Shown: positions 1 through 64,000 of the stretch, piece after piece
Layout: each line of letters begins with the position of its first letter
How positions within the stretch are numbered: position 1 is the first letter of the stretch
Origin: Gammaproteobacteria bacterium
GTDB taxonomy: Bacteria; Pseudomonadota; Gammaproteobacteria; Steroidobacterales; Steroidobacteraceae
Direction: 5' to 3'
DNA: 64,000 bases
NCBI GenBank assembly: GCA_028293725.1
Contig: JAQGOE010000156.1
Span: 47,619 to 111,618, forward strand
Notes under the pieces: model-generated
Told to the model about the DNA's origin: nothing
The model's database searches: none
Seen by the model: the letters and a program-made list of their open reading frames with translations, nothing else
Position numbers and translations under genes: made by a program

Positions 1-41
1 TCGTTTCAAAAGCGCTGGTTGGCGAAAATGAGGACACGAGC

Positions 42-461
42 ATGCGATTCATGATCATCATGATCCCGAAGGGTTACGAGCAGGCCGCCCCCGGGACCGT
101 GCCTGACGCCAAGGCCGTCGAGGCCATGATGAAGTACAACGAGGCACTGCAGAAAGCCGGTGTCCTGCTGTCGCTGGAAGGACTGCACCCGCCCTCCATG
201 GGCGCCCGTGTCTCTTTCGAGAGCGGCAAGCCGATGGTGACCGACGGCCCCTTCACCGAGACCAAGGAGGTCATCGGCGGCTACTGGATGATCCAGGTCG
301 CCTCCAAAGCAGAGGCCATCGAATGGGCGAAGCGCTGCCCCGGCGGCAAGAACGAGATCATCGAAATCCGCCAGGTCCAGGAAATGGCAGATTTTCCGGC
401 AGACGTACAAAAGGTCGCCGAGAAATTCCCGGAAATGCAGGCGCTGCACCCAAAGCGGTGA
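42..461 (+). CDS. YCII-related (DGPF-domain) protein
   Basis: A 139-residue soluble protein of the YCII-related family, which has a ferredoxin-like alpha/beta fold. The family signature is clear: an N-terminal MRFMIIM strand and the block DGPFTETKEVIGGYW near residues 67-81, which gives the family its DGPF nickname, followed by EAIEWAKRCP. Most such proteins have no proven reaction; in many genomes they sit beside ECF sigma factors and are thought to be small enzymes or regulators. The ATG at 42 is preceded by a GAGGA element about eight bases upstream. There is no signal peptide or membrane segment. The gene lies at the window edge, so an upstream partner may be out of view. Identity as a family member is firm; function is not. 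Confidence 0.85.
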   Translation: MRFMIIMIPKGYEQAAPGTVPDAKAVEAMMKYNEALQKAGVLLSLEGLHPPSMGARVSFESGKPMVTDGPFTETKEVIGGYWMIQVASKAEAIEWAKRCPGGKNEIIEIRQVQEMADFPADVQKVAEKFPEMQALHPKR

Positions 462-557
462 CCGGCCGCGGCAGTCCCACGCGGGAGGCGGACTATTTGA
501 CGGCCATATGTGGATCGTTCACGCTGAACTCGCGTCGAATGATCCAGGAGCGCAGAT

Positions 558-1037
558 ATGGCCGGCTTTTATGACATCGCGGTGCGGGGAATCGACGGGT
601 CGCCCGATCTTCTCGGGGGGTTGCGCGGGAAGGTCGTGCTGGCCGTGAATGTGGCGAGTCGGTGTGGGTTGACGCCGCAGTATTCCGGTCTCGAGCAATT
701 GCAGCGTGAGTTGAGCGAGCAAAATTTCACCGTCGTCGGGTTCCCGTGCAACCAGTTTGGCGCCCAGGAGCCCGGCAGCGAGGCGCAGATCGTGGAGTTC
801 TGCCAGACGAATTACGATGTCAGTTTTCCACTGAGCGCGAAGCTCGAAGTGAACGGCGCGGGCCGCCATCCGTTGTACGCATTCATGACCGCGCCCGAAA
901 ACGGGTTTGCAGGTGACATCGAGTGGAACTTCGAGAAATTCCTCATCGGTCGCGACGGCAAGGTGTTGAAGCGCTACCCGCCGCCGACCAAGCCGCAGGA
1001 CAGCGGACTGCTGCAGGATATTTCGGACGCGTTGTAG
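558..1037 (+). CDS. Glutathione peroxidase (cysteine type)
   Basis: A 159-residue thiol peroxidase of the glutathione peroxidase family (BtuE/Gpx), reducing hydrogen peroxide or lipid hydroperoxides with glutathione or thioredoxin. The peroxidatic residue is Cys36 in NVASRCGLTP, the position of selenocysteine in animal enzymes. FPCNQFG at 62-68 and the WNFEKFL motif, carrying the conserved Trp and Asn of the active site, follow. Length is normal for the bacterial family and there is no signal peptide, so it should be cytoplasmic. An AGGAG ribosome site lies about eight bases before the ATG. The next gene is convergent and ends 21 bases away. Confidence 0.93.
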   Translation: MAGFYDIAVRGIDGSPDLLGGLRGKVVLAVNVASRCGLTPQYSGLEQLQRELSEQNFTVVGFPCNQFGAQEPGSEAQIVEFCQTNYDVSFPLSAKLEVNGAGRHPLYAFMTAPENGFAGDIEWNFEKFLIGRDGKVLKRYPPPTKPQDSGLLQDISDAL

Positions 1038-1044
1038 CAGGGCG

Positions 1045-1056
1045 CCCGCCGGCGGG
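1045..1056. terminator. GC palindrome between convergent genes
   Basis: A perfect 12-base palindrome CCCGCCGGCGGG lies in the 21-base gap between the stop codons of the peroxidase and the oxidoreductase. It could form a short hairpin in either transcript. No U-rich tract follows on either side, so an intrinsic terminator is only a possibility. Confidence 0.25.
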
Positions 1057-1058
1057 AT

Positions 1059-2432
1059 TCAGGGCACTAACTCTCCCAAAATCGTCGGAATCAACTCCGA
1101 CACCGTCGGATGGATATGCACGGCATGTTGCAGCGTCGTAAACGGCGCCTTCGCTGCCATCGTATCCAGGATGCCATGTACGGCCTCGTCGCCGCCGACG
1201 CCGAGAATGGCGGCGCCGAGGATCTCCCGGGTGTCGGCATCCACGACCACCTTCATGAACCCCTGCGATTCTCCCTTTTCCACCGCCCGGTGCACCCGGG
1301 TCATCGGGCGATTTCCCACACGGATCTTACGTCCGCTGGCGCGCGCTTCCTTCTCGGTCATGCCGACGCGCCCCAGCGGCGGATCGACGAACAGGCCATA
1401 ACAGAGAATCCGGTCGCTCACCCGGCGGTTTTCGCCGTCGAGCAGATTGCCGGCGATGATCTCGAAATCGTTGTAGGCCGTGTGAGTGAAAGCGCCTTTG
1501 CCGTTACAGTCTCCAAGAGCCCAGATTCCCGGGACGTTGGTTTGCAACTTGTCGTCCACTTTTATGTAGCCGCGATTATCGACGGCGACCCCGGCGCGGT
1601 CGAGTCCGAGGTCGTCGGTGTTAGGCCGCCGTCCGACCGCCAGCAGTACGTGTGAGCCCAGGACTTCCGGGTCACCTGTAGTGCATTCAACTCCCGCGAC
1701 GATCTTGTCACCGCGTTTGTCGAAGTGAATGCATTCCGCACTGGTGCGAACCGCAATCCCTTCAGCGGCGAATATCGCTTCGATCGCGGTCGACACGTCT
1801 TCGTCTTCGCGCGAGACGAGCCGAGGCCCTTTTTCGATCACCGTCACGGTGCTGCCGAAGCGGCGATACATCTGCGCGAACTCGAGTCCGACATAACTGC
1901 CCCCGACGACGATCAGGTGCTGCGGGAGAATGTCCAACTCGAGAATCGAGGTGTTGTTCAGGGTTGGCACCCGACCGACGCCGGGCAGGTCAGGCAGTAT
2001 GGCGCGGCCCCCAACATTGAGGAAAATCTGCTTCGCGCGCAGCACGTCGTCGCCGACACGTACTTCCCGCTCCGACTCGAAGCGCGCATGCCCCTTGAGC
2101 ACCGTACAGCCTTTCAGGGTGCCCAGCCAGATCTCGATCCCATCACGGGAAGTGGTGACAATCTTGTCTTTACGTGCTTTCACGGCGCGCATATCGATGG
2201 AGATCCCGCCGTCAATTCTCACGCCGTATTCCGCAGCTCGCCTGGCCTGGTGCGCGACCTCCGCGCTGGCGACGAGCGTCTTGGTCGGCGTGCATCCGGT
2301 ATTGACGCAAGTGCCGCCGAATAGATGGCGCTCGATCATGGCCACGGTCATGCCGGCAGCCACGAGTCGCCCCGCCAACGCAGGCCCCGCCTGGCCCGCC
2401 CCAATGACGATCGCATCGAAAGTCGCAGTCAT
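1059..2432 (-). CDS. FAD-dependent pyridine nucleotide-disulfide oxidoreductase (mercuric-reductase-like)
   Basis: A 457-residue class I flavoprotein disulfide reductase. It shows the N-terminal FAD fingerprint (VIGAGQAGPALA), the redox-active pair Cys42 and Cys47 in GGTCVNTGC, a central NAD(P)H Rossmann fingerprint (VVGGSYVGLEFAQ), the second FAD motif (IWALGDCNG) and the C-terminal dimer-interface His-Glu pair (HPTVSE, His441 and Glu446). Such proteins are often labelled mercuric reductase, but this one lacks the N-terminal heavy-metal domain and the C-terminal vicinal cysteines of MerA, and no mer genes are nearby. Its substrate is unknown; a soluble, dithiol or quinone-type reduction is the reasonable expectation. 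It is divergent from the VCBS gene across a 470-base gap. Confidence 0.9.
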   Translation of the reverse strand: MTATFDAIVIGAGQAGPALAGRLVAAGMTVAMIERHLFGGTCVNTGCTPTKTLVASAEVAHQARRAAEYGVRIDGGISIDMRAVKARKDKIVTTSRDGIEIWLGTLKGCTVLKGHARFESEREVRVGDDVLRAKQIFLNVGGRAILPDLPGVGRVPTLNNTSILELDILPQHLIVVGGSYVGLEFAQMYRRFGSTVTVIEKGPRLVSREDEDVSTAIEAIFAAEGIAVRTSAECIHFDKRGDKIVAGVECTTGDPEVLGSHVLLAVGRRPNTDDLGLDRAGVAVDNRGYIKVDDKLQTNVPGIWALGDCNGKGAFTHTAYNDFEIIAGNLLDGENRRVSDRILCYGLFVDPPLGRVGMTEKEARASGRKIRVGNRPMTRVHRAVEKGESQGFMKVVVDADTREILGAAILGVGGDEAVHGILDTMAAKAPFTTLQHAVHIHPTVSELIPTILGELVP

Positions 2433-2903
2433 AACCGCCCCTGTCGCAAGTCTCGGCGCCGCGCGCGTGGAATTCCAGACTCTGCCAGCTTTGCCGGGCT
2501 GCTGCTTGCTCGTTCCCCGCGTTTTTTTCGCCCGCCCCGCCCCCGGCGTCGTTGTCTTGCGACTTCACGCCTGGTCCGGCACACGGATTGCTCCCCTCCC
2601 GCCGTGATCGCAGCAATCAACACCATGGCACTACTGCCGTGCCGCCGGCACCGCTCCCAGCAAATATTCAGCAAGGGAGTGCTGAGCGCAGCCGCGCGTG
2701 CCTTCGGCGGTGTGCCGACCGCCTGCGATCCGATCCGCTCCTCCCCTCAAATTGATGGAGGCAAGATCAATCGCCTGAGCCACTGGACCCTTCCAACCTG
2801 ACCGCTTCCCGGCACTCCGCCGCGGACGGGTCGCGCCCTGGCGCGCGCCCCGGCTGCGATATTGCAACATCGCGTTGGAAACGAAGGTTCACCGGGAGCT
2901 CAT
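2433..2903. other. Intergenic region between divergent genes, no gene recognised
   Basis: About 470 bases separate the flavoprotein start from the secreted repeat protein start. Open frames here have no recognisable protein character. I see no tRNA, repeat or convincing promoter hexamers; a short TCGGC-N5-GCCGA inverted repeat sits in the middle. It probably holds the two divergent promoters. Confidence 0.4.
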
Positions 2904-4190
2904 GTGAAAGCCACTCACCTCTACATTTATTCGATTGTCCGTCGCTGGCTTGCGATCACTCTATTGCTCGTGCTGGGCCCGTGGACCATCACCGCAGCGA
3001 GCGCGCAGACAATTGCGCAGGACGTCGTCATCGACAACCGTGTTCCCGTCGGCGAGCCGTTGGAAAAGGCGATCGACTATTTTACAGCCGCCAACTTTCC
3101 GAGCGTCATTGTCGGCAACGGGCGCGGCGGCTTGTACTTATATCGCTCCATCACGGGGCAACTGCAGGGACCCTGGAAGCGCTCGACCATTGTCGAGCGG
3201 GGCAGTGCGTATGAGCGCGCGCGGCCCATAAAATTCGACGGGGATGTCTATCCGGGGCTGGTCGCCTCGATTGGCAATCAAATCGTGCTGTTCGAAAATC
3301 CAGGCAATCGCGGCCACACCGCCGCGGTGACCCGGCCCTGGCCCGCCCACGTCGTGAATCCCAAACATGGTTGTCATGACATCCGCCTCGAGGATCTCGA
3401 TGGCGACGGCAAAGTCGACATTGTCTGTTCGGGAGCGATCAGCTTGCGTGCGCCCGAATTCGTGGCCTTCCAGAACGACCGCAATCATTGGCAGGTGGTC
3501 GATGATGTCGCGGACGTCGGGGACGATGTTGCCATTCTCAGAATAGGAACTGACTCCCTGCCGCACCTGGTCGGCTCCGATCCGAGTGGCAACATCTTCT
3601 GGTACGAGAATCCCCGCGCGCGTGGCGGCAACGCGCGCACCGCTCATTGGTCCAAACATTTCATCGGTCCCGGAAACGTTGGCAACAGCTTCGCCGCGGG
3701 CCAGCTCGTGTCAGGTAAATATGCGGTGGTCACCGCCGCCAACGAGCACGAGGGTCCCGGAGGAGGGACCGATGACCGGGGGATTACCTGGTACGAGCAG
3801 CCCGCCGATCCGCAGGATCCCTGGATTGCGCACCCCATGGGCGCGAGTTATCGCGACGTGCACGAAATCAACCTGGGCCAGTGGAACGGCGGTGTCCCGT
3901 ACGTTCTCGTGGCCGAGCAGGAGCAGGCCTGCGATCCCGCGCGGCCTGAAAGCAAGCCACCGGACCACCCCGGCATACCCTGCCGCATCACCATGTTTCA
4001 ATGGAATAACGGCCAGCCCGAAGAGGCCGTGCTGGCCGACACCGGTACCCAGAACCAGGTGGTCCTGCCCTGGCGCGGCGGATTGTTAATGGCGGATGCA
4101 AATCACGGTGCGTACGGCGCTTCGCGGGCTGTTCACCTGAGACTCATTCTCCCCAAAGTAAGCAATCCCGTGGCGTCGGCGCTCCCGTGA
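2904..4190 (+). CDS. Secreted FG-GAP/VCBS-repeat protein
   Basis: A secreted protein of about 428 residues built from FG-GAP/VCBS-type blades, probably a beta-propeller. A Sec signal peptide ends near the ASAQ of TITAASAQ. The calcium-loop motif DLDGDGKVDIV is visible near residues 165-175, and similar blades run along the chain (VGSDPSGNIFWYENP, GGLYLYRS). I chose the GTG at 2904 with a GGGAG site upstream, because it puts the hydrophobic segment right after a basic N-terminus; the frame is open further upstream. Related proteins are often of unknown function and may bind polysaccharide or act as scaffolds. No enzyme motif was seen. Its stop is 33 bases before the end of the convergent secreted gene. 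Confidence 0.75.
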   Translation: MKATHLYIYSIVRRWLAITLLLVLGPWTITAASAQTIAQDVVIDNRVPVGEPLEKAIDYFTAANFPSVIVGNGRGGLYLYRSITGQLQGPWKRSTIVERGSAYERARPIKFDGDVYPGLVASIGNQIVLFENPGNRGHTAAVTRPWPAHVVNPKHGCHDIRLEDLDGDGKVDIVCSGAISLRAPEFVAFQNDRNHWQVVDDVADVGDDVAILRIGTDSLPHLVGSDPSGNIFWYENPRARGGNARTAHWSKHFIGPGNVGNSFAAGQLVSGKYAVVTAANEHEGPGGGTDDRGITWYEQPADPQDPWIAHPMGASYRDVHEINLGQWNGGVPYVLVAEQEQACDPARPESKPPDHPGIPCRITMFQWNNGQPEEAVLADTGTQNQVVLPWRGGLLMADANHGAYGASRAVHLRLILPKVSNPVASALP

Positions 4191-4223
4191 CCCAAGCGGC
4201 TGCGCGTCGTGACGGCCGTGTCC

Positions 4224-5198
4224 TCAGGGTACATCCCACACGGCCGAGCGCATTCCATACGGCACGGAATCCAACACCGCCTCGACCTGGTCGATCTTGC
4301 CCTTGTCGATCTGGAACAGCTCGGAGATTTCCAGTGTGTGTGGCGCGCGCACCGGGGAGGGTGCGGTCTGACCGTTCGTGAGATGAATGTCCTTGATCCG
4401 GCCAGCGTGATCGAAGAAAGCAAACGACATCACCAGCCCCCGCTCGCGGTCCACGACCGGGAAGCGACGGTCGCGTATGGAGGTGACGAACGAGAAGTAG
4501 CCGCTCTTCTGTTGATCCTCACAGCCCAGCGCCACGACATTGAAGCCGCCGTTGGCGGGGCGCAGGAAATTGGGGTTACTGTTGGTCTGAACACCGTTCT
4601 CCCACCGCAGGCAGGTCGGCGCAAAGGGGGCGGTATTCTGTCCGGAGTTGCCGCCTAACCCGGTGAAATAGGAATTCGCGACTTTGATCAGGTCCGTGCG
4701 GGACATCCTTTCGCCGCCCGACAGTGAGCGCAGGAATTGCGGGCGGGGAGTGCCTTTCTCCTCCATCGTCTTGCCCGCGGGAGGAAAGCTCGGGGTTCCC
4801 CCGGAGCGGACGACGATCGTCTCCACCTCGCTGATCAGGCCGTAGTCAACTTTCAGGCGCAGGGCCATGTACACCGGGTTATCAGCCTCGATCAGGGTGC
4901 CATACAACCCGACCTGCCCGTCCTCGGGGTCGGCGACGTAGAGTCGATATTTCCCCGCGGCCGTGGCCGTACCCCACAAGCCGTCGCCGAGCCGTAACTC
5001 CTGCCCGTTTTCTGTAAAACGCACTACTCGCGCGAGTGGCAACTGGTTCGGATCGTGCGCCACCAGCGCGGCGAGATACTTGTCGACCATCCCCGTCAGG
5101 CAGGCGCGCTCGCAGAGGTCAGACGCAAAGCTCGAAGTGGCCGGCAGCCAGCCCGCGACCATGGCTGTCGCGGCGGCGGCAATAATCCTAATCCGCAT
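4224..5198 (-). CDS. Secreted protein of unknown function (DUF8021-like)
   Basis: A 324-residue exported protein. A signal peptide (AAAATAMVAGWLPATSSFAS) precedes a cysteine pair in DLCERACLTG. The segment with TENGQELRLGDGLWGTA and RLYVADPEDGQVG resembles secreted proteins grouped as DUF8021; I give that name from memory of the pattern, so it is tentative. These proteins look like NTF2-type barrels in layout, with a helix (MVDKYLAALVAHDP) followed by strands, and this one may carry two such halves. No catalytic motif is obvious. It is transcribed away from the ECF sigma gene, and the 190 bases between them would hold both promoters. Confidence 0.6.
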   Translation of the reverse strand: MRIRIIAAAATAMVAGWLPATSSFASDLCERACLTGMVDKYLAALVAHDPNQLPLARVVRFTENGQELRLGDGLWGTATAAGKYRLYVADPEDGQVGLYGTLIEADNPVYMALRLKVDYGLISEVETIVVRSGGTPSFPPAGKTMEEKGTPRPQFLRSLSGGERMSRTDLIKVANSYFTGLGGNSGQNTAPFAPTCLRWENGVQTNSNPNFLRPANGGFNVVALGCEDQQKSGYFSFVTSIRDRRFPVVDRERGLVMSFAFFDHAGRIKDIHLTNGQTAPSPVRAPHTLEISELFQIDKGKIDQVEAVLDSVPYGMRSAVWDVP

Positions 5199-5261
5199 GA
5201 TTCCCCCTCATGTTCGTCAGCAGCCAAGCATACGCCTGAATCCGTCCGCTCCGTTCCTACG

Positions 5262-5267
5262 TATAAT
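5262..5267 (+). promoter_or_regulatory. Candidate -10 box (TATAAT) upstream of the ECF sigma gene
   Basis: A perfect TATAAT lies 121 bases upstream of the sigma-factor ATG. I found no good -35 hexamer at 16-18 bases, so the assignment rests on the -10 alone. If used, the transcript would carry a leader of roughly 115 bases that includes a short open frame. Confidence 0.35.
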
Positions 5268-5283
5268 GGGGATGGTCAGGTTT

Positions 5284-5385
5284 ATGGCACTCGTCCTCCT
5301 GGTGGTTACCTTCGAATCGCGACTGGCGTGTCAAACTCAGGCAGACTGTCTGCCGCAACAACTTCGAGCCGCGCCGGAACATTGA
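5284..5385 (+). CDS. Possible 33-codon leader or small lipoprotein ORF
   Basis: A short frame opens at the ATG at 5284, with further in-frame ATGs at 5266 and 5272, and stops 3 bases before the sigma-factor ATG. It encodes MALVLLVVTFESRLAC followed by 17 hydrophilic residues, which looks like a small signal sequence ending in a poor lipobox. The tight spacing to the sigma gene would allow translational coupling. There is no homologue I recognise, and it may be chance. Confidence 0.22.
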   Translation: MALVLLVVTFESRLACQTQADCLPQQLRAAPEH

Positions 5386-5388
5386 AGA

Positions 5389-5943
5389 ATGCTTGAGACG
5401 AACGCCACGTCGTTGGAAGCTCTGTTGGCGCAGGTCGCCCTGGGGAGTCGCGACGCTTTTGACGCGCTTTATCGGAGCACGGCCAACAGGCTGTTCGGGA
5501 TTTGCCTGCGCGTGCTCGCGGAACGCGCGGAAGCAGAAGACGCGTTGCAAGAAGTGTTTACCACGGTCTGGCGCAAAGCCGCACAATTCGACGCCACCAA
5601 GGCCAGTGCGACCACGTGGCTCGCCATGATTGCCCGCAACAAAGCTATCGACCGGCTACGCTCCATACCCGCCCGGCAGGCTCGAGCCAGTGTCGAGCTG
5701 GCGGAGGATCTGGAGGATCCGGGCGCGTCGCCGCCGCAGCAGGCACAGGCCGCCACGGATCGCGCGCAGCTCGAGAACTGCCTGGAGCGGCTCGAGCCGC
5801 GGCGCCGCTCGCTCATCCGCGCCGCCTTCTTCGACGGGCTCACCTATGAGGACCTGGCGACGAAGATCGAAACCCCCCTGGGCACCATCAAGAGTTGGAT
5901 TCGCCGGGGTTTGATGCAACTACGGGAGTGCCTGGGCCCGTGA
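5389..5943 (+). CDS. ECF RNA polymerase sigma factor (SigK-like)
   Basis: A 184-residue extracytoplasmic-function sigma factor. Region 2 lies at about residues 20-92, with the core-binding and -10 recognition segment EDALQEVFTTVWRKA and WLAMIARNKAIDRLRS. Region 4 lies at about 125-180, with the helix-turn-helix FDGLTYEDLATKIETPLGTIKSWIRRG. There is no region 3, as expected. The stop codon overlaps the start of the anti-sigma gene, so the two should be made in balance. This arrangement matches the SigK/RskA class, in which the anti-sigma factor holds the sigma at the membrane until a signal triggers its proteolysis. The neighbouring genes give no hint of the signal. Confidence 0.93.
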   Translation: MLETNATSLEALLAQVALGSRDAFDALYRSTANRLFGICLRVLAERAEAEDALQEVFTTVWRKAAQFDATKASATTWLAMIARNKAIDRLRSIPARQARASVELAEDLEDPGASPPQQAQAATDRAQLENCLERLEPRRRSLIRAAFFDGLTYEDLATKIETPLGTIKSWIRRGLMQLRECLGP

Positions 5944-6674
5944 ACAGCCCCAACCTGCCGCCTGGAGAGAGTGGGCCGGAAGGCCCCGAGCCGCCGCCGG
6001 ACGATATTCTGGCCGGGGAATTCGTGTTGGGAGTGTTGGACACCGTCCAACATCGCGCCGTGCAGGCACGCGTCGCAAGCGATCGTGCTTTCGCACAGCG
6101 GGTCGCGGAGTGGGAACGGCACCTCGGGCCGTGGCTGGCCGACATTGAGCCGGTCGAAGCCCCAGCGCACGTCTGGACTCGGATCTGCGCACGCCTGGGA
6201 TGGAACGAGGGTGCGCGCGCGCCATCTGGCTTCTGGCAGAGTCTCGGGTTCTGGCGTGCCGCAACTGTCCTGTCGACCGTGGTTGCGGTGGCTGCGATCG
6301 CATGGACGCTGCAGATTGCGCATCCACCGGAGCCTGTCGCGAAGCCCGTTACCTCGCTTACCCACGATGACGGTACGCCGGGTTGGCTCGCCTCCGTCGA
6401 CAGTTCGCACGGAACCGTGCTCATAGTGCCGGTGCCCTCCGCACCGGATTCGCAAGGGCGTGTGACCGAGCTCTGGCTGATTCCCGCTGGCAAAGCGCCG
6501 CGGTCGCTGGGCTTGGTTTCGATCAACAAATCGTACACCGTGACGGTTCCCGAGGATGTGCGCGCGGCGTTGGTCGCGGGTTCGGTCCTTGCGGTGACGT
6601 TGGAGCCCGCCACCGGGGTGCCGCATGCCGCTCCGTCGGGCCCGATCATCGCCAAAGGCGCGATTGGCTCGTAG
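5940..6674 (+). CDS. RskA-type anti-sigma factor
   Basis: A membrane-anchored anti-sigma factor of about 244 residues. The N-terminal cytoplasmic part (DDILAGEFVLGVLD and a run of helices to about residue 95) should bind the sigma factor. One transmembrane segment follows (TVLSTVVAVAAIAWTL), then a periplasmic RskA domain with GRVTELWLIP and GSVLAVTLEPATG. I place the start at the GTG at 5940, which overlaps the sigma stop codon by four bases (GTGA), rather than at in-frame codons inside the sigma gene. No CXXC zinc motif is present, so redox sensing through zinc release is unlikely. Regulated proteolysis of the periplasmic part is the known mode for the family. Confidence 0.88.
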   Translation: MNSPNLPPGESGPEGPEPPPDDILAGEFVLGVLDTVQHRAVQARVASDRAFAQRVAEWERHLGPWLADIEPVEAPAHVWTRICARLGWNEGARAPSGFWQSLGFWRAATVLSTVVAVAAIAWTLQIAHPPEPVAKPVTSLTHDDGTPGWLASVDSSHGTVLIVPVPSAPDSQGRVTELWLIPAGKAPRSLGLVSINKSYTVTVPEDVRAALVAGSVLAVTLEPATGVPHAAPSGPIIAKGAIGS

Positions 6675-6686
6675 CGCACTACCGGT

Positions 6687-7451
6687 TCACTCATCGGGAG
6701 TCGAATCTTTCTTCTTGCAGAACTTCGCGACCCGTTTGGCCGCGTCCGGCGCGAGTCCTTCGTTCTTGAAGAGATCGAGCGCGTAAGCGTTCTTCAAGGT
6801 GAGGCCTTCGGTCTGAATGAGCGCGCGCTTGATGACCAGGTTGGCGTACCAGGAGTTGGCCAGGATGTCGGCACAGAGCGCAGCGAGCTCGACATCGAAC
6901 CGCTCGTCGGCAAAACAGAAGTTCGCCAGGTGCATGGCCTGGGCCTCGCGCCCGGAATAGAAGCGCGAAGTGAGCATCATCTCGCTCGCCTTGGCCGTGC
7001 CGATCCGATGCGGGAGCCGCAGCGTGAGGCCCCAGACCGGCGTCAGCCCCCACTTGGCGTACACGTCGCAGAACTTCGCCGACTCGCTCGCGACAATCAG
7101 ATCGGCTGCGAGCGCCAGCTCCAGCGCGCCGGTGGAGCAATGGCCCTCGATCGCCGATATCACCGGTTGCGGCAGGTTGGCGAGCTTGTCGATCACTTCC
7201 GAGTGATAGTGCGGCTTGGCGTCCGCCTTCACGTACTCGAGCACCTCATTCATATCGTAGCCGGAGGAAAAGTTACCCTGGGCCCCGCGTAACACCACCA
7301 CGCCAACCGTCTTCGTCTGTCGTCCGATGGCATGCACGTGCTCGTCCAGTGCTTGGAACACATCCTTGGAGAGCGCGTTCAGCTTTTCCGGTCGGTTGAG
7401 TGTCAAAGTGGCCACGCCATCGTGGTCTTCGCGCAGAACGAGGCTGCTCAT
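6687..7451 (-). CDS. Enoyl-CoA hydratase/isomerase family protein
   Basis: A 254-residue crotonase-fold protein. The oxyanion-hole segments are visible: NFSSGYDM near residue 61-68 and EGHCSTGALELALAADL near 103-119. The first catalytic glutamate position (ALEL) is kept, but the second, usually a glutamate in a P-E-I/V segment, is replaced in FCDVYAKWGLTP. That suggests an isomerase or another crotonase reaction rather than a standard hydratase. A lysine-rich tail follows. The start codon overlaps the stop of the outer-membrane efflux gene (ATGA), so it is the fourth coupled gene of that operon, an odd partner for a metal pump. Confidence 0.85.
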   Translation of the reverse strand: MSSLVLREDHDGVATLTLNRPEKLNALSKDVFQALDEHVHAIGRQTKTVGVVVLRGAQGNFSSGYDMNEVLEYVKADAKPHYHSEVIDKLANLPQPVISAIEGHCSTGALELALAADLIVASESAKFCDVYAKWGLTPVWGLTLRLPHRIGTAKASEMMLTSRFYSGREAQAMHLANFCFADERFDVELAALCADILANSWYANLVIKRALIQTEGLTLKNAYALDLFKNEGLAPDAAKRVAKFCKKKDSTPDE

Positions 7452-8944
7452 AGACTGCTCCCTTTAGGGCGATTCCACCAACCGCCTCCGAGCGCCTGGA
7501 ACAGGCCGGCGGTGTCGGAATACCGGTTGGCCTGCGCCTGTACGAGGGCAAGCTCGGCCTGTTGGTAGGTAGCTTCCGCATTCATAACAGTGACGAGACT
7601 GATGGTTCCCAGATCGCGCTGCTTGCGAGCGAGATCGAATGCGCTTTGCGCCGCACGCGCAGCTTCGGCATCAGCATTGAGTGCGTCCGCATCGGCCTGC
7701 AAAGCTCGCAAGGTATCCGCGACATTCTGGCAGGCGAGAATTACTGCGGCTCGATACTGAGCACCCGCCTCGTCGAGAGCGGCGTCCGCGGCCCGATGTT
7801 TGTGTAGCAATGCGCCGGCATCGAACAGCGTCTGGGTCAGCGAAGCGCCGATATCCCAGAATCCGGTCCCTGTCTTGAACAAGTCACCGGCCGTGAGTGC
7901 GGTCGATCCCCAGTTACCCGTGATGGCGAATTGCGGCAGCATGTCGGCAATCGCCACCCCGGCCTCCGCGGAGGCGAAATGCAGGTTCTCTTCCGCCTGG
8001 CGCACGTCCGGACGCTGCTCTACGAGCTTCGAAGGCAGGCTGACAGGGAGATCGCCCGGCAAGGTCATTTCGTCGAGTTGAAACGTCTCGGCCGGCTCTT
8101 CGGCGGGTAACCGCCCCACCAGCGCCGTCAACTCATCGCGTGTCTGCCCTAACGCCTTCTGCAGGGGAGCCAGGGTCGCGGCGGATTGGGCCTCCAACGC
8201 CTCCTGGCTGAGCACATCCAGATTACTCGCGGTGCCGAGTGTCCGCTGCTGTCGCACCTTCTCCGTCAGTTGGTGCTGTAGTTCCAACACACGTTGAGTC
8301 GCGGCGATCTGCCCGCGCAGGCTCGCCTCCGTGATCGCGGTTACTACGACATTACTGCTCAACGTCAGATACGTCGCTTCGAGCTGGAAGCGCGTGCTGT
8401 CGTCCTGCGCCCGTGCCGCCTCCACGGAGCGCCGCGTCGCCCCGAAAATGTCGGGCATGTAGCTGACGCTCAGCTGTGCGGTGTAGAGGTTGTAGTACGG
8501 ATTCGCCTGCGGCAGGGAAGTCGGATTGGCTATCGTGCCGAGTGCGTTCTTGGCACGTTGAGCGTCGAAGCTTCCCTGCGCGGTCGGCCAGAAGGTAGTC
8601 CGTTGTGCCAGGTAGAGCTCGTGCGCCTGGCGCAGCGCCGCTTTGGCAGCCGCCATGTTCGGGTTGCCCTTAATCGCCTGCTCCACCAGTCCGTCGAGCT
8701 TGGGTGAATGGAAGACTGTCCACCATTGCGCCGGGATATCCATTTCGGCGACGAACCGCTGCGGGGCGCCACCCGCCGCTCCCGGGCTGGAAGCGATCTC
8801 ACCTTGCGTCGGAGCGCTTCCGTAGCCAGCGTCGGTGGGTGCAGCGGGCCGCTTGAAGTTGGGTCCTACGGCACAGTCAGAAAGGCCCGCAACCAGCGCG
8901 AGGGCCGTGACGCAGGCAACAGCCGGACGAGCGATCTTTATCAT
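7448..8944 (-). CDS. NodT/CusC-type outer membrane efflux lipoprotein
   Basis: The outer membrane channel of the RND efflux complex, about 498 residues. It starts with a lipoprotein signal whose lipobox is LSDC, so the mature protein is acylated. Two OEP repeats follow: one around residues 80-270 with the coiled-coil region ATYLTLSSNVVVTAITEAS, and one around 290-480 with RPDVRQAEENLHFASAEAGVAIADMLP, both typical of NodT/OprM proteins. The reading frame is open far upstream, but the ATG at 8944 overlaps the pump stop codon (ATGA) and begins the signal peptide, so I choose it. It should form a trimeric tunnel with the adjacent membrane fusion protein and pump. Confidence 0.9.
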   Translation of the reverse strand: MIKIARPAVACVTALALVAGLSDCAVGPNFKRPAAPTDAGYGSAPTQGEIASSPGAAGGAPQRFVAEMDIPAQWWTVFHSPKLDGLVEQAIKGNPNMAAAKAALRQAHELYLAQRTTFWPTAQGSFDAQRAKNALGTIANPTSLPQANPYYNLYTAQLSVSYMPDIFGATRRSVEAARAQDDSTRFQLEATYLTLSSNVVVTAITEASLRGQIAATQRVLELQHQLTEKVRQQRTLGTASNLDVLSQEALEAQSAATLAPLQKALGQTRDELTALVGRLPAEEPAETFQLDEMTLPGDLPVSLPSKLVEQRPDVRQAEENLHFASAEAGVAIADMLPQFAITGNWGSTALTAGDLFKTGTGFWDIGASLTQTLFDAGALLHKHRAADAALDEAGAQYRAAVILACQNVADTLRALQADADALNADAEAARAAQSAFDLARKQRDLGTISLVTVMNAEATYQQAELALVQAQANRYSDTAGLFQALGGGWWNRPKGSSL

Positions 8945-11900
8945 TGCGTGTGCCACGCCGAGCGGCCATGGCGCGCCTCGGCCCAATGCTCGAGCACGTG
9001 GTACATCGAAGGCAACACGAACAACGTCAATATGGTGGCAACGGCGAGCCCGCCGACCACGACGGTCGCGATCCCGCGCTGAACGTCGCTCCCGACACCC
9101 GTATGCAGGGCGGCAGGCAGCATGCCCAAGGTAGCGACGGTCGCCGTCATCAGTACGGGCCGCAAGCGCTCGGTGGCACCCTTCATGACGGCTTCGTGTA
9201 AGTCGAAACCTGCCTTCCTCATCCGATTGAGGTTCGCCACCATGATGATCCCATTCTGAACCGCCACGCCGAACAGGGCGATGAAGCCAACGCCACTGGC
9301 TACGTTGAGTGTCTGGCCTGTCAGATGCAACGAAATCAGGCCACCCAGCGTTGCGAGCGGCACCACGCCCAGGATGAGGGCGGCCTGCCGGAACGAATGT
9401 GTCCCCACCGTGAGCAGTATCAACATCAAACCCATCACCATGCCCAGAATCACCAGCAGTCGCGATTCGGCACGCTTCTGGTTCTCGAACTGCCCGCCCC
9501 ATTCGAGGCGCACCCGGTCGTGATCGTAGTGCACCTTGTCATCGATGCGGGATTGGGCTTCCTTGAGATACGTGGTCAGGTCGGGGTCGCGGTTATCGAT
9601 CCGGATCGTGAGATTACGCTCGCCGTTCTCGCGGGTGACCGTGCTTTCACCCGACCGTACACGGATACTTGCGATCTGCGACAGCGGCACCTGCATACCG
9701 CTACTCGTATTCACGAGCAGATTACCGAGCGCGTCCGGATCGTTTCGGGTGTTGGCCATGTATCGGACCGTCAGGGGATAGGTCCGCTCGCCGACATAGA
9801 CAGTCGACACCGGCGACTGGCCGACCCCGGTCTGGATGACGTTCTGAACGTCCGTCATGTTGATACCATAGCGCGCCGCTTTCTCGTGATCGAGCTTGAT
9901 TTCAATCTGCGGAATCGGGGGCTCCTGGAACAGGGATGCGTTGGAGGTACCGGGAATCGAGTACAGCACGGCGACGATCTGGCGCCCGATATCCCGCAAC
10001 ATCGGCAGGTCATCGCCGTAGAGCTTCACCACCAGGGGGCTGTGCGCGCCACCGATCAGGTCATTGACACCGTCGATGATGGGCTGACTGATCCCAATAT
10101 CAAAGCCGGGAAGCTCTTTCGCCAGGTCGGCGGACAGCCGGTCCACGAATGTCTTTTTGCTTTCACCCCCCGGCCAGGTGTCATAGGGCTTGAGGCCCAC
10201 CGGTGCCTCGACGTGCGACATGGTCCAGGAGTCGGTGCCATCGTCGTTGCGGCCGACCTGGGTGACCACGAAGGAAATCTCCGGATATTTCAGGACGGCA
10301 CGGCGCAACTCGCTGGCCATGTCGCTGGCCTGGTCGAGAGCGAGGCCGGTGGGCATCTGTACCTGCAGCCACAGTGAGCCCTCGTCGAGGTCCGGCAAAA
10401 ACTCCCGACCCACGGTCCCCGCCAGGCCGATGACGGCGAACAGGGCGAAGAGGGTGACGCCGTAGATGATCCGCGGCTGCTCCAGGCACGCCGCCAGCAC
10501 TCGCTCGTAGCCGTGTGTCAGTTTCTCCAGCCACCGATTGTGATACACGTGCCCCGGCTTGCGGAACGCGTAGTAGGCGAGCCCGGGCACCAGGGCCAGC
10601 GTGGTCAACAGGGCCCCGAACAACGCATAGGCCATGGTGTACGCGATGGGCGTAAAAAGCTTGGCTTCGGCGCGCTCGAAGGAAAAAAGCGGCAGATAGG
10701 TCGTGATAATGATGAGGCTCGCGAAGAAGATCGGGCGGGTCACCTGTACGGCCGCCGCCTTCACCTCGCTCTCGCTCAGCTCTTCGTCAGGAGTCGCCTC
10801 ACGCCGGCGCAGGATTGACTCGGTAACGACGATCGCACCATCGACCAGGATGCCGAAGTCGATAGCGCCCAGGGACAACAGGTTGGCCGAGACCTTCGTG
10901 ACATTGAGGAACACGAATACCGAGACCAGGGCCATCGGAATCGAGACCGCGACCACGAAGGCGCTGCGCGGGCTGCCCAGGAAAATGATCAGGACCAGGA
11001 ATACCAGGCCAACACCTTCGGCGATGGTGCGGCCGACCTTGCTCACCGTCGAGTGCACCAGGTCGTCGCGATCGATATACGGCACGATGCGCACGTCCTG
11101 CTTGGCGAGTTTGCGGTTGAGCTCGGCCACCTTGGCATGGACACCGGCCAGGGTGCGCGACGGATTCTGGTATTTGAGCATCAGCACGATGCCTTCGATC
11201 GTGTCCGGATTGCCATCCTTGCCGACGATGCCCTCGCGCTCCTGGTGACTCAGTGTGGTGCGGCCCAGATCGCGCACCAGCACCGGGGCGCCGTTCACCT
11301 GCGTCACCACGATCGAGCCGATCTCTTCCAGATTATGAATCAACCCCACGCCGCGGATCACATAGCTCTGGTCGCCGCGCGAGACACGGCCGCCGCCCGC
11401 GTTGGTATTGTTGTTGTTGATGGCATTGATGACATCGGTGATGCCCAGGCCGTAGTGCACCAGCTGCTTGGGGTCGAGATCGAGCTGGTACTCGGTGGTG
11501 AAGCCGCCGAAGTTGGTGTCATCGACCACGCCCTGTACCGACTTCATGGCCGGGATGACCGTCCAGCGCTGGATCTCCGAGAGCTCCTGCAGGTTGCGGG
11601 TGTCGGATTCGAGGGTGTACCGGAAGATCTCACCGCCCGGGCCGGCCACCGGGTCGAGCGAGGGCGCGGCACCCGGGGGCAGTGTGGTCTGACTGATGCG
11701 CTCGAGCAGCCGTTGGCGCACCCAGTAGTCCTCGTAACCATCGCGAAACAACACGGTAATCAGCGACAGGCCGAAGGTACTGGTGGAGCGCATCAGGAAG
11801 AGCCCGGGCGTCCCGTTGATTTGCCGCTCCAGTGGCACGGTGATCAACTGCTCGACTTCCTCTGCAGCCAGGCCTGGCATCTGCGTGGTGACCTGCGCCG

Positions 11901-12036
11901 CGACGTCACCGAGTTCGGGATACGCCTCGACCGAAAGAGTCTCCCAGGCATAGATACCGGAGCCGACGAGCAACGCGGCCAGGATGATCAGCGCCACCCT
12001 GCGGTGGAGGCAGAAGCCGACCAGTTGGTCAATCAT
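8941..12036 (-). CDS. CzcA-type heavy-metal RND efflux pump
   Basis: A 1031-residue inner-membrane proton-driven RND transporter. Twelve transmembrane segments are arranged as one, a large periplasmic loop, six, a second loop and five. The fourth transmembrane segment carries DFGILVDGAIVVTE, which keeps the spacing of the Asp, Asp and Glu that CzcA uses for divalent cation and proton transport; copper/silver pumps (CusA) have a different motif there. Zinc, cobalt, nickel or cadmium is thus likelier than copper. The residue after the Glu is Ser instead of the usual Asn. The ATG at 12036 overlaps the fusion-protein gene by eight bases; an in-frame upstream start would add 16 residues lying inside that gene. 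Confidence 0.92.
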   Translation of the reverse strand: MIDQLVGFCLHRRVALIILAALLVGSGIYAWETLSVEAYPELGDVAAQVTTQMPGLAAEEVEQLITVPLERQINGTPGLFLMRSTSTFGLSLITVLFRDGYEDYWVRQRLLERISQTTLPPGAAPSLDPVAGPGGEIFRYTLESDTRNLQELSEIQRWTVIPAMKSVQGVVDDTNFGGFTTEYQLDLDPKQLVHYGLGITDVINAINNNNTNAGGGRVSRGDQSYVIRGVGLIHNLEEIGSIVVTQVNGAPVLVRDLGRTTLSHQEREGIVGKDGNPDTIEGIVLMLKYQNPSRTLAGVHAKVAELNRKLAKQDVRIVPYIDRDDLVHSTVSKVGRTIAEGVGLVFLVLIIFLGSPRSAFVVAVSIPMALVSVFVFLNVTKVSANLLSLGAIDFGILVDGAIVVTESILRRREATPDEELSESEVKAAAVQVTRPIFFASLIIITTYLPLFSFERAEAKLFTPIAYTMAYALFGALLTTLALVPGLAYYAFRKPGHVYHNRWLEKLTHGYERVLAACLEQPRIIYGVTLFALFAVIGLAGTVGREFLPDLDEGSLWLQVQMPTGLALDQASDMASELRRAVLKYPEISFVVTQVGRNDDGTDSWTMSHVEAPVGLKPYDTWPGGESKKTFVDRLSADLAKELPGFDIGISQPIIDGVNDLIGGAHSPLVVKLYGDDLPMLRDIGRQIVAVLYSIPGTSNASLFQEPPIPQIEIKLDHEKAARYGINMTDVQNVIQTGVGQSPVSTVYVGERTYPLTVRYMANTRNDPDALGNLLVNTSSGMQVPLSQIASIRVRSGESTVTRENGERNLTIRIDNRDPDLTTYLKEAQSRIDDKVHYDHDRVRLEWGGQFENQKRAESRLLVILGMVMGLMLILLTVGTHSFRQAALILGVVPLATLGGLISLHLTGQTLNVASGVGFIALFGVAVQNGIIMVANLNRMRKAGFDLHEAVMKGATERLRPVLMTATVATLGMLPAALHTGVGSDVQRGIATVVVGGLAVATILTLFVLPSMYHVLEHWAEARHGRSAWHTQ

Positions 12037-13195
12037 TGAGGAGAATTCCGCCCTTGACAACGACCTGCTCGCCGTCCTTGACACCCGAGCCGAGCGTCAC
12101 CGTCGGGCCTTCCTCCAACCGTGCTTCGACGGTGCGGCGCTCGAAGGTCCAGGGCGCGGTCGCGACAAACACGGAGGTTCTGTCGTTGTTCATGAGGAGC
12201 GCCGATGTGGGCAGAATTACGCGCGTCTCTTTCGGACCCACCAGCGTGACGGTCGCGAACATGTTGGGTTTCAGGCTCACGTCCGTGTTCGGAAAGGCGA
12301 TGCGCAGTTTGTCGCGTCGTGAGTCGGGCTCGATGATGTCACTGATGAACAGCACCTTCCCGTGGAGTACTCGTCCGGGGTAGGCGGAGAGGGAGACCTC
12401 CGCGTCCTGATCCTTCGCCACGGCCGCGACGTCTTTCTCGGGAACCAACGCGGTGACCCAGACAGTGCTCAGGTCGGCGACGGTCATGATCGGCTGCGTC
12501 GGGTCGTTGATCATGTTGCCGCGTGCGATCGTGAGTGTCGTCACGCTTCCGGACACCGGTGCCTGCACCGACAATAGAGTCGAGTGCTGCTGCCTCTCGG
12601 CGGACACACCGAGCACCTTCAGACGGGCCTGTGTGCGGGCATATTCGGACGACGCCTGCGCGTTATCGCTGCGCGCCTGATCGAGATCTCGGTTGGAGGC
12701 TGTGCCGAGCTTGAACTGCTCTTCCTGGCGTGTGAGGTTTTTCTGGGTGAGCTGGGAGGCGTCGGCGGCCTTGTCGTTATCGTCGAATGCCTGCCCCAGG
12801 TCGGGCGAGTCGATCACGGCCAACACCTGTCCCTGGCGCACGCGATCACCGAGAGCGACTTTTATCTCGATCACACGACCGCCAAGGGGTGTCAGCACGG
12901 CCGCGGTGCGCGCCGGGTCGGACTCCACGACCGCCGGCAACACGAGCTTTGCGCTGACGGCTTCCGCATGCGCGGGCGTCACGGTCAGCCGCTTGCGCAA
13001 CGGCGAACTCTCGGGAATGACGATCTGGTTCCCTTGGCGCACCATCATCGCGGGCCCGCTGTCCGCAGGCTTGCCGGCGCCGAACAGCCCGAAACCGTGC
13101 GTCAGCAATACCGCCACCAGCAGCAGGCCCAGCAGGAGTCCGCCCCACAGGAAGGAGCGGCCCCAGGCGTTTGGAGCGTGGTCGTGAATCTGCAT
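12029..13195 (-). CDS. CzcB-type RND periplasmic adaptor (membrane fusion protein)
   Basis: A 388-residue membrane fusion protein anchored by an N-terminal transmembrane segment (LLLGLLLVAVLLTHGFG). The order is: anchor, first lipoyl half with GGRVIEIKVALGDRVRQGQVLAVI near residues 102-125, a helical hairpin (about 135-195), second lipoyl half with VQAPVSGSVTTL, beta-barrel domain and membrane-proximal domain ending GSGVKDGEQVVVKGG. It should bridge the CzcA-like pump and the NodT-like channel. No methionine or histidine-rich metal site is seen at the N-terminus beyond HDH at residues 4-6. It is the first gene of the pump operon, and no metal-responsive regulator lies next to it. Confidence 0.9.
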   Translation of the reverse strand: MQIHDHAPNAWGRSFLWGGLLLGLLLVAVLLTHGFGLFGAGKPADSGPAMMVRQGNQIVIPESSPLRKRLTVTPAHAEAVSAKLVLPAVVESDPARTAAVLTPLGGRVIEIKVALGDRVRQGQVLAVIDSPDLGQAFDDNDKAADASQLTQKNLTRQEEQFKLGTASNRDLDQARSDNAQASSEYARTQARLKVLGVSAERQQHSTLLSVQAPVSGSVTTLTIARGNMINDPTQPIMTVADLSTVWVTALVPEKDVAAVAKDQDAEVSLSAYPGRVLHGKVLFISDIIEPDSRRDKLRIAFPNTDVSLKPNMFATVTLVGPKETRVILPTSALLMNNDRTSVFVATAPWTFERRTVEARLEEGPTVTLGSGVKDGEQVVVKGGILLND

Positions 13196-13347
13196 GACAA
13201 TCCTGTTACAGACGTCGCCGTGGTCGGCGCCAGTTTAAATTCTGGGCGCAACTTTAAGGTCAAGCGCGCGAGTCTGCACCTTCCAAATGCAGGAAAGGCG
13301 GTTGAAAGCTTGTGCGCCGCGCCCCTGGCGCGCGGCTCAGCGGACTG

Positions 13348-14730
13348 TCAGCCGGTGCCCTGGATGACGCTGCCATCCTTGGTGCGGAATTCGTTCGGGT
13401 GCTCGTCCGTGATGGGATGCTTCGCTGCGAGCGCCTCATCCACCTCGATCCCCCAGCCCGGCTTTTCGCTGATCCAGGCGTAACCGTCCTTGATCTGCAG
13501 GGCGCCGTGGAAGATGTCCTCGACCAGCGGCGAGTAGTCGATGTGCTCGTGAATCCCGAAGTTCTCGCAAGTGAGATCCAGAGTCAGGTTGGTCATGCTG
13601 CCGATGGGGGAGTTGGGTGCTCCATGCCAGGCAAACTTCACTTCGTAATTCTCGGCGAAGGCGGCGATCTTGCGGGCAGCGGTGAAGCCGCCGATATGCG
13701 AGACATGGTGCCGCAGATAATCGATCTGTCGCTCCTCCACCAGGGGCTGCCATTCGTGCGGGTTGTTCCACAGCTCGCCGATCGCCAAGGGGGTGCTGCA
13801 CTGGCTCCGCAGGATTTTGTAGTGGCCCGCCTCTTCGGGCGAGAACAGATCCTCGCAGAAGAACAGCCTGAAGGCCTCCACGTCCTTGCCGAACCGCAAG
13901 CCACGGATGGGATCGAGCAGGGAGTGGACATCGACTCCTAGTCCGATTTCCGGCGGCATTTCCTTTCTGAACAGCTCGAACGCCGCCAGGATCTTGCGGG
14001 TCATCTTGTCGCGATCGAATGCCAGTGAGCCGTCGTCGAACTTCGGCTGTCCATACAGGTTGTTCACCGTCGCATCACGCTGAAACAGGGCGACCAGCAG
14101 GTTGTGGCAGCCTTTCTCGACGAGCTTCATCGAGTTCTCGATGAGTTGCTTACCCGGGTCCTGCGCGCCCATGTTGACATGCAGGTAGACATCCGCAGCT
14201 TCCCGGCACTTGCCGCCGACGAGCTGGTAGACCGGCATGCCGGCTTGCCGGCCCTTGATGTCCCAGAGCGCGTCACAGACGCCGCCGATGGCGCAATTGA
14301 GTACCGTGTCATTCTTGTAGTAGGAGCTCATGTAGCAGAGCTGCCAGATCTGCTCGATCCGATCGGTCGTCCTGCCGACGACCAGGGGCTTGAGATAGTC
14401 GCTGACGGCGGCGGCGACGAGTTTGGCGCGGCCGCCGGGGAAGGTGGCCGTGGCGCACCCGTAACCATAGAGGCCGGCCTGGTCGGTGGTGACCTTCACG
14501 ACGGTTGAGTCGTTGATGCCGTTGCTACCGACCTGGATCACGCTCACGTCCTTGATACGGGGGCTGGGCATGCCGCGGGTGGCGCGATCGAATGCGGCGT
14601 GCGCGTCCTGCTCTTTCGGAGTTGGGGCCGCGGCGTAGGCGAGTGGACCGGCGAGGAGACGGGCTAGCGCGGCCCCGCCTCCCAACATTGCCCATTTGAG
14701 GATCGTGCGGCGGTCTTGGGTGCGCGTCAT
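13348..14730 (-). CDS. Tat-exported mannonate-dehydratase-like enolase superfamily protein
   Basis: A 460-residue enolase-superfamily enzyme of the mannonate dehydratase (ManD/RspA) branch. A twin-arginine signal (DRRTILKWAMLGGGAALA) begins the protein. The capping domain covers about residues 50-170 and the barrel follows, with metal ligands in VDVHSLLD, FFCEDLF and IGELWNN, and the ManD-type His in FAWHGAPNSP. The family dehydrates sugar acids such as mannonate or gluconate, but many members have low or unknown activity. Export by Tat is unusual for this family, whose members usually act in the cytoplasm. The ATG at 14730 is chosen because it starts the Tat signal; the frame remains open upstream. 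Confidence 0.85.
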   Translation of the reverse strand: MTRTQDRRTILKWAMLGGGAALARLLAGPLAYAAAPTPKEQDAHAAFDRATRGMPSPRIKDVSVIQVGSNGINDSTVVKVTTDQAGLYGYGCATATFPGGRAKLVAAAVSDYLKPLVVGRTTDRIEQIWQLCYMSSYYKNDTVLNCAIGGVCDALWDIKGRQAGMPVYQLVGGKCREAADVYLHVNMGAQDPGKQLIENSMKLVEKGCHNLLVALFQRDATVNNLYGQPKFDDGSLAFDRDKMTRKILAAFELFRKEMPPEIGLGVDVHSLLDPIRGLRFGKDVEAFRLFFCEDLFSPEEAGHYKILRSQCSTPLAIGELWNNPHEWQPLVEERQIDYLRHHVSHIGGFTAARKIAAFAENYEVKFAWHGAPNSPIGSMTNLTLDLTCENFGIHEHIDYSPLVEDIFHGALQIKDGYAWISEKPGWGIEVDEALAAKHPITDEHPNEFRTKDGSVIQGTG

Positions 14731-14813
14731 GAATGTCTCGCCGGTTGTGAGCCGCGGGCATCCTAAGCCGGCACCCCGGACGACACAATCAAAGGCCGCA
14801 GCCGCGTCCGAAA

Positions 14814-16520
14814 TCAGGCCGCGACGGGAGTGAGAGCTGCCTTGGCGGCAATTCGCTCGCCAAGCTGTTGCATGCATGCGGCGACCTTCACGGCATCGCA
14901 CCCGAGCTGTTCCAGGACCGCCGTCGCGAGATGCGAGCCGTGCGGGTTGCCCCGCTCGACTACCGCCGGCACGCCGATGAGGCGGAATTGCTGCGCCTCC
15001 GACTCGTTGGCCGCAGCCGCGACGCGCTTCAGATTCGGGTACTGGGCGAGCGCCACCGGGCTGTTGACCGTGACGGATTCGAGCTTGGGCGCGGTGAGCA
15101 CGCTGATCTTGCGACTGTGGAGCTCCAGGGACTCCCACAGCCGGATGTCGGTGGCGTCGCCGAACGATGCGTTGTAGCCGTCCGCGATCGCTTCGCGAAG
15201 ACGGCGCTGGTCGCGCTCGATACCAACATAACCGATGTCGAAATGAATGAGCGCATCCGCCACGGTGCGGCCTATCCTTCCCATGCCGACAATGACCACC
15301 GGCGCGGTGGTGGAGCGCGGCACCAGCTCCGGATCGAGCGCTTTCTGCCGCCGCCGGCGCATGCTGCCGGCGAGCGAGCGCCCGAGCTCCGCAAGATTGG
15401 GAGTCGCGGCCATGCTCAGCGCCACCGCGGCAACCAATATGGACGCACGCGATTCGCCGACGAGAGTGCGCACAGCCGGCAGGCTCAAGATGACGAACGC
15501 GAATTCCGAGCCCTGCGAGAGCAGGAAGCCGAGTTGGGTCGAGCCCGGCACCGACCAGCGGAATACCAGGCTGGCCGCGATGTTGGTCATGACCTTGACG
15601 GCCACGAACAGCGCCGCGATACCCAGGACCGCGTACCAGTACTGCGCGATGATGGCGGCGTCCAGGGAGAACCCAACGTAGATGAAGAAAAAGCTCAGCA
15701 GCAGGCCGCGGAACGGCGTGATCTCCGATTGAATGACCGCACGGTAGGGCGTCTCGGCCAACGTCAGGCCGCCCAGGAACGCGCCCAGCGTCAGCGACAA
15801 TCCGATCTGCCCCGTTGCCCAACCGGCCGCCAGCGCAATGACGAGCGCCGTCGCGGTGAATACTTCCTCGTTACGCGTCCCGGCGACGAGTGCCAGCAGT
15901 GGCCCGATCGCCAGCCGCGCGATCAGCACGGTGGCGCCGAATGCGGCGACCGCCTTGGCGAGCGCAAGGGCGGTGACCAGCGCGAGTGCCGTAGTGCTGT
16001 TGAGGGAGCCGACGACGATGAGAAGGAATATGGCCGCCACGTCCTGGAAAACCAGGATGGCGGTCGCGGTCTGGCCCACCGGGCAACTCTGTTGATGCCG
16101 CTCGGCAATGAGCCGGGCCACCACGGCAGTCGAGGACATCGATAGCACAGCCCCGACCAGGAACGCGGGGAGGGGGCTGAGGCCGAACAGCAGGCCGATC
16201 AGGCCCAGGACCAGCGTGGCGAGCAGGACCTGCACCGGCCCGAACGCGAAGATATCACTCGCCCGCTCGCGCATATGTTTGAGCGAAAAGTGCAATCCGA
16301 CGTCGAACAGCAGGAACACGACACCCAGCGCCGCCAGGAGCGAGATGGTGGCTTCCTCGAACACCATCCGTACGCCTACGGCCTTCAGCCCGATGCCGAG
16401 CGCGATATAGCCGACGATGGGGCTCAGGCCGAGCGCGCGGCTCCCGATCGCCGTAGTGATTCCGAGGGCGAGAAGTACTACGACGGGTACCAGCGCGGCC
16501 AGTATGGGCATATCTGTCAT
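14814..16520 (-). CDS. KefB-like CPA2 cation/proton antiporter with TrkA-N domain
   Basis: A 568-residue monovalent cation:proton antiporter-2 protein. About twelve transmembrane segments fill residues 1-385, with ILVFQDVAAIFLLI carrying the conserved polar QD pair of the transport core. A cytoplasmic TrkA-N (RCK) domain at about 400-520 starts with VVIVGMGRIGRTVADAL, a Rossmann nucleotide-binding fingerprint. It most likely exports potassium in exchange for protons, gated by a nucleotide or glutathione-type ligand. Its start overlaps the DUF488 stop codon (ATGA), so the two are coupled. No KefF/KefG ancillary gene is adjacent. Confidence 0.9.
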   Translation of the reverse strand: MTDMPILAALVPVVVLLALGITTAIGSRALGLSPIVGYIALGIGLKAVGVRMVFEEATISLLAALGVVFLLFDVGLHFSLKHMRERASDIFAFGPVQVLLATLVLGLIGLLFGLSPLPAFLVGAVLSMSSTAVVARLIAERHQQSCPVGQTATAILVFQDVAAIFLLIVVGSLNSTTALALVTALALAKAVAAFGATVLIARLAIGPLLALVAGTRNEEVFTATALVIALAAGWATGQIGLSLTLGAFLGGLTLAETPYRAVIQSEITPFRGLLLSFFFIYVGFSLDAAIIAQYWYAVLGIAALFVAVKVMTNIAASLVFRWSVPGSTQLGFLLSQGSEFAFVILSLPAVRTLVGESRASILVAAVALSMAATPNLAELGRSLAGSMRRRRQKALDPELVPRSTTAPVVIVGMGRIGRTVADALIHFDIGYVGIERDQRRLREAIADGYNASFGDATDIRLWESLELHSRKISVLTAPKLESVTVNSPVALAQYPNLKRVAAAANESEAQQFRLIGVPAVVERGNPHGSHLATAVLEQLGCDAVKVAACMQQLGERIAAKAALTPVAA

Positions 16521-16879
16521 GGCTTCATTCTAACCTGTCTGCCGCGCAATGCTGACAGTAACACCACGGCGTGGTTGATCTCCGGGTCGCGCGCTCCGTA
16601 CAGGAGCGTGACGAGCCGGCCTCTCCCGAGCTTGCGAAGTTCGGGGAGCGCCGGATTCCGCTTCAGCTCCGCGATGTAACGGCGTCGAAATTCCACAAAG
16701 CGCTGCGGATCGTGGGAGAACCACGTTCGCAGTGGCGGACTGGGCGCGACGTCTTTCATCCAGGACGTCAGACGTGCGTCGGTCTTCTTCAGGCCACGGG
16801 GCCAGAGGCGGTCGACCAGGACACGAATGCCATCGCCCCGGCTCGCGGGCTCATAGACGCGCTTGATCTGGAAGGTCAT
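16517..16879 (-). CDS. DUF488 (YeaO-like) protein
   Basis: A 120-residue protein of the DUF488 family. The hallmark VLVDRLWPRGLKK spans residues 20-32, followed by WMKDVAPSPPLRTWFSHDP and the GRGRLVTLLYGARDPE strand near 86-101. The family is widespread and still without an agreed function. It is sandwiched between the AraC regulator, whose 3-prime end overlaps its start by 29 bases, and the antiporter, whose start overlaps its stop. That tight packing points to one transcript and possibly a shared role in ion or stress homeostasis. Confidence 0.88.
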   Translation of the reverse strand: MTFQIKRVYEPASRGDGIRVLVDRLWPRGLKKTDARLTSWMKDVAPSPPLRTWFSHDPQRFVEFRRRYIAELKRNPALPELRKLGRGRLVTLLYGARDPEINHAVVLLSALRGRQVRMKP

Positions 16880-17417
16880 CCCGGCCGCCTCGCACTGCTG
16901 ACTCGCGAATTATGCCACCCGCCAACGCGGCGCGGCGGGATTGCCGCCAGCGGTTCGGCGTTTCACCGACGACGCGTCGGAACGCACGCGTGAAGTGCGC
17001 CTGGTCGCTCATCCCGCAGCTCAGCGCTATTTCACTCAATGAATCGGTGGTGGACAACATCAGCTGCTGCGCCATCTCGATCCGCCGGCATGTCAGGAAG
17101 ACGTGCACGGTCAAACCGTAACGGCGTTTGAAGGCGTGACAAAAATAACTGTTGCTGAGCCCGACGAGGCGAGCGAGATCCCTGACGCGGATGGTTCCGG
17201 AGAGGTTGGTTTCAATGTAGCTGGCGACCCGTTGCGCGCGCCAGACCGACAGGGCTCCCGCGACGTCCTGGCGCACTTCGGGGGCTCGCCCGAGGTTGTC
17301 CTGCAACAGTACCAGGGCGCGCGTGATATGTGTCTGCGTCGCCGCACCGTCACCGCCGAGCGCGCAGCAGGCTGCCTCGAAGAGCTGGGTGGCGACGATG
17401 TCTAACGTAGCGGGCAT
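16851..17417 (-). CDS. AraC-family transcriptional regulator (short)
   Basis: A 188-residue regulator made of a helical N-terminal part and a C-terminal AraC DNA-binding domain. The two helix-turn-helix motifs are at about residues 78-100 (IRVRDLARLVGLSNSYFCHAFKRRY) and 125-150 (SLSEIALSCGMSDQAHFTRAFRR), ending in the signature VGETPNRWRQ. It lacks the cupin-type sensor domain of full-length AraC proteins. The gene reads into DUF488 and the antiporter, so it may control that operon. The C-terminal tail beyond the DNA-binding domain overlaps the DUF488 start. Confidence 0.88.
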   Translation of the reverse strand: MPATLDIVATQLFEAACCALGGDGAATQTHITRALVLLQDNLGRAPEVRQDVAGALSVWRAQRVASYIETNLSGTIRVRDLARLVGLSNSYFCHAFKRRYGLTVHVFLTCRRIEMAQQLMLSTTDSLSEIALSCGMSDQAHFTRAFRRVVGETPNRWRQSRRAALAGGIIRESAVRGGRDDLPDQARL

Positions 17418-17532
17418 GAGTTTTTTATCCCCGGAGCCGGGCGTTCCCTTGATGGCGCCGGTAGCCTATGGGCAGCAGAACTCTCACGTCTTGTTTAAAA
17501 ATAGCGCGCGGCGGCAGCCGCTCAGCTGAAGA

Positions 17533-17673
17533 TCATGACCCGGGGGGTACGGCCGCAAGCAACAGACGCCATCCGCGGCTGACGAGACATTCCACCAACC
17601 TGATGAAGTCGACCTCGAGGCCCGACATCAGGCTGTCGAGTGCGGCGGCGGAGAGGGGCGACTTGGGTTGCAT
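17533..17673 (-). pseudogene. Possible remnant of an AraC-type cupin domain
   Basis: In the 327-base gap between the AraC and SYLF genes, a 46-codon minus-strand frame runs from the ATG at 17673 to the stop at 17533. It reads MQPKSPLSAAALDSL and then EVDFIRLVECLVSRGWRLLL, which reminds me of the first 40 residues of cupin-containing AraC regulators. If so, the rest of the gene is gone. The resemblance is from memory and the frame is short. Apart from this I see nothing in the gap. Confidence 0.3.
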
Positions 17674-17744
17674 CCGCCGGATTTTAACAGCGTGCCGCAC
17701 GTCCCATGCGGCACGCCACCCGGGGTTGAAAGTCGCCTGGCGGA

Positions 17745-18329
17745 TCAGCCTGCTTCGCGCGCCTTGAACGAGTACTTCTGCCCGGCCACCGAGGCTTGGT
17801 ACAGGGCGCCGCCCTTCACTATGGTGAACACGACCATTCCCTTGTAGTACTTGCCGGTGGTCGCAGCGTCCTTCTTGCCGCCGCTGGCCTCGCCACTCAC
17901 ACCTTGTGTGCCGGCTTCACCACCGGCCGCGGCCGTGATCGCGACGACCTGGACTCCGGCGTCAAACTCGAAGTTCCCATTCGTAAATTCGTCCAGGGCG
18001 CGCTTGTCCTGGAAGAACACGATCTGGCTATATCCTTCGCCGCCTGCTTGAAATCCGACGCTGACCTGGGTCAGCGATGCGTCACCGATATATTTCCCGC
18101 GTGCATATACGCGACCGGTCCCGTGCGCCCCGCCTACGATGAAGGCTCCTTTACCGATCGTTGGAAACACCGCGTAGCCATAACAATCGTGGAAATACGC
18201 CGCGCTTTCGCCCGCGTGTTTGAACAGGTCGACGGTTGCGCGGACTTCGGCATCGGAGGGCGCTGCCGCCGCCACAGTTGCTCCCATCAACAGTACCGCG
18301 GCCATCCAGAATTTATGCATCAGTCTCAT
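17745..18329 (-). CDS. Exported SYLF/YSC84-domain protein
   Basis: A 194-residue exported protein with a SYLF (YSC84) domain. A signal peptide ends at ATVAAAAP. The domain is recognised by GYAVFPTIGKGAFIVGGAHG, RVYARGKYIGDASLTQVSVG and FQAGGEGYSQIVFFQ, which together form the lipid-binding fold known from eukaryotic and bacterial relatives. In bacteria the protein is periplasmic and its role is unclear; membrane lipid binding is the usual suggestion. A GGGGAGAG ribosome site precedes the ATG at 18329, which I prefer to the long open frame upstream. A glycine-rich insert (TAAAGGEAGTQG) interrupts the C-terminal half. Confidence 0.85.
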   Translation of the reverse strand: MRLMHKFWMAAVLLMGATVAAAAPSDAEVRATVDLFKHAGESAAYFHDCYGYAVFPTIGKGAFIVGGAHGTGRVYARGKYIGDASLTQVSVGFQAGGEGYSQIVFFQDKRALDEFTNGNFEFDAGVQVVAITAAAGGEAGTQGVSGEASGGKKDAATTGKYYKGMVVFTIVKGGALYQASVAGQKYSFKAREAG

Positions 18330-18477
18330 ACGGGTCTCTCCCCTCAACAGCGTGGCAGTTGCGAGCAGTGTACGGCTAACCCCTGCCCGGGCCGAGACGT
18401 TGCGAGGACAATCAGTCGTTGTCCTACAATGGAATCTGCCATTTCGCAGGCTGTTTATGTATACAGGATGTGCGCTC

Positions 18478-19389
18478 ATGACTTCACGACGCGAGGCCTT
18501 GCGCTTTGGCTTGGCGGCGGGCGCGGCTGCGGCACTCGTGCCGTCTGCCTGGGCCGCCGATCTGGCGGTGATCACCAAAGTCATCCCCTCCACGGGCGAG
18601 AAACTGCCCGTAGTAGGCCTGGGCACGGACCAGTTCCGCGGCAGTGAGCGGGACGCCATCCAGGCTGAAATCCAACGCATGCGGCAGTTGGGCGGAAGTG
18701 TCATCGATACCGCCGCGGCGTATGGCGACAGCGAAGCCCTCATCGGTGACTCGCTGGCGGCACTCGGCCTGCGCGAGCACATGTTTCTCGCCACGAAGTT
18801 GACGGTCAACGAGGCTGGGACGTCGACCCGCGGCGGCGAGGAGAGTTTCAATCGCTCGCTGGCGCGACTCAAAACCCAACGTATCGATCTGCTCCAGGTT
18901 CACAATCTCGAAGGGGTGGAGGCGCTGATGCCCGTGCTGCAGAAATGGAAGAAGGACGGGAAAATCCGCTACATCGGCATCACGACGTCACGTGTGGGAC
19001 AACACAGCCACATGGCGGAGTACATGCGCCGGTATCCGCTCGATTTCGTGCAGGTTGACTACTCACTCGCAAACCGCGATGCGGCCGCGAACGTGTTGCC
19101 GCTCGCGCTGGAGCGGCGTGTGGCCGTGCTTGCGAATATTCCCTTCGGCTTCGGCTCCGTGTTGCGTCAGGCCCAGGCGCGCCGGCTGCCGGATTGGGCC
19201 GCGGACATCGATGTGACGAGTTGGAGTCAGTTTCTCCTGAAATATGTCATCGCGCATCCGGCCGTGACCTGTGTCATACCCGGGTCCACGAAGGTCGAGC
19301 ACCTCGAGCAGAACCAACTTGCGGGACGCGGCCGGCTGCCGGACGCGGCGCTGCGTAGGAAAATGGAAGAGGTGTGGGACGCTGGCTAA
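18478..19389 (+). CDS. Tat-exported aldo/keto reductase
   Basis: A 303-residue aldo/keto reductase with a twin-arginine signal (SRREALRFGLAAGAAAAL) and cleavage after AWA. The catalytic tetrad is present: Asp and Tyr in VIDTAAAYGDSE, Lys in FLATKL and His in LLQVHNLEG. The NADPH-binding C-terminal loop appears as CVIPGSTKVEHLEQN. It should reduce carbonyls with NADPH, and Tat export would carry the folded protein with its cofactor to the periplasm. The ATG at 18478 has an AGG about nine bases upstream; an in-frame ATG at 18457 would lengthen the n-region. A TACAAT -10-like box lies at 18425-18430. Confidence 0.88.
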   Translation: MTSRREALRFGLAAGAAAALVPSAWAADLAVITKVIPSTGEKLPVVGLGTDQFRGSERDAIQAEIQRMRQLGGSVIDTAAAYGDSEALIGDSLAALGLREHMFLATKLTVNEAGTSTRGGEESFNRSLARLKTQRIDLLQVHNLEGVEALMPVLQKWKKDGKIRYIGITTSRVGQHSHMAEYMRRYPLDFVQVDYSLANRDAAANVLPLALERRVAVLANIPFGFGSVLRQAQARRLPDWAADIDVTSWSQFLLKYVIAHPAVTCVIPGSTKVEHLEQNQLAGRGRLPDAALRRKMEEVWDAG

Positions 19390-19459
19390 CGGCGAGCATG
19401 CGCGCACGCTCCGGCTCGGTTAAGGTATCCGACGGTGCTTGCGGAGCCAGGATTGCCTA

Positions 19460-21136
19460 ATGCCCGATTATCTGGATCGCGTGTTCTCCTCGCCCGGTTT
19501 CATGCCCCATGGCATGTGTTTTCAGTGGCGCCCCGACATCCTGACGCTGCACGTCATAGCCGATTCGCTGATCGCGCTCGCCTATTTCTCGATTCCCTTT
19601 ACCCTGCTGTATTTCGTCCGTCGTCGTAAAGACGTGCAGTTCAACTGGATGTTCGTCTGTTTCGCAGTCTTCATCATCGCCTGCGGGACCACCCACCTCA
19701 TGGAGATCTGGACTGTCTGGGAGCCGGTCTACTGGCTCTCCGGGGCGGTCAAAGCGGTCACCGCCCTGGCCTCGGTCCCCACTGCGTTTCTGCTGATCCG
19801 GCTGGTGCCCACGGCGCTGCGCCTGCCGAGTCCTGCTGCATTGCAGCATGTCAATAGCACCCTCGAGCTGGAGATCGTGGAGCGCAAGCGCGCCGAAGCT
19901 GAGGTCCGGCACAGCAATGACCTTCTGGAGACCCGCGTTGCGGAGCGCACCCGAGAGCTGGAGGTGGCGTACCAGACGTTGCGGCAGACACAGCACGCGA
20001 GCATGCAGCACGAGCGTCTGCGCGCCCTCGGCCGGATGGCCAGCGGAATCGCCCACGACATCAACAACGCACTGACGCCCGCGACGCTTTACGCGCAGTC
20101 GCTTCTGGATCACAACGAGGACCTGGGCCCCGAGGCGCGTAAGGACCTCGCCGTGATCCAGCAGGCCATCGATGACGTCACTCACACCGTGTCGCGCATC
20201 AAAGAGTTCTATCGGGGTCGGGAGTCCAACGTCGCCAGCACGCCCGTGGAGATCAAACGCCTCTTGAGCCAGGTGATCGAACTTACCCGTGCTCGGTGGG
20301 AGGACATGCCGCAGGCACGGGGGATTGTCGTCGAAGTCAAAGCTGAGCACGCCGAGCACGTAGCTCCCATCATGGGCGTACAGGGCGAGATCCGCGACGC
20401 CGTCACGAATCTGGTCTTCAACGCAGTCGACGCGATGCCCTCCGGCGGCACGCTGACATTGCGATCCTATGCAACACCACACCACGTGACCGTAGAAGTG
20501 TGCGATACCGGGATCGGTATGACCGAGGAGGTCCGGACTCGTTGCCTCGATCCGTTTTTCACCACGAAAGGAGCGCACGGGACGGGTCTGGGGCTGGCAA
20601 TGGTGTATGGCATGGCGGAGCGCCACAGCGCGGCCATCGAGATCGACAGCGAGCCTGGCGCGGGCACCATAGTCCGGTTGGTATTTCCCGCCGCGACCCA
20701 GACCGAACTGGCGATTCCCACAGCGCTTGCAACGCGCCGTAGCGTGCGCGGACTTCGCATCCTCGTCATTGACGACGATGAGCTGCTGCGGCACTCCATG
20801 CGGGCGGTCCTGGAGAGGGAAGGGCACGCCGTCTCGGTTGCCCCGGGTGGCCGCTCGGGAATCGAAGCCTTCTCGGCTGCGGCTCAGCGCGGCGAGCGAT
20901 TCCAGGTGGTGATCACCGATCTTGGCATGCCGCACGTCGACGGCACAGCCGTCGCGGCCGCCGTGAAAAGCATGTTACCCGACACGCCCGTTATTTTGCT
21001 CACGGGTTGGGGGCAACATCTGCGCGACGGAAACGACGTTCCGCCGGACGTTGATCGCATGTTGAATAAGCCGGCGAACCTGTCTGAATTGCGTGCCGCG
21101 CTCGCGGAGCTGGCTCCGCAGGCCAGCCCCGTCTAG
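19460..21136 (+). CDS. Hybrid histidine kinase with ethylene-receptor-type membrane domain
   Basis: A 558-residue membrane sensor. Three transmembrane helices at residues 27-120 match the ethylene-binding domain of plant ETR1 and cyanobacterial SynEtr1: Asp35 in IADSLIALAYFSIP, and Cys75 with His79 in ACGTTHLMEIW, with the same 40-residue Asp-to-Cys spacing as ETR1. A coiled coil (about 130-180) links to a HisKA domain with phospho-acceptor His199 (GIAHDINNALTP), then an ATPase domain with NLVFNAVDAMPSGG, VCDTGIGM and GTGLGLAM. A C-terminal receiver has acidic DDDE and phospho-acceptor Asp487 (ITDLGMPHVDG). The kinase therefore looks fully active. No output regulator is adjacent. The ATG at 19460 is preferred to the TTG at 19439. 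Confidence 0.9.
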   Translation: MPDYLDRVFSSPGFMPHGMCFQWRPDILTLHVIADSLIALAYFSIPFTLLYFVRRRKDVQFNWMFVCFAVFIIACGTTHLMEIWTVWEPVYWLSGAVKAVTALASVPTAFLLIRLVPTALRLPSPAALQHVNSTLELEIVERKRAEAEVRHSNDLLETRVAERTRELEVAYQTLRQTQHASMQHERLRALGRMASGIAHDINNALTPATLYAQSLLDHNEDLGPEARKDLAVIQQAIDDVTHTVSRIKEFYRGRESNVASTPVEIKRLLSQVIELTRARWEDMPQARGIVVEVKAEHAEHVAPIMGVQGEIRDAVTNLVFNAVDAMPSGGTLTLRSYATPHHVTVEVCDTGIGMTEEVRTRCLDPFFTTKGAHGTGLGLAMVYGMAERHSAAIEIDSEPGAGTIVRLVFPAATQTELAIPTALATRRSVRGLRILVIDDDELLRHSMRAVLEREGHAVSVAPGGRSGIEAFSAAAQRGERFQVVITDLGMPHVDGTAVAAAVKSMLPDTPVILLTGWGQHLRDGNDVPPDVDRMLNKPANLSELRAALAELAPQASPV

Positions 21137-21153
21137 GGGCTGGGGGGCTGGCC
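21121..21153. terminator. Strong hairpin between convergent genes
   Basis: GGCCAGCCCC at 21121-21130 pairs perfectly with GGGGCTGGCC at 21144-21153, and an alternative 8-base stem pairs 21123-21130 with 21136-21143 around the kinase stop codon. It sits between the convergent kinase and SDR genes, where a bidirectional terminator is expected. No T tract follows. Confidence 0.35.
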
Positions 21154-21168
21154 GGAGCGCTATCCAGG

Positions 21169-22323
21169 TCAGACGCTGCGATAGCTCTTGCGCTTCTTTT
21201 TGCGATGGTCGATCTCGCGCGGATAGATGCCGCAGCGGAGCACCACCTTTTCGTAGCCCACCCGGTCCGTCGGAATCGGAGTTTCGACCGAAGGCGTCGA
21301 CAACATGATGGCGTCGAAGCGCTCCTGGATGCCGGGCTTGAACTCCGGGTGGCTCAGGATGAACAGGTCGTTGTTGACGACGCCGTTCAACACGCGCTCA
21401 CCCGCTTCCAATGGATCCATCATCACCGACGGGCCGGGCGGACGCGGCGGGCCGTTCGGCCGATTCGGCGGGTGATAGGGATTCTCCTCGCCGGTGCCGA
21501 TGTAGTTGTCGGTGCTCACCCCACCCGGACAGAAAACCGACGTGCCGATGTTGGTGGATTCGAGCTCCACGCGCAGAGCTTCCATGATGCCGACCGCGGC
21601 GATCTTGGTCGACGTGTAGACGCCGGCGTTCACACCCGGTAAGAGCCCGCCCATCGACGCCGTGGTCACGAAATGACCTCCCTCGCCGTGCTCGAGCATA
21701 TGCGGCAGGCAGGTGGCGACGCTGTTATAGATGGCGGTGAAATTCACCGCGACGGCGTTATCCCATTCCTCGTACTTGGCCTGACTTGCCTGGCGCAGCG
21801 TCTTGATGCCCGCGTTGTTGACCACGAGATGCAGTTTGCCGTACTTGGCTTTGACCTGGTCGAGCAGGTTTTTCCAGCCATCGCGATCGGTGACGTCATG
21901 TTTGACCGGGAACACTCCCGGGTTGCCCTCCTTGAACAGGGGCAACGCGGCCTTGAGGCGCTCTTCATTGCGGTAGCCAATCACGACAATCATGCCGGCG
22001 TTCGAGGCGGCACGTGCAATGCCGAGTCCGATTCCGTCGGAGGAGGCCGTGATGTAGGCCACCTTACCCTTGAGATCCTTCAGCGGTGGAGGCTGCGAGA
22101 CCTTCGGCTCAGGAGGCAGAGGCGGGCGACCCGGTGGCGGTCCGCCCGCGGGAGCCGGTGTTGCATTCTGCGCGTCGGCACGGCGGCTTAGGCCGAGATC
22201 GGCGAGCAGGGTGCCGGCGCCGAGGCCGAGCGCCATGCCGTTGCCGAGAAAGCGGCGGCGATCGAGGCCGGATGCGACGTTGTCTGGTCTGTCTGTGTTC
22301 GGTGTATCTGTTTTCTTTGGCAT
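21169..22323 (-). CDS. Tat-exported SDR oxidoreductase, paralogue A
   Basis: A 384-residue short-chain dehydrogenase carrying a twin-arginine signal (LDRRRFLGNGMALGLGAGTL) and a proline-rich linker (PPPGRPPLPPEPKVSQ) before the catalytic domain at about residue 85. The cofactor fingerprint is ITASSDGIGLGIARA, followed by NNAG and the Ser, Tyr, Lys set in TTASMGGLLPG and VYTSTKIAA. A second proline-rich loop (PPNRPNGPPRPPGP) interrupts the C-terminal part. It ends in a basic tail KKKRKSYRSV shared with its neighbour. The next gene upstream, 14 bases away, is a close paralogue with the same layout, so this is a tandem duplication in one operon. The substrate is unknown. Confidence 0.88.
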   Translation of the reverse strand: MPKKTDTPNTDRPDNVASGLDRRRFLGNGMALGLGAGTLLADLGLSRRADAQNATPAPAGGPPPGRPPLPPEPKVSQPPPLKDLKGKVAYITASSDGIGLGIARAASNAGMIVVIGYRNEERLKAALPLFKEGNPGVFPVKHDVTDRDGWKNLLDQVKAKYGKLHLVVNNAGIKTLRQASQAKYEEWDNAVAVNFTAIYNSVATCLPHMLEHGEGGHFVTTASMGGLLPGVNAGVYTSTKIAAVGIMEALRVELESTNIGTSVFCPGGVSTDNYIGTGEENPYHPPNRPNGPPRPPGPSVMMDPLEAGERVLNGVVNNDLFILSHPEFKPGIQERFDAIMLSTPSVETPIPTDRVGYEKVVLRCGIYPREIDHRKKKRKSYRSV

Positions 22324-22337
22324 GTTGATTCTCCGCC

Positions 22338-23504
22338 TCAGACGGTCACGCTGCGATAGGACTTGCGCTTCTTTTTCCGATGCACAATCTCGCGAGCGTA
22401 GATTCCAGCATGCAGCACGCGTGTTTCCATTTTCGCGCGGACGGGCGGAAACGCCTCGCCCGGCTCGGAGTCCAACACGGCATCGAAACGTTGTTTCGTG
22501 CCGGGCATGTATTCCGGATGGGTGACGATGAACAGGTCATTGTTGATGACCCCGTTGAGCACCCGCTCTCCGGCTTCCATCGGATCCATACCCGGCGGCG
22601 GTCCGGGCGGTCGCGGCGGGCCACCGGCCGGCGGCGGGTTCTTGGCACGGTAAGGGTTTATCTCACCGGTACCGATGTAGTTGTCGGTGTTGACTCCGCC
22701 CGGACAGAATGCCGAGGTGCCGACGGTCGTGCCTTCGAGCTCGACCCGCAGGGCCTCGATGAGCCCGACCGCTGCAATCTTTGTGGCGGTGTAAACGCCG
22801 AGATTGCCGCCAGGAAGCAATCCACTCATCGACGACGTGACGACGATATGCGAGCCCTCGCCGTGCTCGAGCATGTGCGGTAAGCACACTGCGACACTGT
22901 TGTAGGTCGCTGTGTAATTAACCGCTACGGCGTTGTCCCAATCCTCGTTGGTCGCGTTGCTCACTTTCGCACGCAACTTGCTTCCGGCGTTATTGACCAC
23001 GAGGTGTAGCCGGCCGTACTGCGCTTTGATCTGTTCCAGCGCCTTCGCCCACCCATCCCGGTCGGTGACGTCGTGCTTGATCGGGAAAACTCCGGCGTTG
23101 CCCTCCTTGAACAGCGGCAGCGCGGCTTTCAGACGCTCTTCATTGCGATAGCCGATGCACACCTTCATGCCGGCCGCGGAGGCGGCGCGTGCTATCCCGA
23201 GGCCGATGCCGTCGGACGAAGCGGTGACATAGGCAACCTTACCTTTCAAATCATGTAGAGGCGCGGCCTGCGACACGTTCGGTTCCGGAGGCATCGGCGG
23301 CATCCCAGGACGCATCGCGGGTCCGGCACCGCTTCCAGCGGGCGGGGTAGCAGTCTGTGCGACGGCATAACGGGACAGGCCCAGTGAAGCCAGGATGCCC
23401 GCGGCTCCTGCACCGTATGCGGCTCCTTCGGACAGGAAGCGACGGCGCTCGAGCGCGAATCGATCCAGGTCGGGGGGTAACTGCGGAGTATCCTTTTTGG
23501 ACAT
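22338..23504 (-). CDS. Tat-exported SDR oxidoreductase, paralogue B
   Basis: A 388-residue paralogue of the following gene. It has a twin-arginine signal (LERRRFLSEGAAYGAG), linker MPPMPPEPNVSQAAPLHDL, cofactor motif VTASSDGIGLGIARA, NNAG, and catalytic TSSMSGLLPG and VYTATKIAA. The acidic block YRNEERLKAALPLFKEGN and the PGGV.TDNYIGTGE segment are almost identical in both copies. It ends KKKRKSYRSVTV. This gene is first in the pair and starts opposite the YajG-like gene across 228 bases. The duplicates differ mostly in the signal peptide and the proline-rich loops, which suggests that the catalytic core is under constraint. Confidence 0.88.
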   Translation of the reverse strand: MSKKDTPQLPPDLDRFALERRRFLSEGAAYGAGAAGILASLGLSRYAVAQTATPPAGSGAGPAMRPGMPPMPPEPNVSQAAPLHDLKGKVAYVTASSDGIGLGIARAASAAGMKVCIGYRNEERLKAALPLFKEGNAGVFPIKHDVTDRDGWAKALEQIKAQYGRLHLVVNNAGSKLRAKVSNATNEDWDNAVAVNYTATYNSVAVCLPHMLEHGEGSHIVVTSSMSGLLPGGNLGVYTATKIAAVGLIEALRVELEGTTVGTSAFCPGGVNTDNYIGTGEINPYRAKNPPPAGGPPRPPGPPPGMDPMEAGERVLNGVINNDLFIVTHPEYMPGTKQRFDAVLDSEPGEAFPPVRAKMETRVLHAGIYAREIVHRKKKRKSYRSVTV

Positions 23505-23732
23505 ACGTGGCTCTCGATGTTGGCCTGGATTGTTGACTGAAGCGGAGGCCGAGTATGCCTAAACGCGAGGCCGTGGCGCGCCCCGGGGAAGGGCGGAAAA
23601 GCACCTTTGCCGCGGACCGCCTCCCGCAAAGGAACCTTAAGCGATCTTGACGCGCCGCGGCTCCCTGCCAAGGCTCCTAGGCCCGGGGTTCGGCGCTGGC
23701 TAGAATGGGTCAACTAATAAGGGAGTCGACAA

Positions 23733-24338
23733 ATGTCTCACCGCGTTCCCGTGCTTGCCTTCCTCGCCTGTCTCGTCGTCAGCTCGGTCGCCGGCGCAGC
23801 CCCAGCCGTCCTGGAAAATATCCCTCTGAAGTGGTCGCCGACGTCGACCCTGGCGGAGATGGGCCAGGTCGATCTCACCGCGCCGGATCTGGCGGTGAAA
23901 ATACACGTCGACACCCTGGTCGATGTCCGCCAGAACCCTACCTTGATCGCGCTGAACACCGAGAAGCCTGATAAGCCGAGGCAGGTGACCACATCCAGCG
24001 ATGTCGGTGCGTTTGTCACCGAGCATCTCAAGGATACCCTGCACGGCGCGGGTCTGAGCATCGTAGATGGCGCGGGCGACGTTACGTTGAGCGGCGAGAT
24101 CCGCCAGTTCTTCGTAAATGAGGTGAACGTGTACCGTGGTGAGGCGTCGATCGTCATTCACGTGAAGAACAGCGCGGGTAAGGAAATCTGGAGTGGCGTG
24201 GTGGGCGGTGACGCCGAGCGATTCGGCCGGTCCTATCGCGCTGACAATTACTACGAGGTGCTGGCCGACACCCTGTTGCGCGCGGCTCACAATCTGTTGG
24301 TGAACCCCGGGTTTCATGACGCGCTGGAGAAACACTGA
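23733..24338 (+). CDS. Exported YajG-like protein
   Basis: A 201-residue exported protein similar in layout to the YajG lipoprotein family. A signal peptide (AFLACLVVSSVAGA) ends near Ala23; the mature start has no lipobox cysteine, so unlike YajG it seems not to be lipid-anchored. The family pattern appears in VDVRQNPTLIALNTE, FVTEHLKDTLHGAGL and DVTLSGEIRQFFVNEVNVYRG. YajG-type proteins are found in the cell envelope of gammaproteobacteria and have no settled function. A GGGAG ribosome site precedes the ATG, and a TAGAAT hexamer at 23701-23706 could serve as -10. Confidence 0.65.
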   Translation: MSHRVPVLAFLACLVVSSVAGAAPAVLENIPLKWSPTSTLAEMGQVDLTAPDLAVKIHVDTLVDVRQNPTLIALNTEKPDKPRQVTTSSDVGAFVTEHLKDTLHGAGLSIVDGAGDVTLSGEIRQFFVNEVNVYRGEASIVIHVKNSAGKEIWSGVVGGDAERFGRSYRADNYYEVLADTLLRAAHNLLVNPGFHDALEKH

Positions 24339-24373
24339 TTGGGCGCGCTCTTACCCTGCATGAAACGAGTTCC

Positions 24374-25087
24374 ATGACTGACACAGGCGAGGTTCCAGTC
24401 GACAGGGCTCTTTGCGAGGCGCTCGTCGCGGCGTGTCGCGAGTTGACACGCCGTGGGTTGACTTACGGGACGTCGGGCAACATCAGTATCCGGCGTGATG
24501 AGCGGAGTTTCTTTGTCAGTCCTACGGGAACGCCCTACGAGGATCTCGAGCCGGCGGCCGTCCCGTTGCTGGATTTCGACGGCCGGTGGTTTGGGCGCCG
24601 TCGCCCCTCGAGCGAATGGCGTTTTCATCGTGACATTCTCGCGGCCCGCGGCGACGTTGGGGCCATCGTTCATACGCACTCGAGACATGCAACGGCGCTC
24701 GCGTGCACCGGCCGCGGAATTCCAGCGTTCCATTACATGGTTGCGGTGACGGGCGGCACGGAGATACGCTGCGCGCCGTACCGCACTTTCGGTTCGCAGG
24801 AGCTTTCCGACGTTGCGCTTGTTGCTCTCGGAAGCCGAAACGCTTGTTTACTGAGCAACCACGGGGTGATAGCCCTCGGTGCCGACGTCACGGCCGCACT
24901 GACGCTCGCCGGAGAAGTTGAAAATCTCGCCGCCCAGTATTGTGCTGCGTTAGCCGTTGGGGATGTCAGAATCCTCGACGAGGCGGAGATGCTGCGTGTC
25001 GTCGAGAAATTTCGCACCTATGGGAAGCTGGATGCCGTCGATGCTGCTCTCAGCTTCGGCGGCGATGAGTTACCCCACCGGCGGTAA
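24374..25087 (+). CDS. Class II aldolase/adducin family protein (fuculose-phosphate aldolase-like)
   Basis: A 237-residue zinc-dependent class II aldolase of the FucA/AraD type. The early loop GLTYGTSGNISIR binds the phosphate end of the substrate. The catalytic Glu is in SEWRFHRDI, zinc ligands are His-X-His in IVHTHSRHA and the third His in LLSNHGVIALG. The family cleaves or epimerises phosphorylated ketoses such as fuculose 1-phosphate or ribulose 5-phosphate; it also includes methylthioribulose-phosphate dehydratases, so the substrate cannot be read from sequence. It begins 36 bases after the YajG-like gene on the same strand, but the two have no clear functional link. Confidence 0.88.
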   Translation: MTDTGEVPVDRALCEALVAACRELTRRGLTYGTSGNISIRRDERSFFVSPTGTPYEDLEPAAVPLLDFDGRWFGRRRPSSEWRFHRDILAARGDVGAIVHTHSRHATALACTGRGIPAFHYMVAVTGGTEIRCAPYRTFGSQELSDVALVALGSRNACLLSNHGVIALGADVTAALTLAGEVENLAAQYCAALAVGDVRILDEAEMLRVVEKFRTYGKLDAVDAALSFGGDELPHRR

Positions 25088-25276
25088 GTCAGATCCCGAG
25101 CTGCGCGGTGCGGCCGAACCCGGCCGGTATAACTCGATTCAACATAAGGGTGATAATCCCCGCAGGATTAGACAAGCCCTTTCGCGGCAGGAGTGGAATA
25201 GTTACGGCGAGTGCTGGCTAAGCTGCACTCGAAGACTCTTGCTCCTTCCACCCCCATGCGGGCGAGTCTTCACTTT

Positions 25277-25303
25277 GCGGGGTGGGCCTTGTGCCCATCC
25301 CGC
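25277..25303. terminator. Hairpin between convergent aldolase and FecR genes
   Basis: GCGGGGTGGGC at 25277-25287 pairs with GCCCATCCCGC at 25293-25303, an 11-base stem with one G-U pair and a five-base loop, lying 17 bases beyond the FecR stop. On the plus strand it is followed by CTTCTCTC. A second inverted repeat, GAAGACTC at 25231-25238 with GAGTCTTC at 25264-25271, lies just before it. The 232-base gap contains no gene. Confidence 0.45.
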
Positions 25304-25319
25304 CTTCTCTCGTCCGCGA

Positions 25320-26207
25320 TCAGCGCACGACGCAGTCGACGGTACCGGATTTAGGAGCGGCATTTCCGCCCTGAGATGTCGGGGAGGCCGAAAATGCGGG
25401 GGGCGGGGTGAATTGCAGTCCGGGATTGCTGGGAAGGATGACCGGCGGGTTCTGAGCGCTCGGGGTAAATCCGAACTGCCCGGCAGTGAAGCTCTGCGAC
25501 CCGCCGCCATTGGTGAGGTGGATCATTCCATCCAACACCTGTACGTAGAGTCCCGGACTCTTCATTCCGGACGGCAGGCCTGGGGGAGTGTTCTGGGCGA
25601 GGCGCACTGAGTCGAACGTCTGCAATTGCACGTAGGTGTACTTGCCTCCGGAGTGGCCAAGCCCAAGCACTGGCGCCCGGCGAGCTGGCGCCGACAGGAT
25701 GTCACCGCGGGCAAGCTGCCCAGGCAACGGTTGACGGTACTCGGCGATGAAGGTGCTATGGCCGATATCGATCACGGCCGTTCCCGCTCTGAGGGTGAAC
25801 GAGTCCTTGTCGCGAGTGCCGAGAATGCCCGAGGTTACGCGCACGCGACCCCGGGAAAGTACCAGGGCGGCCTCATCGGGTACCGGACCGCTTTCCTGGT
25901 TCGGCGAGGCCTTTTCGTGGAAGGAATACTTGTCGAGCGCCAATTCAGTGTCGGGGCCGAGCGCCACGAGGGTGTGGTCGGTCAGAGCCACGCGAGCGTA
26001 GGCGCCGGTTCGGGACACGAGGGTATCCGACAGCTCTACTGACGAGCCGACTGCAAGCACTTTGATCGAACCGCTCGCGGTCTTCGCCAGCAACGGGCCG
26101 GTCGAATCGGTGACAACGCCTATCGGCTCGGCGACGGCTCGTCCCGCGAGGAACAGCGCGAGTAAGGCGCAGACCTTAGTTGCAATACATCTTTTTGGCG
26201 GTGGCAT
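25320..26207 (-). CDS. Exported FecR-domain protein
   Basis: A 295-residue exported protein with a FecR domain. A signal peptide ends at GRAVAE. The domain spans about residues 45-170: VGSSVELSDTLVSRTGAYARVALTD, then LVALGPDTELALDKY and RGRVRVTSGILG, the pattern of FecR-type beta-structure. Unlike FecR of iron uptake, it has no N-terminal cytoplasmic part or transmembrane anchor that could talk to a sigma factor. The gene overlaps the 3-prime end of the TpsA gene by 32 bases and is last in the two-partner secretion operon, so it may help fold, anchor or secrete the TpsA adhesin. The C-terminal 60 residues are rich in Pro, Gly and Ala. Confidence 0.82.
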   Translation of the reverse strand: MPPPKRCIATKVCALLALFLAGRAVAEPIGVVTDSTGPLLAKTASGSIKVLAVGSSVELSDTLVSRTGAYARVALTDHTLVALGPDTELALDKYSFHEKASPNQESGPVPDEAALVLSRGRVRVTSGILGTRDKDSFTLRAGTAVIDIGHSTFIAEYRQPLPGQLARGDILSAPARRAPVLGLGHSGGKYTYVQLQTFDSVRLAQNTPPGLPSGMKSPGLYVQVLDGMIHLTNGGGSQSFTAGQFGFTPSAQNPPVILPSNPGLQFTPPPAFSASPTSQGGNAAPKSGTVDCVVR

Positions 26208-29200
26208 TGTTGGGTGTCACAGTGTTTTGTTTGTCACTGGTGGTGCTGGATTTGTCACTGGTGGCGGCGCCGCCGTTATCCGGGCTGCCTTGGGCTGACG
26301 AATCGGTGGTCACTGCGTGGGTCGTCGTATTCACGATTGAGACTGTGGTATTGATCGCCTGGGTGACCTGCGTCGAATTAGTGGTTTGCGCCACAGGTGG
26401 CAATACTACGGTGCAGCCGGCCACAGCTGGGTTGGAAGCGCATTGAGAGACGGGTGGGAGCACGGCGCCGCAGCCGGCGGCTGTTGGTGTCGAGATGCAC
26501 TGTGCGAGCGTGGGCAGTATCGCGGTACAGCCCGCGGCGGTCGGAGTTGAGGTGCACTGGGCTAGTGTTGGCAGCACTACGCTGCAACCTGCCGCGGTGG
26601 GCGCCGAGGTGCATTGAGCGATTGTCGGGAGCACGACGTTGCAGCCGGCCGCTGATGGCGTCGAGGTGCATTGCGCGAGCGTGGGCAGTACGGCGGTGCA
26701 ACCCGCGACGGTCGGTGTAGAGGTGCACTGGGCTAGTGTTGGCAGCACTACGCTGCAACCTGCCGTGGTGGGTGCGGAAGTACATTGGGCGAGCGTGGGC
26801 AGTACGGCGGTGCAACCCGCCGTTGTGGGCGCTGAGGTGCATTGAGCGATCGTCGGGAGCACCACGCTGCAGCCGGCCGCCGTTGGCGTCGAGGTGCATT
26901 GCGCGAGCGTGGGCAGTACGGCGGTACAGCCCGCGGCTGTCGGTGTCGAGGTGCACTGGGCCAGTGTTGGCAGCACTACACTGCAACCTACCGTGGTGGG
27001 TGCCGAAGTACATTGGGCGATTGTCGGGAGCACCACGCGGCAGCCGGCCGCCGTTGGTGTTGAAGTGCATTGGGCGAGCGTGGGCAGTACGACGGTGCAA
27101 CCCGCCGTTGTGGGCGCTGAGGTGCATTGCGCGAGTGTCGGGAGCACCACGCTGCAGCCGGCCGCCGTTGGCGTCGAAGTGCATTGTGCGAGCGTGGGGA
27201 GTACTGCGGCACAGCCCGCCGCGGTCGGTGTTGAGGTGCACTGGGCCAATGTTGGCAGCACGGCGCTGCAACCTGCCGTAGTGGGCGCCGAGGTGCATTG
27301 CGCGAGTGTCGGCAGTACCGCGCTGCAGCCGGCGGCCGTCGGTGTCGAGGTGCATTGAGCAAGTGTCGGGAGCACGACGCTGCATCCCGGCGTAGAGGGT
27401 GTCGCGGTACACTGAGCCAACGTAGGCAGCACCGCGCTGCAACCAGCCAGCGTCGGCGTCGCGACGCACTGATCTAACGTCGGTAGCGGCACTGAATAGA
27501 GGTTCGGCGTCTGCGTCACAGCTCCGGTCAAAGTCCCGGTCACACTGATTGCACCGCCAGCAGCCAATCCAATCGTTGCGGCCGACACATCACCGTCCAC
27601 GGTGAGCGTGTTGTTCGAACCCACGTACGTCCCGCTCGAGACGTTGTACCCGGCGTTCAACGAAACCCCGTCGGTCGCTGTAACGCTGTACCCAGCACTC
27701 ACCAGTATCGACCCTACCGCCGTCAATGCGACCGAGGACCCATTGATGCTCAGAGTGCAATCGCACGTCTGAGCAGTGCCTGTACTGAGCGATCCGCCGG
27801 AATTTATGGCGACGGCACCACTTGCCGAGACTTGGTCAATAACCAGGTCGCCACTGTTGCTGATGAGCACGGGCCCCAGCGACGTTGCATTCTTCAGTGT
27901 CGCGACATTCACGAGCAGCGGCGTGCCGCCACTGCCAATTCCCGCGGCGCCATTGGCAAGGACCAACAAGCTGTCCGCGGTAACCCGTCCACCAGTCGCC
28001 TGCGTCACGGCTCCCGCCGAATTCAACATGACGGTGGAGCTTCCGCCGTTGATAGGCGCCCCCACCGCAATGTCCCCGGCGGATGTAGTAAGGACAACAC
28101 CATACGACAGGGAGCCCGTGCCACTGCCGGTGATGCCAGACACTGCACCTACGGTACCGACGTTAATCGCTCCGGCGCCGAGGCTGAATCCGAACGCTCC
28201 CACGCCCGCAACGGCGCCCGAAATCGCATTTGTCGGCTCGCTCAGGCTCACCGATCCCATTGGCGCGCTGGCCGCCAGTGCCGCGACGGAAATCGTGGCC
28301 GGGTTCGAGCTGTTGATGGCCTGCGCGATGTTGCCGGTGGTCGCGCTCAGTACCAGCGTCCCTGCCAGAGCCGTGATCGGCGCATTGATATTAATGTCCT
28401 GGTCCGCCGCGAGGGTCAGACTGTTCGAATTCGTCCACGCCACAGGCGCGGCTACCGTAATAGTTCCTCCAAGAGGAGCGCTCGCACCAGAGGATGTCGT
28501 GACCGTGACATTCCCGAGCCCCAACTCGGACTGCAGCTGCGAAGTCGACAAGACCGATGAGGCGTTGCTGGCGGTGATGGTGAACGGAGCAGCCCCGGCG
28601 ACACTGATATCCCCGCTAGAGTCGTTCGAGTTGATCAAAATATCGCTGGGGTCGAGTAGTAAGGTGCCCGCCGCTCCACGCGGCGCCCGCAGATCGACCT
28701 CGCCGGTGAAATCGAGTTTGCTCGCGCTCGAGGTCTCGACGAAGCCGCCGTCGCCACCAACCGGGCCGCCACGCGCGGAGATAGTTCCATACATCTGGGT
28801 CTGTTGATCCGACCAGACGACCACCTTTCCGCCGGCCCCCGAATGAGAGGCATCGGCATCGACCTGTGCCTGCGGTCCCACGTACGTGAGGGCTGCGTTT
28901 TGAATCGTAGGGTTATTGCCGTGGGTGTCGCCGCCGATCAAAACCGTCCCGCCGCCGGTCTGGCCGCTTGCATCGACTACCGCGTCGCCCGTAAGCCCGA
29001 CCCGATTTCCGAGTACCTGGACGTTGCCCCCGGTGCCCGCGCCCGTGGCGGTGGTCATACTGCCCGGGCCGAGCAAGGTCGTGTCGGTCGACTTGAAGAC
29101 GATCTTGCCGTTTTCGCCCGCCACGGCGCTGTTGGCACTGACTAAGCCGAGTTGGTTGACAAGGGCGCCATAAACGCCGACCCGACCGCTTTCCGCGACC

Positions 29201-29874
29201 ACTTTGCCGACGTTGAGTGCCTGGTCGCCGGGCGCGCTGACGACTACGCGCACGTCCGGATCGTTGGAATCCGCCAGATCGACGCTATGGCCCGCCGCGA
29301 GCAGGACATCTCCGCCCGGGGAGGTGATGATGCCGCTGTTGGTCACGTTTGGCGCGATCAGGTAAACCTGGCCGCCACTCGGGGTAGTGATGCCCCCGGA
29401 GTTACTGATATTTCCAGGCGTGCCCGCGCTGCTGAACTTGAGGTGACCGGCGAGGAAATCGGCATTGCTGATGTTGAGACTGGAGGCAACCAGCCCGTTG
29501 ACATCGACGTGCGAGCCGGCCCCGAACACGATCCCGTTGGGGTTGATGAGAAAGACTTTCCCGTTCGATTGCAGCGCGCCCAGAATTTGCGACGGGTTCT
29601 GCCCGGTGATGCGATTCAATACACTACTGGACGAGCTCTGCTGCAGGAACTTGGTCAGCTCGCCGGGCATGACCGAAAAGCTCTGCCAGTTGAGGATCGT
29701 GCCCGGCGAGTTGGTGATCAGAAGTTGATTACCGGACGTGACGGTACTGACCCGCCCGGCAACGACCTGCATGCCGGTGGGATTGGCAGCTGCGTTGCCC
29801 GCGACAAAGCAGGCCACCGCGGCGGCAGCCGCGATTCGCAAGCGTGACAGACACATGTCCGTTCTCGGTGTCAT
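26176..29874 (-). CDS. TpsA filamentous haemagglutinin-like exoprotein with Cys repeats
   Basis: A 1232-residue secreted exoprotein of a two-partner secretion system. After a signal peptide (VACFVAGNAAANPTG) comes the TPS/haemagglutination-activity domain at about residues 30-270, with the hallmark FLINPNGIVFGAGS. A beta-helical filament region with MBG-type strands continues to about residue 795. Then nineteen 19-residue repeats with two cysteines each cover about residues 797-1157, followed by a Thr/Ser/Asn-rich tail ending KKMYCN. The TpsB pore gene ends four bases upstream and the FecR gene overlaps the end. It probably acts as a surface adhesin. The size is small for this family, and no haemolysin or nuclease toxin module is seen at the C-terminus. 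Confidence 0.9.
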   Translation of the reverse strand: MTPRTDMCLSRLRIAAAAAVACFVAGNAAANPTGMQVVAGRVSTVTSGNQLLITNSPGTILNWQSFSVMPGELTKFLQQSSSSSVLNRITGQNPSQILGALQSNGKVFLINPNGIVFGAGSHVDVNGLVASSLNISNADFLAGHLKFSSAGTPGNISNSGGITTPSGGQVYLIAPNVTNSGIITSPGGDVLLAAGHSVDLADSNDPDVRVVVSAPGDQALNVGKVVAESGRVGVYGALVNQLGLVSANSAVAGENGKIVFKSTDTTLLGPGSMTTATGAGTGGNVQVLGNRVGLTGDAVVDASGQTGGGTVLIGGDTHGNNPTIQNAALTYVGPQAQVDADASHSGAGGKVVVWSDQQTQMYGTISARGGPVGGDGGFVETSSASKLDFTGEVDLRAPRGAAGTLLLDPSDILINSNDSSGDISVAGAAPFTITASNASSVLSTSQLQSELGLGNVTVTTSSGASAPLGGTITVAAPVAWTNSNSLTLAADQDININAPITALAGTLVLSATTGNIAQAINSSNPATISVAALAASAPMGSVSLSEPTNAISGAVAGVGAFGFSLGAGAINVGTVGAVSGITGSGTGSLSYGVVLTTSAGDIAVGAPINGGSSTVMLNSAGAVTQATGGRVTADSLLVLANGAAGIGSGGTPLLVNVATLKNATSLGPVLISNSGDLVIDQVSASGAVAINSGGSLSTGTAQTCDCTLSINGSSVALTAVGSILVSAGYSVTATDGVSLNAGYNVSSGTYVGSNNTLTVDGDVSAATIGLAAGGAISVTGTLTGAVTQTPNLYSVPLPTLDQCVATPTLAGCSAVLPTLAQCTATPSTPGCSVVLPTLAQCTSTPTAAGCSAVLPTLAQCTSAPTTAGCSAVLPTLAQCTSTPTAAGCAAVLPTLAQCTSTPTAAGCSVVLPTLAQCTSAPTTAGCTVVLPTLAQCTSTPTAAGCRVVLPTIAQCTSAPTTVGCSVVLPTLAQCTSTPTAAGCTAVLPTLAQCTSTPTAAGCSVVLPTIAQCTSAPTTAGCTAVLPTLAQCTSAPTTAGCSVVLPTLAQCTSTPTVAGCTAVLPTLAQCTSTPSAAGCNVVLPTIAQCTSAPTAAGCSVVLPTLAQCTSTPTAAGCTAILPTLAQCISTPTAAGCGAVLPPVSQCASNPAVAGCTVVLPPVAQTTNSTQVTQAINTTVSIVNTTTHAVTTDSSAQGSPDNGGAATSDKSSTTSDKQNTVTPNNATAKKMYCN
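26404..27486 (-). repeat. Nineteen tandem 57-bp repeats coding for a CX8C unit
   Basis: The array runs from the first LPTLDQC unit to the unit LPPVSQC, 19 x 57 = 1083 bases. Each unit codes for LPTLAQCTSTPTAAGCSVV or a variant. The two cysteines are eight residues apart inside a unit and nine residues apart across units, so a cysteine falls at almost every tenth position. Units alternate between a TSTPTAAG and a TSAPTTAG form. A twentieth, cysteine-free unit (LPPVAQTTNS) closes the array. Confidence 0.95.
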
Positions 29875-29878
29875 GGTT

Positions 29879-31471
29879 TCAATAAGCCAGGGCCAGCATG
29901 GCGTGCAGGCGCTGATCGCCTTTCTGCTGCGGATCCGAGGCGCTCACGACGCGGCCGTAATCCATCTGCACGCTCAGAAACCTTCCACGTGTGAGACGAA
30001 ACCCGACACCCGCACTGTTGACCGACTGATGCGTTGCCTCGCCGGGTAACGCATCATTGCGTGAGACGTGTCCGTCGTCGAAGAATGTAAGCGCATTGCA
30101 GAGTGTCGCGCCGTCATGGATCACCCCGCACAGATTGGGAGTATGGAGCTCCGCGTTTGCCGTGATTCCTTTGTCGTTCTCGATCTCACGTTCCAGCAGA
30201 CCGCGAACCGAAGTGGCGCCGCCGACGCCGAACTGCTCACCGGGCACGAGCGCATCGTGTGTCAGCTGTCCATTGAGGGTGAGGCGCAATTGCCAATCGT
30301 GGGGCAGCGGTCGGGCGAATCCGGCGCCGTAGCGCAGCAGACCGTACGAGGTCGTCGCGCCGGAGCGAGCGGCGCTGAAAGAGGTGTCACTGGCCTGTGA
30401 GCCGCCCGGGACGTTGTGTACGCCGGTGAGATAGAAGTTGAAATTACCGGCGGGCAGGGCCCATTGTCCGGCGTAGGACAGGCTGATCGGGTCGACAGTC
30501 ACGTCGCCCCCCAACTGCTGGCCCTGAAAGTCGATGTCATTGCGGAACTCCTTGCGATCGAGTCCCAGCACCAGTTGCGAGTCGTAGTGCCCAACGCGCG
30601 GCAGATCGTGATTGAAATGCACGCCAAACACGGCACCCGCGCCGCTGACCTGCAGGTCGAGAAGACCTGCCGCCACCGTACCCGAATTGATCGTGGAATA
30701 TGTTCCATAGAAGTCCAACGAGCTGGCGACGCTGTACAGGGGGATGTGGTATCCGGCCCCGTACACCCGCAGCTTGCTCGGCTCCTCGGTGCTGGTCGTG
30801 TACTGCGCGCTGAATGTGTGATCCAGGCCTCCTAAGTCGAAGTTCTGGTATTGCGCGGTGACGTGAGTGCGGCCCGACGACTCGTATCCCGAGTTATCCA
30901 GTACCCCGCCGACGGACCAGGTCCTCTGGTCGGTCACTTGCTCCAGGGCGTCGATGATGCCTGGCTGACTACTACTTTGTAGCTCCAGGTTGACCTTCTT
31001 CGAAGGGTTCTCGTTGGCTATTCTGAGGTCCGTTGAGATTGCATCCGTATTGGGGATGATGCCCTCGGCTACGGCGGGCAGACTGCGGCGAATATTGGCC
31101 TCGGTGTGCGCAGTGTTGCCGGCGACGCGAACTTTGCCGATGCGTGTCTCGACCACTGCCAGGTGCACGACGCCGCCGTTCAGCTCCTGCTCCGGCAGAA
31201 TCACTTTAACCAGGCCGAAGCCGCGCTTGTGATAAACATTTTCGAGGGCGGCCATCGCGCGCTCCACGTAACCGAAGTCGCGGCCCTTGCCCGCAAAACC
31301 GCCGACCGCGGCCTGCACGGCCGACGCGCCCAACAGCGAGTCGCCTGTGACTTCGAACCGTGTGATATCGAATGAGCCGATGGGGTCGCCCGGTTGCACG
31401 GCGGCGTGCAGCGGCGCGGCGCTAAGAATCAACAGACAGAGCGCCAACCGTGGGATTGATCTTGCGTGCAT
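29879..31471 (-). CDS. TpsB outer membrane transporter (ShlB/FhaC/HecB family)
   Basis: A 530-residue outer membrane pore of a two-partner secretion system. A signal peptide ends at APLHA. Two POTRA domains follow at about residues 30-200: the first with FDITRFEVTGDSLLGASAVQ, the second starting IGKVRVAGNTAHTEANIRRSLP. The C-terminal half is a 16-strand barrel with the conserved FHRL-like region around SVRGLLEREIENDKG and closing strand ending in LALAY, where the terminal aromatic residue favours BAM recognition. It should secrete the TpsA protein encoded four bases downstream. The predicted N-terminal plug helix of FhaC is not obvious. Confidence 0.92.
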   Translation of the reverse strand: MHARSIPRLALCLLILSAAPLHAAVQPGDPIGSFDITRFEVTGDSLLGASAVQAAVGGFAGKGRDFGYVERAMAALENVYHKRGFGLVKVILPEQELNGGVVHLAVVETRIGKVRVAGNTAHTEANIRRSLPAVAEGIIPNTDAISTDLRIANENPSKKVNLELQSSSQPGIIDALEQVTDQRTWSVGGVLDNSGYESSGRTHVTAQYQNFDLGGLDHTFSAQYTTSTEEPSKLRVYGAGYHIPLYSVASSLDFYGTYSTINSGTVAAGLLDLQVSGAGAVFGVHFNHDLPRVGHYDSQLVLGLDRKEFRNDIDFQGQQLGGDVTVDPISLSYAGQWALPAGNFNFYLTGVHNVPGGSQASDTSFSAARSGATTSYGLLRYGAGFARPLPHDWQLRLTLNGQLTHDALVPGEQFGVGGATSVRGLLEREIENDKGITANAELHTPNLCGVIHDGATLCNALTFFDDGHVSRNDALPGEATHQSVNSAGVGFRLTRGRFLSVQMDYGRVVSASDPQQKGDQRLHAMLALAY

Positions 31472-31695
31472 CGAGTTAGTCGGTGGCAGCGTGAGACGCT
31501 GTTAGAATGTTGTGTGCGCGATCGTTGGCGGCTCGGGTTTTGTTATACGCCGGCGGCCGGCGGCGAACCGTGAGCGGATCGACATCCCGCCCGGGGCGTA
31601 GCTCCAGCGTCGAAGCGGGTCGCTCGCCTATTGCGGACGAGTGTTCGTTTTTGCGAAGTGGGTCTGGATTTCCGCGGCGTGCGCCCGGACGGGCC

Positions 31696-32988
31696 TCACC
31701 ATAGGGGGCTGCCGCGATTCGCGCTTACTTCCTCACCGCGCACCGGCCTTCCGGCATTGCCCCACGAAGAGCGCACATAGATAAGAATTTCCGCGATCTC
31801 CTCATCGCTCAACGTCAGCGAGTACGGAGGCATCCCGAAAGGGCGCGGGTTTCCGGCGGTGCCGGGAGAATAGCCGCCGAAAAGAACCATCCGGATAGGA
31901 TCCACGGCGGAGTTCATTGTGACCGCCCGATTTCCGGCCAGAGGCGGCGCCGCCGGGTCGCGCCCTTCGCCCTGTTTGCCATGGCAGTCCGCACAGTTCT
32001 TCTCGTAAAGCATTTTCCCAGCGGCGAGCACGGGCTTGGGTATCTCGTCCTGCGGGTTGGGTCCGCCCCCGGCGTCCGGCGGGTTGGTGAGCGGAAGAGA
32101 TCTCAAGTACGAAGCCATAGCTTGCAGCTCATCGTCCGGCGCCTGCTGCAAACTCTCCGAAACAACTTCCGCCATGGGCCCCGACGTGGAGGACTTAACA
32201 GCGCTGGAAGCAACCTGGCCCGTCTTCAACAGGGTGACGATTTCCGATTCGGTCCAATCCTGAACTCCGGCTTCATGCGGGCTCGTCAGCGATGGCGCGT
32301 ACCAGTTGAGCACCAGACCTCCCGAGGGTCCGGCTTTCGACCGGGTGGCGCCCAGGGCATTGCGCGCCTCATGACAGGCGCTGCAGTGCGCGAGTCCTTG
32401 CACCAAGTACGCGCCACGATTCCATTCCGCGCTCTGCCCCGACTCGGACTCGTACACTCCGGGACGGAAGAACAGCCAACGCCAGCCGACCAGCAGCAGC
32501 CGATGGTTGTAGGGAAATGAAAGCTCGTGCGGATGATTCACCTGCGCGACGGGAGCAATGGTGCGAAGGTACGCGAACATGGCATCCGAGTCGGCGCGGC
32601 TGATCTTGGTGTAGTTGGTGTAAGGGAAGGTTGGATAAAGAAGAGTGCCGTCCTTCGAATACCCATTGTGCAGGGCATGCCAGAAATCCGCGGAGCTCCA
32701 GCTGCCCAGTCCTGTCTTGGCGTCGGACGTGATGTTCGGTGAGTAGAACGTGCCGAATGGTGTGGGTATCGCACGCCCACCAGCAAATGCGGCCCCACCA
32801 CGATCCGTGTGACACGACTTGCAGTCCGCCAGCAAAACCAGCTCGCGTCCGTGTTGCACCGGGTCGGCGTTTGCCGGGGAGGCGGACTGGGGCGCCTCAC
32901 CGCTCTCCCGGTCACGCGCAGTAGTCCACCACAGTGCGACGAGTACCAACACGAGAAGTACTGCGCCGCCCAGGAAAGCCTTTCTCAT
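31696..32988 (-). CDS. Membrane-anchored triheme cytochrome c
   Basis: A 430-residue cytochrome c with three haem sites: CKSCH near residue 55, CSACH near 200 and CADCH near 352. An N-terminal uncleaved-type segment (LGGAVLLVLVLVALWW) should anchor it in the inner membrane facing the periplasm. The order and length resemble the cytochrome subunits of membrane-bound alcohol, gluconate or aldehyde dehydrogenases, but no dehydrogenase subunit is encoded in the window. The distal haem domain has methionine candidates in RPFGMPPYS. I start at the ATG at 32988, which overlaps the stop of the cytochrome c4-like gene (ATGA). It is last of three coupled genes. Confidence 0.88.
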   Translation of the reverse strand: MRKAFLGGAVLLVLVLVALWWTTARDRESGEAPQSASPANADPVQHGRELVLLADCKSCHTDRGGAAFAGGRAIPTPFGTFYSPNITSDAKTGLGSWSSADFWHALHNGYSKDGTLLYPTFPYTNYTKISRADSDAMFAYLRTIAPVAQVNHPHELSFPYNHRLLLVGWRWLFFRPGVYESESGQSAEWNRGAYLVQGLAHCSACHEARNALGATRSKAGPSGGLVLNWYAPSLTSPHEAGVQDWTESEIVTLLKTGQVASSAVKSSTSGPMAEVVSESLQQAPDDELQAMASYLRSLPLTNPPDAGGGPNPQDEIPKPVLAAGKMLYEKNCADCHGKQGEGRDPAAPPLAGNRAVTMNSAVDPIRMVLFGGYSPGTAGNPRPFGMPPYSLTLSDEEIAEILIYVRSSWGNAGRPVRGEEVSANRGSPLW

Positions 32989-33716
32989 GGCGAATGACTT
33001 CCCTGCAGGATGCTGCCGCATTCCAGCGGAGGCGGATGCTCGAACGATGTTTCTGGCTCCGCGCCTTCGGGAACGGCCTGCGATGCGAGCCACGCGGTGG
33101 CAGCGTCCAGGTCTTCGGGATGCATTCGGTGCACGAGTTGGCGCATGCAGTCCGGAGCCGCCGCGGCTCGAATGCCGCTACGCCAGGCGCCCAGTTGGGC
33201 TGTCAGGTAATCCTGTGATACTCCTAACAGCCCCGGCACCGCCGGAGCCACTCCCAACAAGCGACTCCCGTGGCAGGAGTTACAGGCGGGTATGCTCAGA
33301 GTCCGATCTCCCTCGGTCACGAGTTGCCGGCCCCGCTCGAGCACCGCTGCGGTCGATTTCGTGTGTTCCGGCGCGGGATAGGGAACCTGCTGTGCGCCGA
33401 AGTAAGCCGCGATCTCGTGAAGATAATCGTCGCTCTGGAATTGCGCGATGTACGTCATCATCGGGAAATGACGCCGGCCGTCCCGGAAGTTTACCAACTG
33501 GTTGAAGAGATAGCCGGGCGGCTTTCCGGCGATGCGCGGAAAGTAACCCTCTCGCGTCGCACGCCCCTCATTTCCGTGGCAGCTCGTGCAGGGTTTCACG
33601 CGTTGCTCCATCGAGTCGAGCGCCGGACTCGGCGCATCGGCGGCATGCGCGCATCCAAATGCGAGCAGGGCAACCGATAGGAGTGACGACAAGGAGCGGT
33701 GAAGTAGTCTGTTCAT
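32985..33716 (-). CDS. Diheme cytochrome c4-like protein
   Basis: A 243-residue exported diheme cytochrome c. The signal peptide ends at GCAHAAD. Haem motifs are CTSCH near residue 43 and CNSCH near 145. The first domain contains PRIAGKPPGYLFNQLVNFRDGRR, the cytochrome c4-type segment, and the matching part of the second is VPGLLGVSQDYLTAQLGAWRSG. Cytochrome c4 proteins shuttle electrons from periplasmic dehydrogenases or the bc1 complex to oxidases. Both ends overlap neighbours by four bases: the oxygenase gene before it and the triheme cytochrome after it. The C-terminal tail (EHPPPLECGSILQGSH) carries an extra cysteine. Confidence 0.88.
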   Translation of the reverse strand: MNRLLHRSLSSLLSVALLAFGCAHAADAPSPALDSMEQRVKPCTSCHGNEGRATREGYFPRIAGKPPGYLFNQLVNFRDGRRHFPMMTYIAQFQSDDYLHEIAAYFGAQQVPYPAPEHTKSTAAVLERGRQLVTEGDRTLSIPACNSCHGSRLLGVAPAVPGLLGVSQDYLTAQLGAWRSGIRAAAAPDCMRQLVHRMHPEDLDAATAWLASQAVPEGAEPETSFEHPPPLECGSILQGSHSP

Positions 33717-34774
33717 GGGTGCTCGCTGTACCCCGAAGACGCTGCGGTCGGCGCTCCTGGCTCGAGGAGGTCGACATGGTGACGTCGCGCCACATCAGGA
33801 TGAGACCGTAACCGTCCTTTGAGATAGTTCTGGCCGACACTGCGGAACAGCGGATTTTTGGGATCGCTCTCCGGCCCCCGTGCCTGCGCGGCGAGTGCCG
33901 GAGGCAGGTGGAGCAGGGGGACGCTTGCGTCCAAGCGGGCGCCGAGAAAGAAGGCCACGGAGATTCTTTCAACTCCCGCCGGCGGCGCGATGACCCGGTG
34001 AAATGTGGCTCGCAGGTAGCCATCCGATGCCAACTCGAGCAACTCACCGATGTTTACGACGAACGTACCGGGCCGCGGTTTGACGTCTATCCAACCGTCG
34101 GCCGTCTCGACCTGCAGGCCGCCCTGTGTGTCCTGGAGCAGTAGGGTGAGAAGGCCCGCATCCTTGTGAGCGCCCACTCCCTGCTCGCTATCGGTGGTAT
34201 CGCGTCCCGGGTAGCGGATGAGTTTCGCCAGGTGGTGCGGCTCGTCGCGATATAGGGGTTCGAGCGCATCCTCCGACTGTCCAAGTGACAAGGCAAACGC
34301 ACGCAACAGTCGTGACAGCACCTCTATTGCAGCACCCTGCCAGCGCAGGACGGCTGGGCGTAACACTGGCAGGGCCGCCGGCCATTGATTCGGGCCTTGC
34401 AGTCGCGCCCAGGCAGGGCCACCGGGCTCTCTTGGGAGTGCGCTTCGTTCCGCGCCAATATCAATCTGCTCACGCCAGTCGGGAGCCCCACGCGTACGCT
34501 CCCAGGCAACCCTGTTATAGCCGCGAAAATGCGGCGAGTTCACCATCTCGATGGCGAGCTTGTCGGCCTCGGGGAGGGCAAAAAATCGGCGCGACAACTC
34601 GATGAGCTCGCGCAGCAGGTCCGGCTCGACGCCGTGACCGCTGAGGTAGAAGAAGCCGATGTCCCGGGCTGCCGCGCGCAACTCAGCCAGAAACGCCGTC
34701 CGTTGGGCGGCATCGGCATCGAACCGGCGCAGGTCCAGCAGCGGAATTGGATTATCGGACGGCGCGGAGGTCAT
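33713..34774 (-). CDS. Isopenicillin N synthase-like 2-oxoglutarate/Fe(II) oxygenase
   Basis: A 353-residue non-haem iron oxygenase of the isopenicillin N synthase superfamily. The N-terminal DIOX_N domain shows IPLLDLRRFD and ARDIGFFYLSGHGV. The jelly-roll core has iron ligands His and Asp in VGAHKDAGLLTLL, the distal His in ATFHRVIAPP, and the 2-oxoglutarate-binding Arg in VERISVAFF. Bacterial members oxidise small molecules or act on unknown substrates. The ATG at 34774 gives the standard N-terminus; the frame is open 16 codons further. It is the first gene of a three-gene set, and its stop overlaps the cytochrome c4 start. Cytoplasmic location contrasts with the periplasmic cytochromes. 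Confidence 0.9.
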   Translation of the reverse strand: MTSAPSDNPIPLLDLRRFDADAAQRTAFLAELRAAARDIGFFYLSGHGVEPDLLRELIELSRRFFALPEADKLAIEMVNSPHFRGYNRVAWERTRGAPDWREQIDIGAERSALPREPGGPAWARLQGPNQWPAALPVLRPAVLRWQGAAIEVLSRLLRAFALSLGQSEDALEPLYRDEPHHLAKLIRYPGRDTTDSEQGVGAHKDAGLLTLLLQDTQGGLQVETADGWIDVKPRPGTFVVNIGELLELASDGYLRATFHRVIAPPAGVERISVAFFLGARLDASVPLLHLPPALAAQARGPESDPKNPLFRSVGQNYLKGRLRSHPDVARRHHVDLLEPGAPTAASSGYSEHP

Positions 34775-34841
34775 GGTGCCGGCGATGTTACGCCACTTGG
34801 CGCCGAACCCTCTATTCCCCAATGGTATGGGGACCTGCCTT

Positions 34842-34847
34842 TATAAT
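34842..34847 (+). promoter_or_regulatory. Candidate -10 box (TATAAT) before the acyl-CoA synthetase
   Basis: A perfect TATAAT lies 29 bases upstream of the synthetase ATG. The -35 region at 17 bases reads CCAATG, a poor match, so the promoter may need an activator. A GGGGGGAG ribosome site sits just before the start codon. Confidence 0.4.
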
Positions 34848-34876
34848 AAACGGACGGGGAGCAGAGAGGGGGGAGT

Positions 34877-36562
34877 ATGCGAAATTACGAACGCCTGGTT
34901 GCCGCTCGCGATCTGTTACTGCGCCTGAGAGAAGACCTGGCCGCCGCCGGCCGTGAGTTTCAATGGCCCCGTTTTGAGGAATTCAACTGGGGGCGCGATT
35001 ATTTCGATGTCATTGCGCGAGACAATGAATCCCCCGCACTGCGTGTGGTGAGCGGAACGGGCGCCGAGGAATCTCTCACATTCGCACAGTTGGCGCGCCG
35101 CTCCGCGCAGGTCGCCAACTTCCTGTCAACGCACGGAGTAGGGGCGGGTGACCGGATTCTCATCATGCTCGCGAATGTCGTTCCGCTGTGGGAAACGATG
35201 TTGGCAGCCATCAAACTGGGTGCGGTGATCATCCCCGCGACGACGCTTCTCGAGCGTACGGAGCTGCGCGATCGACTCGAGCGGGGCAGCGTCAAGGTCG
35301 TCGTGACGACTTCGAATCTCGTCGATCGGTTCGACGGGCTCGGTACGGTAGTGGTGCGCGTCGCTGTTGGCGAACCCAAAGACGGGTGGCTTCCATACGA
35401 AGATTCTTACACGGCGCACGAGCACTTCGAAGCAATCGCACCCACACGTGCCGATGACCTGTTGCTTCTTTATTTCACATCCGGTACCACGGCCCAGCCG
35501 AAGTTGGTGGCTCACACACACGCGAGCTATCCGGTCGGGCATCTGTCGACGATGTACTGGCTGGGCCTGCGGCCCGGGGATGTTCATTTGAATCTCAGCT
35601 CTCCCGGTTGGGCCAAACACGCCTGGTCGTCTTTCTTTGCACCCTGGAATGCGCAGGCCTGCGTGCTGAGTCTGAACTACGATAGGTTCGATGCCCGCGC
35701 GGTTCTCGATCAAATGTCTCGCTGTGGGGTGACCACGTTCTGCGCGCCACCCACGGTATGGCGCCTCCTGATTCAACAAAACCTGGCGAGCTGGCGCATG
35801 ACTGTCAGAGAGGCCACCAGCGCCGGCGAGCCCTTGAATCCGGAAGTGATCGAGCGTGTGCGGGCCGCCTGGGGTATCACTGTGCGCGATGGATTTGGCC
35901 AGACGGAGACCACCGCCCAGATCGGCAATCCACCCGGACTGCGGATCAAGCCTGGCTCGATGGGCAGGCCGTTGCCCGGCTGCCCGATCGTACTCGTGGA
36001 TCTTCAGGGGAAAGTCGCGGACGAGGGCGAGGTCTGTGTCGATCTGGGACAACAGCCCCTCGCCTTGATGCAGGGGTACTTCGACGATCCTGAGCGCAAT
36101 TCGGAAGCGATGGCGGATGGCTATTACCATACGGGTGATATCGCTTCCCGCGACGCCGAGGGCTATCTGACCTACGTCGGTCGTATGGACGACGTGTTCA
36201 AGTCGTCGGGCTACCGGATCAGCCCCTTCGAGCTCGAAAGCGTGTTGATCGAGCACGCCGCGGTTTCCGAGGCAGCCATCGTGCCGGCCCCGGATCCCGT
36301 CCGACTCTGTGTCCCAAAGGCCTTCGTCGAGTTGACCGCGGGCGCTACACCGGACTCGCAGACGGCGCTGTCGATCTTTCGGCACATCCGGACGCGCCTG
36401 TCGCCTTACAAACGCATTCGCCGCCTCGAGTTTGCGCCGCTGCCGAAGACGATATCCGGAAAAATCCGTCGCGTGGAATTGCGCCAGGCCGAAATCAGCC
36501 GTCCCCCGGACCCGCCGCGCAATGAATTAGAATTCTGGGAAGAGGACTTTCCCGACCTTTAA
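34877..36562 (+). CDS. Acyl-CoA synthetase (AMP-forming, medium-chain-like)
   Basis: A 561-residue adenylate-forming ligase that activates a carboxylic acid with ATP and couples it to CoA. The P-loop is LLYFTSGTTAQPKLVAHTH near residues 194-212. The A5 motif is DGFGQTETTAQIGNPPG, A7 is YHTGDIA, A8 is GRMDDVFKSSGYRISPFELES and the C-terminal catalytic lysine is in LPKTISGKIRR. The domain order and the W-rich SPGWAKHAWSS segment resemble medium-chain acyl-CoA synthetases. There is no signal peptide. Three exported enzymes follow on the same strand after a 94-base gap, so co-transcription is possible. The natural acid is unknown. Confidence 0.9.
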   Translation: MRNYERLVAARDLLLRLREDLAAAGREFQWPRFEEFNWGRDYFDVIARDNESPALRVVSGTGAEESLTFAQLARRSAQVANFLSTHGVGAGDRILIMLANVVPLWETMLAAIKLGAVIIPATTLLERTELRDRLERGSVKVVVTTSNLVDRFDGLGTVVVRVAVGEPKDGWLPYEDSYTAHEHFEAIAPTRADDLLLLYFTSGTTAQPKLVAHTHASYPVGHLSTMYWLGLRPGDVHLNLSSPGWAKHAWSSFFAPWNAQACVLSLNYDRFDARAVLDQMSRCGVTTFCAPPTVWRLLIQQNLASWRMTVREATSAGEPLNPEVIERVRAAWGITVRDGFGQTETTAQIGNPPGLRIKPGSMGRPLPGCPIVLVDLQGKVADEGEVCVDLGQQPLALMQGYFDDPERNSEAMADGYYHTGDIASRDAEGYLTYVGRMDDVFKSSGYRISPFELESVLIEHAAVSEAAIVPAPDPVRLCVPKAFVELTAGATPDSQTALSIFRHIRTRLSPYKRIRRLEFAPLPKTISGKIRRVELRQAEISRPPDPPRNELEFWEEDFPDL

Positions 36563-36656
36563 AGACTGATCGTGGCGACGGCATGACCGCCGTCCGGTCA
36601 CCGCTGAGCTTATTACTGCCCTAATATCGCGTCCCTACCAATACAGGACTACGTCC

Positions 36657-37472
36657 ATGATCAGAGCCGCTTTCCTCCTTTCGATTCTCGTCATGTTGCT
36701 GCCGTTTACGGCCAGCGCGGAGTTTAAAAAGAGCGCGCCGACGGTGCTCATTACTGGAGCCAACCGTGGCATAGGCCTCGAGCTCGCGAAGCAGTACGCC
36801 GAAAAAGGCTGGAACGTCATCGCCACATCGCGTCACCCCGCCGGGGATGCGGCGCTCGCCGCGCTTGGTGAGTTGGCGGCCAAACATCCGCAGGTAGCTC
36901 TCGAGAAGGTAGATGTTTCGGACACGGCGACCGCTCGGGCTGTCGCGGAAAAATATCGCGAGCAGCCGATCGATGTCCTGATCAACAATGCCGCCAACGT
37001 CGAGCCGACTTTTGCGGCGGATATGGCGGCGGCTTCCACTCCGTTCGAGAAGCTCGATTTCGACGCTGCCAGGCGTGACTTCGATGTGAACACCCTGGGC
37101 GCGATGCGCGTGACGCAGGCGTTCATGCCCAACGTGGAGCATTCCAAACAGAAGAAGGTTATTTCCGTGACCTCGATCGCCGGCTCGTTCGCCAATGCGC
37201 TGCCGGGCGGAATTGGTATGAACTACGGCGCGAGCAAGGCCGCCCTGAACAAATACATGACCCTACTGGCGGTCCAGAAGAAGCAGCAGGGTGTGATCGT
37301 CGCCTTGGTAGAGCCCATTTTTGTAGCGAGTAAGTCGGACCTCGCCAATATGAAGGGCGCCGCGCCGGTCGATCAGGAAGTCGGCAAGCTCGTCAAGGTG
37401 ATCGACGAGATGACGATGGAGGGAACTGGGAAGATCAGGAACTTCAGCACCGGCAAGATCGATGGGTTTTGA
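36657..37472 (+). CDS. SDR oxidoreductase with a Sec-type signal peptide
   Basis: A 271-residue short-chain dehydrogenase. Its N-terminus (MIRAAFLLSILVMLLPFTAS) is a typical Sec signal with cleavage after SAE or ASA, and has no twin arginine. The cofactor motif ITGANRGIGLELA starts right after, followed by NNAANV in place of NNAG, and catalytic Ser, Tyr and Lys in SVTSIAGSF and MNYGASKAAL. Export in unfolded form would separate the enzyme from cytoplasmic NAD(P)H, which is odd for this fold. The next two genes also encode exported proteins, with gaps of 60 and 15 bases, suggesting one operon with a shared periplasmic task. Confidence 0.85.
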   Translation: MIRAAFLLSILVMLLPFTASAEFKKSAPTVLITGANRGIGLELAKQYAEKGWNVIATSRHPAGDAALAALGELAAKHPQVALEKVDVSDTATARAVAEKYREQPIDVLINNAANVEPTFAADMAAASTPFEKLDFDAARRDFDVNTLGAMRVTQAFMPNVEHSKQKKVISVTSIAGSFANALPGGIGMNYGASKAALNKYMTLLAVQKKQQGVIVALVEPIFVASKSDLANMKGAAPVDQEVGKLVKVIDEMTMEGTGKIRNFSTGKIDGF

Positions 37473-37532
37473 GCGGAGCCTGCTCTCGCCGCGCCGCGCT
37501 GGCAGAAGTTGAATCACGCCCGGGGGAGTCAG

Positions 37533-38873
37533 ATGGCCTTGCCTTCATTCGCACCACGCTGGTCCGTCGTTGCCGCCGTCATGGGCACCCTTGCCCTGTG
37601 CAACACGTCGTCGGTGCTGGCCAAAGACATCGTCATTCATGCGGGGCACCTCATTGACGGCGTGTCGAAGTCACCGCGCGAGCACGTCTCCATCCTCATC
37701 CACGATGACCGTATTACCGGCGTGCAGGACGGATTCGTCACGCCCGCCGGCGCGGATGTCGTCGATCTCTCGGCTGCCACCGTTTTGCCGGGGCTGATCG
37801 ATTGTCATGACCACGTGACCATGCAAGCGGATGGAGGAAACACAGTTGCCGAATCGGTGACATCGAGCGCGCTCGACGATGAGTTGAAGGCAACCCTGTA
37901 CGCTCGTCGGACTCTGGACGCCGGTTTCACCAGCATTCGCAATGTGGCCGCCTTCGGCGGTACCGACGTCGCCCTGAAGCGAGCCATTAACAAGGGCTTC
38001 GTTGTCGGACCTCGTATGTGGGTGTCAGGCGAGGCCATCAGCCCTACGGGCGGTCATGGAGATCTGAGCAACGGGCTCGACCCTGATCTTACGCACCCTC
38101 ATTGGGGAGACGCGTTGGTTGACAGTCCGTTTGATGCCCGTAAGGCGGTGCGACTGTTACGCAAGAACGGCGCGGATCTGATCAAGATCATGCCCAGCGG
38201 CGGGGTGCTCAGCATCGGGGACAATCCCGAAGAACAACTCATGGAGGACGATGAAATCGCTGCAGTGGTACAGGAGGCCCACGCGCTTGGGATGAAGGTG
38301 GCCGCGCACGCCCATGGGAAGAAAGCGATCGACAGCGCCGTGCGACTGGGTGTCGACTCCATCGAGCACGGGTCGTTCGCCGATGCGCAGTCCTACGCGC
38401 TCATGAAGGCGCACGGCACCTACCTGGTGCCTACACTGTTAGTTGCGGCAACGGTGTCCGAATTGGCGCGTACTCACCCTGAGCAACTGCCCCCGTCTTC
38501 CGCCGCCAAGGCATTGCAGGTCGCCCCACGGACGCTGCAGAACCTCCACGGCGCCTACCTGGCGGGTGTGAAGATTGCGTTTGGAACGGACGAAAGTTTT
38601 GCTCCACACGGACAGAACGCACGCGAATTTGCATTGATGGTGAAGGCCGGCATGTCGCCGATGGATGCCATCATCGCTGCCACCGGCAGTGCCGCCGACC
38701 TCATCGGGGCAACGGAGAACATCGGCTCCGTGCGGCCTGGCCGCTACGCGGACATTGTCGCCGTCTCTGGCGATCCCCTTAGCGACATTACCGAGCTGGA
38801 GCGCGTAAAGTTCGTCATGAAGGGGGGCGAGATCTATAAGTCCAATGGCGAGCTGCTCCCGCCCAAACCATAA
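37533..38873 (+). CDS. Exported metal-dependent amidohydrolase
   Basis: A 446-residue amidohydrolase of the imidazolonepropionase/Xaa-Pro dipeptidase-like branch. A signal peptide ends near SSVLAKD. The barrel metal site is read from the HxH pair in LIDCHDHV, the probable carboxylated Lys in ADLIKIMPSGG, His residues in KVAAHAHGK and SIEHGSF, and the Asp in IAFGTDES. Exported relatives cleave peptides or amides or lactones; the substrate here is open. I choose the ATG at 37533 because a GGGGGAG site stands before it and it begins the signal peptide. It sits between an exported SDR and an exported NTF2-like protein. Confidence 0.9.
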   Translation: MALPSFAPRWSVVAAVMGTLALCNTSSVLAKDIVIHAGHLIDGVSKSPREHVSILIHDDRITGVQDGFVTPAGADVVDLSAATVLPGLIDCHDHVTMQADGGNTVAESVTSSALDDELKATLYARRTLDAGFTSIRNVAAFGGTDVALKRAINKGFVVGPRMWVSGEAISPTGGHGDLSNGLDPDLTHPHWGDALVDSPFDARKAVRLLRKNGADLIKIMPSGGVLSIGDNPEEQLMEDDEIAAVVQEAHALGMKVAAHAHGKKAIDSAVRLGVDSIEHGSFADAQSYALMKAHGTYLVPTLLVAATVSELARTHPEQLPPSSAAKALQVAPRTLQNLHGAYLAGVKIAFGTDESFAPHGQNAREFALMVKAGMSPMDAIIAATGSAADLIGATENIGSVRPGRYADIVAVSGDPLSDITELERVKFVMKGGEIYKSNGELLPPKP

Positions 38874-38888
38874 GCAGGAGACCGCTTG

Positions 38889-39431
38889 ATGCTATTTTCT
38901 AAACCTTTCGGACGCTGCCTGTTGACGTCGGTAGCGTTGGGGCTGTCTGCGCTCGCAGGGCCGGCGTCCGCAGAGCAACCGGCGACCACGCTGGCGACGC
39001 TTCTGGATAAAGCACAGATCCAGGACATGCTCGTCGACTACTACGGAAAACTCGGCGCCGGTAACCACGACTTTGGCGCTTTTTATGTCGAGGACGGTGT
39101 CATCGACGTGAACGGCCTCACAGCTCAGGGGCAGAAACCCATTGAGGAGTTGTATAAGAAAATTGGGCAAGGATCGCCGCCCCACAAGGGTGCATTCCGC
39201 ATGCTGCTGACGAATCCCAAAATTGTCGTGAACGGCGAGTCCGCCACGGCGGATGTCATATGGACCGGAGTCAACTCAGAGACGCCGAGCGCGACTCCGC
39301 AGTTCATCGAGCAGGGTCGCGAGCATGATGAGCTCGTCAAACGCAACGGCCACTGGTACTTCAAGCTTCGAGTCATCACGAGCGACGGCGGACTCCCGCC
39401 GATGTTCGAGAAGACGTACAAGAAGAGGTAA
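38889..39431 (+). CDS. Exported NTF2/SnoaL-like protein
   Basis: A 180-residue exported protein with an NTF2/SnoaL-like cone fold. The signal peptide ends at GPASAEQ. The fold is recognised from the first helix (DKAQIQDMLVDYYGKLGAG), the DFGAFYVEDGVIDVNG strand pair, the HKGAFRMLLTNPKI segment and the closing GHWYFKLRVIT strand. Such proteins bind or isomerise hydrophobic ligands such as steroids or polyketides. No full catalytic set can be assigned. It starts 15 bases after the amidohydrolase, with AGGAG before the ATG, and a strong operon link is likely. Confidence 0.82.
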   Translation: MLFSKPFGRCLLTSVALGLSALAGPASAEQPATTLATLLDKAQIQDMLVDYYGKLGAGNHDFGAFYVEDGVIDVNGLTAQGQKPIEELYKKIGQGSPPHKGAFRMLLTNPKIVVNGESATADVIWTGVNSETPSATPQFIEQGREHDELVKRNGHWYFKLRVITSDGGLPPMFEKTYKKR

Positions 39432-39505
39432 CGCGGCGGGGCATGTGGTGCAACAGAATCGTCGTTGCCATATGGTAGGGCTTCAGGTGGCGGCCGCGGG
39501 CGGAT

Positions 39506-40294
39506 TCACGCCCGCGCCCGCATCCTCTCGAGCGAGACCGCCGACGCCTTGGCGAGCATGTTCAGCCCAAAGCCCGGTGCCACGCGGCTCAGGAGCTTGA
39601 GCACATTACTCAGGCCCGGCCGAATTTCGAGCACGTCTTTTTCGAGGCCGCGCAGGGCTGCCTTTGTCATCTTGACGACGTCCATGCCGGACATGCCGCC
39701 CAGATCTGTTTCGTCGAAGTCGCCTCTGAACAGCGGCGTTTCGGTCCCCGGGGGCGCGAGCTCAAAAATTTCGACGTTCGTTCCGCGCATCTGAACACGC
39801 AATGCCTGTGTGAAGGCATGTAACCCGGCCTTGGTGGCGGAGTAGATCGGGGACAGCGGAAAAGGCACGAATGCCAGTCCCGAGGACACGTTGATAATGG
39901 CCGGCGCCGCCTGCTTTTTCAGATGAGGCAGAAACAGCTTCACCATCCGGATGGGGCCGTTCAAGTTGATGTCGATCTCCCGCGTCAGATTGCTGAGATC
40001 GGCGGCGCCATCATGCAGGTTTATTTTCCGCATGATGCCGGCGTTGTTGATTAGCACGTTGAGCGCTGGGAACTCCCGCGTCACCTTCTCGAAGAGCGCG
40101 GCGATCGCGGCCGGATCGCTCACGTCGCTTTGGATGCACGTGACACCGCCGAGTGTCGCCCTGGCCTGAGTCAGTTTCTCCAGATCGCGCCCTGTGATGA
40201 TGACAGTGTTGTCGCGATGGAGTTGTCGCGTCAGCTCCAGGCCAATGCCGCTGGTGCCACCCGTAATCAGGATCGTGTTGCCGGATAGTTTCAT
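39506..40294 (-). CDS. SDR oxidoreductase (DltE-like)
   Basis: A 262-residue cytoplasmic short-chain dehydrogenase resembling DltE-type proteins. It has ILITGGTSGIGLELTRQL at the N-terminus, NNAGIMRKI, the stabilising INVSSGLAFVPF with the catalytic Ser, and YSATKAGLHAF with Tyr and Lys. The C-terminus (LLSRVAPGFGLNMLAKASA) is basic and helical. I use the ATG at 40294, since the upstream frame has no protein character. It is divergent from an HxlR-type regulator over 80 bases that contain a near-perfect inverted repeat, so it is the likely target of that regulator. Confidence 0.88.
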   Translation of the reverse strand: MKLSGNTILITGGTSGIGLELTRQLHRDNTVIITGRDLEKLTQARATLGGVTCIQSDVSDPAAIAALFEKVTREFPALNVLINNAGIMRKINLHDGAADLSNLTREIDINLNGPIRMVKLFLPHLKKQAAPAIINVSSGLAFVPFPLSPIYSATKAGLHAFTQALRVQMRGTNVEIFELAPPGTETPLFRGDFDETDLGGMSGMDVVKMTKAALRGLEKDVLEIRPGLSNVLKLLSRVAPGFGLNMLAKASAVSLERMRARA

Positions 40295-40316
40295 GCGATC
40301 TTTTATAGGGCATATA

Positions 40317-40331
40317 CTTTCCTTTGGAAAG
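40317..40331. promoter_or_regulatory. Inverted repeat, candidate HxlR operator
   Basis: CTTTCC at 40317-40322 and GGAAAG at 40326-40331 form a perfect inverted repeat around TTT, in the 80-base gap between the divergent SDR and HxlR genes. HxlR-type proteins bind such short AT-rich palindromes as dimers. Confidence 0.5.
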
Positions 40332-40374
40332 AAGGCACCCGAAAGAATCATACTTACCAAAAGGAGAGTGTGAG

Positions 40375-40827
40375 ATGCCCCGATTTGGACCGCCCACCCA
40401 GGAGCAGATCGACAAGACCCGCGCGCTCTATGCCCAGCAACCCTTGCCTGCCGGCTGTGAGCCCGATCCACGCGTGGAGACGCTCGTCATAGACCTGATT
40501 GGACGGGTCGCCGATAAGTGGACCATGCTCGTGTTGGAAGTTCTGGTCGAGCACGGCGAGTCGCGCTTCACGCGACTGGCGGAGTTGGTGACCGGAGTAA
40601 GCCAGAAGATGCTCACACAGACTCTCCGGCGTATGGAGCGTGACGGTCTTCTGACACGTAAGGTGCACCCCGTCGTTCCACCGAAGGTGGAATACAAGGT
40701 AACCGATCTCGGCCTCACCCTCAGTGCCGCATTCTGCGGTGTTTGGGTGTGGGCGGCGGAAAACCTGCGCGGCGTTGAAGCGGCACGTAGTGAGTTCGAC
40801 AAAAAGGCCAGCGCGCCGGCTCTATAA
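40375..40827 (+). CDS. HxlR-family transcriptional regulator
   Basis: A 150-residue HxlR-type winged-helix regulator. The signature is VADKWTMLVLEVLVEHGESRF near residues 44-64, followed by the recognition region GVSQKMLTQTLRRMERDGLLTRKVHPVVPPKVEYKVT. Family members often sense aldehydes, quinones or disulfide stress, some through a conserved cysteine; here Cys22 in LPAGCEPDPR stands near the N-terminus and Cys122 in the final helix. An AAGGAG site lies ahead of the ATG at 40375. It most likely controls the divergent SDR gene through the inverted repeat between them. Confidence 0.9.
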   Translation: MPRFGPPTQEQIDKTRALYAQQPLPAGCEPDPRVETLVIDLIGRVADKWTMLVLEVLVEHGESRFTRLAELVTGVSQKMLTQTLRRMERDGLLTRKVHPVVPPKVEYKVTDLGLTLSAAFCGVWVWAAENLRGVEAARSEFDKKASAPAL

Positions 40828-40853
40828 GGTCAGAGCCCTCTCTGGCATCGGCA

Positions 40854-41600
40854 TCAGAGCTTTGAGCCCCCATCGACATGCACTGTGTCGCCCGTGATCC
40901 AACGCGCAGCGTCGGAGGCCAGAAAGGCAACCACGCCACCGATGTCGTCCGGTTGCGCGATACGCTTCAGCGCTTGCATGTTCAGGATGTACTCGCGGCC
41001 CGCGTCGGACTTCGTGAAGCTAGACATGTCAGTTTGAACGACGCCCGGTGCGACGGCGTTGACACGAATGCCACGCTCACCGAGTAGCGCGGCAAAGTGC
41101 GTTACGAGCGTATCCACCGCACCTTTGGTTGCGGCATAAGCCGGAAGCGTGCCAACCGAGGCACGCGCGGCTAACGAGGAAACGAACACAATGCTGCTTC
41201 CCGAGACCAGGGCCGGCAACAGCTGTTGCACGAGGAAGAACGGCGCCCGTACGTTGACGGCAAACAGGTTGTCAAAGTCCTCTATCGTCGTGGCCTCGAT
41301 GGTAGCCGACTTCGCTACGCCCGCGTTGGCGACCAGGATGTCCAGCCGCTCACCAACAATCTCGCGCACGCGCTTCGCCAGGTCATGCGGACCGTTCGAT
41401 AAACGCAGATCAGCGCCTATCTTGTCCGCGCTGCCGCCAGCCTTGCGGATTTCCTGGACGACGGCTTCAGCCTCCTGCTCGCCGCGGCTGTAGTGAATCA
41501 GGACTCGCGCTCCCGCTTGGGCCAGCGCCAGGGCGCTCGAGCGGCCGATTCCACGTGATGCGCCGGTGACCAGGGCCGTTTTTCCTGCGAGAGTCGCCAT
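40854..41600 (-). CDS. SDR oxidoreductase (FabG-like)
   Basis: A 248-residue classical short-chain dehydrogenase close to the FabG group. It has TALVTGASRGIGRSSAL, the NAG motif as VANAGVAKSA, catalytic Ser in IVFVSSLAARAS and YAATKGAVDTLV, and the FabG-type end GDTVHVDGG. NADPH preference is suggested by the basic residue in TGASRG. It is cytoplasmic and 122 bases downstream of the GhrA-like gene on the same strand. Whether they form a single transcript is uncertain. The natural substrate is not readable. Confidence 0.88.
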   Translation of the reverse strand: MATLAGKTALVTGASRGIGRSSALALAQAGARVLIHYSRGEQEAEAVVQEIRKAGGSADKIGADLRLSNGPHDLAKRVREIVGERLDILVANAGVAKSATIEATTIEDFDNLFAVNVRAPFFLVQQLLPALVSGSSIVFVSSLAARASVGTLPAYAATKGAVDTLVTHFAALLGERGIRVNAVAPGVVQTDMSSFTKSDAGREYILNMQALKRIAQPDDIGGVVAFLASDAARWITGDTVHVDGGSKL

Positions 41601-41722
41601 GATGAGATCCTGCCTTGATGCTTGATAGGTGCCCGCTGCTGGGTTGGAGTGCATCTCAAGCCGGCCCGAAAGTCTTGAAAAATACTCTCGAGTCGGCGGC
41701 AGGTATGGGGTCGAGGTGGGCG

Positions 41723-42661
41723 TCAGTACCCGCGCGACACGGAAATCAGCCCCACCAGGGGGCGTCCGGCACGGAATGCCGCCACGTTCTGCATCGCTGC
41801 GGGCGCCGCCGATTCGGGATCGGTAGTCGCTGCCACATGGGGAAGCACCGTGACCTGCGGATGTGACCAGAACGGATGATCCGCGGGCAATGGCTCGTTG
41901 TGGAAAACGTCCAACACGGCGTGGCTCAGATGGCGCTTCTGCAGCGCTGCCAGCAGATCCTCGTCTTGCAGGTGACCGCCGCGTCCGAAATTGATGAGTG
42001 TGGCGCCGGCTGGCAGGCGGTTGAATAAATCCGCGTTCAGAATGCCCGTGGTCGCGTCCGTCAGGGGTAAAAGATTGATGAGGATCTGTGTTTCGGCCAG
42101 AACTTGCTCCAGACCGTCCGCGCCCCAGAAGTAGGCGACGCCAGTGTCGGTCCGCGGGCGCTGACCCCACGCGCAGACAGGGAACCCCAGGGCCGCCAGG
42201 CCTTGCGCGACCGGCTCGCCCATTTTGCCAAAGCCCAGCACACCCACTTTACGATGTGCCGCTATGGGTTGAGGTTGCTGTCGCCACGTGCGACTTGCCT
42301 GTTGCAGCAGGTACGCGGGGAATTGTCGATGTAGGTACAGCACGGCGGCGATGGCGCCTTCGGCCATTGATTGCGCCATCGCGGGGTCGACGAGTCGCGC
42401 CAGTGTGATGTTCTGCGGCAGGGCCGGATCGCCCAACAGGCCGTCCACGCCGGCCCACAGACTCTGCACAAAGCGCAGGTTGGGGTAGGTCGCCAGCTGT
42501 CCCCAGGGCGGATTTGCCGCGAGGGCCACGTCTACTGCACTTTTATCGGTCACCTGGGGAGCCAACACGAGCGTCTCTCCCATCGGCAGATGCGACGCGA
42601 GTCGCGCCCTCCAGGTCTCGTATGCCGCTTCGGAAAAATCGCCGATCAACACAATACTCAT
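41723..42661 (-). CDS. ghrA: Glyoxylate/hydroxypyruvate reductase A
   Basis: A 312-residue D-2-hydroxyacid dehydrogenase of the GhrA type, which reduces glyoxylate and hydroxypyruvate with NADPH. The Rossmann motif is VGVLGFGKMGEPVAQGLAALG near residues 138-158. The catalytic Arg is in LINFGRGGHLQDEDL, the Glu in VFHNEPLPADHPFW and the His in VTVLPHVAATTDP. The segment FVQSLWAGVDGLL is the GhrA-style substrate loop. Length matches the family. The gene starts 35 bases after the ACT-domain gene and is read in the same direction. Confidence 0.9.
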   Translation of the reverse strand: MSIVLIGDFSEAAYETWRARLASHLPMGETLVLAPQVTDKSAVDVALAANPPWGQLATYPNLRFVQSLWAGVDGLLGDPALPQNITLARLVDPAMAQSMAEGAIAAVLYLHRQFPAYLLQQASRTWRQQPQPIAAHRKVGVLGFGKMGEPVAQGLAALGFPVCAWGQRPRTDTGVAYFWGADGLEQVLAETQILINLLPLTDATTGILNADLFNRLPAGATLINFGRGGHLQDEDLLAALQKRHLSHAVLDVFHNEPLPADHPFWSHPQVTVLPHVAATTDPESAAPAAMQNVAAFRAGRPLVGLISVSRGY

Positions 42662-42696
42662 CGTTCAGCCTGTTCAGTAGACGCTCGCCCCCTATA

Positions 42697-43146
42697 TTAG
42701 CCTGGCGCTTCATCTCGCGGGGGATCGAGTGCCGCCGCTTGCTGTAGTGACACCAACACAGCCATCGCGGCCGACGCCTGCTCGTGCGGCACGAAGATGT
42801 GATCGTGGTAAGCACCAGCCACCACATTGCAGCTGATGCCAACATCGGCGAGCGCCCGCGAAAACGCAGCAGTCAGCCCCACCGCATGAAGATCCGAGTG
42901 GACGGTCAGCGTGATCCACGCGGCCCGGAAGAGAATCGCCGTGCCGAGCTGTTCAGCTACCCCCAGTGGCACCACCAGCGAGAGACCTTCAGGCTCGCGG
43001 ATCGCCGCGACTACATCCTCCCAAGCCGGCTTGTGCTCCCCAGCGACGCTGATAAACGCAAAGACCCCGTTATTGAGCCTCGGACTCATGGACGCAATGA
43101 GGGTCTTCAGGTCAGATACGGGGGCAGGGGGTATCGATGTCGTCAT
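42697..43146 (-). CDS. ACT-domain protein
   Basis: A 149-residue protein with an ACT fold of the small, stand-alone group once labelled DUF2241. It is recognised by NNGVFAFISVAGE near residues 25-37, a proline-flanked middle part (EPEGLSLVVPLGVAEQLG) and SDLHAVGLTAAFSRALADVGISCNVVAGAYHDHIFVP toward the end. ACT modules usually bind amino acids and control enzymes. Here the stand-alone form has no known partner. I use the ATG at 43146. It is divergent from the exported amidase and is followed by ghrA. Confidence 0.82.
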   Translation of the reverse strand: MTTSIPPAPVSDLKTLIASMSPRLNNGVFAFISVAGEHKPAWEDVVAAIREPEGLSLVVPLGVAEQLGTAILFRAAWITLTVHSDLHAVGLTAAFSRALADVGISCNVVAGAYHDHIFVPHEQASAAMAVLVSLQQAAALDPPRDEAPG

Positions 43147-43252
43147 GTGCGAGAAATAGACCGTTCTGACCCCGAGAGCAACTATCGCAACGCCGGAGTG
43201 CGCTATTCGACCCCATCCTATATCCTCCGCGCGTCTACAACGGGTGCGAACA

Positions 43253-44623
43253 ATGAGAATATCCCGAAAGCTACCCACTGAGACCCGTATGCTCGCCGCC
43301 GCCGGGGCAGTACTCCTGGTGCTAACACTCGGTAGCCAACCCGCACCCGCACGCTCCGAAGCCGCGCCCGCCCAGGCGCGTCATATCAACTCCGAACGTC
43401 TCCAGGGCACACTCGAGAAGTTGAGTGAGTTCGGCCGCAATCCCGAAGGTGGTGTCACCCGCCTCGGTTTTTCCCAGGCTGAGCTCGACGCACGCGCCTA
43501 CGTCATGGATCTCATGAAAGAGGCGGCGCTCGAGGTTCGCGTCGATCCGGCGGGGAATATTTTCGGCCGGCGCGCCGGCTCCGCAAAGCTACCGATCCTG
43601 CTGTTCGGATCGCACATCGACTCGGTACCGAAAGGGGGCGCTTTCGACGGGTCCGTAGGCACCTTGGGTGCCATCGAGGTTATCCGCGCTCTGAACGACG
43701 GACATGTCAAAACCCGTCATCCGCTCGAAGTCGTCGTCTGGACCAACGAGGAGGGACCCCACTTTGGAGTGAGTGCCCTGGGTTCCGGAGTGGCAGCGGG
43801 CTCCCTGGGGCCTGAGATTCTCGATCGGAAGGGTGAGGATGGACTCACGCTCGCCGACTGGCTGCGACGCTACGGACAAGATCCGGCACACCTGGCCGAT
43901 GCTCGCATTGCACGTGGCTCGTTAGCCGCCGTGATCGAGTTGCACATCGAGCAGGGCCCCAATCTCTATGAGACAAAAGTGCAGATCGGCATCGTGCAGG
44001 GGATCGTGGGTTTGAAGCGCTGGAAGTGCGTGGCGACGGGTGTTGCCAATCACGCTGGCACGACTCCCATGAATCGCCGCAAGGACGCTCTTGCCGCCGC
44101 AGCCCGCGATCTGTTGGTGGTCCGCGAAGTCGTACGGGCGGAATCGGGCCGCCAGGTCGGTACTGTCGGCTACATGAAAGCGGAGCCTGGGGCCGCCAAT
44201 GTCATTCCGGGGCGGGTGGAATTTCCTGTCGAGCTGCGCGATCTCGACGCTGCGAAGATCGAGCGCATGTGGGAACTCATTCAGCAACGGTTCGCTAAGA
44301 CGGATACCGAGGAGGGCGTTGAGACTCAATGTGTCGTGATCAACGACATCGCGCCCGCGCTGAGTGATCCATCGGTGCAGAACGCCATTCGGGAAGCCGC
44401 GCACACCGCCGGCCTGTCGACTGCCGACCTGCCCAGCGGCGCAGTTCACGACGCCGGCGAGATCTCCAGGATCGCGCCGATGGGCATGATATTCGTGCCG
44501 AGCCGTGACGGCATCAGTCATGCCCCCCAGGAATTCTCATCGTGGGACGACATAGCCAACGGTACCGAAGTCCTTTACCGCACCATTTTGCGGCTCGACC
44601 AAAGCAAGGCGGCGCGGCCTTGA
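43253..44623 (+). CDS. Exported M20-type amidase (hydantoinase/carbamoylase family)
   Basis: A 456-residue zinc hydrolase of the M20 carbamoylase/allantoate amidohydrolase group. A signal peptide (MLAAAGAVLLVLTLG) ends near ARSEA, so unlike most relatives it is exported. The metal ligands are His and Asp in GSHIDSVPKGGAFDG, Glu in TNEEGPHF, His in ELHIEQGP and the last His in ISHAPQEF. The dimerisation domain covers about residues 235-350. The family hydrolyses N-carbamoyl amino acids, allantoate or ureidoglycolate. The last 49 bases overlap the convergent S8 peptidase gene. ATG 43253 is preferred to an earlier in-frame codon. Confidence 0.9.
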   Translation: MRISRKLPTETRMLAAAGAVLLVLTLGSQPAPARSEAAPAQARHINSERLQGTLEKLSEFGRNPEGGVTRLGFSQAELDARAYVMDLMKEAALEVRVDPAGNIFGRRAGSAKLPILLFGSHIDSVPKGGAFDGSVGTLGAIEVIRALNDGHVKTRHPLEVVVWTNEEGPHFGVSALGSGVAAGSLGPEILDRKGEDGLTLADWLRRYGQDPAHLADARIARGSLAAVIELHIEQGPNLYETKVQIGIVQGIVGLKRWKCVATGVANHAGTTPMNRRKDALAAAARDLLVVREVVRAESGRQVGTVGYMKAEPGAANVIPGRVEFPVELRDLDAAKIERMWELIQQRFAKTDTEEGVETQCVVINDIAPALSDPSVQNAIREAAHTAGLSTADLPSGAVHDAGEISRIAPMGMIFVPSRDGISHAPQEFSSWDDIANGTEVLYRTILRLDQSKAARP

Positions 44624-47439
44624 GCAAATCGCCGCCGCCCTGCCACGAGGACTCCCGCGAAAAACGTCAGATCCAACCAATCGAGCGCGCCACCGCCGTG
44701 GCTGGGTGCAGTCACGGTCAGTGAGCCTGAAGCCGCAGCTGTGTTGCTGGCTTGCTGCGCGGACGTGAGCGCACTGGCGGCGATCGTATTCGTGTAAGTG
44801 CCGGCTGTGCCACTCGAGACGCTCACGGTAATCGTACAACTTCCACTGGCAGGGATCGTTCCGCTCGCCAGCGCCGCCGAACCGGTGGCGGACGACACGG
44901 AGCCGTTGCACGTGTTGGTTGCGGCGGGAGACGTCGCTACGCTCAGCCCGCTCGGCAGTGCATCCGTCAGTGCGACCTGGGTGAGAGGATAGGCGTTTGA
45001 GTTGCTCAGACTGATCGTGAGCGTCGAATTGGAGTTGGTGCTGACACTGGCCGGCGCAAAGGTCTCGGTAATTGTCGGTGCAACCGGTGCCGTAACGCTC
45101 AGTGTGGCGGTCGCAGTTGCGGTGTTGCCACCTGCCGGTCCCGTCGTGAGCGCGTTCGCTGCGATGTTGCTCGTGTAACTACCCGTCGCGGTGCTCGAGA
45201 CCGGAACAGTGACCGTGCAAGTACCCTTGGCAGGGATTATCGCTCCGGTGAGAGCGATGCTGGTGCCGCTCGCGACCAGGGAGACCGTGGCACCTGTGCA
45301 AGTCGTGGCGCCTTTTCCTGCGACGCTCAACGAACTCGGCAGCGTATCGATAAAATCCGACTGCGTTAGAGCAAACCCATTCGAGTTGCTCAAGGTTATC
45401 GTCAACGTGGATGCGACAGATGGTCCTGCTGTGGCGGGCACAAATGCCTCGGTTACGGTCGGTGCAACCGGAGTGAACGAGACCGCGCTCGTGCACGCAT
45501 TATTCCCCGCAGTCGTCGGCGCGGTGCTCGTAGCGCTTGTAGCGCCTACTGTGATGGTCGCGGCGTCGGTGGCCCCTTGCGAGTCGGTGACGGTAAGCGT
45601 CAGGGTGCCCGAACCTGTAACGCTAGCCTGTGAACTGTTGGCACCGGACGTGATGGTGAGGCCGCCGCTGGCGGTCCACGCATAAGACGCAATCGTGCGA
45701 TTGCAAGCGGCGGCGCTGCCGCTCCCATTGAATACGACTGCGCTGACCGCGGTATAGGTGGCTGGAAAAGCGACGGCCGCGATGGGTTTGAGCGCCGCGT
45801 TGACCGCGCTCAGAGCGTTGGCCATGCCGGTTCCACATTCTCCCGAGGACGGGCAGGAGCATTCTTCGGTTCCCGCCACGGACGCCGGGCATACCGGCAG
45901 AGCATTGGTGTTGGCCGGGAAGGGCGTGGCGCTCGATTCCAGGCGCGCCACCAACTGCTTCGGCGTCAGATTCCCGTTGACGGCGCGCATGAGGCCTGCG
46001 ATGCCCGACACGATGGGGGCCGAGAAGCTGGTGCCCAGGTTGGTGTTAGTCTGATTGGTGTAGCTATTCTGGCCGGGCGACGTTTTCCCGAGATTCGTGG
46101 TGGTATCGATCGAGCGCAGGCACGCGCCGCCGGTGTTGACGCAGTTGCCGGCGGGCGCCGAAATACCGACTTCCGGGCCGAAGCTGCTGTATCCCACCTT
46201 GGTGCCGACGTTACGGAGTCCGGCTATCGCGATCACGCCTGGTACTAACACGCTGCAGTTGGCGGGTGCCCCTACAGCGGTACTGGCGTTACCGGCAGAG
46301 ACCACGACCAGGGCGCCCATGCCCGTCACAGCCTTCAGTGCGATCTGATAGGCGCTGATGCAAGCACCGGTCCCCCCCAGGCTGAGATTGATGATATTGG
46401 CGGGGTAGGGGTTGTTGGGCACCGGCGTCGCCGCCGTGGACACCGACATTCCGGCGGCCCATTCGATGCCGGCGATGATGTCCGAGTCGTAACCGCCGCA
46501 CTTGCCGAGGGCCCTGACCGGCAGGATCCAGGAGCCCCAGGTCATGCCGGCGACGCCGACGCTGTTGTTTGTGATGGCGCCGAGAATTCCGACCACCCGG
46601 GTGCCATGCCAGGAACTGTCAGCGGTGGGGCAGCTACTGCTCGGAAACAGTGCGTTCTGCTGATCCGTGGCGGAGATCCAGTCACCCGGGTCGGTTGGAT
46701 CCGGATCCCAGCCGTCGCCGTCGTTCGCGACCAGGTACGTTCCCAATTGCGCGCCACTCGAACGATTTTCATCCCCGCTCACAAAATCGTAACCGGGTAG
46801 CAATCTGCCGCCCGTGCCAAGGCCGGCGCGCAGCAGATCGGGGTGATCGAAGCGCACGCCAGTGTCCACGTCGGCGATGACCGTTCCAGTATCCCCCGTG
46901 GTAATCGCCCAAGCCGACACCGCATCGGTCGCCGCCAGGTCAGTCGTCGCACTGCTGGGCGTCTGCATGTACCACTGTCCGGTCGCGCCCGACGTAGCCA
47001 CAAACAGCGGGTCGTTGGGTAGCGACGCGGGATAACGGCGTTCGTCGATGTCGGCGAACTCGACGGCGGGGTCGGCCCGCAGCGCGCTCAGCGCGGACTC
47101 AACATCAGCTCCATACAGTGTCTGTTGAAGCAGAATGACATGCATGCTCGGGGTGAGCTGCCGGGACTTCTTCATAGAAAGTCCAGCACGCGACGCGAGG
47201 CCCGAGACGTCGGCGACCGACGTTTGTGCCTGCACTATCGTCACGCTCTGCGCCCGATCATGGGGCTTGAATGTCTGCACCACCGAGTTGTTTGCGGTGG
47301 CGCGAAACCCCACGATCACCCGGTGCATTTCCGGGCCGATGCTCACCGGGTAGGTGCTGACAGGGTTGTATTCGGCGGCTGTTGCGGCAACGGTTGCGCC
47401 CAGCCCCAATACGATGAGTAGCCCGAAAATGCGCTGCAT
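44575..47439 (-). CDS. Secreted S8 (subtilisin-like) serine peptidase with GlyGly-CTERM-like tail
   Basis: A 954-residue secreted subtilase. The order is signal peptide (LLIVLGLGATVAATAA), inhibitor-I9-like propeptide to about residue 140, peptidase domain at about 160-560 with catalytic Asp192 (DVDTGVRFDHPDL), His278 (SSWHGTRVVG) and Ser471 (GTSFSAPIVSG), a PKD-like domain, then two similar DUF11-type repeats (TLTITLSNSNGFALTQ and TLTISLSNSNAYPLTQ). The end has a glycine run, a hydrophobic stretch and arginines (GGGALDWLDLTFF then AGRRR), resembling a GlyGly-CTERM sorting signal, but about fifteen residues follow. It should be cell-surface or secreted. Its 3-prime end overlaps the convergent amidase gene. 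Confidence 0.9.
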   Translation of the reverse strand: MQRIFGLLIVLGLGATVAATAAEYNPVSTYPVSIGPEMHRVIVGFRATANNSVVQTFKPHDRAQSVTIVQAQTSVADVSGLASRAGLSMKKSRQLTPSMHVILLQQTLYGADVESALSALRADPAVEFADIDERRYPASLPNDPLFVATSGATGQWYMQTPSSATTDLAATDAVSAWAITTGDTGTVIADVDTGVRFDHPDLLRAGLGTGGRLLPGYDFVSGDENRSSGAQLGTYLVANDGDGWDPDPTDPGDWISATDQQNALFPSSSCPTADSSWHGTRVVGILGAITNNSVGVAGMTWGSWILPVRALGKCGGYDSDIIAGIEWAAGMSVSTAATPVPNNPYPANIINLSLGGTGACISAYQIALKAVTGMGALVVVSAGNASTAVGAPANCSVLVPGVIAIAGLRNVGTKVGYSSFGPEVGISAPAGNCVNTGGACLRSIDTTTNLGKTSPGQNSYTNQTNTNLGTSFSAPIVSGIAGLMRAVNGNLTPKQLVARLESSATPFPANTNALPVCPASVAGTEECSCPSSGECGTGMANALSAVNAALKPIAAVAFPATYTAVSAVVFNGSGSAAACNRTIASYAWTASGGLTITSGANSSQASVTGSGTLTLTVTDSQGATDAATITVGATSATSTAPTTAGNNACTSAVSFTPVAPTVTEAFVPATAGPSVASTLTITLSNSNGFALTQSDFIDTLPSSLSVAGKGATTCTGATVSLVASGTSIALTGAIIPAKGTCTVTVPVSSTATGSYTSNIAANALTTGPAGGNTATATATLSVTAPVAPTITETFAPASVSTNSNSTLTISLSNSNAYPLTQVALTDALPSGLSVATSPAATNTCNGSVSSATGSAALASGTIPASGSCTITVSVSSGTAGTYTNTIAASALTSAQQASNTAAASGSLTVTAPSHGGGALDWLDLTFFAGVLVAGRRRFAQGRAALLWSSRKMVR

Positions 47440-47565
47440 GTTGAATCCGATGGGGAATGACTGTGCCCGCAGTCCGGTACTGCTGCCTTATGTTATTGCG
47501 GAAATGCAACGGATCACATCGGATTCCGTCGCTTTCGCCAACGCATTCACATTCCTTGGCGACGC

Positions 47566-47580
47566 TTTACCATTATTTAC
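47566..47580 (-). promoter_or_regulatory. CpxR box 1 upstream of the spy-like gene
   Basis: TTTAC-CATTA-TTTAC, which is GTAAA-N5-GTAAA on the minus strand, matches the CpxR consensus at all ten positions. It ends 85 bases before the ATG of the spy-like gene. The region of 226 bases also serves the divergent S8 peptidase gene. Confidence 0.75.
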
Positions 47581-47583
47581 GGC

Positions 47584-47598
47584 CTTACGATTGTTTAC
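47584..47598 (-). promoter_or_regulatory. CpxR box 2 upstream of the spy-like gene
   Basis: CTTAC-GATTG-TTTAC, a CpxR-type tandem with one mismatch, follows box 1 after three bases on the same face. Two adjacent boxes suggest cooperative binding. It ends 32 bases before the GATAAT box at 47631-47636. Confidence 0.55.
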
Positions 47599-47630
47599 CT
47601 TCGGCGGGCTACTCTTGCCTCGGCGCTGTG

Positions 47631-47636
47631 GATAAT
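47631..47636 (+). promoter_or_regulatory. Candidate -10 box of the spy-like gene
   Basis: GATAAT lies 29 bases before the ATG. No -35 hexamer is seen at the right distance, as expected for a promoter that relies on the CpxR sites just upstream. Confidence 0.45.
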
Positions 47637-47665
47637 GTTCCGCACGCCTTCTTCCGGAGTAAACA

Positions 47666-48205
47666 ATGAAGATTCACCGCGTCTCGATCCGGCCCCGTAT
47701 CCTGGCCGCCGCTCTGCTGCTGGCATACCCGCTAGCGAGCCTCGCAGCCGCTCCACCCGGCCCGGATGGCGGTCACGACGGTCGCTGCGGGGGCCCTGAC
47801 ATGCACGCCTTTCGCGGGCCGCCGCCAGGCCCCGAGTTCGGCCCTCCCGGGGTTGGCTTCGGGGCTCCGCCGCCCTTCCTTGCCGGCCTGCATCTCACCG
47901 ACGACCAGCAGGACAAGGTATTCGCCATTCTCTACGCGGCAGCGCCAGCGATGCGTGAGCAGTCAAAGGCGCTTCGCAAGGCGCACGAGGCGCTTCGTGA
48001 TCTCAACGAGTCGCCACAATACGACGAGAATCGCGTGAAAGGCTTGGCCGATAGCGCCGCGAAAGCTGACAGTGAGTTGACCGTACTGCGGGTCCGCACG
48101 GAGCACGAGATTCTCGCGTTGCTGACAGCGGAGCAACGCAAGCAAATCGAGGAGCACCGCCATGAAATGGGACCTCGCGATCACGGCGGGCCGCCGCCCC
48201 GTTGA
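47666..48205 (+). CDS. Spy/CpxP-family periplasmic protein
   Basis: A 179-residue periplasmic stress protein of the Spy/CpxP family. The signal peptide (AAALLLAYPLASLAAA) is followed by a long Gly/Pro-rich segment with GPPPGPEFGPPG, then an all-helical cradle. Both family LTxxQ motifs are present: LTDDQQDKVFAIL near residue 77 and LLTAEQRKQIEEH near 155. Spy and CpxP act as ATP-independent chaperones or as feedback inhibitors of CpxA. The gene sits tail to tail with cpxA, four bases apart, and has two CpxR boxes upstream. Histidines in GGHDGRCGGPDMH and the tail HRHEMGPRDH could bind metal. Confidence 0.85.
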   Translation: MKIHRVSIRPRILAAALLLAYPLASLAAAPPGPDGGHDGRCGGPDMHAFRGPPPGPEFGPPGVGFGAPPPFLAGLHLTDDQQDKVFAILYAAAPAMREQSKALRKAHEALRDLNESPQYDENRVKGLADSAAKADSELTVLRVRTEHEILALLTAEQRKQIEEHRHEMGPRDHGGPPPR

Positions 48206-48209
48206 TCTT

Positions 48210-49403
48210 CTATCGGTCGTCGCGTCGCTTCGCTACGACATGGTTCGTCGCGGCATTCCGCGGCCACGGCAGCAGGATTTCGACACACAATCCCCCCGCG
48301 GGTCGGTTGTCCGCGCGGATCGAGCCGCTGTGCGCTTCGACGCAGCGGCGCGCTATGGCAAGTCCGAGGCCATAGCCATCTGAGCCGACGGTATTGACGC
48401 CGCGGGCGAACGGTGTGAAGAGATGCGGTAACTCGTCAGGCGGAATTCCGCGCCCCTCGTCGAGGACCCGTACGATGTACCGTCGTCGAACGGCGTCACT
48501 CGTCGTCTCGATCCAGATACTGCGGCTTTCGGGAGCATGCTTGAGTGAATTCCGGAGCACGTTTTCGATAGCGCTGTGCAGAAGCTCGGGCCGCCCCTGT
48601 AGGGTGACGGAGCCGCTTTCGTCCCAGATCACCTGGCGGCCCTGTGTCTGCGCCTCGAAGTTTGTGTCGCGGACAACTTCCGCGACCAGGTCGTGCATGT
48701 CGATTTCTTCTTCCACACCGACGAGCTCGCCGGCTTCGAGACGCGACAGCGTCAACAACTCACCTACCAGCCGGTCGATGCGGGCGGTCTCGTCCTCGAT
48801 TCGAGTAATCATGTCCGTGGGTTGTTCCGGCTTCTGACGCAAGATTCCTACCGCGGCCTGTAACCGCGCGAGCGGTGATCGCAATTCATGCGACACGTCG
48901 TGCAACAGTCGACGTTGACCCTCCATCGATACTTGCAAACGGGAAGCCATTCTGTCGAAGTCGCGCCCGAGATCGGCGAGCTCGTCGTTGCGTGCTCCGA
49001 TTTGTCCGGCAATCCTGCGATTCAGGTCTCCGCCGGCGGCGGCTTCGAACGCTCCGCGCAGGCTGCGTATCGGCTTTGCTACATACCACGCGAGTAGCAA
49101 CGCGGTGACGATACTCGCTGCGAGAGTGGCAGCGACCGCCATGGGAGGCGGCATATTACGTGGCCAGTATCGCGGCGCGGGGGGGCGGGGTGGCGGGCCT
49201 CCTGGGGGTCGTCCTGGAGGATGACTCAACACATCGCGGCCCTGTGCGTCGATAGCGAATATCGGAGGCGGCCCGGGCTCGTGCTCGGCCCGGCTTCCCA
49301 TGCCGCGGGGGTCCGTCAGCCAGAAGAGACTTCCGACGGCGATGATCCCGACCAACTGTGCCAGCCAGACGAACGCGAAGAACTTCCAGAACAGCCTGCC
49401 CAC
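48210..49403 (-). CDS. cpxA: CpxA-like sensor histidine kinase
   Basis: A 397-residue membrane histidine kinase. Two transmembrane segments (FFAFVWLAQLVGIIAVGSLF and AVAATLAASIVTALLLAWYV) flank a short periplasmic loop of about 55 residues rich in proline and glycine (PPGRPPGGPPPRPPAPRYW). A HAMP domain follows, then HisKA with His172 in HDVSHELRSPLARL, and the ATPase domain with NVLRNSLKHA, DEGRGIPPDEL and GYGLGLAIARR. The periplasmic loop is far smaller than in E. coli CpxA, so signal sensing must differ. The response regulator gene precedes it by one base. Gene symbol rests on the CpxR boxes, the partner and the spy-like neighbour. Confidence 0.82.
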   Translation of the reverse strand: MGRLFWKFFAFVWLAQLVGIIAVGSLFWLTDPRGMGSRAEHEPGPPPIFAIDAQGRDVLSHPPGRPPGGPPPRPPAPRYWPRNMPPPMAVAATLAASIVTALLLAWYVAKPIRSLRGAFEAAAGGDLNRRIAGQIGARNDELADLGRDFDRMASRLQVSMEGQRRLLHDVSHELRSPLARLQAAVGILRQKPEQPTDMITRIEDETARIDRLVGELLTLSRLEAGELVGVEEEIDMHDLVAEVVRDTNFEAQTQGRQVIWDESGSVTLQGRPELLHSAIENVLRNSLKHAPESRSIWIETTSDAVRRRYIVRVLDEGRGIPPDELPHLFTPFARGVNTVGSDGYGLGLAIARRCVEAHSGSIRADNRPAGGLCVEILLPWPRNAATNHVVAKRRDDR

Positions 49404-49404
49404 A

Positions 49405-50094
49405 CTATTCCTTCAAGAGTTGGTAGCCCTGGCGGTGCACGGCCTGGATCCGCGAGCGGCCGTCGGCTAGCAGGCCTAGTTTGCGGCGGACACTACTCAC
49501 GTGTACGTCGATACTCCGGTCGTGCCGGGTCAGTGGACGGCCCAGAGCATGTTCTGAGAGGTCGCCCTTGCTGACAGGGCGCCCCGCGTGCCGCAACAGT
49601 AACTCGAGCACGCTGAATTCCGTGCTGGTCAACACCAGCGGCTCTCCGACCCATTCCGCGCGACGTTGCTCGGGCCACATCGTCAGGGCGCCGCAGCTGA
49701 GTGATCCAGCCGTCCGGCCGGGGGCCGATCCGGGTGTTGTCCGACGCAGAATCGCGCGAACCCGAGCGGCTAATTCCCTCGGTGTACACGGCTTCGTGAC
49801 GTAGTCGTCGGCCCCGAGCTCGAGCCCCGTAACCCGGTCAGCATCGTCTCCCCGCGCCGTCAGCATGAGCACGGGCAGGGTGCTCTCGCGTCGAATGGCC
49901 CGAAGAACGTCCAAGCCGTTCAATCGCGGCATCATCACGTCGAGTATCACGATCGCGTAGTTACCGGACAGGGCCTCTGCGGTACCCGCTACTCCATCTC
50001 GCGCGCTCGCCACCGAAAAGCCGTCCCGCGTCAGATACTCGCTCAACAGCGCAACCAGTTGAGAGTCGTCATCGATCAACAGTATGCGTGTCAT
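49405..50094 (-). CDS. cpxR: CpxR-like OmpR-family response regulator
   Basis: A 229-residue response regulator. The receiver has the acidic triad IDDDS, phospho-acceptor Asp52 in VILDVMMPRLNG, the Thr in LMLTARGDD and Lys in YVTKPCTP. The C-terminal OmpR/PhoB winged helix has LTSTEFSVLELLLRHAGRPVSK and DVHVSSVRRKLG. It should bind GTAAA-N5-GTAAA, and perfect copies are found upstream of its own gene and of the spy-like gene. The ATG at 50094 is used because the receiver starts there. It forms an operon with cpxA. Confidence 0.88.
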   Translation of the reverse strand: MTRILLIDDDSQLVALLSEYLTRDGFSVASARDGVAGTAEALSGNYAIVILDVMMPRLNGLDVLRAIRRESTLPVLMLTARGDDADRVTGLELGADDYVTKPCTPRELAARVRAILRRTTPGSAPGRTAGSLSCGALTMWPEQRRAEWVGEPLVLTSTEFSVLELLLRHAGRPVSKGDLSEHALGRPLTRHDRSIDVHVSSVRRKLGLLADGRSRIQAVHRQGYQLLKE

Positions 50095-50139
50095 GCGCGG
50101 GGTCCACGGAACTCGTAACCGCACGGGTCGCGGCAGCCT

Positions 50140-50167
50140 GTTATACCGGATAACAAGGGGTTGGCAA
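50140..50167 (-). promoter_or_regulatory. cpxR promoter
   Basis: On the minus strand a TTGCCA -35 (50162-50167) is separated by 16 bases from a TATAAC -10 (50140-50145), each with five of six consensus bases. The -10 overlaps an inverted repeat, TGTTAT-N5-ATAACA at 50139-50155. The start codon is 45 bases downstream of the -10. Confidence 0.6.
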
Positions 50168-50206
50168 TGTTTCGGCCAATCAAGGGCAGCGGGGTAGGGT
50201 GTTGCG

Positions 50207-50221
50207 GTAAAGTTAGGTAAA
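50207..50221 (+). promoter_or_regulatory. CpxR box upstream of cpxR
   Basis: GTAAA-GTTAG-GTAAA, a perfect CpxR consensus, lies about 40 bases upstream of the cpxR -35 box. Relative to the gene it reads TTTAC-N5-TTTAC, the same orientation as at the spy-like gene. It suggests autoregulation. Confidence 0.72.
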
Positions 50222-50640
50222 TTGTCGTGAAGGACTGGTGTCGGAGTGTCGCGGACTGGCGTTTCAGAGCACCTCTCGGATGCCCGCCGCGACGGGTACC
50301 GCCAGGGGCTGTTTCTCGTCGCTCACGGGCCGGCCGTTCCCGTTGCCATTCCATCTTGGGGGCGAGGTGATCGAGCCTGTCGATTTCATCGAATCGCCGC
50401 CGAGCCAGCGTGTTGCGACGCGTCATCACGCTGAATAACGTGGAATTCCCAGCGCGGCGGCTCGCAATCGATTGACAAAGTACTCTCCAATAGACAACCG
50501 TGTGGGCGGATTCTCCACCCCTGACGAAGAGCTGCCGATTGGCCAGAGATTCAGCGAATCCACCGCTGCGGCGCCGGACGGGTGCGCGCAGCGCTGACAC
50601 GGCGCATGCGCCGAAGAAAGTGAAGTTCCCGAAGGCCCTG

Positions 50641-52641
50641 ATGGCGCAGGCACCCGGAACGGTGGTGGAGCACCTGTCCGAAGGGCTGCTGATCGTCGAT
50701 TCGACGGGCGAGTTCATTTATTGGAATCCCGCCGCGCTGCGAATGTACGGATTCGCCAGCTCGCAGGACGCCATCCGCAGCCTCGCGGACGCGCCGAAGT
50801 TGTTTGAGCTAACCACCCTGGAGGGCGTCGAGATAGCGCCGCAGGAGTGGCCGCTGGCGCGGGTGTTACGCGGCGAGAGCCTGTGCGACGTCGAGCTGAT
50901 AATCAGGCGCTTCTCACCGGCATGGACCCGGGTATTCAGATACGCCGGCTCCCGCGTGCACTATGCGGGAGGCAGATCGCTTGGCTTCCTGACTGTCAAC
51001 GATGTCACAGAACGGAAACAAACAGAGAAAGAGCTCGAGCGCGTCAGCCGGTTGAATGTCGCCCGTAGCCTCATCAACCAGGCGATCGTGCGTACAGTGG
51101 ATCGCGACAGCCTGTTCCAGCAGGTGTGTCAGATACTGGTGGAGAAAGGCGCCTGCGCCATGGTCTGGATCGGCTGGCACTCGCCCAGGACGCAGCGGCT
51201 GATGCCGGTGGCGCGGTGGGGTGATGAGAGCGGCTACCTTGGCGGCGTGGAAATTTATGCCGACGACCGGCCTGGTGGCCGTGGGCCTAGTGGGTTGGCA
51301 TTCCGACAAGGCAAGCCGTACGTCCGCAACGATGTTTGCGATGATCAGTCGGCCTTACCGTGGCGAGCCCAGTTCGAGCAGCTCGGCCTGCGCGCATCGG
51401 CGGCATTTCCGATCCGCCGCTCCGGAAAAGTGCGCGGAATCCTCACAGTCTATGCCCGCGAGGCCGGCTATTTTCGCGATAAGGAGGTCGCCCTGCTCGA
51501 AGAGGCGGCCGCCGATCTGTCGTTTGCGTTGGATCACTTCGCCAGCGAGGCCGCGCGCCGCCGTGCGCAGGTGCTCGTCGAGCGCGAGAGATCGTTTACG
51601 GATGCCATGATCGAAAGCCTGCCCGGCGTCCTCTATCTCTATGACGAGCACGGGCGTTTTCTGCGTTGGAATCGAAACTTCGTCGTGGCCACCGGCTATA
51701 CCGACGAGGAAATCGCGCGAATGCATCCACTGGATTTCTTCATCGGCCAGGATCGGGAGCGCGTCGCCCGGGAGATCCAGGTGACCTTCGACCAGGGCGA
51801 GTCCTGTGTCGAGGCTGCCTTCATGGCCAAGGACGGCAGCGCGAAGGACTATTTTTTCACGGGCAAGCGCATTGCCTTTGGCGGCGGACCGTGTCTCATC
51901 GGCATGGGTGTCGATATCGCCGTGCGTAAGAATGCCGAGGCGGCTACTGAACAGTACGCGCGCCGCCTGCAGGCAACCTCCCATCGCCTGCTGACGGTGC
52001 AGGAAGCCGAGCGGCGCACTCTTGCCCGGGAGCTGCACGACGCTGTTGGCCAGGAGCTCACCGCGCTGAGTCTCAACCTTACGATCATCGACGATGCGCT
52101 ACCGGACGTGACCCCGCCTAAAATCCGGGAACGCCTCGAAGACTCGCAGGGACTACTGGAAAAAACGACCTGCCACTTGCGCAACATCATGGTGGAGCTG
52201 CGACCCCCGGGCTTGGATGAGTTGGGTCTGCTGGCGGCACTGAAAGAGCATGTCGCCCAGGTGGCCCGGCGGTCCGAGGTCGAGATGAGCGTCGCCGGCA
52301 CGGAGCCGCAGCCACGACTCGCACCGACGGACGAGATTGCCCTGTTCCGTATCGCGCAGGAGGCTCTCAACAACATCGTGAAGCACGCCCGGGCCAGCGA
52401 AACCCAGGTCTCGTTGCGGCAGAATGCCCACTGCGTTGTATTGAGCATCACGGACAATGGCGTAGGCTTCGATACGGCGCGCAAGCCGATCATGGGCGGA
52501 TACGGCATGGGCACCACGACAATGCGCGAGCGGGCGGAGGCTATTGGCGGTAGGCTGCAGCTGCAATCGGCTCCGGGCGAGGGCACCCGGGTGACGGTTG
52601 AGTTGAATTGGCCGCCAGCGGCGTCAGAGACGCCACGGTAA
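50641..52641 (+). CDS. PAS-GAF-PAS histidine kinase (NarL/DegS class)
   Basis: A 666-residue soluble sensor kinase. A PAS domain at about residues 8-120 has LIVDSTGEFIYWNPAALRMYG. A GAF domain spans about 135-305 with CAMVWIGWHSP and AAFPIRRSGKVRGILTVYA. A second PAS at about 315-430 has YLYDEHGRFLRWNRNFV. The HisKA_3 domain carries His466 in RELHDAVGQELTAL, and the ATPase has NNIVKHARAS and DNGVGFD. Such kinases pair with LuxR-type regulators, and one follows 15 bases later. The start is uncertain: I use the ATG at 50641, just before the PAS domain; a GTG at 50500 would add 47 residues of odd composition. Confidence 0.88.
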   Translation: MAQAPGTVVEHLSEGLLIVDSTGEFIYWNPAALRMYGFASSQDAIRSLADAPKLFELTTLEGVEIAPQEWPLARVLRGESLCDVELIIRRFSPAWTRVFRYAGSRVHYAGGRSLGFLTVNDVTERKQTEKELERVSRLNVARSLINQAIVRTVDRDSLFQQVCQILVEKGACAMVWIGWHSPRTQRLMPVARWGDESGYLGGVEIYADDRPGGRGPSGLAFRQGKPYVRNDVCDDQSALPWRAQFEQLGLRASAAFPIRRSGKVRGILTVYAREAGYFRDKEVALLEEAAADLSFALDHFASEAARRRAQVLVERERSFTDAMIESLPGVLYLYDEHGRFLRWNRNFVVATGYTDEEIARMHPLDFFIGQDRERVAREIQVTFDQGESCVEAAFMAKDGSAKDYFFTGKRIAFGGGPCLIGMGVDIAVRKNAEAATEQYARRLQATSHRLLTVQEAERRTLARELHDAVGQELTALSLNLTIIDDALPDVTPPKIRERLEDSQGLLEKTTCHLRNIMVELRPPGLDELGLLAALKEHVAQVARRSEVEMSVAGTEPQPRLAPTDEIALFRIAQEALNNIVKHARASETQVSLRQNAHCVVLSITDNGVGFDTARKPIMGGYGMGTTTMRERAEAIGGRLQLQSAPGEGTRVTVELNWPPAASETPR

Positions 52642-52656
52642 GGATGGGGGCAGTCG

Positions 52657-53298
52657 ATGCGTACGACGGTATTCGTGGCCGACGACCACGCCATCCTGCG
52701 GGATGGCCTGGCCACGCTGCTGGCGGCACAATCCGACATGGAAGTCGTTGGGACGGCTGGCAACGGTCGTGAAGCCGTCGCAGGGGTTTTGCGGCTGGCT
52801 CCCCGGGTTGCGATCATCGACATCTCGATGCCCGAACTCGATGGAATAGAGGCGGCCCGCCAGATCCTCGCCGGCAACCCGGAAGTGCATGTCATGATCC
52901 TCTCGATGCATGCCGGGGCCCAACATGTCTTCCACGCCCTGGAAGCGGGCGTGCGCGGCTACCTGCTGAAGGAATCGGCGAGCCGGGAAGTGATCGAAGC
53001 GGTACGGATCGTACAATCCGGCCGGCGCTATCTGAGTCCGCGAGTCGCCGAAATCGTCGCCCAGGGAGTGAGCGACCGTAGTGCAGTCAGCCCCTTGAGC
53101 AGTCTCAGCCAGCGTGAGCGCGAAATCCTCAAACTGGTCGCCGACGGCCATTCCAGTGCCCGGATCGGGGTCATGTTGCATCTTTCCCCGAAGACGGTGG
53201 ATACCTATCGCAGCCGCATGATGCAGAAGCTCCACGTGTCGGATCTTGCGGGAGTTATCAAACTTGCCATTCAGCATGGGTTGACGTCGCTCGAATAG
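52657..53298 (+). CDS. LuxR/NarL-family response regulator
   Basis: A 213-residue response regulator. The receiver domain (1-120) has Asp9 and Asp10, phospho-acceptor Asp55 in IIDISMPELDG, and Lys in YLLKESAS. The C-terminal LuxR-type helix-turn-helix is LSQREREILKLVADGHSSARIG followed by HLSPKTVDTYRSRMMQKL. It begins 15 bases after the PAS/GAF kinase and should be its partner. Targets are not evident in the window. The combination with a lone receiver and a c-di-GMP protein downstream suggests control of a switch between free and attached life, which is an inference from context. Confidence 0.92.
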   Translation: MRTTVFVADDHAILRDGLATLLAAQSDMEVVGTAGNGREAVAGVLRLAPRVAIIDISMPELDGIEAARQILAGNPEVHVMILSMHAGAQHVFHALEAGVRGYLLKESASREVIEAVRIVQSGRRYLSPRVAEIVAQGVSDRSAVSPLSSLSQREREILKLVADGHSSARIGVMLHLSPKTVDTYRSRMMQKLHVSDLAGVIKLAIQHGLTSLE

Positions 53299-53384
53299 CG
53301 CTAACATCTAGAACTCCCTACAGGCGCGCCTCGCCGGGGAGGCTACAGTCGGGCGGTTGATTCACTTCCAGACGTATTTCATCC

Positions 53385-53789
53385 ATGCGTAGTCCCGACG
53401 CGACCGTCACGCTCCTGGTCGTAGACGACCATGCCGGAGTCCGACAGACGGTCATGGCGCTCGTATCCACGGAGTTTCCGCAGTTCCGGCTGTTGGAGGC
53501 CGAATGCGCCGAGGACGCGCTGACCCTGTGCGGGATCGAGCAACCGGACCTGATCGTTCTCGACATAACGCTGCCCGGTATGGACGGATTCGAGGCGACC
53601 CGGCGCATCAAGGCGGCCTGGCCCGCGATCGTCATTGTGATGCATTCGAGCAGCGACATGCCCGTTTACCGGGACGCCTCCCTCGCGGCCGGCGCCGCGG
53701 CGTTCGTAGGCAAAGGCCGCAACTCCCGGACGCTGGTCCCGATCATTGCCGGCCTGCTGCCTGCTCAGACCGCACCCCCGAGCCGCTGA
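53385..53789 (+). CDS. Single-domain response regulator
   Basis: A 134-residue receiver without an output domain. The acidic pair is Asp14 and Asp15 in LLVVDDHAG, the phospho-acceptor Asp60 in LIVLDITLPGMDG, and the conserved Lys appears in AAFVGKGRNS. Its receiver is most like those of NarL-type regulators. It may act as a phosphate sink or an adaptor for the nearby kinase. It follows the LuxR-type regulator by 86 bases on the same strand. A 169-base gap then leads to the GGDEF/EAL gene; it contains two direct TATTCAG copies and no gene. Confidence 0.88.
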   Translation: MRSPDATVTLLVVDDHAGVRQTVMALVSTEFPQFRLLEAECAEDALTLCGIEQPDLIVLDITLPGMDGFEATRRIKAAWPAIVIVMHSSSDMPVYRDASLAAGAAAFVGKGRNSRTLVPIIAGLLPAQTAPPSR

Positions 53790-53958
53790 ACTCGCCGCCT
53801 ATTCAGCGGATATTCAGTCCTGGCGGGCGGCCTACTGCCCAGTCAAGATCTCCCTACATCATTAGTCCCGGACTCCCGGCTTTGCCGCCCGTCCCGTCGC
53901 CCTAGGATTCGCGCCCCGATCGGCCTTCATTGAAGGGTCGTTCAACGGAGCCGAATCG

Positions 53959-56211
53959 ATGTCGAGCGCCCCCCTGCCTGACAATGAACGCGAGCGCCAA
54001 CTGGCCCTCTACGAGTGTGACATTCTCGACACGCCTCGCGATCCGTTGTTCGACAGCATTACCACGCTGGCAGCCCAGGTTTGTGAGGCTCCGATTGCTC
54101 TGTTCAGCCTCATCGACCAGCAGCGGCAATGGTTCAAGTCCAATCATGGTCTGCCGGACATCCGGCAGACGTCGCGCGACATCGCCTTCTGCGCCCACAC
54201 CATTCTGAGCGGGGAGATGTTGGAGATTCCGGACGTGCTCGATGACGCCCGTTTTTTTGACAATCCCCTCGTCGTATCGGACCCGAAGATCCGCTTTTAC
54301 GCCGGAATCCCCCTGCGCGACGCCCGTGGGTTCGGGCTGGGCGCACTTTGTGTCAAAGACTATCGGCCCCGGCGCCTCTCGCCTTCCCAACGTCTCGCGC
54401 TCGAGAGCCTCTCGCGGCTGGCAATCTCGCTCCTCGAGCAACGTCGCGGCGAGCGCAGACTCCGGGTTTCGGAACAGCAGGCGTTGGAACGCGAGCATCG
54501 GCAAAAGCTGATTGCCGATCTGGGGCAACGGGCTCTGGCGGATCCTGACGCGGACGCGCTCATGCAGAATGCCGTCCGGTTGGTCAACGAGACGCTGGGC
54601 TTCGAATATTGTCGCGTGCTGGAGATCGCGCACGGCGGGCTGAGCCTGCTGTCCCGTGTGACCGTTGGATCGGCTCCGGATGGGGCCGACCCGGGTAGCC
54701 GTGTAGCGGCCCTGATATCCGGGCCCGAGGGACCCTACGGCCTGCTCGAAGTCCGTAGTGCCACGCCGGGTCGGGTGACTGCCGAAGTCACCAACTTCGT
54801 GCAGAGTGTCGCCAACATAGTCGGCACTGCGTTGGCGCGTCGCCGGGCCGATGAGCAACTCTCCTATGCAGCGCAATTCGACACCCTGACGGGCCTTCCC
54901 AACCGGCAGTTGTTTCGCGACCGCATTGCCCAGTCGATCTCCCGCGCCGTGCGCAAGAGCCGCCCGATCGCTGTCGTGGCGCTCAATCTCGATGGCTTCA
55001 AACTGGTCAACAACGGACACGGTCATGCCGCCGGCGACCGGATGCTGGTACAGGTCGCCGAGCGCTTGATCTCCTGTGTCAGCGCCTATGACAGCGTCAG
55101 CCGGCTGGGCGCGGACGAGTTCGCGATAGCCCTGTCCAACATCGAGCAGGTGGAGGAAGTGGCCCCGGTGGTGCAGCGGATGCTGCATACCCTCGCGCAA
55201 CCGTTCGACCTCGACGATGGCGAGGCGTTTATTTCTGCGACCGCTGGCGTATCGATCTTCGATACCGACGGTGGCGATGCGCATACCCTGATCAAGAATG
55301 CCGAGCTGGCGATGCACCGGGCGCGGGAGAAGGGCCGTAGCTTCTACGAGTTTTTCGCACCTGAAATGAATCAGCGCGGCCTCGAGCGCATGCGGCTCGA
55401 GCGCGGCCTGCGGCGCGCGCTGGAGCGCAGGGAGTTCCTGCTTCATTACCAGCCGAAGATCTGCGCCGCCACGGGGAAAATCCGCGGTGCCGAGGCGTTG
55501 TTGCGTTGGCAACACCCGGAGCGCGGGCTGGTGCTGCCGGGCGAGTTCATACCGATTCTCGAGGAGACCGGGCTCATCGTACCCGTGGGCCTGTGGGTGC
55601 TGGAGACCGCCTGCGAGCAGATCCGTCGCTGGGCCCGGGCCGGCATCGACGTCGAGTCCATCAGCATCAATCTGTCGGCGCGCCAGTTCCAACAGTCGAA
55701 CTTCGATGCCCACATTCGCAGGGTGATCGAGTGCTCCGGCATCTCGCCCGGCAAGATCGAGCTGGAGATCACCGAATCCATGCTGATGCACGATCCGGGT
55801 CAGGCGATTCAGACCCTGACGCGGCTGAAGCAACTCGGCGTGTCGCTGTCCGTCGATGATTTCGGCACGGGCTATTCGGGCCTGTCCTACTTACGGCAGT
55901 TGCCGCTCGATTCGCTCAAGATCGCGCGTAATTTCATCAGCGACATCACCCAGCATCCGGAGGATGCGACCATTGCGCTGGCCATCATCAATCTCGCCCA
56001 TAACCTGGGCCTGCAGGTCGTTGCTGAAGGCGTTGAGACCGAGGCGCAGGCGCGGTTTCTAGCCGCGCATCGCTGCAACTTTCTGCAGGGTTTCTTCTTC
56101 TCGCTGCCGCTCGATGCGGACGCCTATGGCAGGTTGGAGGTCACGCGGGATCTGCCGCGGCTCCCGTGGGTCTCGCACGACGGGGCCCTGGTATTGCCGT
56201 TCCACAAGTAG
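53959..56211 (+). CDS. GAF-GAF-GGDEF-EAL cyclic-di-GMP protein with degenerate GGDEF
   Basis: A 750-residue soluble protein. An N-terminal GAF domain (about 20-165) has FDSITTLAAQVCEAPIALFSLID. A second GAF-like region runs to about 295. The GGDEF domain follows (TLTGLPNRQLFRDRI), but its active-site loop is LGADEF at residues 383-388, so cyclase activity is doubtful. The EAL domain has Glu512 in RGAEALLRWQHP, then SINLSARQF, IELEITESMLM, SVDDFGTGYSGLSYL and VVAEGVETEAQ, so phosphodiesterase activity looks possible. The LKIARNF segment has Ala where LKID is usual. The GGDEF part may only bind GTP as a regulator. Confidence 0.9.
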   Translation: MSSAPLPDNERERQLALYECDILDTPRDPLFDSITTLAAQVCEAPIALFSLIDQQRQWFKSNHGLPDIRQTSRDIAFCAHTILSGEMLEIPDVLDDARFFDNPLVVSDPKIRFYAGIPLRDARGFGLGALCVKDYRPRRLSPSQRLALESLSRLAISLLEQRRGERRLRVSEQQALEREHRQKLIADLGQRALADPDADALMQNAVRLVNETLGFEYCRVLEIAHGGLSLLSRVTVGSAPDGADPGSRVAALISGPEGPYGLLEVRSATPGRVTAEVTNFVQSVANIVGTALARRRADEQLSYAAQFDTLTGLPNRQLFRDRIAQSISRAVRKSRPIAVVALNLDGFKLVNNGHGHAAGDRMLVQVAERLISCVSAYDSVSRLGADEFAIALSNIEQVEEVAPVVQRMLHTLAQPFDLDDGEAFISATAGVSIFDTDGGDAHTLIKNAELAMHRAREKGRSFYEFFAPEMNQRGLERMRLERGLRRALERREFLLHYQPKICAATGKIRGAEALLRWQHPERGLVLPGEFIPILEETGLIVPVGLWVLETACEQIRRWARAGIDVESISINLSARQFQQSNFDAHIRRVIECSGISPGKIELEITESMLMHDPGQAIQTLTRLKQLGVSLSVDDFGTGYSGLSYLRQLPLDSLKIARNFISDITQHPEDATIALAIINLAHNLGLQVVAEGVETEAQARFLAAHRCNFLQGFFFSLPLDADAYGRLEVTRDLPRLPWVSHDGALVLPFHK

Positions 56212-56221
56212 CGACGTCGGC

Positions 56222-56227
56222 TACAAT
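56222..56227 (+). promoter_or_regulatory. Candidate -10 box (TACAAT) nearly abutting the AnmK start
   Basis: TACAAT lies only eight bases before the ATG of the fusion gene, so a transcript starting seven bases downstream would be leaderless or almost so. No clear -35 box is seen; TTGCCG at 56194-56199 is 22 bases away, too far. The ATG also lacks a strong ribosome site. Confidence 0.35.
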
Positions 56228-56235
56228 TCGGGGCC

Positions 56236-57972
56236 ATGAGGGTTATTGGCCTGATGAGCGGCACGTCGATGGACGGAGTCGATGTCGCGGTCCTGGAAAC
56301 GGATGGCGCCGATCGGGTCGTCTCCGGGCCCTGCCTGGGCGTTGCGTACCCAACCGGTCTGCGCGCCGCGCTGCTGCGTCTTGGACCCGATGATCCAGCG
56401 GTACCCCATCTCGAAAAAGAGGTGACCGATCTGCAGGCGCAGGCGGTGCGCGCCTTCTGCTCGGCGCAGAGGATCGAGCTCGCCACGCTCGATGGGATCG
56501 GGTTTCACGGCCAAACCATCCGACATGAGCCGCAACGGGGCCGGACCTGGCAGCTTGGAGATGGACAGCGGATGGCGACTGCCCTGGGGATCAGGGTCGT
56601 GAACAACTTTCGCCAGAATGACATGGATCACGGAGGTCAGGGCGCACCACTCGTGCCGGCGTATCACCGCGCGCTCGTTCGCTCACAACGGATTGCCGAA
56701 CCGGTTGCTGTCCTGAATATCGGTGGTGTCTCCAATGTCACTCTCGTCGATGGCGACCTGCTGTTTGCCTGCGATTGTGGTCCCGGCAACGCCCTGATCG
56801 ATGACTGGGTTAGTGCGCGTTGCGATGTTCCGTTTGACGACGGTGGTGAGATCGCCGCAGCAGGCTCGATCGACGAGCACGCTTTGACGGTTCTGCTGGA
56901 GAGCCCCTATTTCCAGCGAGTCGGTCCCAAGTCATTGGATCGGAACGCCTTCTCACTCGATGCAGTAGCGAATCTCTCCCCGCGGGACGGCGCTGCGACG
57001 TTGGCGGCATTTACGGCCGCTGCCGTGGCTGTCGAGGCGGAGCGTCTGCCGTGTCGGCCGAAGACGTGGATCGTAGTGGGAGGCGGCCGGCTGAACAGGT
57101 ACCTACTTGCCCAGCTGCGAAGTCGTCTGGGCGCGGTGGTTCTGACGGCGGAGGAGTTTGGTTGGGCAGGCGGTGCGATCGAGGCGCAGGCATTCGCTTA
57201 CCTCGCGGTGAGGTCGCTCCGCGGGTTGCCCCTGACTTGGCCCGGGACGACGGGGGTGTCGGAGCCGGTAAGCGGTGGCGTTTGTTGGAACCCCGTACCG
57301 TTCCCCGACACGCGTGCCGTACTGTTTGATCTTGACGGCACGCTCCTCGATACGGCGCCTGACATGGCGGCGGCACTCAACACGCTGCGCCGGGAAGAGG
57401 GGCTCGAGCCGCTTGCATTCGCGGATGTTCGTCCGCTCGTCTCGAACGGCTCGACGGGCCTGCTGCGGTTGTCATTCCCGCAGGTCGCGGGCCCGCCTTT
57501 CGAGGTTCTGCGCGAGCGTTTTCTCGATATCTACCGCGCGAGTCTGGCCGCTGGGACTCGGCTCTTTGCAGGCATGCAGGGGGTTCTCGAGCGCCTCGAG
57601 GCCAACCACATCGCCTGGGGGATCGTCACCAACAAGCCCGGCTGGCTCACCGAGCCGCTGCTCGAGAAGCTGGGTCTGCGTCAGCGGGCCGGTGTGGTCG
57701 TCAGCGGTGACACCTTGTTGGCGCGAAAGCCCGACCCCGCGCCGCTGCTGCACGCGGCCACCGCGCTGGGTCTGAGTCCAGCCGAATGTATCTACATCGG
57801 TGATGCCGAACGGGATGTGTTGGCAGCGCGGGCCGCCGGGATGCGCGTGTATGTGGCGATGTTTGGCTACATCCCGGCCCAGGAGCGACCGCGCGAGTGG
57901 CCGGCAACCGGCTGGCTCGAAGGGCCGGAGGCGGTCGCGCAACTTCTCGACGCGCTCCCGCCTCGTCCCTGA
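56236..57972 (+). CDS. anmK: Anhydro-MurNAc kinase fused to a MupP-like HAD phosphatase
   Basis: A 578-residue bifunctional protein. Residues 1 to about 345 are anhydro-N-acetylmuramic acid kinase: VIGLMSGTSMDGVDVA, GFHGQTIRHEP, VNNFRQNDMDHGGQGAPLVPAYH, NIGGVSNVTL, CGPGNALID and VVGGGRLN. This part phosphorylates and opens 1,6-anhydro-MurNAc to MurNAc-6-phosphate. Residues 360-578 form a HAD phosphatase: nucleophile Asp365 and Asp367 in VLFDLDGTLLDTAPD, IVTNKPGW, Lys in LARKPDPAP and IGDAERDV. In Pseudomonas, MupP, a HAD protein of this type, removes the phosphate from MurNAc-6-phosphate. One chain would perform two consecutive recycling steps. No frameshift is seen; the frame is open across the joint. 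Confidence 0.93.
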   Translation: MRVIGLMSGTSMDGVDVAVLETDGADRVVSGPCLGVAYPTGLRAALLRLGPDDPAVPHLEKEVTDLQAQAVRAFCSAQRIELATLDGIGFHGQTIRHEPQRGRTWQLGDGQRMATALGIRVVNNFRQNDMDHGGQGAPLVPAYHRALVRSQRIAEPVAVLNIGGVSNVTLVDGDLLFACDCGPGNALIDDWVSARCDVPFDDGGEIAAAGSIDEHALTVLLESPYFQRVGPKSLDRNAFSLDAVANLSPRDGAATLAAFTAAAVAVEAERLPCRPKTWIVVGGGRLNRYLLAQLRSRLGAVVLTAEEFGWAGGAIEAQAFAYLAVRSLRGLPLTWPGTTGVSEPVSGGVCWNPVPFPDTRAVLFDLDGTLLDTAPDMAAALNTLRREEGLEPLAFADVRPLVSNGSTGLLRLSFPQVAGPPFEVLRERFLDIYRASLAAGTRLFAGMQGVLERLEANHIAWGIVTNKPGWLTEPLLEKLGLRQRAGVVVSGDTLLARKPDPAPLLHAATALGLSPAECIYIGDAERDVLAARAAGMRVYVAMFGYIPAQERPREWPATGWLEGPEAVAQLLDALPPRP

Positions 57973-58329
57973 TTACTCCTGCGTCGCTGCGCGCGCCTCC
58001 AAGGTCACGGGGCTGGTCACCTCCGTCGTGAAATCGCGCAATGTCGCGATCTGATCGCCCTTCATTTCCACCAGCAGCAGATGCTCCGACGTGTTGACGG
58101 TGTAACGGACAAACACGGTGTTCGCGTCGGCAGTGGGAAATACCCAGACGTCTGCTATGGGTCCGTGGACGTACTGACGCACGGCGTGATTTGAACGCTC
58201 GATGAGATCCGCATTTGCCGCTGATTGCGTTATAGCCGGCGTGTTGACGGGGTCCGCGGCGAACGCGCCGTAGGTACTCGTCGTCAATAGCAGCGCGGTG
58301 GCCAGAGCGAAGACGTTGGGGCGATTCAT
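57973..58329 (-). CDS. Small exported protein of unknown function
   Basis: A 118-residue protein with a signal peptide (ALATALLLTTSTYGAFA) and a mature part of about 94 residues with no family I recognise. Strands such as IADVWVFPTADANTVFVRYTV and EHLLLVEMKGDQIATLRDF suggest a small beta-rich domain. The stop codons of this gene and of the AnmK fusion abut without a gap. A GGGCATATGCCC site matching that of the marR promoter lies 45 bases upstream of its ATG, so the MarR regulator probably controls it. Length and signal suggest a periplasmic protein. Confidence 0.75.
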   Translation of the reverse strand: MNRPNVFALATALLLTTSTYGAFAADPVNTPAITQSAANADLIERSNHAVRQYVHGPIADVWVFPTADANTVFVRYTVNTSEHLLLVEMKGDQIATLRDFTTEVTSPVTLEARAATQE

Positions 58330-58373
58330 GTTCTCTCCTGAAAGGGGGCTATTTTCGGTACGGTGGGATGTGT

Positions 58374-58394
58374 GGGCATATGCCCATATTTCAA
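58374..58394 (-). promoter_or_regulatory. MarR operator site 1 and -35-like element
   Basis: A perfect palindrome GGGCATATGCCC (58374-58385) is followed on the plus strand by ATATTTCAAG. Read on the minus strand it is TTGAAATATGGGCATATGCCC, with TTGAAA as a possible -35. No good -10 follows. It is almost identical to the element in the marR promoter. Confidence 0.65.
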
Positions 58395-58424
58395 GAGGCC
58401 ACTGCCGCGACAGGGGCAGCGCAC

Positions 58425-58886
58425 TCAGTCTTTCAACGTCGCCAACCGCTCGTCATAAGCTATACCGAGTAGCGCGTGGCGGAGCGCCGCGGCCTCCGAT
58501 CGACCGTAAACAGCTTCAAACCTGTGTTGGGCGGACGCCCAGAGGCGGATGCCTTCCTTGCACTTAGCCTTGCCTTTCGGCGTGATGACCACATGGCGCT
58601 GGCGGCGATCCTCGCCCGGCTGCAGCGTGAGCCATCCCTCGCGCTCGAGTGGCCGCAACGTATGCCCCAGAGCAGATCGCTCGATGACCAGTGCGTCAGC
58701 GAGTTCCGCCAGGGTGGGCGGCTGTTCCGACCAGTTAGTCAGCTCGACCAGAATCGCCAGCTGCGTCGAGCGCAGCCCGCTCTGTTCGAGTGCATCGTCG
58801 TAGAGCTGCGTCAGGCGGCGAGAGGCTTTACGCAACGCCGTTGCGTTGCAGCCCACGTCGTTGAGGTATTTCGGGTCTTTGAGCAT
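58425..58886 (-). CDS. MarR-family transcriptional regulator
   Basis: A 153-residue winged-helix regulator of the MarR family. The DNA-binding part has LRSTQLAILVELTNWSEQPPTLAELADALVIERSALGHTLRPLEREGWLTLQPG, with the wing GEDRRQRHVVITPKGKA. The flanking helices form the dimer core. MarR proteins usually repress their own promoter and a neighbouring gene until a small ligand, often a phenolic compound or oxidant, binds. Its promoter has the operator in the spacer, and the same site lies before the small exported protein gene. Cys13 and Cys109 could be redox-sensitive but this is not tested by sequence. Confidence 0.9.
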   Translation of the reverse strand: MLKDPKYLNDVGCNATALRKASRRLTQLYDDALEQSGLRSTQLAILVELTNWSEQPPTLAELADALVIERSALGHTLRPLEREGWLTLQPGEDRRQRHVVITPKGKAKCKEGIRLWASAQHRFEAVYGRSEAAALRHALLGIAYDERLATLKD

Positions 58887-58907
58887 AGGGGCTCTCCACC
58901 TGCTCCT

Positions 58908-58936
58908 ATATTAGGGTATATGCCCATATTATTCAA
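58908..58936 (-). promoter_or_regulatory. marR promoter with operator site 2 in the spacer
   Basis: On the minus strand TTGAAT (58931-58936) and TAATAT (58908-58913) are separated by 17 bases, the ideal spacing. The palindrome GGGTATATGCCC (58914-58925) fills most of that spacer. Binding there would block RNA polymerase, so MarR most likely represses itself. The M1 aminopeptidase gene starts 113 bases away on the other strand. Confidence 0.72.
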
Positions 58937-59048
58937 GGAGGGGGTCCCGCCGTGGCTGGTGTAGCGCCAAGCGATTACACTCACCGTCCCCACAAGACTA
59001 ACCACTCGGGCTCGCGGCCAGCGTTCCCGAGACAGGGAACAACAATTC

Positions 59049-61652
59049 ATGGTCATCTTTGCACGCGCTGCAGCTCTGACGTTGCTTTGCATGTCCGTCT
59101 CCGCAATCGCTGCCGCAGTCGAGGCGGCTGCTCCAGCACATGCGGCGCGCGAGGTATTACCCGAGGCGGTGATACCCACACACTACGAGCTACTCCTATC
59201 TCCCAACGCCGACGCGCTGACCTTTCGTGGCAAATTAGCAATCACCGTTGGCGTCCACGCGGCTACGAATGACGTCGTACTCAATGCGGTGGGTTTGGCA
59301 TTTCAGCACGCGACGGTCGATGGTGGTCCCGACGCCGTCGTGACGTTCGAGGAAAAGACCGGTCGAGCGGATCTTCATTTCAGTGCTCCGCTGGCGCTGG
59401 GTCAGGATGTGCTTTCCATCGAATACACGGGCAGGATCGCGCAGTCGACCCTCGGCTTTTTCGCGATGGATTATTCGAGTCCCGCCGGTCCGCGCCGCAC
59501 CCTGGCGACGAACTTCGAGCCCGCCCACGCGCGCGAGCTCCTGCCTTGCTGGGATGAGCCGGCACGCAAAGCGACCTTCACGATCTCCATAGACGCCCCG
59601 AAAGATCAGCTGGCGCTTTCGAACATGCCGGTGGCTGACATCACGCCACTGTCTGAGAAGATGCAACGCGTGCGCTTCGCCGAGAGCCCGAAAATGTCGA
59701 CCTACCTTCTGTTCGTCGGCGTGGGCGATTTTGAGCGGATTCATCAATCCGTGGACGGAGTCGATGTGGGTGTCGTCGTAAAGCGAGGCGATACGCCCAA
59801 AGCAGCCTATGCGCTGGAGCAGGGCGTCAGACTGCTTCACTACTACAACGATTATTTCGGAGTGCGCTTCCCGCTGCCCAAGCTCGATCTGATTGCCGCA
59901 CCCGGGGAGATCAACGGCGGCTCCATGGAGAACTGGGGCGCCATTTTCTATTCGCAGAATCACGTGTTATTCGATCCGGCGAAGTCGACCGAGGCGGACC
60001 GCCGGTTGGTATTCCTGGTGGTGGCCCACGAGATGGCGCATCAATGGTTTGGCGATCTCGTCACCATGTCATGGTGGGACAACCTCTGGCTGAACGAGGG
60101 TTTTGCACGCTGGATGCAGACCTTCGTGGCCGACGATCTGCACCCGGAGTGGGAAACCGGCCTGCAAGCCTCGTCGATTTTCGAGCTGGGCAAGCAGGCC
60201 GACGCCGTACCTTCGACACATCCTGTCGTTCAGGAAGTGCTCACCGCCGACCAGGCGGAGGAGGCATTCGATTACATTACCTACGACAAGGGCGCCGCCA
60301 TCATCACCATGATGAATGCGTACGTCGGCCGCGCCCATTTCCGTGACGGGGTACGCCGCTACATGCACGCCCATGCATTCGGTAATACGGTCGACAGCGA
60401 TCTGTGGAGCCTCATGCAACAGGCCGCGGGCAAGCCTATTCTGGCGATCGAGCGGGATTTCACGCGGCAGTCTGGGGTGCCTCTGGTGAGTGTCACCCGG
60501 ACCGCGAAAGGGGCCCATGTGCTGGAGGGGCGTTTCGCGCAGGATCCCGCGACCATCAAGAATGAGCCGCACCAGGTGTGGCGCTTGCCCCTGGTGGTCA
60601 AGTCAACAGGCGGTGACGCTCAGACCGTGTTGTTGCGTGGCTCAGCGGATCTCACGCTCGAGTTGCCAGTGCTCGTCAATGCGGGGCAGTTGGGTTACGC
60701 CCGGGTGCTCTATGACAACGACAGCTTCGGGGCATTGGAGCCCGGGCTGGGAACACTGCAGCCAATCGATCAGTTGGGTCTGCTGAACGACGCTTTCGCG
60801 CTTGGGACTGCTGGCTATGCGCCCGTGACCCGCATTGTGAGCCTGCCGGCCGCACTGCCCGCGGATGCGAATCCGATCGTCTGGGGGCGGGCCATCGTAC
60901 TGCTCACTGAGATCGACGGTCACTATGACGACACGCCTGAGAGGGCGGCTTTTCGCGCCTTCGCCCTGCGTTTGCTGGCACCTCTCGCAACTCGTTTAGG
61001 GGACACGGCTGCCAGCGGCGAGTCTTCCAACATTACGATTCTGCGCGCTTCCCTGTTGGTGGCTCAGTCCACCTTTGGGGATGCGACTGTGATCGAGCGC
61101 GCACGCAAGAGTTTTGCTGGCGACTCGGGTACGGCTGCTGAGCAACGCACGGCGTTGACGATTGTCGCAGCTCACGCCGACGCAGCTACATTCGACGCCC
61201 TGGTCGAACGAGCGCGAAAGACCGCCGACCCGTTGCAGAAGCAGCAAGTGTTCGCGGCGCTCGCGGGTGTGACGGATCTGGAACTGGCGCGGCGTATGGT
61301 CGATATAGCGTTGAGTGACCAGATACCGGCGGGAGGGAGCCCGGAGATCATTGAGGCGCTGGCTCTCCGGCACCCACAGTTGGTTTGGAAAGTCGTAGCG
61401 CCGCGCTTGGACGATCCGGCGTTGCACCTCGACAAGTCCGATCGCTGGCGGCTGGCCGCCGGCATCGCCGGATACTCCGCCGACCCGCAGCGAATCGCGG
61501 ACCTCGATGCCTACGTAGCCAGGAGCGTCCCGGCCGAAGCACGCCGCCCTTTTCTGGCAGCGGCGGCTTCGATCCGGCAAAACGCACTCTATGCCACGAA
61601 GGTGTTACCCGAGACCGATGGCTGGATCAGGAGCCACGTCACGTCGCGCTGA
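59049..61652 (+). CDS. Exported M1-family aminopeptidase
   Basis: An 867-residue zinc metallopeptidase of family M1. A signal peptide (ALTLLCMSVSAIAAAVEA) exports it. The GAMEN-type exopeptidase motif is GSMENWG at residues 291-297, and the zinc site is HEMAHQWFGD at 327-336 with the third ligand Glu350 in LNEGFARW. The N-terminal beta saddle (40-260) has YELLLSPNADALTFRG and the ERAP1-type C-terminal helical domain covers about 560-860. It should release N-terminal residues from peptides in the periplasm. The start lies opposite marR, about 160 bases away, and the operator in that gap may affect it. The gene ends 12 bases before the convergent BON gene. Confidence 0.92.
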   Translation: MVIFARAAALTLLCMSVSAIAAAVEAAAPAHAAREVLPEAVIPTHYELLLSPNADALTFRGKLAITVGVHAATNDVVLNAVGLAFQHATVDGGPDAVVTFEEKTGRADLHFSAPLALGQDVLSIEYTGRIAQSTLGFFAMDYSSPAGPRRTLATNFEPAHARELLPCWDEPARKATFTISIDAPKDQLALSNMPVADITPLSEKMQRVRFAESPKMSTYLLFVGVGDFERIHQSVDGVDVGVVVKRGDTPKAAYALEQGVRLLHYYNDYFGVRFPLPKLDLIAAPGEINGGSMENWGAIFYSQNHVLFDPAKSTEADRRLVFLVVAHEMAHQWFGDLVTMSWWDNLWLNEGFARWMQTFVADDLHPEWETGLQASSIFELGKQADAVPSTHPVVQEVLTADQAEEAFDYITYDKGAAIITMMNAYVGRAHFRDGVRRYMHAHAFGNTVDSDLWSLMQQAAGKPILAIERDFTRQSGVPLVSVTRTAKGAHVLEGRFAQDPATIKNEPHQVWRLPLVVKSTGGDAQTVLLRGSADLTLELPVLVNAGQLGYARVLYDNDSFGALEPGLGTLQPIDQLGLLNDAFALGTAGYAPVTRIVSLPAALPADANPIVWGRAIVLLTEIDGHYDDTPERAAFRAFALRLLAPLATRLGDTAASGESSNITILRASLLVAQSTFGDATVIERARKSFAGDSGTAAEQRTALTIVAAHADAATFDALVERARKTADPLQKQQVFAALAGVTDLELARRMVDIALSDQIPAGGSPEIIEALALRHPQLVWKVVAPRLDDPALHLDKSDRWRLAAGIAGYSADPQRIADLDAYVARSVPAEARRPFLAAAASIRQNALYATKVLPETDGWIRSHVTSR

Positions 61653-61656
61653 CGTG
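61640..61656. terminator. Short hairpin between convergent genes
   Basis: CACGTC at 61640-61645 pairs with GACGTG at 61651-61656 around a five-base loop, spanning the stop of the aminopeptidase. The 12-base gap before the BON gene leaves little room for anything else. No T tract follows. Confidence 0.25.
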
Positions 61657-61664
61657 GTCGCGGC

Positions 61665-61970
61665 TTACTTAACCGACAAGCCGTTGTGCACGTCCACTAC
61701 GCCTTTCACCTTCTTGGCGTCCTGGGCGGCTAACTCCTTTTCAGCGGTCGAGCCCACGGTCCCATCCAACATCACTACTCCATCTTTGGTCGTGACGTGG
61801 ATGTCGCGCGCGTTCGTGCCCTTATCCTTGGCCAACTCCGCCTTCACCTTGGTGGTGATGTAGGAGTCTTTGACCGGCTGATCGCTCTTTACATCGTCGG
61901 CCAACGCATTGCCCGCCACTACCGCCATGGAAGCCGCCGCAATGAGCGCCGAAACATAGTTTCTTTTCAT
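61665..61970 (-). CDS. Exported BON-domain protein
   Basis: A 101-residue periplasmic protein with one BON domain. A signal peptide (SALIAAASMAVVAGNALA) precedes SYITTKVKAELAKDKG, the start of the BON fold, then IHVTTKDGVVMLDGTV and AKKVKGVVDVHNGLSVK. BON proteins such as OsmY attach to membranes or phospholipids and are often induced by osmotic stress. The length matches a single-domain OsmY half. A CTCCTG-type ribosome site lies before the ATG on the minus strand. Confidence 0.88.
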   Translation of the reverse strand: MKRNYVSALIAAASMAVVAGNALADDVKSDQPVKDSYITTKVKAELAKDKGTNARDIHVTTKDGVVMLDGTVGSTAEKELAAQDAKKVKGVVDVHNGLSVK

Positions 61971-62148
61971 CGTTCTCTCCTGCTCCTGTAACAGTAGTCA
62001 AATAATGCGCGGTGGCGGCCAAGGTTCCTGGAGAGCTCTGTAGGAGCTTCACCGACAGCGTTCGCAGCCAACGGCTGATGTTTTGCCAGTCAGAATGAGT
62101 CCATGGTGAGGGGTATCCAGATCGACCAGGTCAAAAAGGGGAGCGTTA

Positions 62149-62709
62149 ATGGCGAGAGTCCAGAGAAAAGCCGCCCGCAAGACGGGCGCCAGAGCCAAAT
62201 CTGCCGCCCAGCCGGACGCCATTGCGCTACTCAAAGCGGATCACCGCCAGGTCGAGGAATGGTTCGAGCAGTTCGAATCGACTCGCTCCGAGGGACGCAA
62301 GCAGTCTCTGGCACAGAAGGTGTGTCAGGCATTGAAGGTTCACACGCAGATCGAGGAAGAGATCTTCTACCCGGCCTTCCTGGAAGCGACCGAAGACAAA
62401 GATACGCATCACGAGGCCGAAGTCGAGCACGACGGCGCGAAGAAGTTGATCGCGGAGATCGAGTCAGCGGGGCCGCAGGATGACTACTATGACGCCAGGA
62501 TGAAAGTCCTGTCGGAAATGATCAAACATCACGTCAAAGAAGAAGAGCAGCGTGGCGGCATGTTTGCAGAAGCCCGTAAGGCCGGCATGGACTTGAAGGC
62601 TCTGGGCGAGCAGTTGGCGGCGCGCAAGGCCGAACTCATGAGCGACAGTGAATCCGGAGGACGCCCCCAACGCCGTGGAGCCATTGGCTGGGCTCACACG
62701 GTCGCCTAG
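62149..62709 (+). CDS. Hemerythrin HHE-domain protein
   Basis: A 186-residue protein with a hemerythrin-like four-helix bundle. The iron ligands are distributed as His in LKADHRQVEEWF, His and Glu in KVHTQIEEEIFYPAF, His in AEVEHDGAKKL and His-Glu in MIKHHVKEEEQRGG. A basic N-terminal tail (RVQRKAARKTGARAK) precedes the domain and may bind nucleic acid. HHE proteins in bacteria sense or bind oxygen or nitric oxide. It stands alone, with about 180 bases of empty sequence upstream. Confidence 0.88.
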   Translation: MARVQRKAARKTGARAKSAAQPDAIALLKADHRQVEEWFEQFESTRSEGRKQSLAQKVCQALKVHTQIEEEIFYPAFLEATEDKDTHHEAEVEHDGAKKLIAEIESAGPQDDYYDARMKVLSEMIKHHVKEEEQRGGMFAEARKAGMDLKALGEQLAARKAELMSDSESGGRPQRRGAIGWAHTVA

Positions 62710-62754
62710 AAGACTGGGGATCGCGGGGTCCGCGGACGGGTGTTGTGGCGCAGT

Positions 62755-62976
62755 TCAGCGCGCCAGCCCGTACGGACCTCCGCGATCGATCGCAGCCTTA
62801 TAGGCTGGCCGAACTTGAAACCGCCGCACCCACGCCTCAAGATGCGGGGAGGCGGAGCAGTCGTTCTGGATCATCGCGAATTCCCCCACGAAGCTGAGCT
62901 CGATGTCGGCTCCGCTCAATTCAGATCTGAGTCGATCACTCGCCCCGGTCATGGCGCCGCCGCCGCGGTCCCACAT
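62755..62976 (-). pseudogene. C-terminal remnant of a glutathione S-transferase
   Basis: A 73-codon frame whose last 54 residues look like the C-terminal helices of a bacterial glutathione S-transferase: ADIELSFVGEFAMIQ, SPHLEAWVRRFQVRPAYKAA and the ending GGPYGLAR. The N-terminal thioredoxin-like domain that binds glutathione is absent, and the first 19 codons show no similarity. It is most likely the end of a deleted gene. The stop codon is intact. Confidence 0.6.
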
Positions 62977-62997
62977 CGACCTGACGAAGGAAATTCA

Positions 62998-63507
62998 ATG
63001 ACACTTTCCATGTATGACGTCACCGTTCCTGTCCTTATCCGCGGCCTCGGGATGCTCAAGGAGTACCTGGGCAGCGCGGCCCGATTTGCCGCAGACAACA
63101 ACTTCGATCCTGGAGTGTTGGTCAATGCGCGCCTGGCGCCCGATATGTTGCCGTTGGCCGGGCAGGTGCAACGTGCCAGCGACACCGCCAAGGCCTCCAT
63201 CGGACGCCTGACGGACGTGCCGGTGCCCAGCTTCCCCGATTCAGAGAAGACACTCGAGGAGCTTGCCGACCGTGTCACGCGAACCGTCGATTTCCTCAAG
63301 ACCGTACGGCCCGAGCACCTGGAGGGCGCCGAGAAGCGCGCTATCGAGCTGAAGTTCCGCGCGTTCAAAGCAACTTTGAGCGGCGATGCCTACGTGCTGC
63401 AATTCATGCTGCCGAACTTCTACTTCCACCTCACCACGGCCCACGACATTCTGCGCCACAACGGCATGAAGATCGGCAAGAAGGATTATCTCGGCAGCTT
63501 CGAGTGA
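62998..63507 (+). CDS. DUF1993 family protein
   Basis: A 169-residue protein of the DUF1993 family. The pattern is MYDVTVPVLIRGLGMLKEYL at the start, RLAPDMLPLAGQVQRASD in the middle and MLPNFYFHLTTAHDILRHNG near the end, which includes the conserved N-F-Y/F-H-L. The fold is thought to be a DinB-like four-helix bundle, with His residues in FYFHLTTAHDILRH as possible metal ligands. The function is unknown. I use the ATG at 62998 after an AGGAAATT element. The upstream frame is open through the GST remnant but is not coding. Confidence 0.88.
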   Translation: MTLSMYDVTVPVLIRGLGMLKEYLGSAARFAADNNFDPGVLVNARLAPDMLPLAGQVQRASDTAKASIGRLTDVPVPSFPDSEKTLEELADRVTRTVDFLKTVRPEHLEGAEKRAIELKFRAFKATLSGDAYVLQFMLPNFYFHLTTAHDILRHNGMKIGKKDYLGSFE

Positions 63508-63545
63508 CCGAGTCGCCACCGCAATCAGTCCATGGACGTCAGGTA

Positions 63546-63959
63546 TCACCCGGCTAGTCGTAGCGGTAACAGTGCTCGTAGCCGTACGTCGCGCAACCAG
63601 ATACCTCCCCAAACTAACAAGCCGACGAGAAAGGGAAAAATGTACGCCTCAAACAGCGGGCTACCCACACGTAAGTGAGTGGCCACTGCACCGCCCAGGA
63701 CGCCCGTCAAAAGAACCGCACCTAGAACCGCGGTTCTCGGAATCACATACACCACCAGGCAAACAAGTTCCACAATTCCGATCCCGAGCGAGGCGCTGAG
63801 GGGATAGCCGAGCCTGGCAAAGGCGTCCACCACCGGGGCGGGCTTTACCATGTGGCCGACAGCATCGAAGAGTAGAAAGAGTGCCACCAGGGCGTTCAGA
63901 ATTCGGGCGCTCCACAGCGCGCTTCGCGAGACCGTTGCAGCTTGTGTGTCGAGATTCAT
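63546..63959 (-). CDS. DoxX-like membrane protein
   Basis: A 137-residue membrane protein with four predicted transmembrane helices, of the DoxX-like family. The first helix carries ARILNALVALFLLFDAVGHMVKP, the second GIGIVELVCLVVYVIPRT, then LLTGVLGGAVATHLRVGSPLF and FPFLVGLLVWGGIWLRD. The HLRVGSPLF loop is typical of this subgroup. The role is unclear, and some relatives belong to oxidative-stress complexes. The gene is complete, starting 41 bases before the window edge. Confidence 0.85.
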   Translation of the reverse strand: MNLDTQAATVSRSALWSARILNALVALFLLFDAVGHMVKPAPVVDAFARLGYPLSASLGIGIVELVCLVVYVIPRTAVLGAVLLTGVLGGAVATHLRVGSPLFEAYIFPFLVGLLVWGGIWLRDVRLRALLPLRLAG

Positions 63960-64000
63960 GATCGGGCACGGCTCCTGACGCCAGGGTTTGATACCGCGAC

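What the first reader, a model, noticed from the sequence alone, without database searches (positions are those of the whole stretch)
56236..57972. AnmK and a MupP-like phosphatase fused in one polypeptide
A single frame joins a complete anhydro-MurNAc kinase (residues 1 to about 345) to a complete HAD phosphatase (360-578) with its nucleophile Asp365. In Pseudomonas, AnmK makes MurNAc-6-phosphate and MupP, a HAD phosphatase, removes that phosphate before AmgK and MurU act. The fusion would channel the intermediate and commits the cell to the AmgK/MurU route. The joint has only about 15 residues of linker. I cannot say whether this fusion is already described.
Basis: partly seen in the sequence, partly recalled or inferred. 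Interest (0 to 1): 0.8.

Follow-up and report, generated by a model that had tools for sequence, protein, structure and literature searches.

The report
Two cell-wall recycling enzymes fused
One bacterial gene joins the kinase that phosphorylates a recycled cell-wall sugar to a phosphatase of the kind that takes that phosphate off again, so two consecutive steps of a known recycling pathway probably sit on one protein chain.

Summary
In detail: 56236-57972 (+) is one 578-aa frame, AnmK (to 350/353) joined by 6-9 residues to a HAD phosphatase (from 359/360). Four homologues (97, 69, 64, 63%) have the complete fusion; two truncated records show the same joint. The HAD part resembles HADs lying beside ubiG, as does the one MupP found over the NCBIfam cut-off; it lies outside an rpe-linked Gph group (100/99) and is MupP-type at four motif positions. 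Against: some Gphs are closer to it in raw identity than that MupP, and an AU test is indecisive. Genomes with ubiG-linked HADs carry MurU over cut-off (49 of 53) and no MurQ (0 of 53). In unfused relatives the genes are probably neighbours (14 equal contig lengths, 1.2 expected).

Best reading: a bifunctional enzyme making MurNAc from anhydro-MurNAc via MurNAc-6-phosphate. Channelling and commitment to AmgK/MurU are untested: no genome is held, and no amgK/murU/murQ homologue was found in the window. No paper found by our searches describes the fusion. Known chemistry, apparently undescribed architecture.

The parts
56236..57972 (+). anmK-mupP fused ORF, 578 aa
   Evidence: fused homologues
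56236..57285 (+). AnmK domain (residues 1-350)
   Evidence: Pfam PF03702 270.6 bits; NCBIfam NF007141 464 bits over cut-off; fold match 3qbw TM 0.91 by target length
56773..56775 (+). codon of D180, aligned with position 182 of P. aeruginosa AnmK (catalytic Asp, recalled)
57286..57312 (+). linker, residues 351-359 at most
   Evidence: gap between models; length varies among fused homologues
57313..57969 (+). MupP-like HAD phosphatase domain (residues 360-578)
57328..57330 (+). codon of nucleophile D365 (DxDGT motif)
57802..57804 (+). codon of D523 in the GDAERD motif

Best explanation
A bifunctional peptidoglycan-recycling enzyme. The N-terminal AnmK half opens and phosphorylates anhydro-MurNAc with ATP to MurNAc-6-phosphate; the C-terminal MupP-like HAD half hydrolyses that phosphate through an aspartyl intermediate at D365 and releases MurNAc, presumably for AmgK and MurU. 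Shown here: the single frame, both complete domains with their motif residues, homologues with the same architecture, and resemblance of the HAD to the ubiG-linked group that includes a MupP over the NCBIfam cut-off. Inferred: the substrate of the HAD, the net reaction, and the downstream route. Ancestry, inferred: an adjacent anmK-mupP pair that fused more than once, or was split repeatedly.
For: Domains and motif residues. Fused homologues P0002-P0005, P0223, P0243. HAD: phmmer bits 164 to the MupP L081, 114-155 to seven rpe-linked Gph-like, 95 to E. coli Gph (the margin over the best Gph-like is small); the 8 rpe-linked rows form their own group, 100/99, without the window; MupP-type at 4 of 4 motif positions. 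NCBIfam MupP model above Gph model NF009695 for the window (171 vs 153 bits), as for ubiG-linked L006 (203 vs 158), L081 (407 vs 154) and P0133 (177 vs 153), the reverse in rpe-linked L116 (144 vs 295). ubiG upstream of this HAD type within about 1.5 kb in 30 of 32 loci and 30 of 30 (L081 included); rpe beside 8 of 8 Gph loci (several genomes occur in both sets, and L001 and L032 are one gene). The ubiG query is UbiG over cut-off. MurU over cut-off in 49 of 53 genomes with ubiG-linked HAD against 23 of 40 with weak or no MupP-family match; MurQ over cut-off in 0 of 53 against 1 of 40. Unfused relatives: 14 equal contig lengths between AnmK and HAD hits, 1.24 expected. Literature: MupP of P. 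putida is over 100 times faster with MurNAc-6P than with GlcNAc-6P (PMC5371407, passages).
Against: The HAD misses the NCBIfam MupP cut-off (171 of 359 bits) and just reaches that of TIGR01449 phosphoglycolate phosphatase (180 of 180). L006 and P0133 also pass TIGR01449, but the MupP L081 does not (168); the MupP model was over cut-off in only 1 of 185 genomes. In raw identity the window's HAD is 40% to L081 but 45-48% to the Gph-like L112, L117 and L116. L081 is remote on the trees, and in the quick tree lies on the Gph side of the midpoint root, on a weak branch of 73. The AU test does not reject a tree in which the window's clade is held with Gph against the other ubiG-linked HADs (p 0.442, lnL difference 2.71). 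No host genome, no assay, no gene of the downstream route nearby.
Confidence: 0.75

Rival explanations
1. Bifunctional enzyme without channelling (a narrower form of the best explanation, so the odds overlap): two neighbouring co-transcribed genes fused by loss of the stop codon between them, with no kinetic gain; the fusion only fixes a 1:1 ratio.
For: Fused and unfused forms are mixed on the trees (4 changes at least for 5 fused of 121 AnmK rows; 5 changes for 7 fused of 16 labelled HAD rows). Linkers are short and vary. HADs of this or a related kind are found fused to UbiG-type, SDR, RmuC and PF00494 proteins.
Against: AnmK and MupP are consecutive enzymes, which those other partners are not as far as I know; by eye the joint is clean in the six fused homologues, while those of P0244-P0246 look frameshifted.
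Confidence: 0.5
2. The HAD half is a phosphoglycolate phosphatase or a phosphatase of another sugar phosphate, fused by accident to AnmK.
For: TIGR01449 reaches its cut-off, and the best NCBIfam model PRK13226 is named phosphoglycolate phosphatase (205 of 342 bits); some Gph-like HADs are closer in raw identity than L081; AU test not decisive.
Against: Outside the rpe-linked Gph group, none of the four Gph motif types; closest genome relatives are ubiG-linked (50-62%) and co-occur with MurU; P. aeruginosa PA3172 (MupP) was itself annotated phosphoglycolate phosphatase (PMC5371409, passage).
Confidence: 0.14
3. Assembly or sequencing artefact: a lost stop codon or frameshift joins two separate genes.
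For: The window's source is not known, and several UbiG-HAD joins in the database look like frameshifts.
Against: Fused homologues at 97, 69, 64 and 63% identity on contigs of other lengths, and two truncated ones with the same joint; codon-position GC is alike in both halves.
Confidence: 0.03

Closest known systems
AnmK (P. aeruginosa, 3qbw and others)
   Same: Whole fold, D180 aligned with position 182, 37% identity in the fold match
   Different: The AnmK chains matched in the PDB are 345-371 residues and hold AnmK alone; the window's AnmK has a HAD behind it. Its 15 listed plasmid hits (of 351) are 41-48.5% and, as far as I recognise the names, alphaproteobacterial
MupP (P. putida PP_1764, P. 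aeruginosa PA3172)
   Different: MupP is a separate protein, its gene beside ubiG in L081; here it is the C-terminal half of AnmK and no ubiG is found in the window; 40% identity to L081, below the MupP model cut-off
[quoted passage not shown]
   Same: HAD phosphatase fused to the enzyme that makes its phosphorylated substrate; seen as titles in the fold search and as the start of the abstract of PMC6291793 in a listing
   Different: Other partner and substrate; HAD N-terminal there (residues 12-186), C-terminal here
Gph (E. coli, phosphoglycolate phosphatase)
   Same: HAD fold; 33% identity to E. coli Gph, up to 48% to other rpe-linked Gph-like HADs
   Different: rpe-linked, separate group, other motif types

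Membership tests
AnmK (anhydro-N-acetylmuramic acid kinase) | Full-length family profile over curated cut-off | tested here: met
   PF03702 270.6 bits (cut-off 24); NF007141 464 (cut-off 352)
AnmK (anhydro-N-acetylmuramic acid kinase) | Catalytic Asp of the DxGPGN motif (Asp182 in P. aeruginosa; role recalled) | tested here: met
   D180 aligned with position 182 of 3qbw
AnmK (anhydro-N-acetylmuramic acid kinase) | ATP-dependent conversion of anhMurNAc to MurNAc-6P | not testable with these tools
   needs assay
MupP (MurNAc-6-phosphate phosphatase) | NCBIfam NF009696 cut-off | tested here: not met
   171 of 359 bits; the model is narrow: over cut-off in 1 of 185 genomes
MupP (MurNAc-6-phosphate phosphatase) | Groups with ubiG-linked MupP-type HADs rather than rpe-linked Gph | tested here: inconclusive
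   for: outside the 100/99 Gph group, MupP-type at 4 of 4 motif positions chosen after looking; against: a tree with the window's clade held beside Gph is not rejected, p 0.442, and L081 is only 40% identical
MupP (MurNAc-6-phosphate phosphatase) | HAD catalytic motifs | tested here: met
   D365, D367, T465, K498, D523
MupP (MurNAc-6-phosphate phosphatase) | Co-occurs with amgK/murU and without murQ in the same genome | tested here: inconclusive
   host genome not held; for other genomes with ubiG-linked HAD, murU over cut-off in 49 of 53 and murQ in 0 of 53; amgK not searched in genomes
MupP (MurNAc-6-phosphate phosphatase) | Specific MurNAc-6P phosphatase activity | not testable with these tools
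   needs assay
Gph (phosphoglycolate phosphatase) | TIGR01449 cut-off | tested here: met
   180 of 180 bits; not diagnostic, since ubiG-linked L006 and P0133 also pass
Gph (phosphoglycolate phosphatase) | Inside the group of rpe-linked Gph | tested here: not met
   the 8 rpe-linked rows are one side of a branch without the window, 100/99; no Gph-type motif in 4; a sister place to Gph is not rejected

The most novel reading that the evidence does not exclude
A recurrent, selected fusion: in one lineage of mostly uncultured bacteria, mupP left its usual place beside ubiG, came to lie next to anmK, and fused with it several times over, giving a bifunctional anhMurNAc-to-MurNAc enzyme that keeps MurNAc-6-phosphate from accumulating and pulls the AnmK step forward.
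Probability: 0.3. Interest if true: 0.6.

Novelty: new variant of a known kind. Interest (0 to 1): 0.48.

Why it matters
The authors who characterised P. putida MupP wrote that the benefit of dephosphorylating MurNAc-6P and phosphorylating again, instead of using a mutase, is unclear, and suggested a pull towards product (PMC5371407, passage). A natural AnmK-MupP chain would make that directly testable with one purified protein. It also ties a MupP-like HAD to AnmK independently of Pseudomonas genetics, and supports reading HADs that are named phosphoglycolate phosphatase but lie beside ubiG as MupP.

Tried and rejected
Artefact of assembly: rejected because of fused homologues at several distances.

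A named host: not reached. No whole genome is held. Order-level searches around genomes with good HAD or AnmK matches found no AnmK above 49% identity in the listed matches; one with P0107 as query found at most 35%. In a class sample of 369 genomes the best match was E 1.1e-77, HAD part only, so no fused gene like this one was seen. A phylum sample of 398 found AnmK at most 55% identical to P0107 in the listed rows. NCBI labels of relatives P0107 and P0133 say Steroidobacteraceae: a lead, not a test.

Other AnmK fusions: long open frames around AnmK in some genomes looked by eye like spurious open frames, with no HAD in the AnmK frame (12 regions fetched; one region, L135, has a HAD of 87 bits elsewhere).

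Viral contigs: no relative. Promoter scan: 0 sigma-70-like sites; 5 terminator-like sites, the nearest after the stop at 58046. Rfam and tRNA scans of the window: nothing.

AU test aimed at excluding Gph kinship: did not reject.

Full report
Observation. The frame 56236-57972 (+) encodes 578 aa without a stop. Residues 1-350 match positions 1-364 of 367 of Pfam AnmK, and 362-540 match 1-177 of 178 of HAD_2. The NCBIfam AnmK model NF007141 scores 464 bits against a cut-off of 352 over residues 1-353. The linker is thus 6-9 residues. HAD motifs lie at D365/D367, T465, K498 and D523, all invariant in the five fused sequences aligned. D180 aligns with position 182 of P. aeruginosa AnmK. No in-frame ATG/GTG/TTG lies between 342 and 376; a GTG at 341 could in principle start a separate HAD. 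AlphaFold2 on a 90-row alignment gives mean pLDDT 94.9 and pTM 0.81. Foldseek finds AnmK 3qbw (TM 0.91 by target length) and HADs such as 2hsz (0.83).

The fusion is real and recurs. Of the 120 best relatives listed (of 7998 found), 4 carry both domains by their Pfam labels: P0002 (97%), P0003 (69%), P0004 and P0005 (63-64%). A search with the HAD part, restricted to proteins long enough to be fusions, gave 107 proteins; 5 carry the AnmK domain (P0002-P0005 and the truncated P0243). P0223 is a further truncated fusion. Linkers differ in length and sequence. On a FastTree tree of 121 AnmK domains the 5 fused rows need at least 4 changes; on the HAD tree 7 fused among 16 labelled rows need 5 (the 9 unfused rows were my choice, and the bootstrap had not settled). 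Either several fusions or several splits took place.

Unfused relatives probably keep the genes together. Comparing the longest-contig lengths of 119 AnmK and 119 HAD hits gives 14 equal pairs; 1.24 are expected with lengths jittered by up to 5%, the highest of 2000 trials being 7. P0006 and P0234, which have no contig length, were left out; the AnmK list includes the 4 fused hits, none of which pairs. Some of these contigs are only about 2.5 kb, which leaves room for little else; one pair (1724 bases) seems too short for both genes end to end and may be chance. This is indirect: I could not read those contigs.

What the HAD is. In genomes reached here, relatives of this HAD lie within about 1.5 kb downstream of ubiG in 30 of 32 loci (L007 and L017 not) and 30 of 30 (several genomes occur in both sets, and L001 and L032 are one gene). 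The ubiG query is UbiG by NCBIfam, 291 bits against a cut-off of 103. The 8 rpe-linked rows form one side of a branch with support 100/99, and the window is outside. At four motif positions that I chose after looking at the sequences, 52-54 of 55 ubiG-type HADs have one form and 7-8 of 8 rpe-linked ones the other (at the cap position 4 of 8 rpe-linked also match the first pattern); the window and the six fused homologues have the ubiG-type form at all four.

Results against this. The NCBIfam MupP cut-off is missed (171 of 359) and TIGR01449, phosphoglycolate phosphatase, is just reached (180 of 180); ubiG-linked L006 and P0133 also pass TIGR01449, L081 does not (168). Raw identity to L081 is 40%, below the 45-48% to Gph-like L112, L117 and L116, though ubiG-linked HADs reach 62%. 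L081 is remote on both trees, and in the quick tree lies on the Gph side of the midpoint root on a weak branch (73). An AU test does not reject a tree with the window's clade held with Gph against the rest (p 0.442). So MupP rests on gene neighbourhood, motifs and co-occurrence more than on close kinship to a tested MupP.

Pathway fit. Of 53 genomes with a ubiG-linked HAD locus, MurU is over its cut-off in 49 (misses G262, G001, G164, G047) and MurQ in 0. Of 40 genomes of the same sample with a weak (E worse than about 1e-37, 32 genomes) or no (8) MupP-family match, MurU is over cut-off in 23 and MurQ in 1, with one more MurQ-like match below it (G063, 220 bits) (Fisher p 0.0001 for MurU, 0.0009 without three genomes of at most about 1 Mb). 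Small or incomplete genomes may still explain part of the difference. MurU is also frequent without this HAD (23 of 40), so the link is one-sided. The window has no tblastn match to a MurU of G165, to the ORF beside it whose best NCBIfam model is AmgK (330 bits, below the 550 cut-off), or to E. coli MurQ. Of the window's genes I scanned 20 others against families and saw none of peptidoglycan recycling. Upstream are signalling genes, downstream a convergent small ORF without a Pfam match and a MarR gene.

Mechanism. Shown: the architecture and the motif residues. From established knowledge: AnmK makes MurNAc-6P from anhMurNAc; MupP hydrolyses it, specifically (PMC5371407, start of abstract and passages; PMC5371409, start of abstract and passages). 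Inferred: this chain does both. Channelling is possible but no test here supports it. The search that finds AnmK fusions also finds HADs of this or a related kind fused to methyltransferases of UbiG type (16 of 107 by my count of Pfam labels, two of them without a HAD label, some only about 30% identical), SDR (4), RmuC (5) and PF00494 proteins (5). Three of these mirror gene neighbourhoods: ubiG upstream, rmuC-like and hpnC genes downstream (the hpnC query passes its NCBIfam cut-off, the rmuC query matches below its cut-off). So fusion alone is weak evidence for function. What is special here is that the partner is the preceding enzyme of the pathway, and that no ubiG lies in the window.

Known or new. 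Full-text searches with MupP/AnmK/AmgK/fusion (4 papers), AnmK/phosphatase/fused (9), MupP/peptidoglycan recycling/gene fusion (89 holding two terms, 20 listed) and AnmK/MurQ/fusion protein/bifunctional/muramic acid (6 holding four terms) showed no report of an AnmK-MupP fusion. I judged by titles, starts of abstracts, and passages of four papers (PMC5371407, PMC5371409, PMC13046382, PMC11980594). Most subscription papers are not in that library, and domain-architecture databases were not searched. The closest parallel in kind is MtlD of Acinetobacter, where a HAD phosphatase is fused to the enzyme that makes its substrate. Verdict: a new variant of a known kind.

Noticed in passing
proteins P0122, P0123, P0124: Near relatives (94-96% in the HAD) in which only the first 6-12 residues of AnmK precede the HAD, with three different joints: AnmK-deleted in-frame forms of the fused gene, or assembly artefacts.
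   Followed up: partly
proteins, e.g. P0244, P0242, P0261, P0251: HADs of this or a related kind also occur fused to UbiG-type methyltransferases, SDR, RmuC and PF00494 proteins; by eye the joints of P0244-P0246 look frameshifted.
   Followed up: partly
L088: In G018 an anmK homologue (39%) lies just upstream of ubiG and the MupP-like HAD, a second arrangement that brings anmK and mupP together.
   Followed up: no
L078:6001-7883: Sphingopyxis plasmid pRW412b has anmK and a gph-named HAD convergent and overlapping by 22 bases, near nagA and a SIS-domain gene; that HAD scores only 99 bits with the window's.
   Followed up: no
window 56236-57285: The AnmK half has plasmid homologues at 41-48.5% (15 of 351 listed, alphaproteobacterial as far as I recognise the names) and a fold match of 37% to Pseudomonas AnmK, while the HAD half is up to 62% identical to ubiG-linked HADs; the two halves may have different histories.
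   Followed up: no
window 50500-56211: Just upstream: a PAS/GAF histidine kinase, a LuxR-type response regulator, a lone receiver and a GAF-GGDEF-EAL protein on the same strand; no link to the fused gene tested.
   Followed up: no
window 44575-47439 (-): Subtilase-family peptidase (S8) with two DUF7933 stretches and a PKD-like domain.
   Followed up: no
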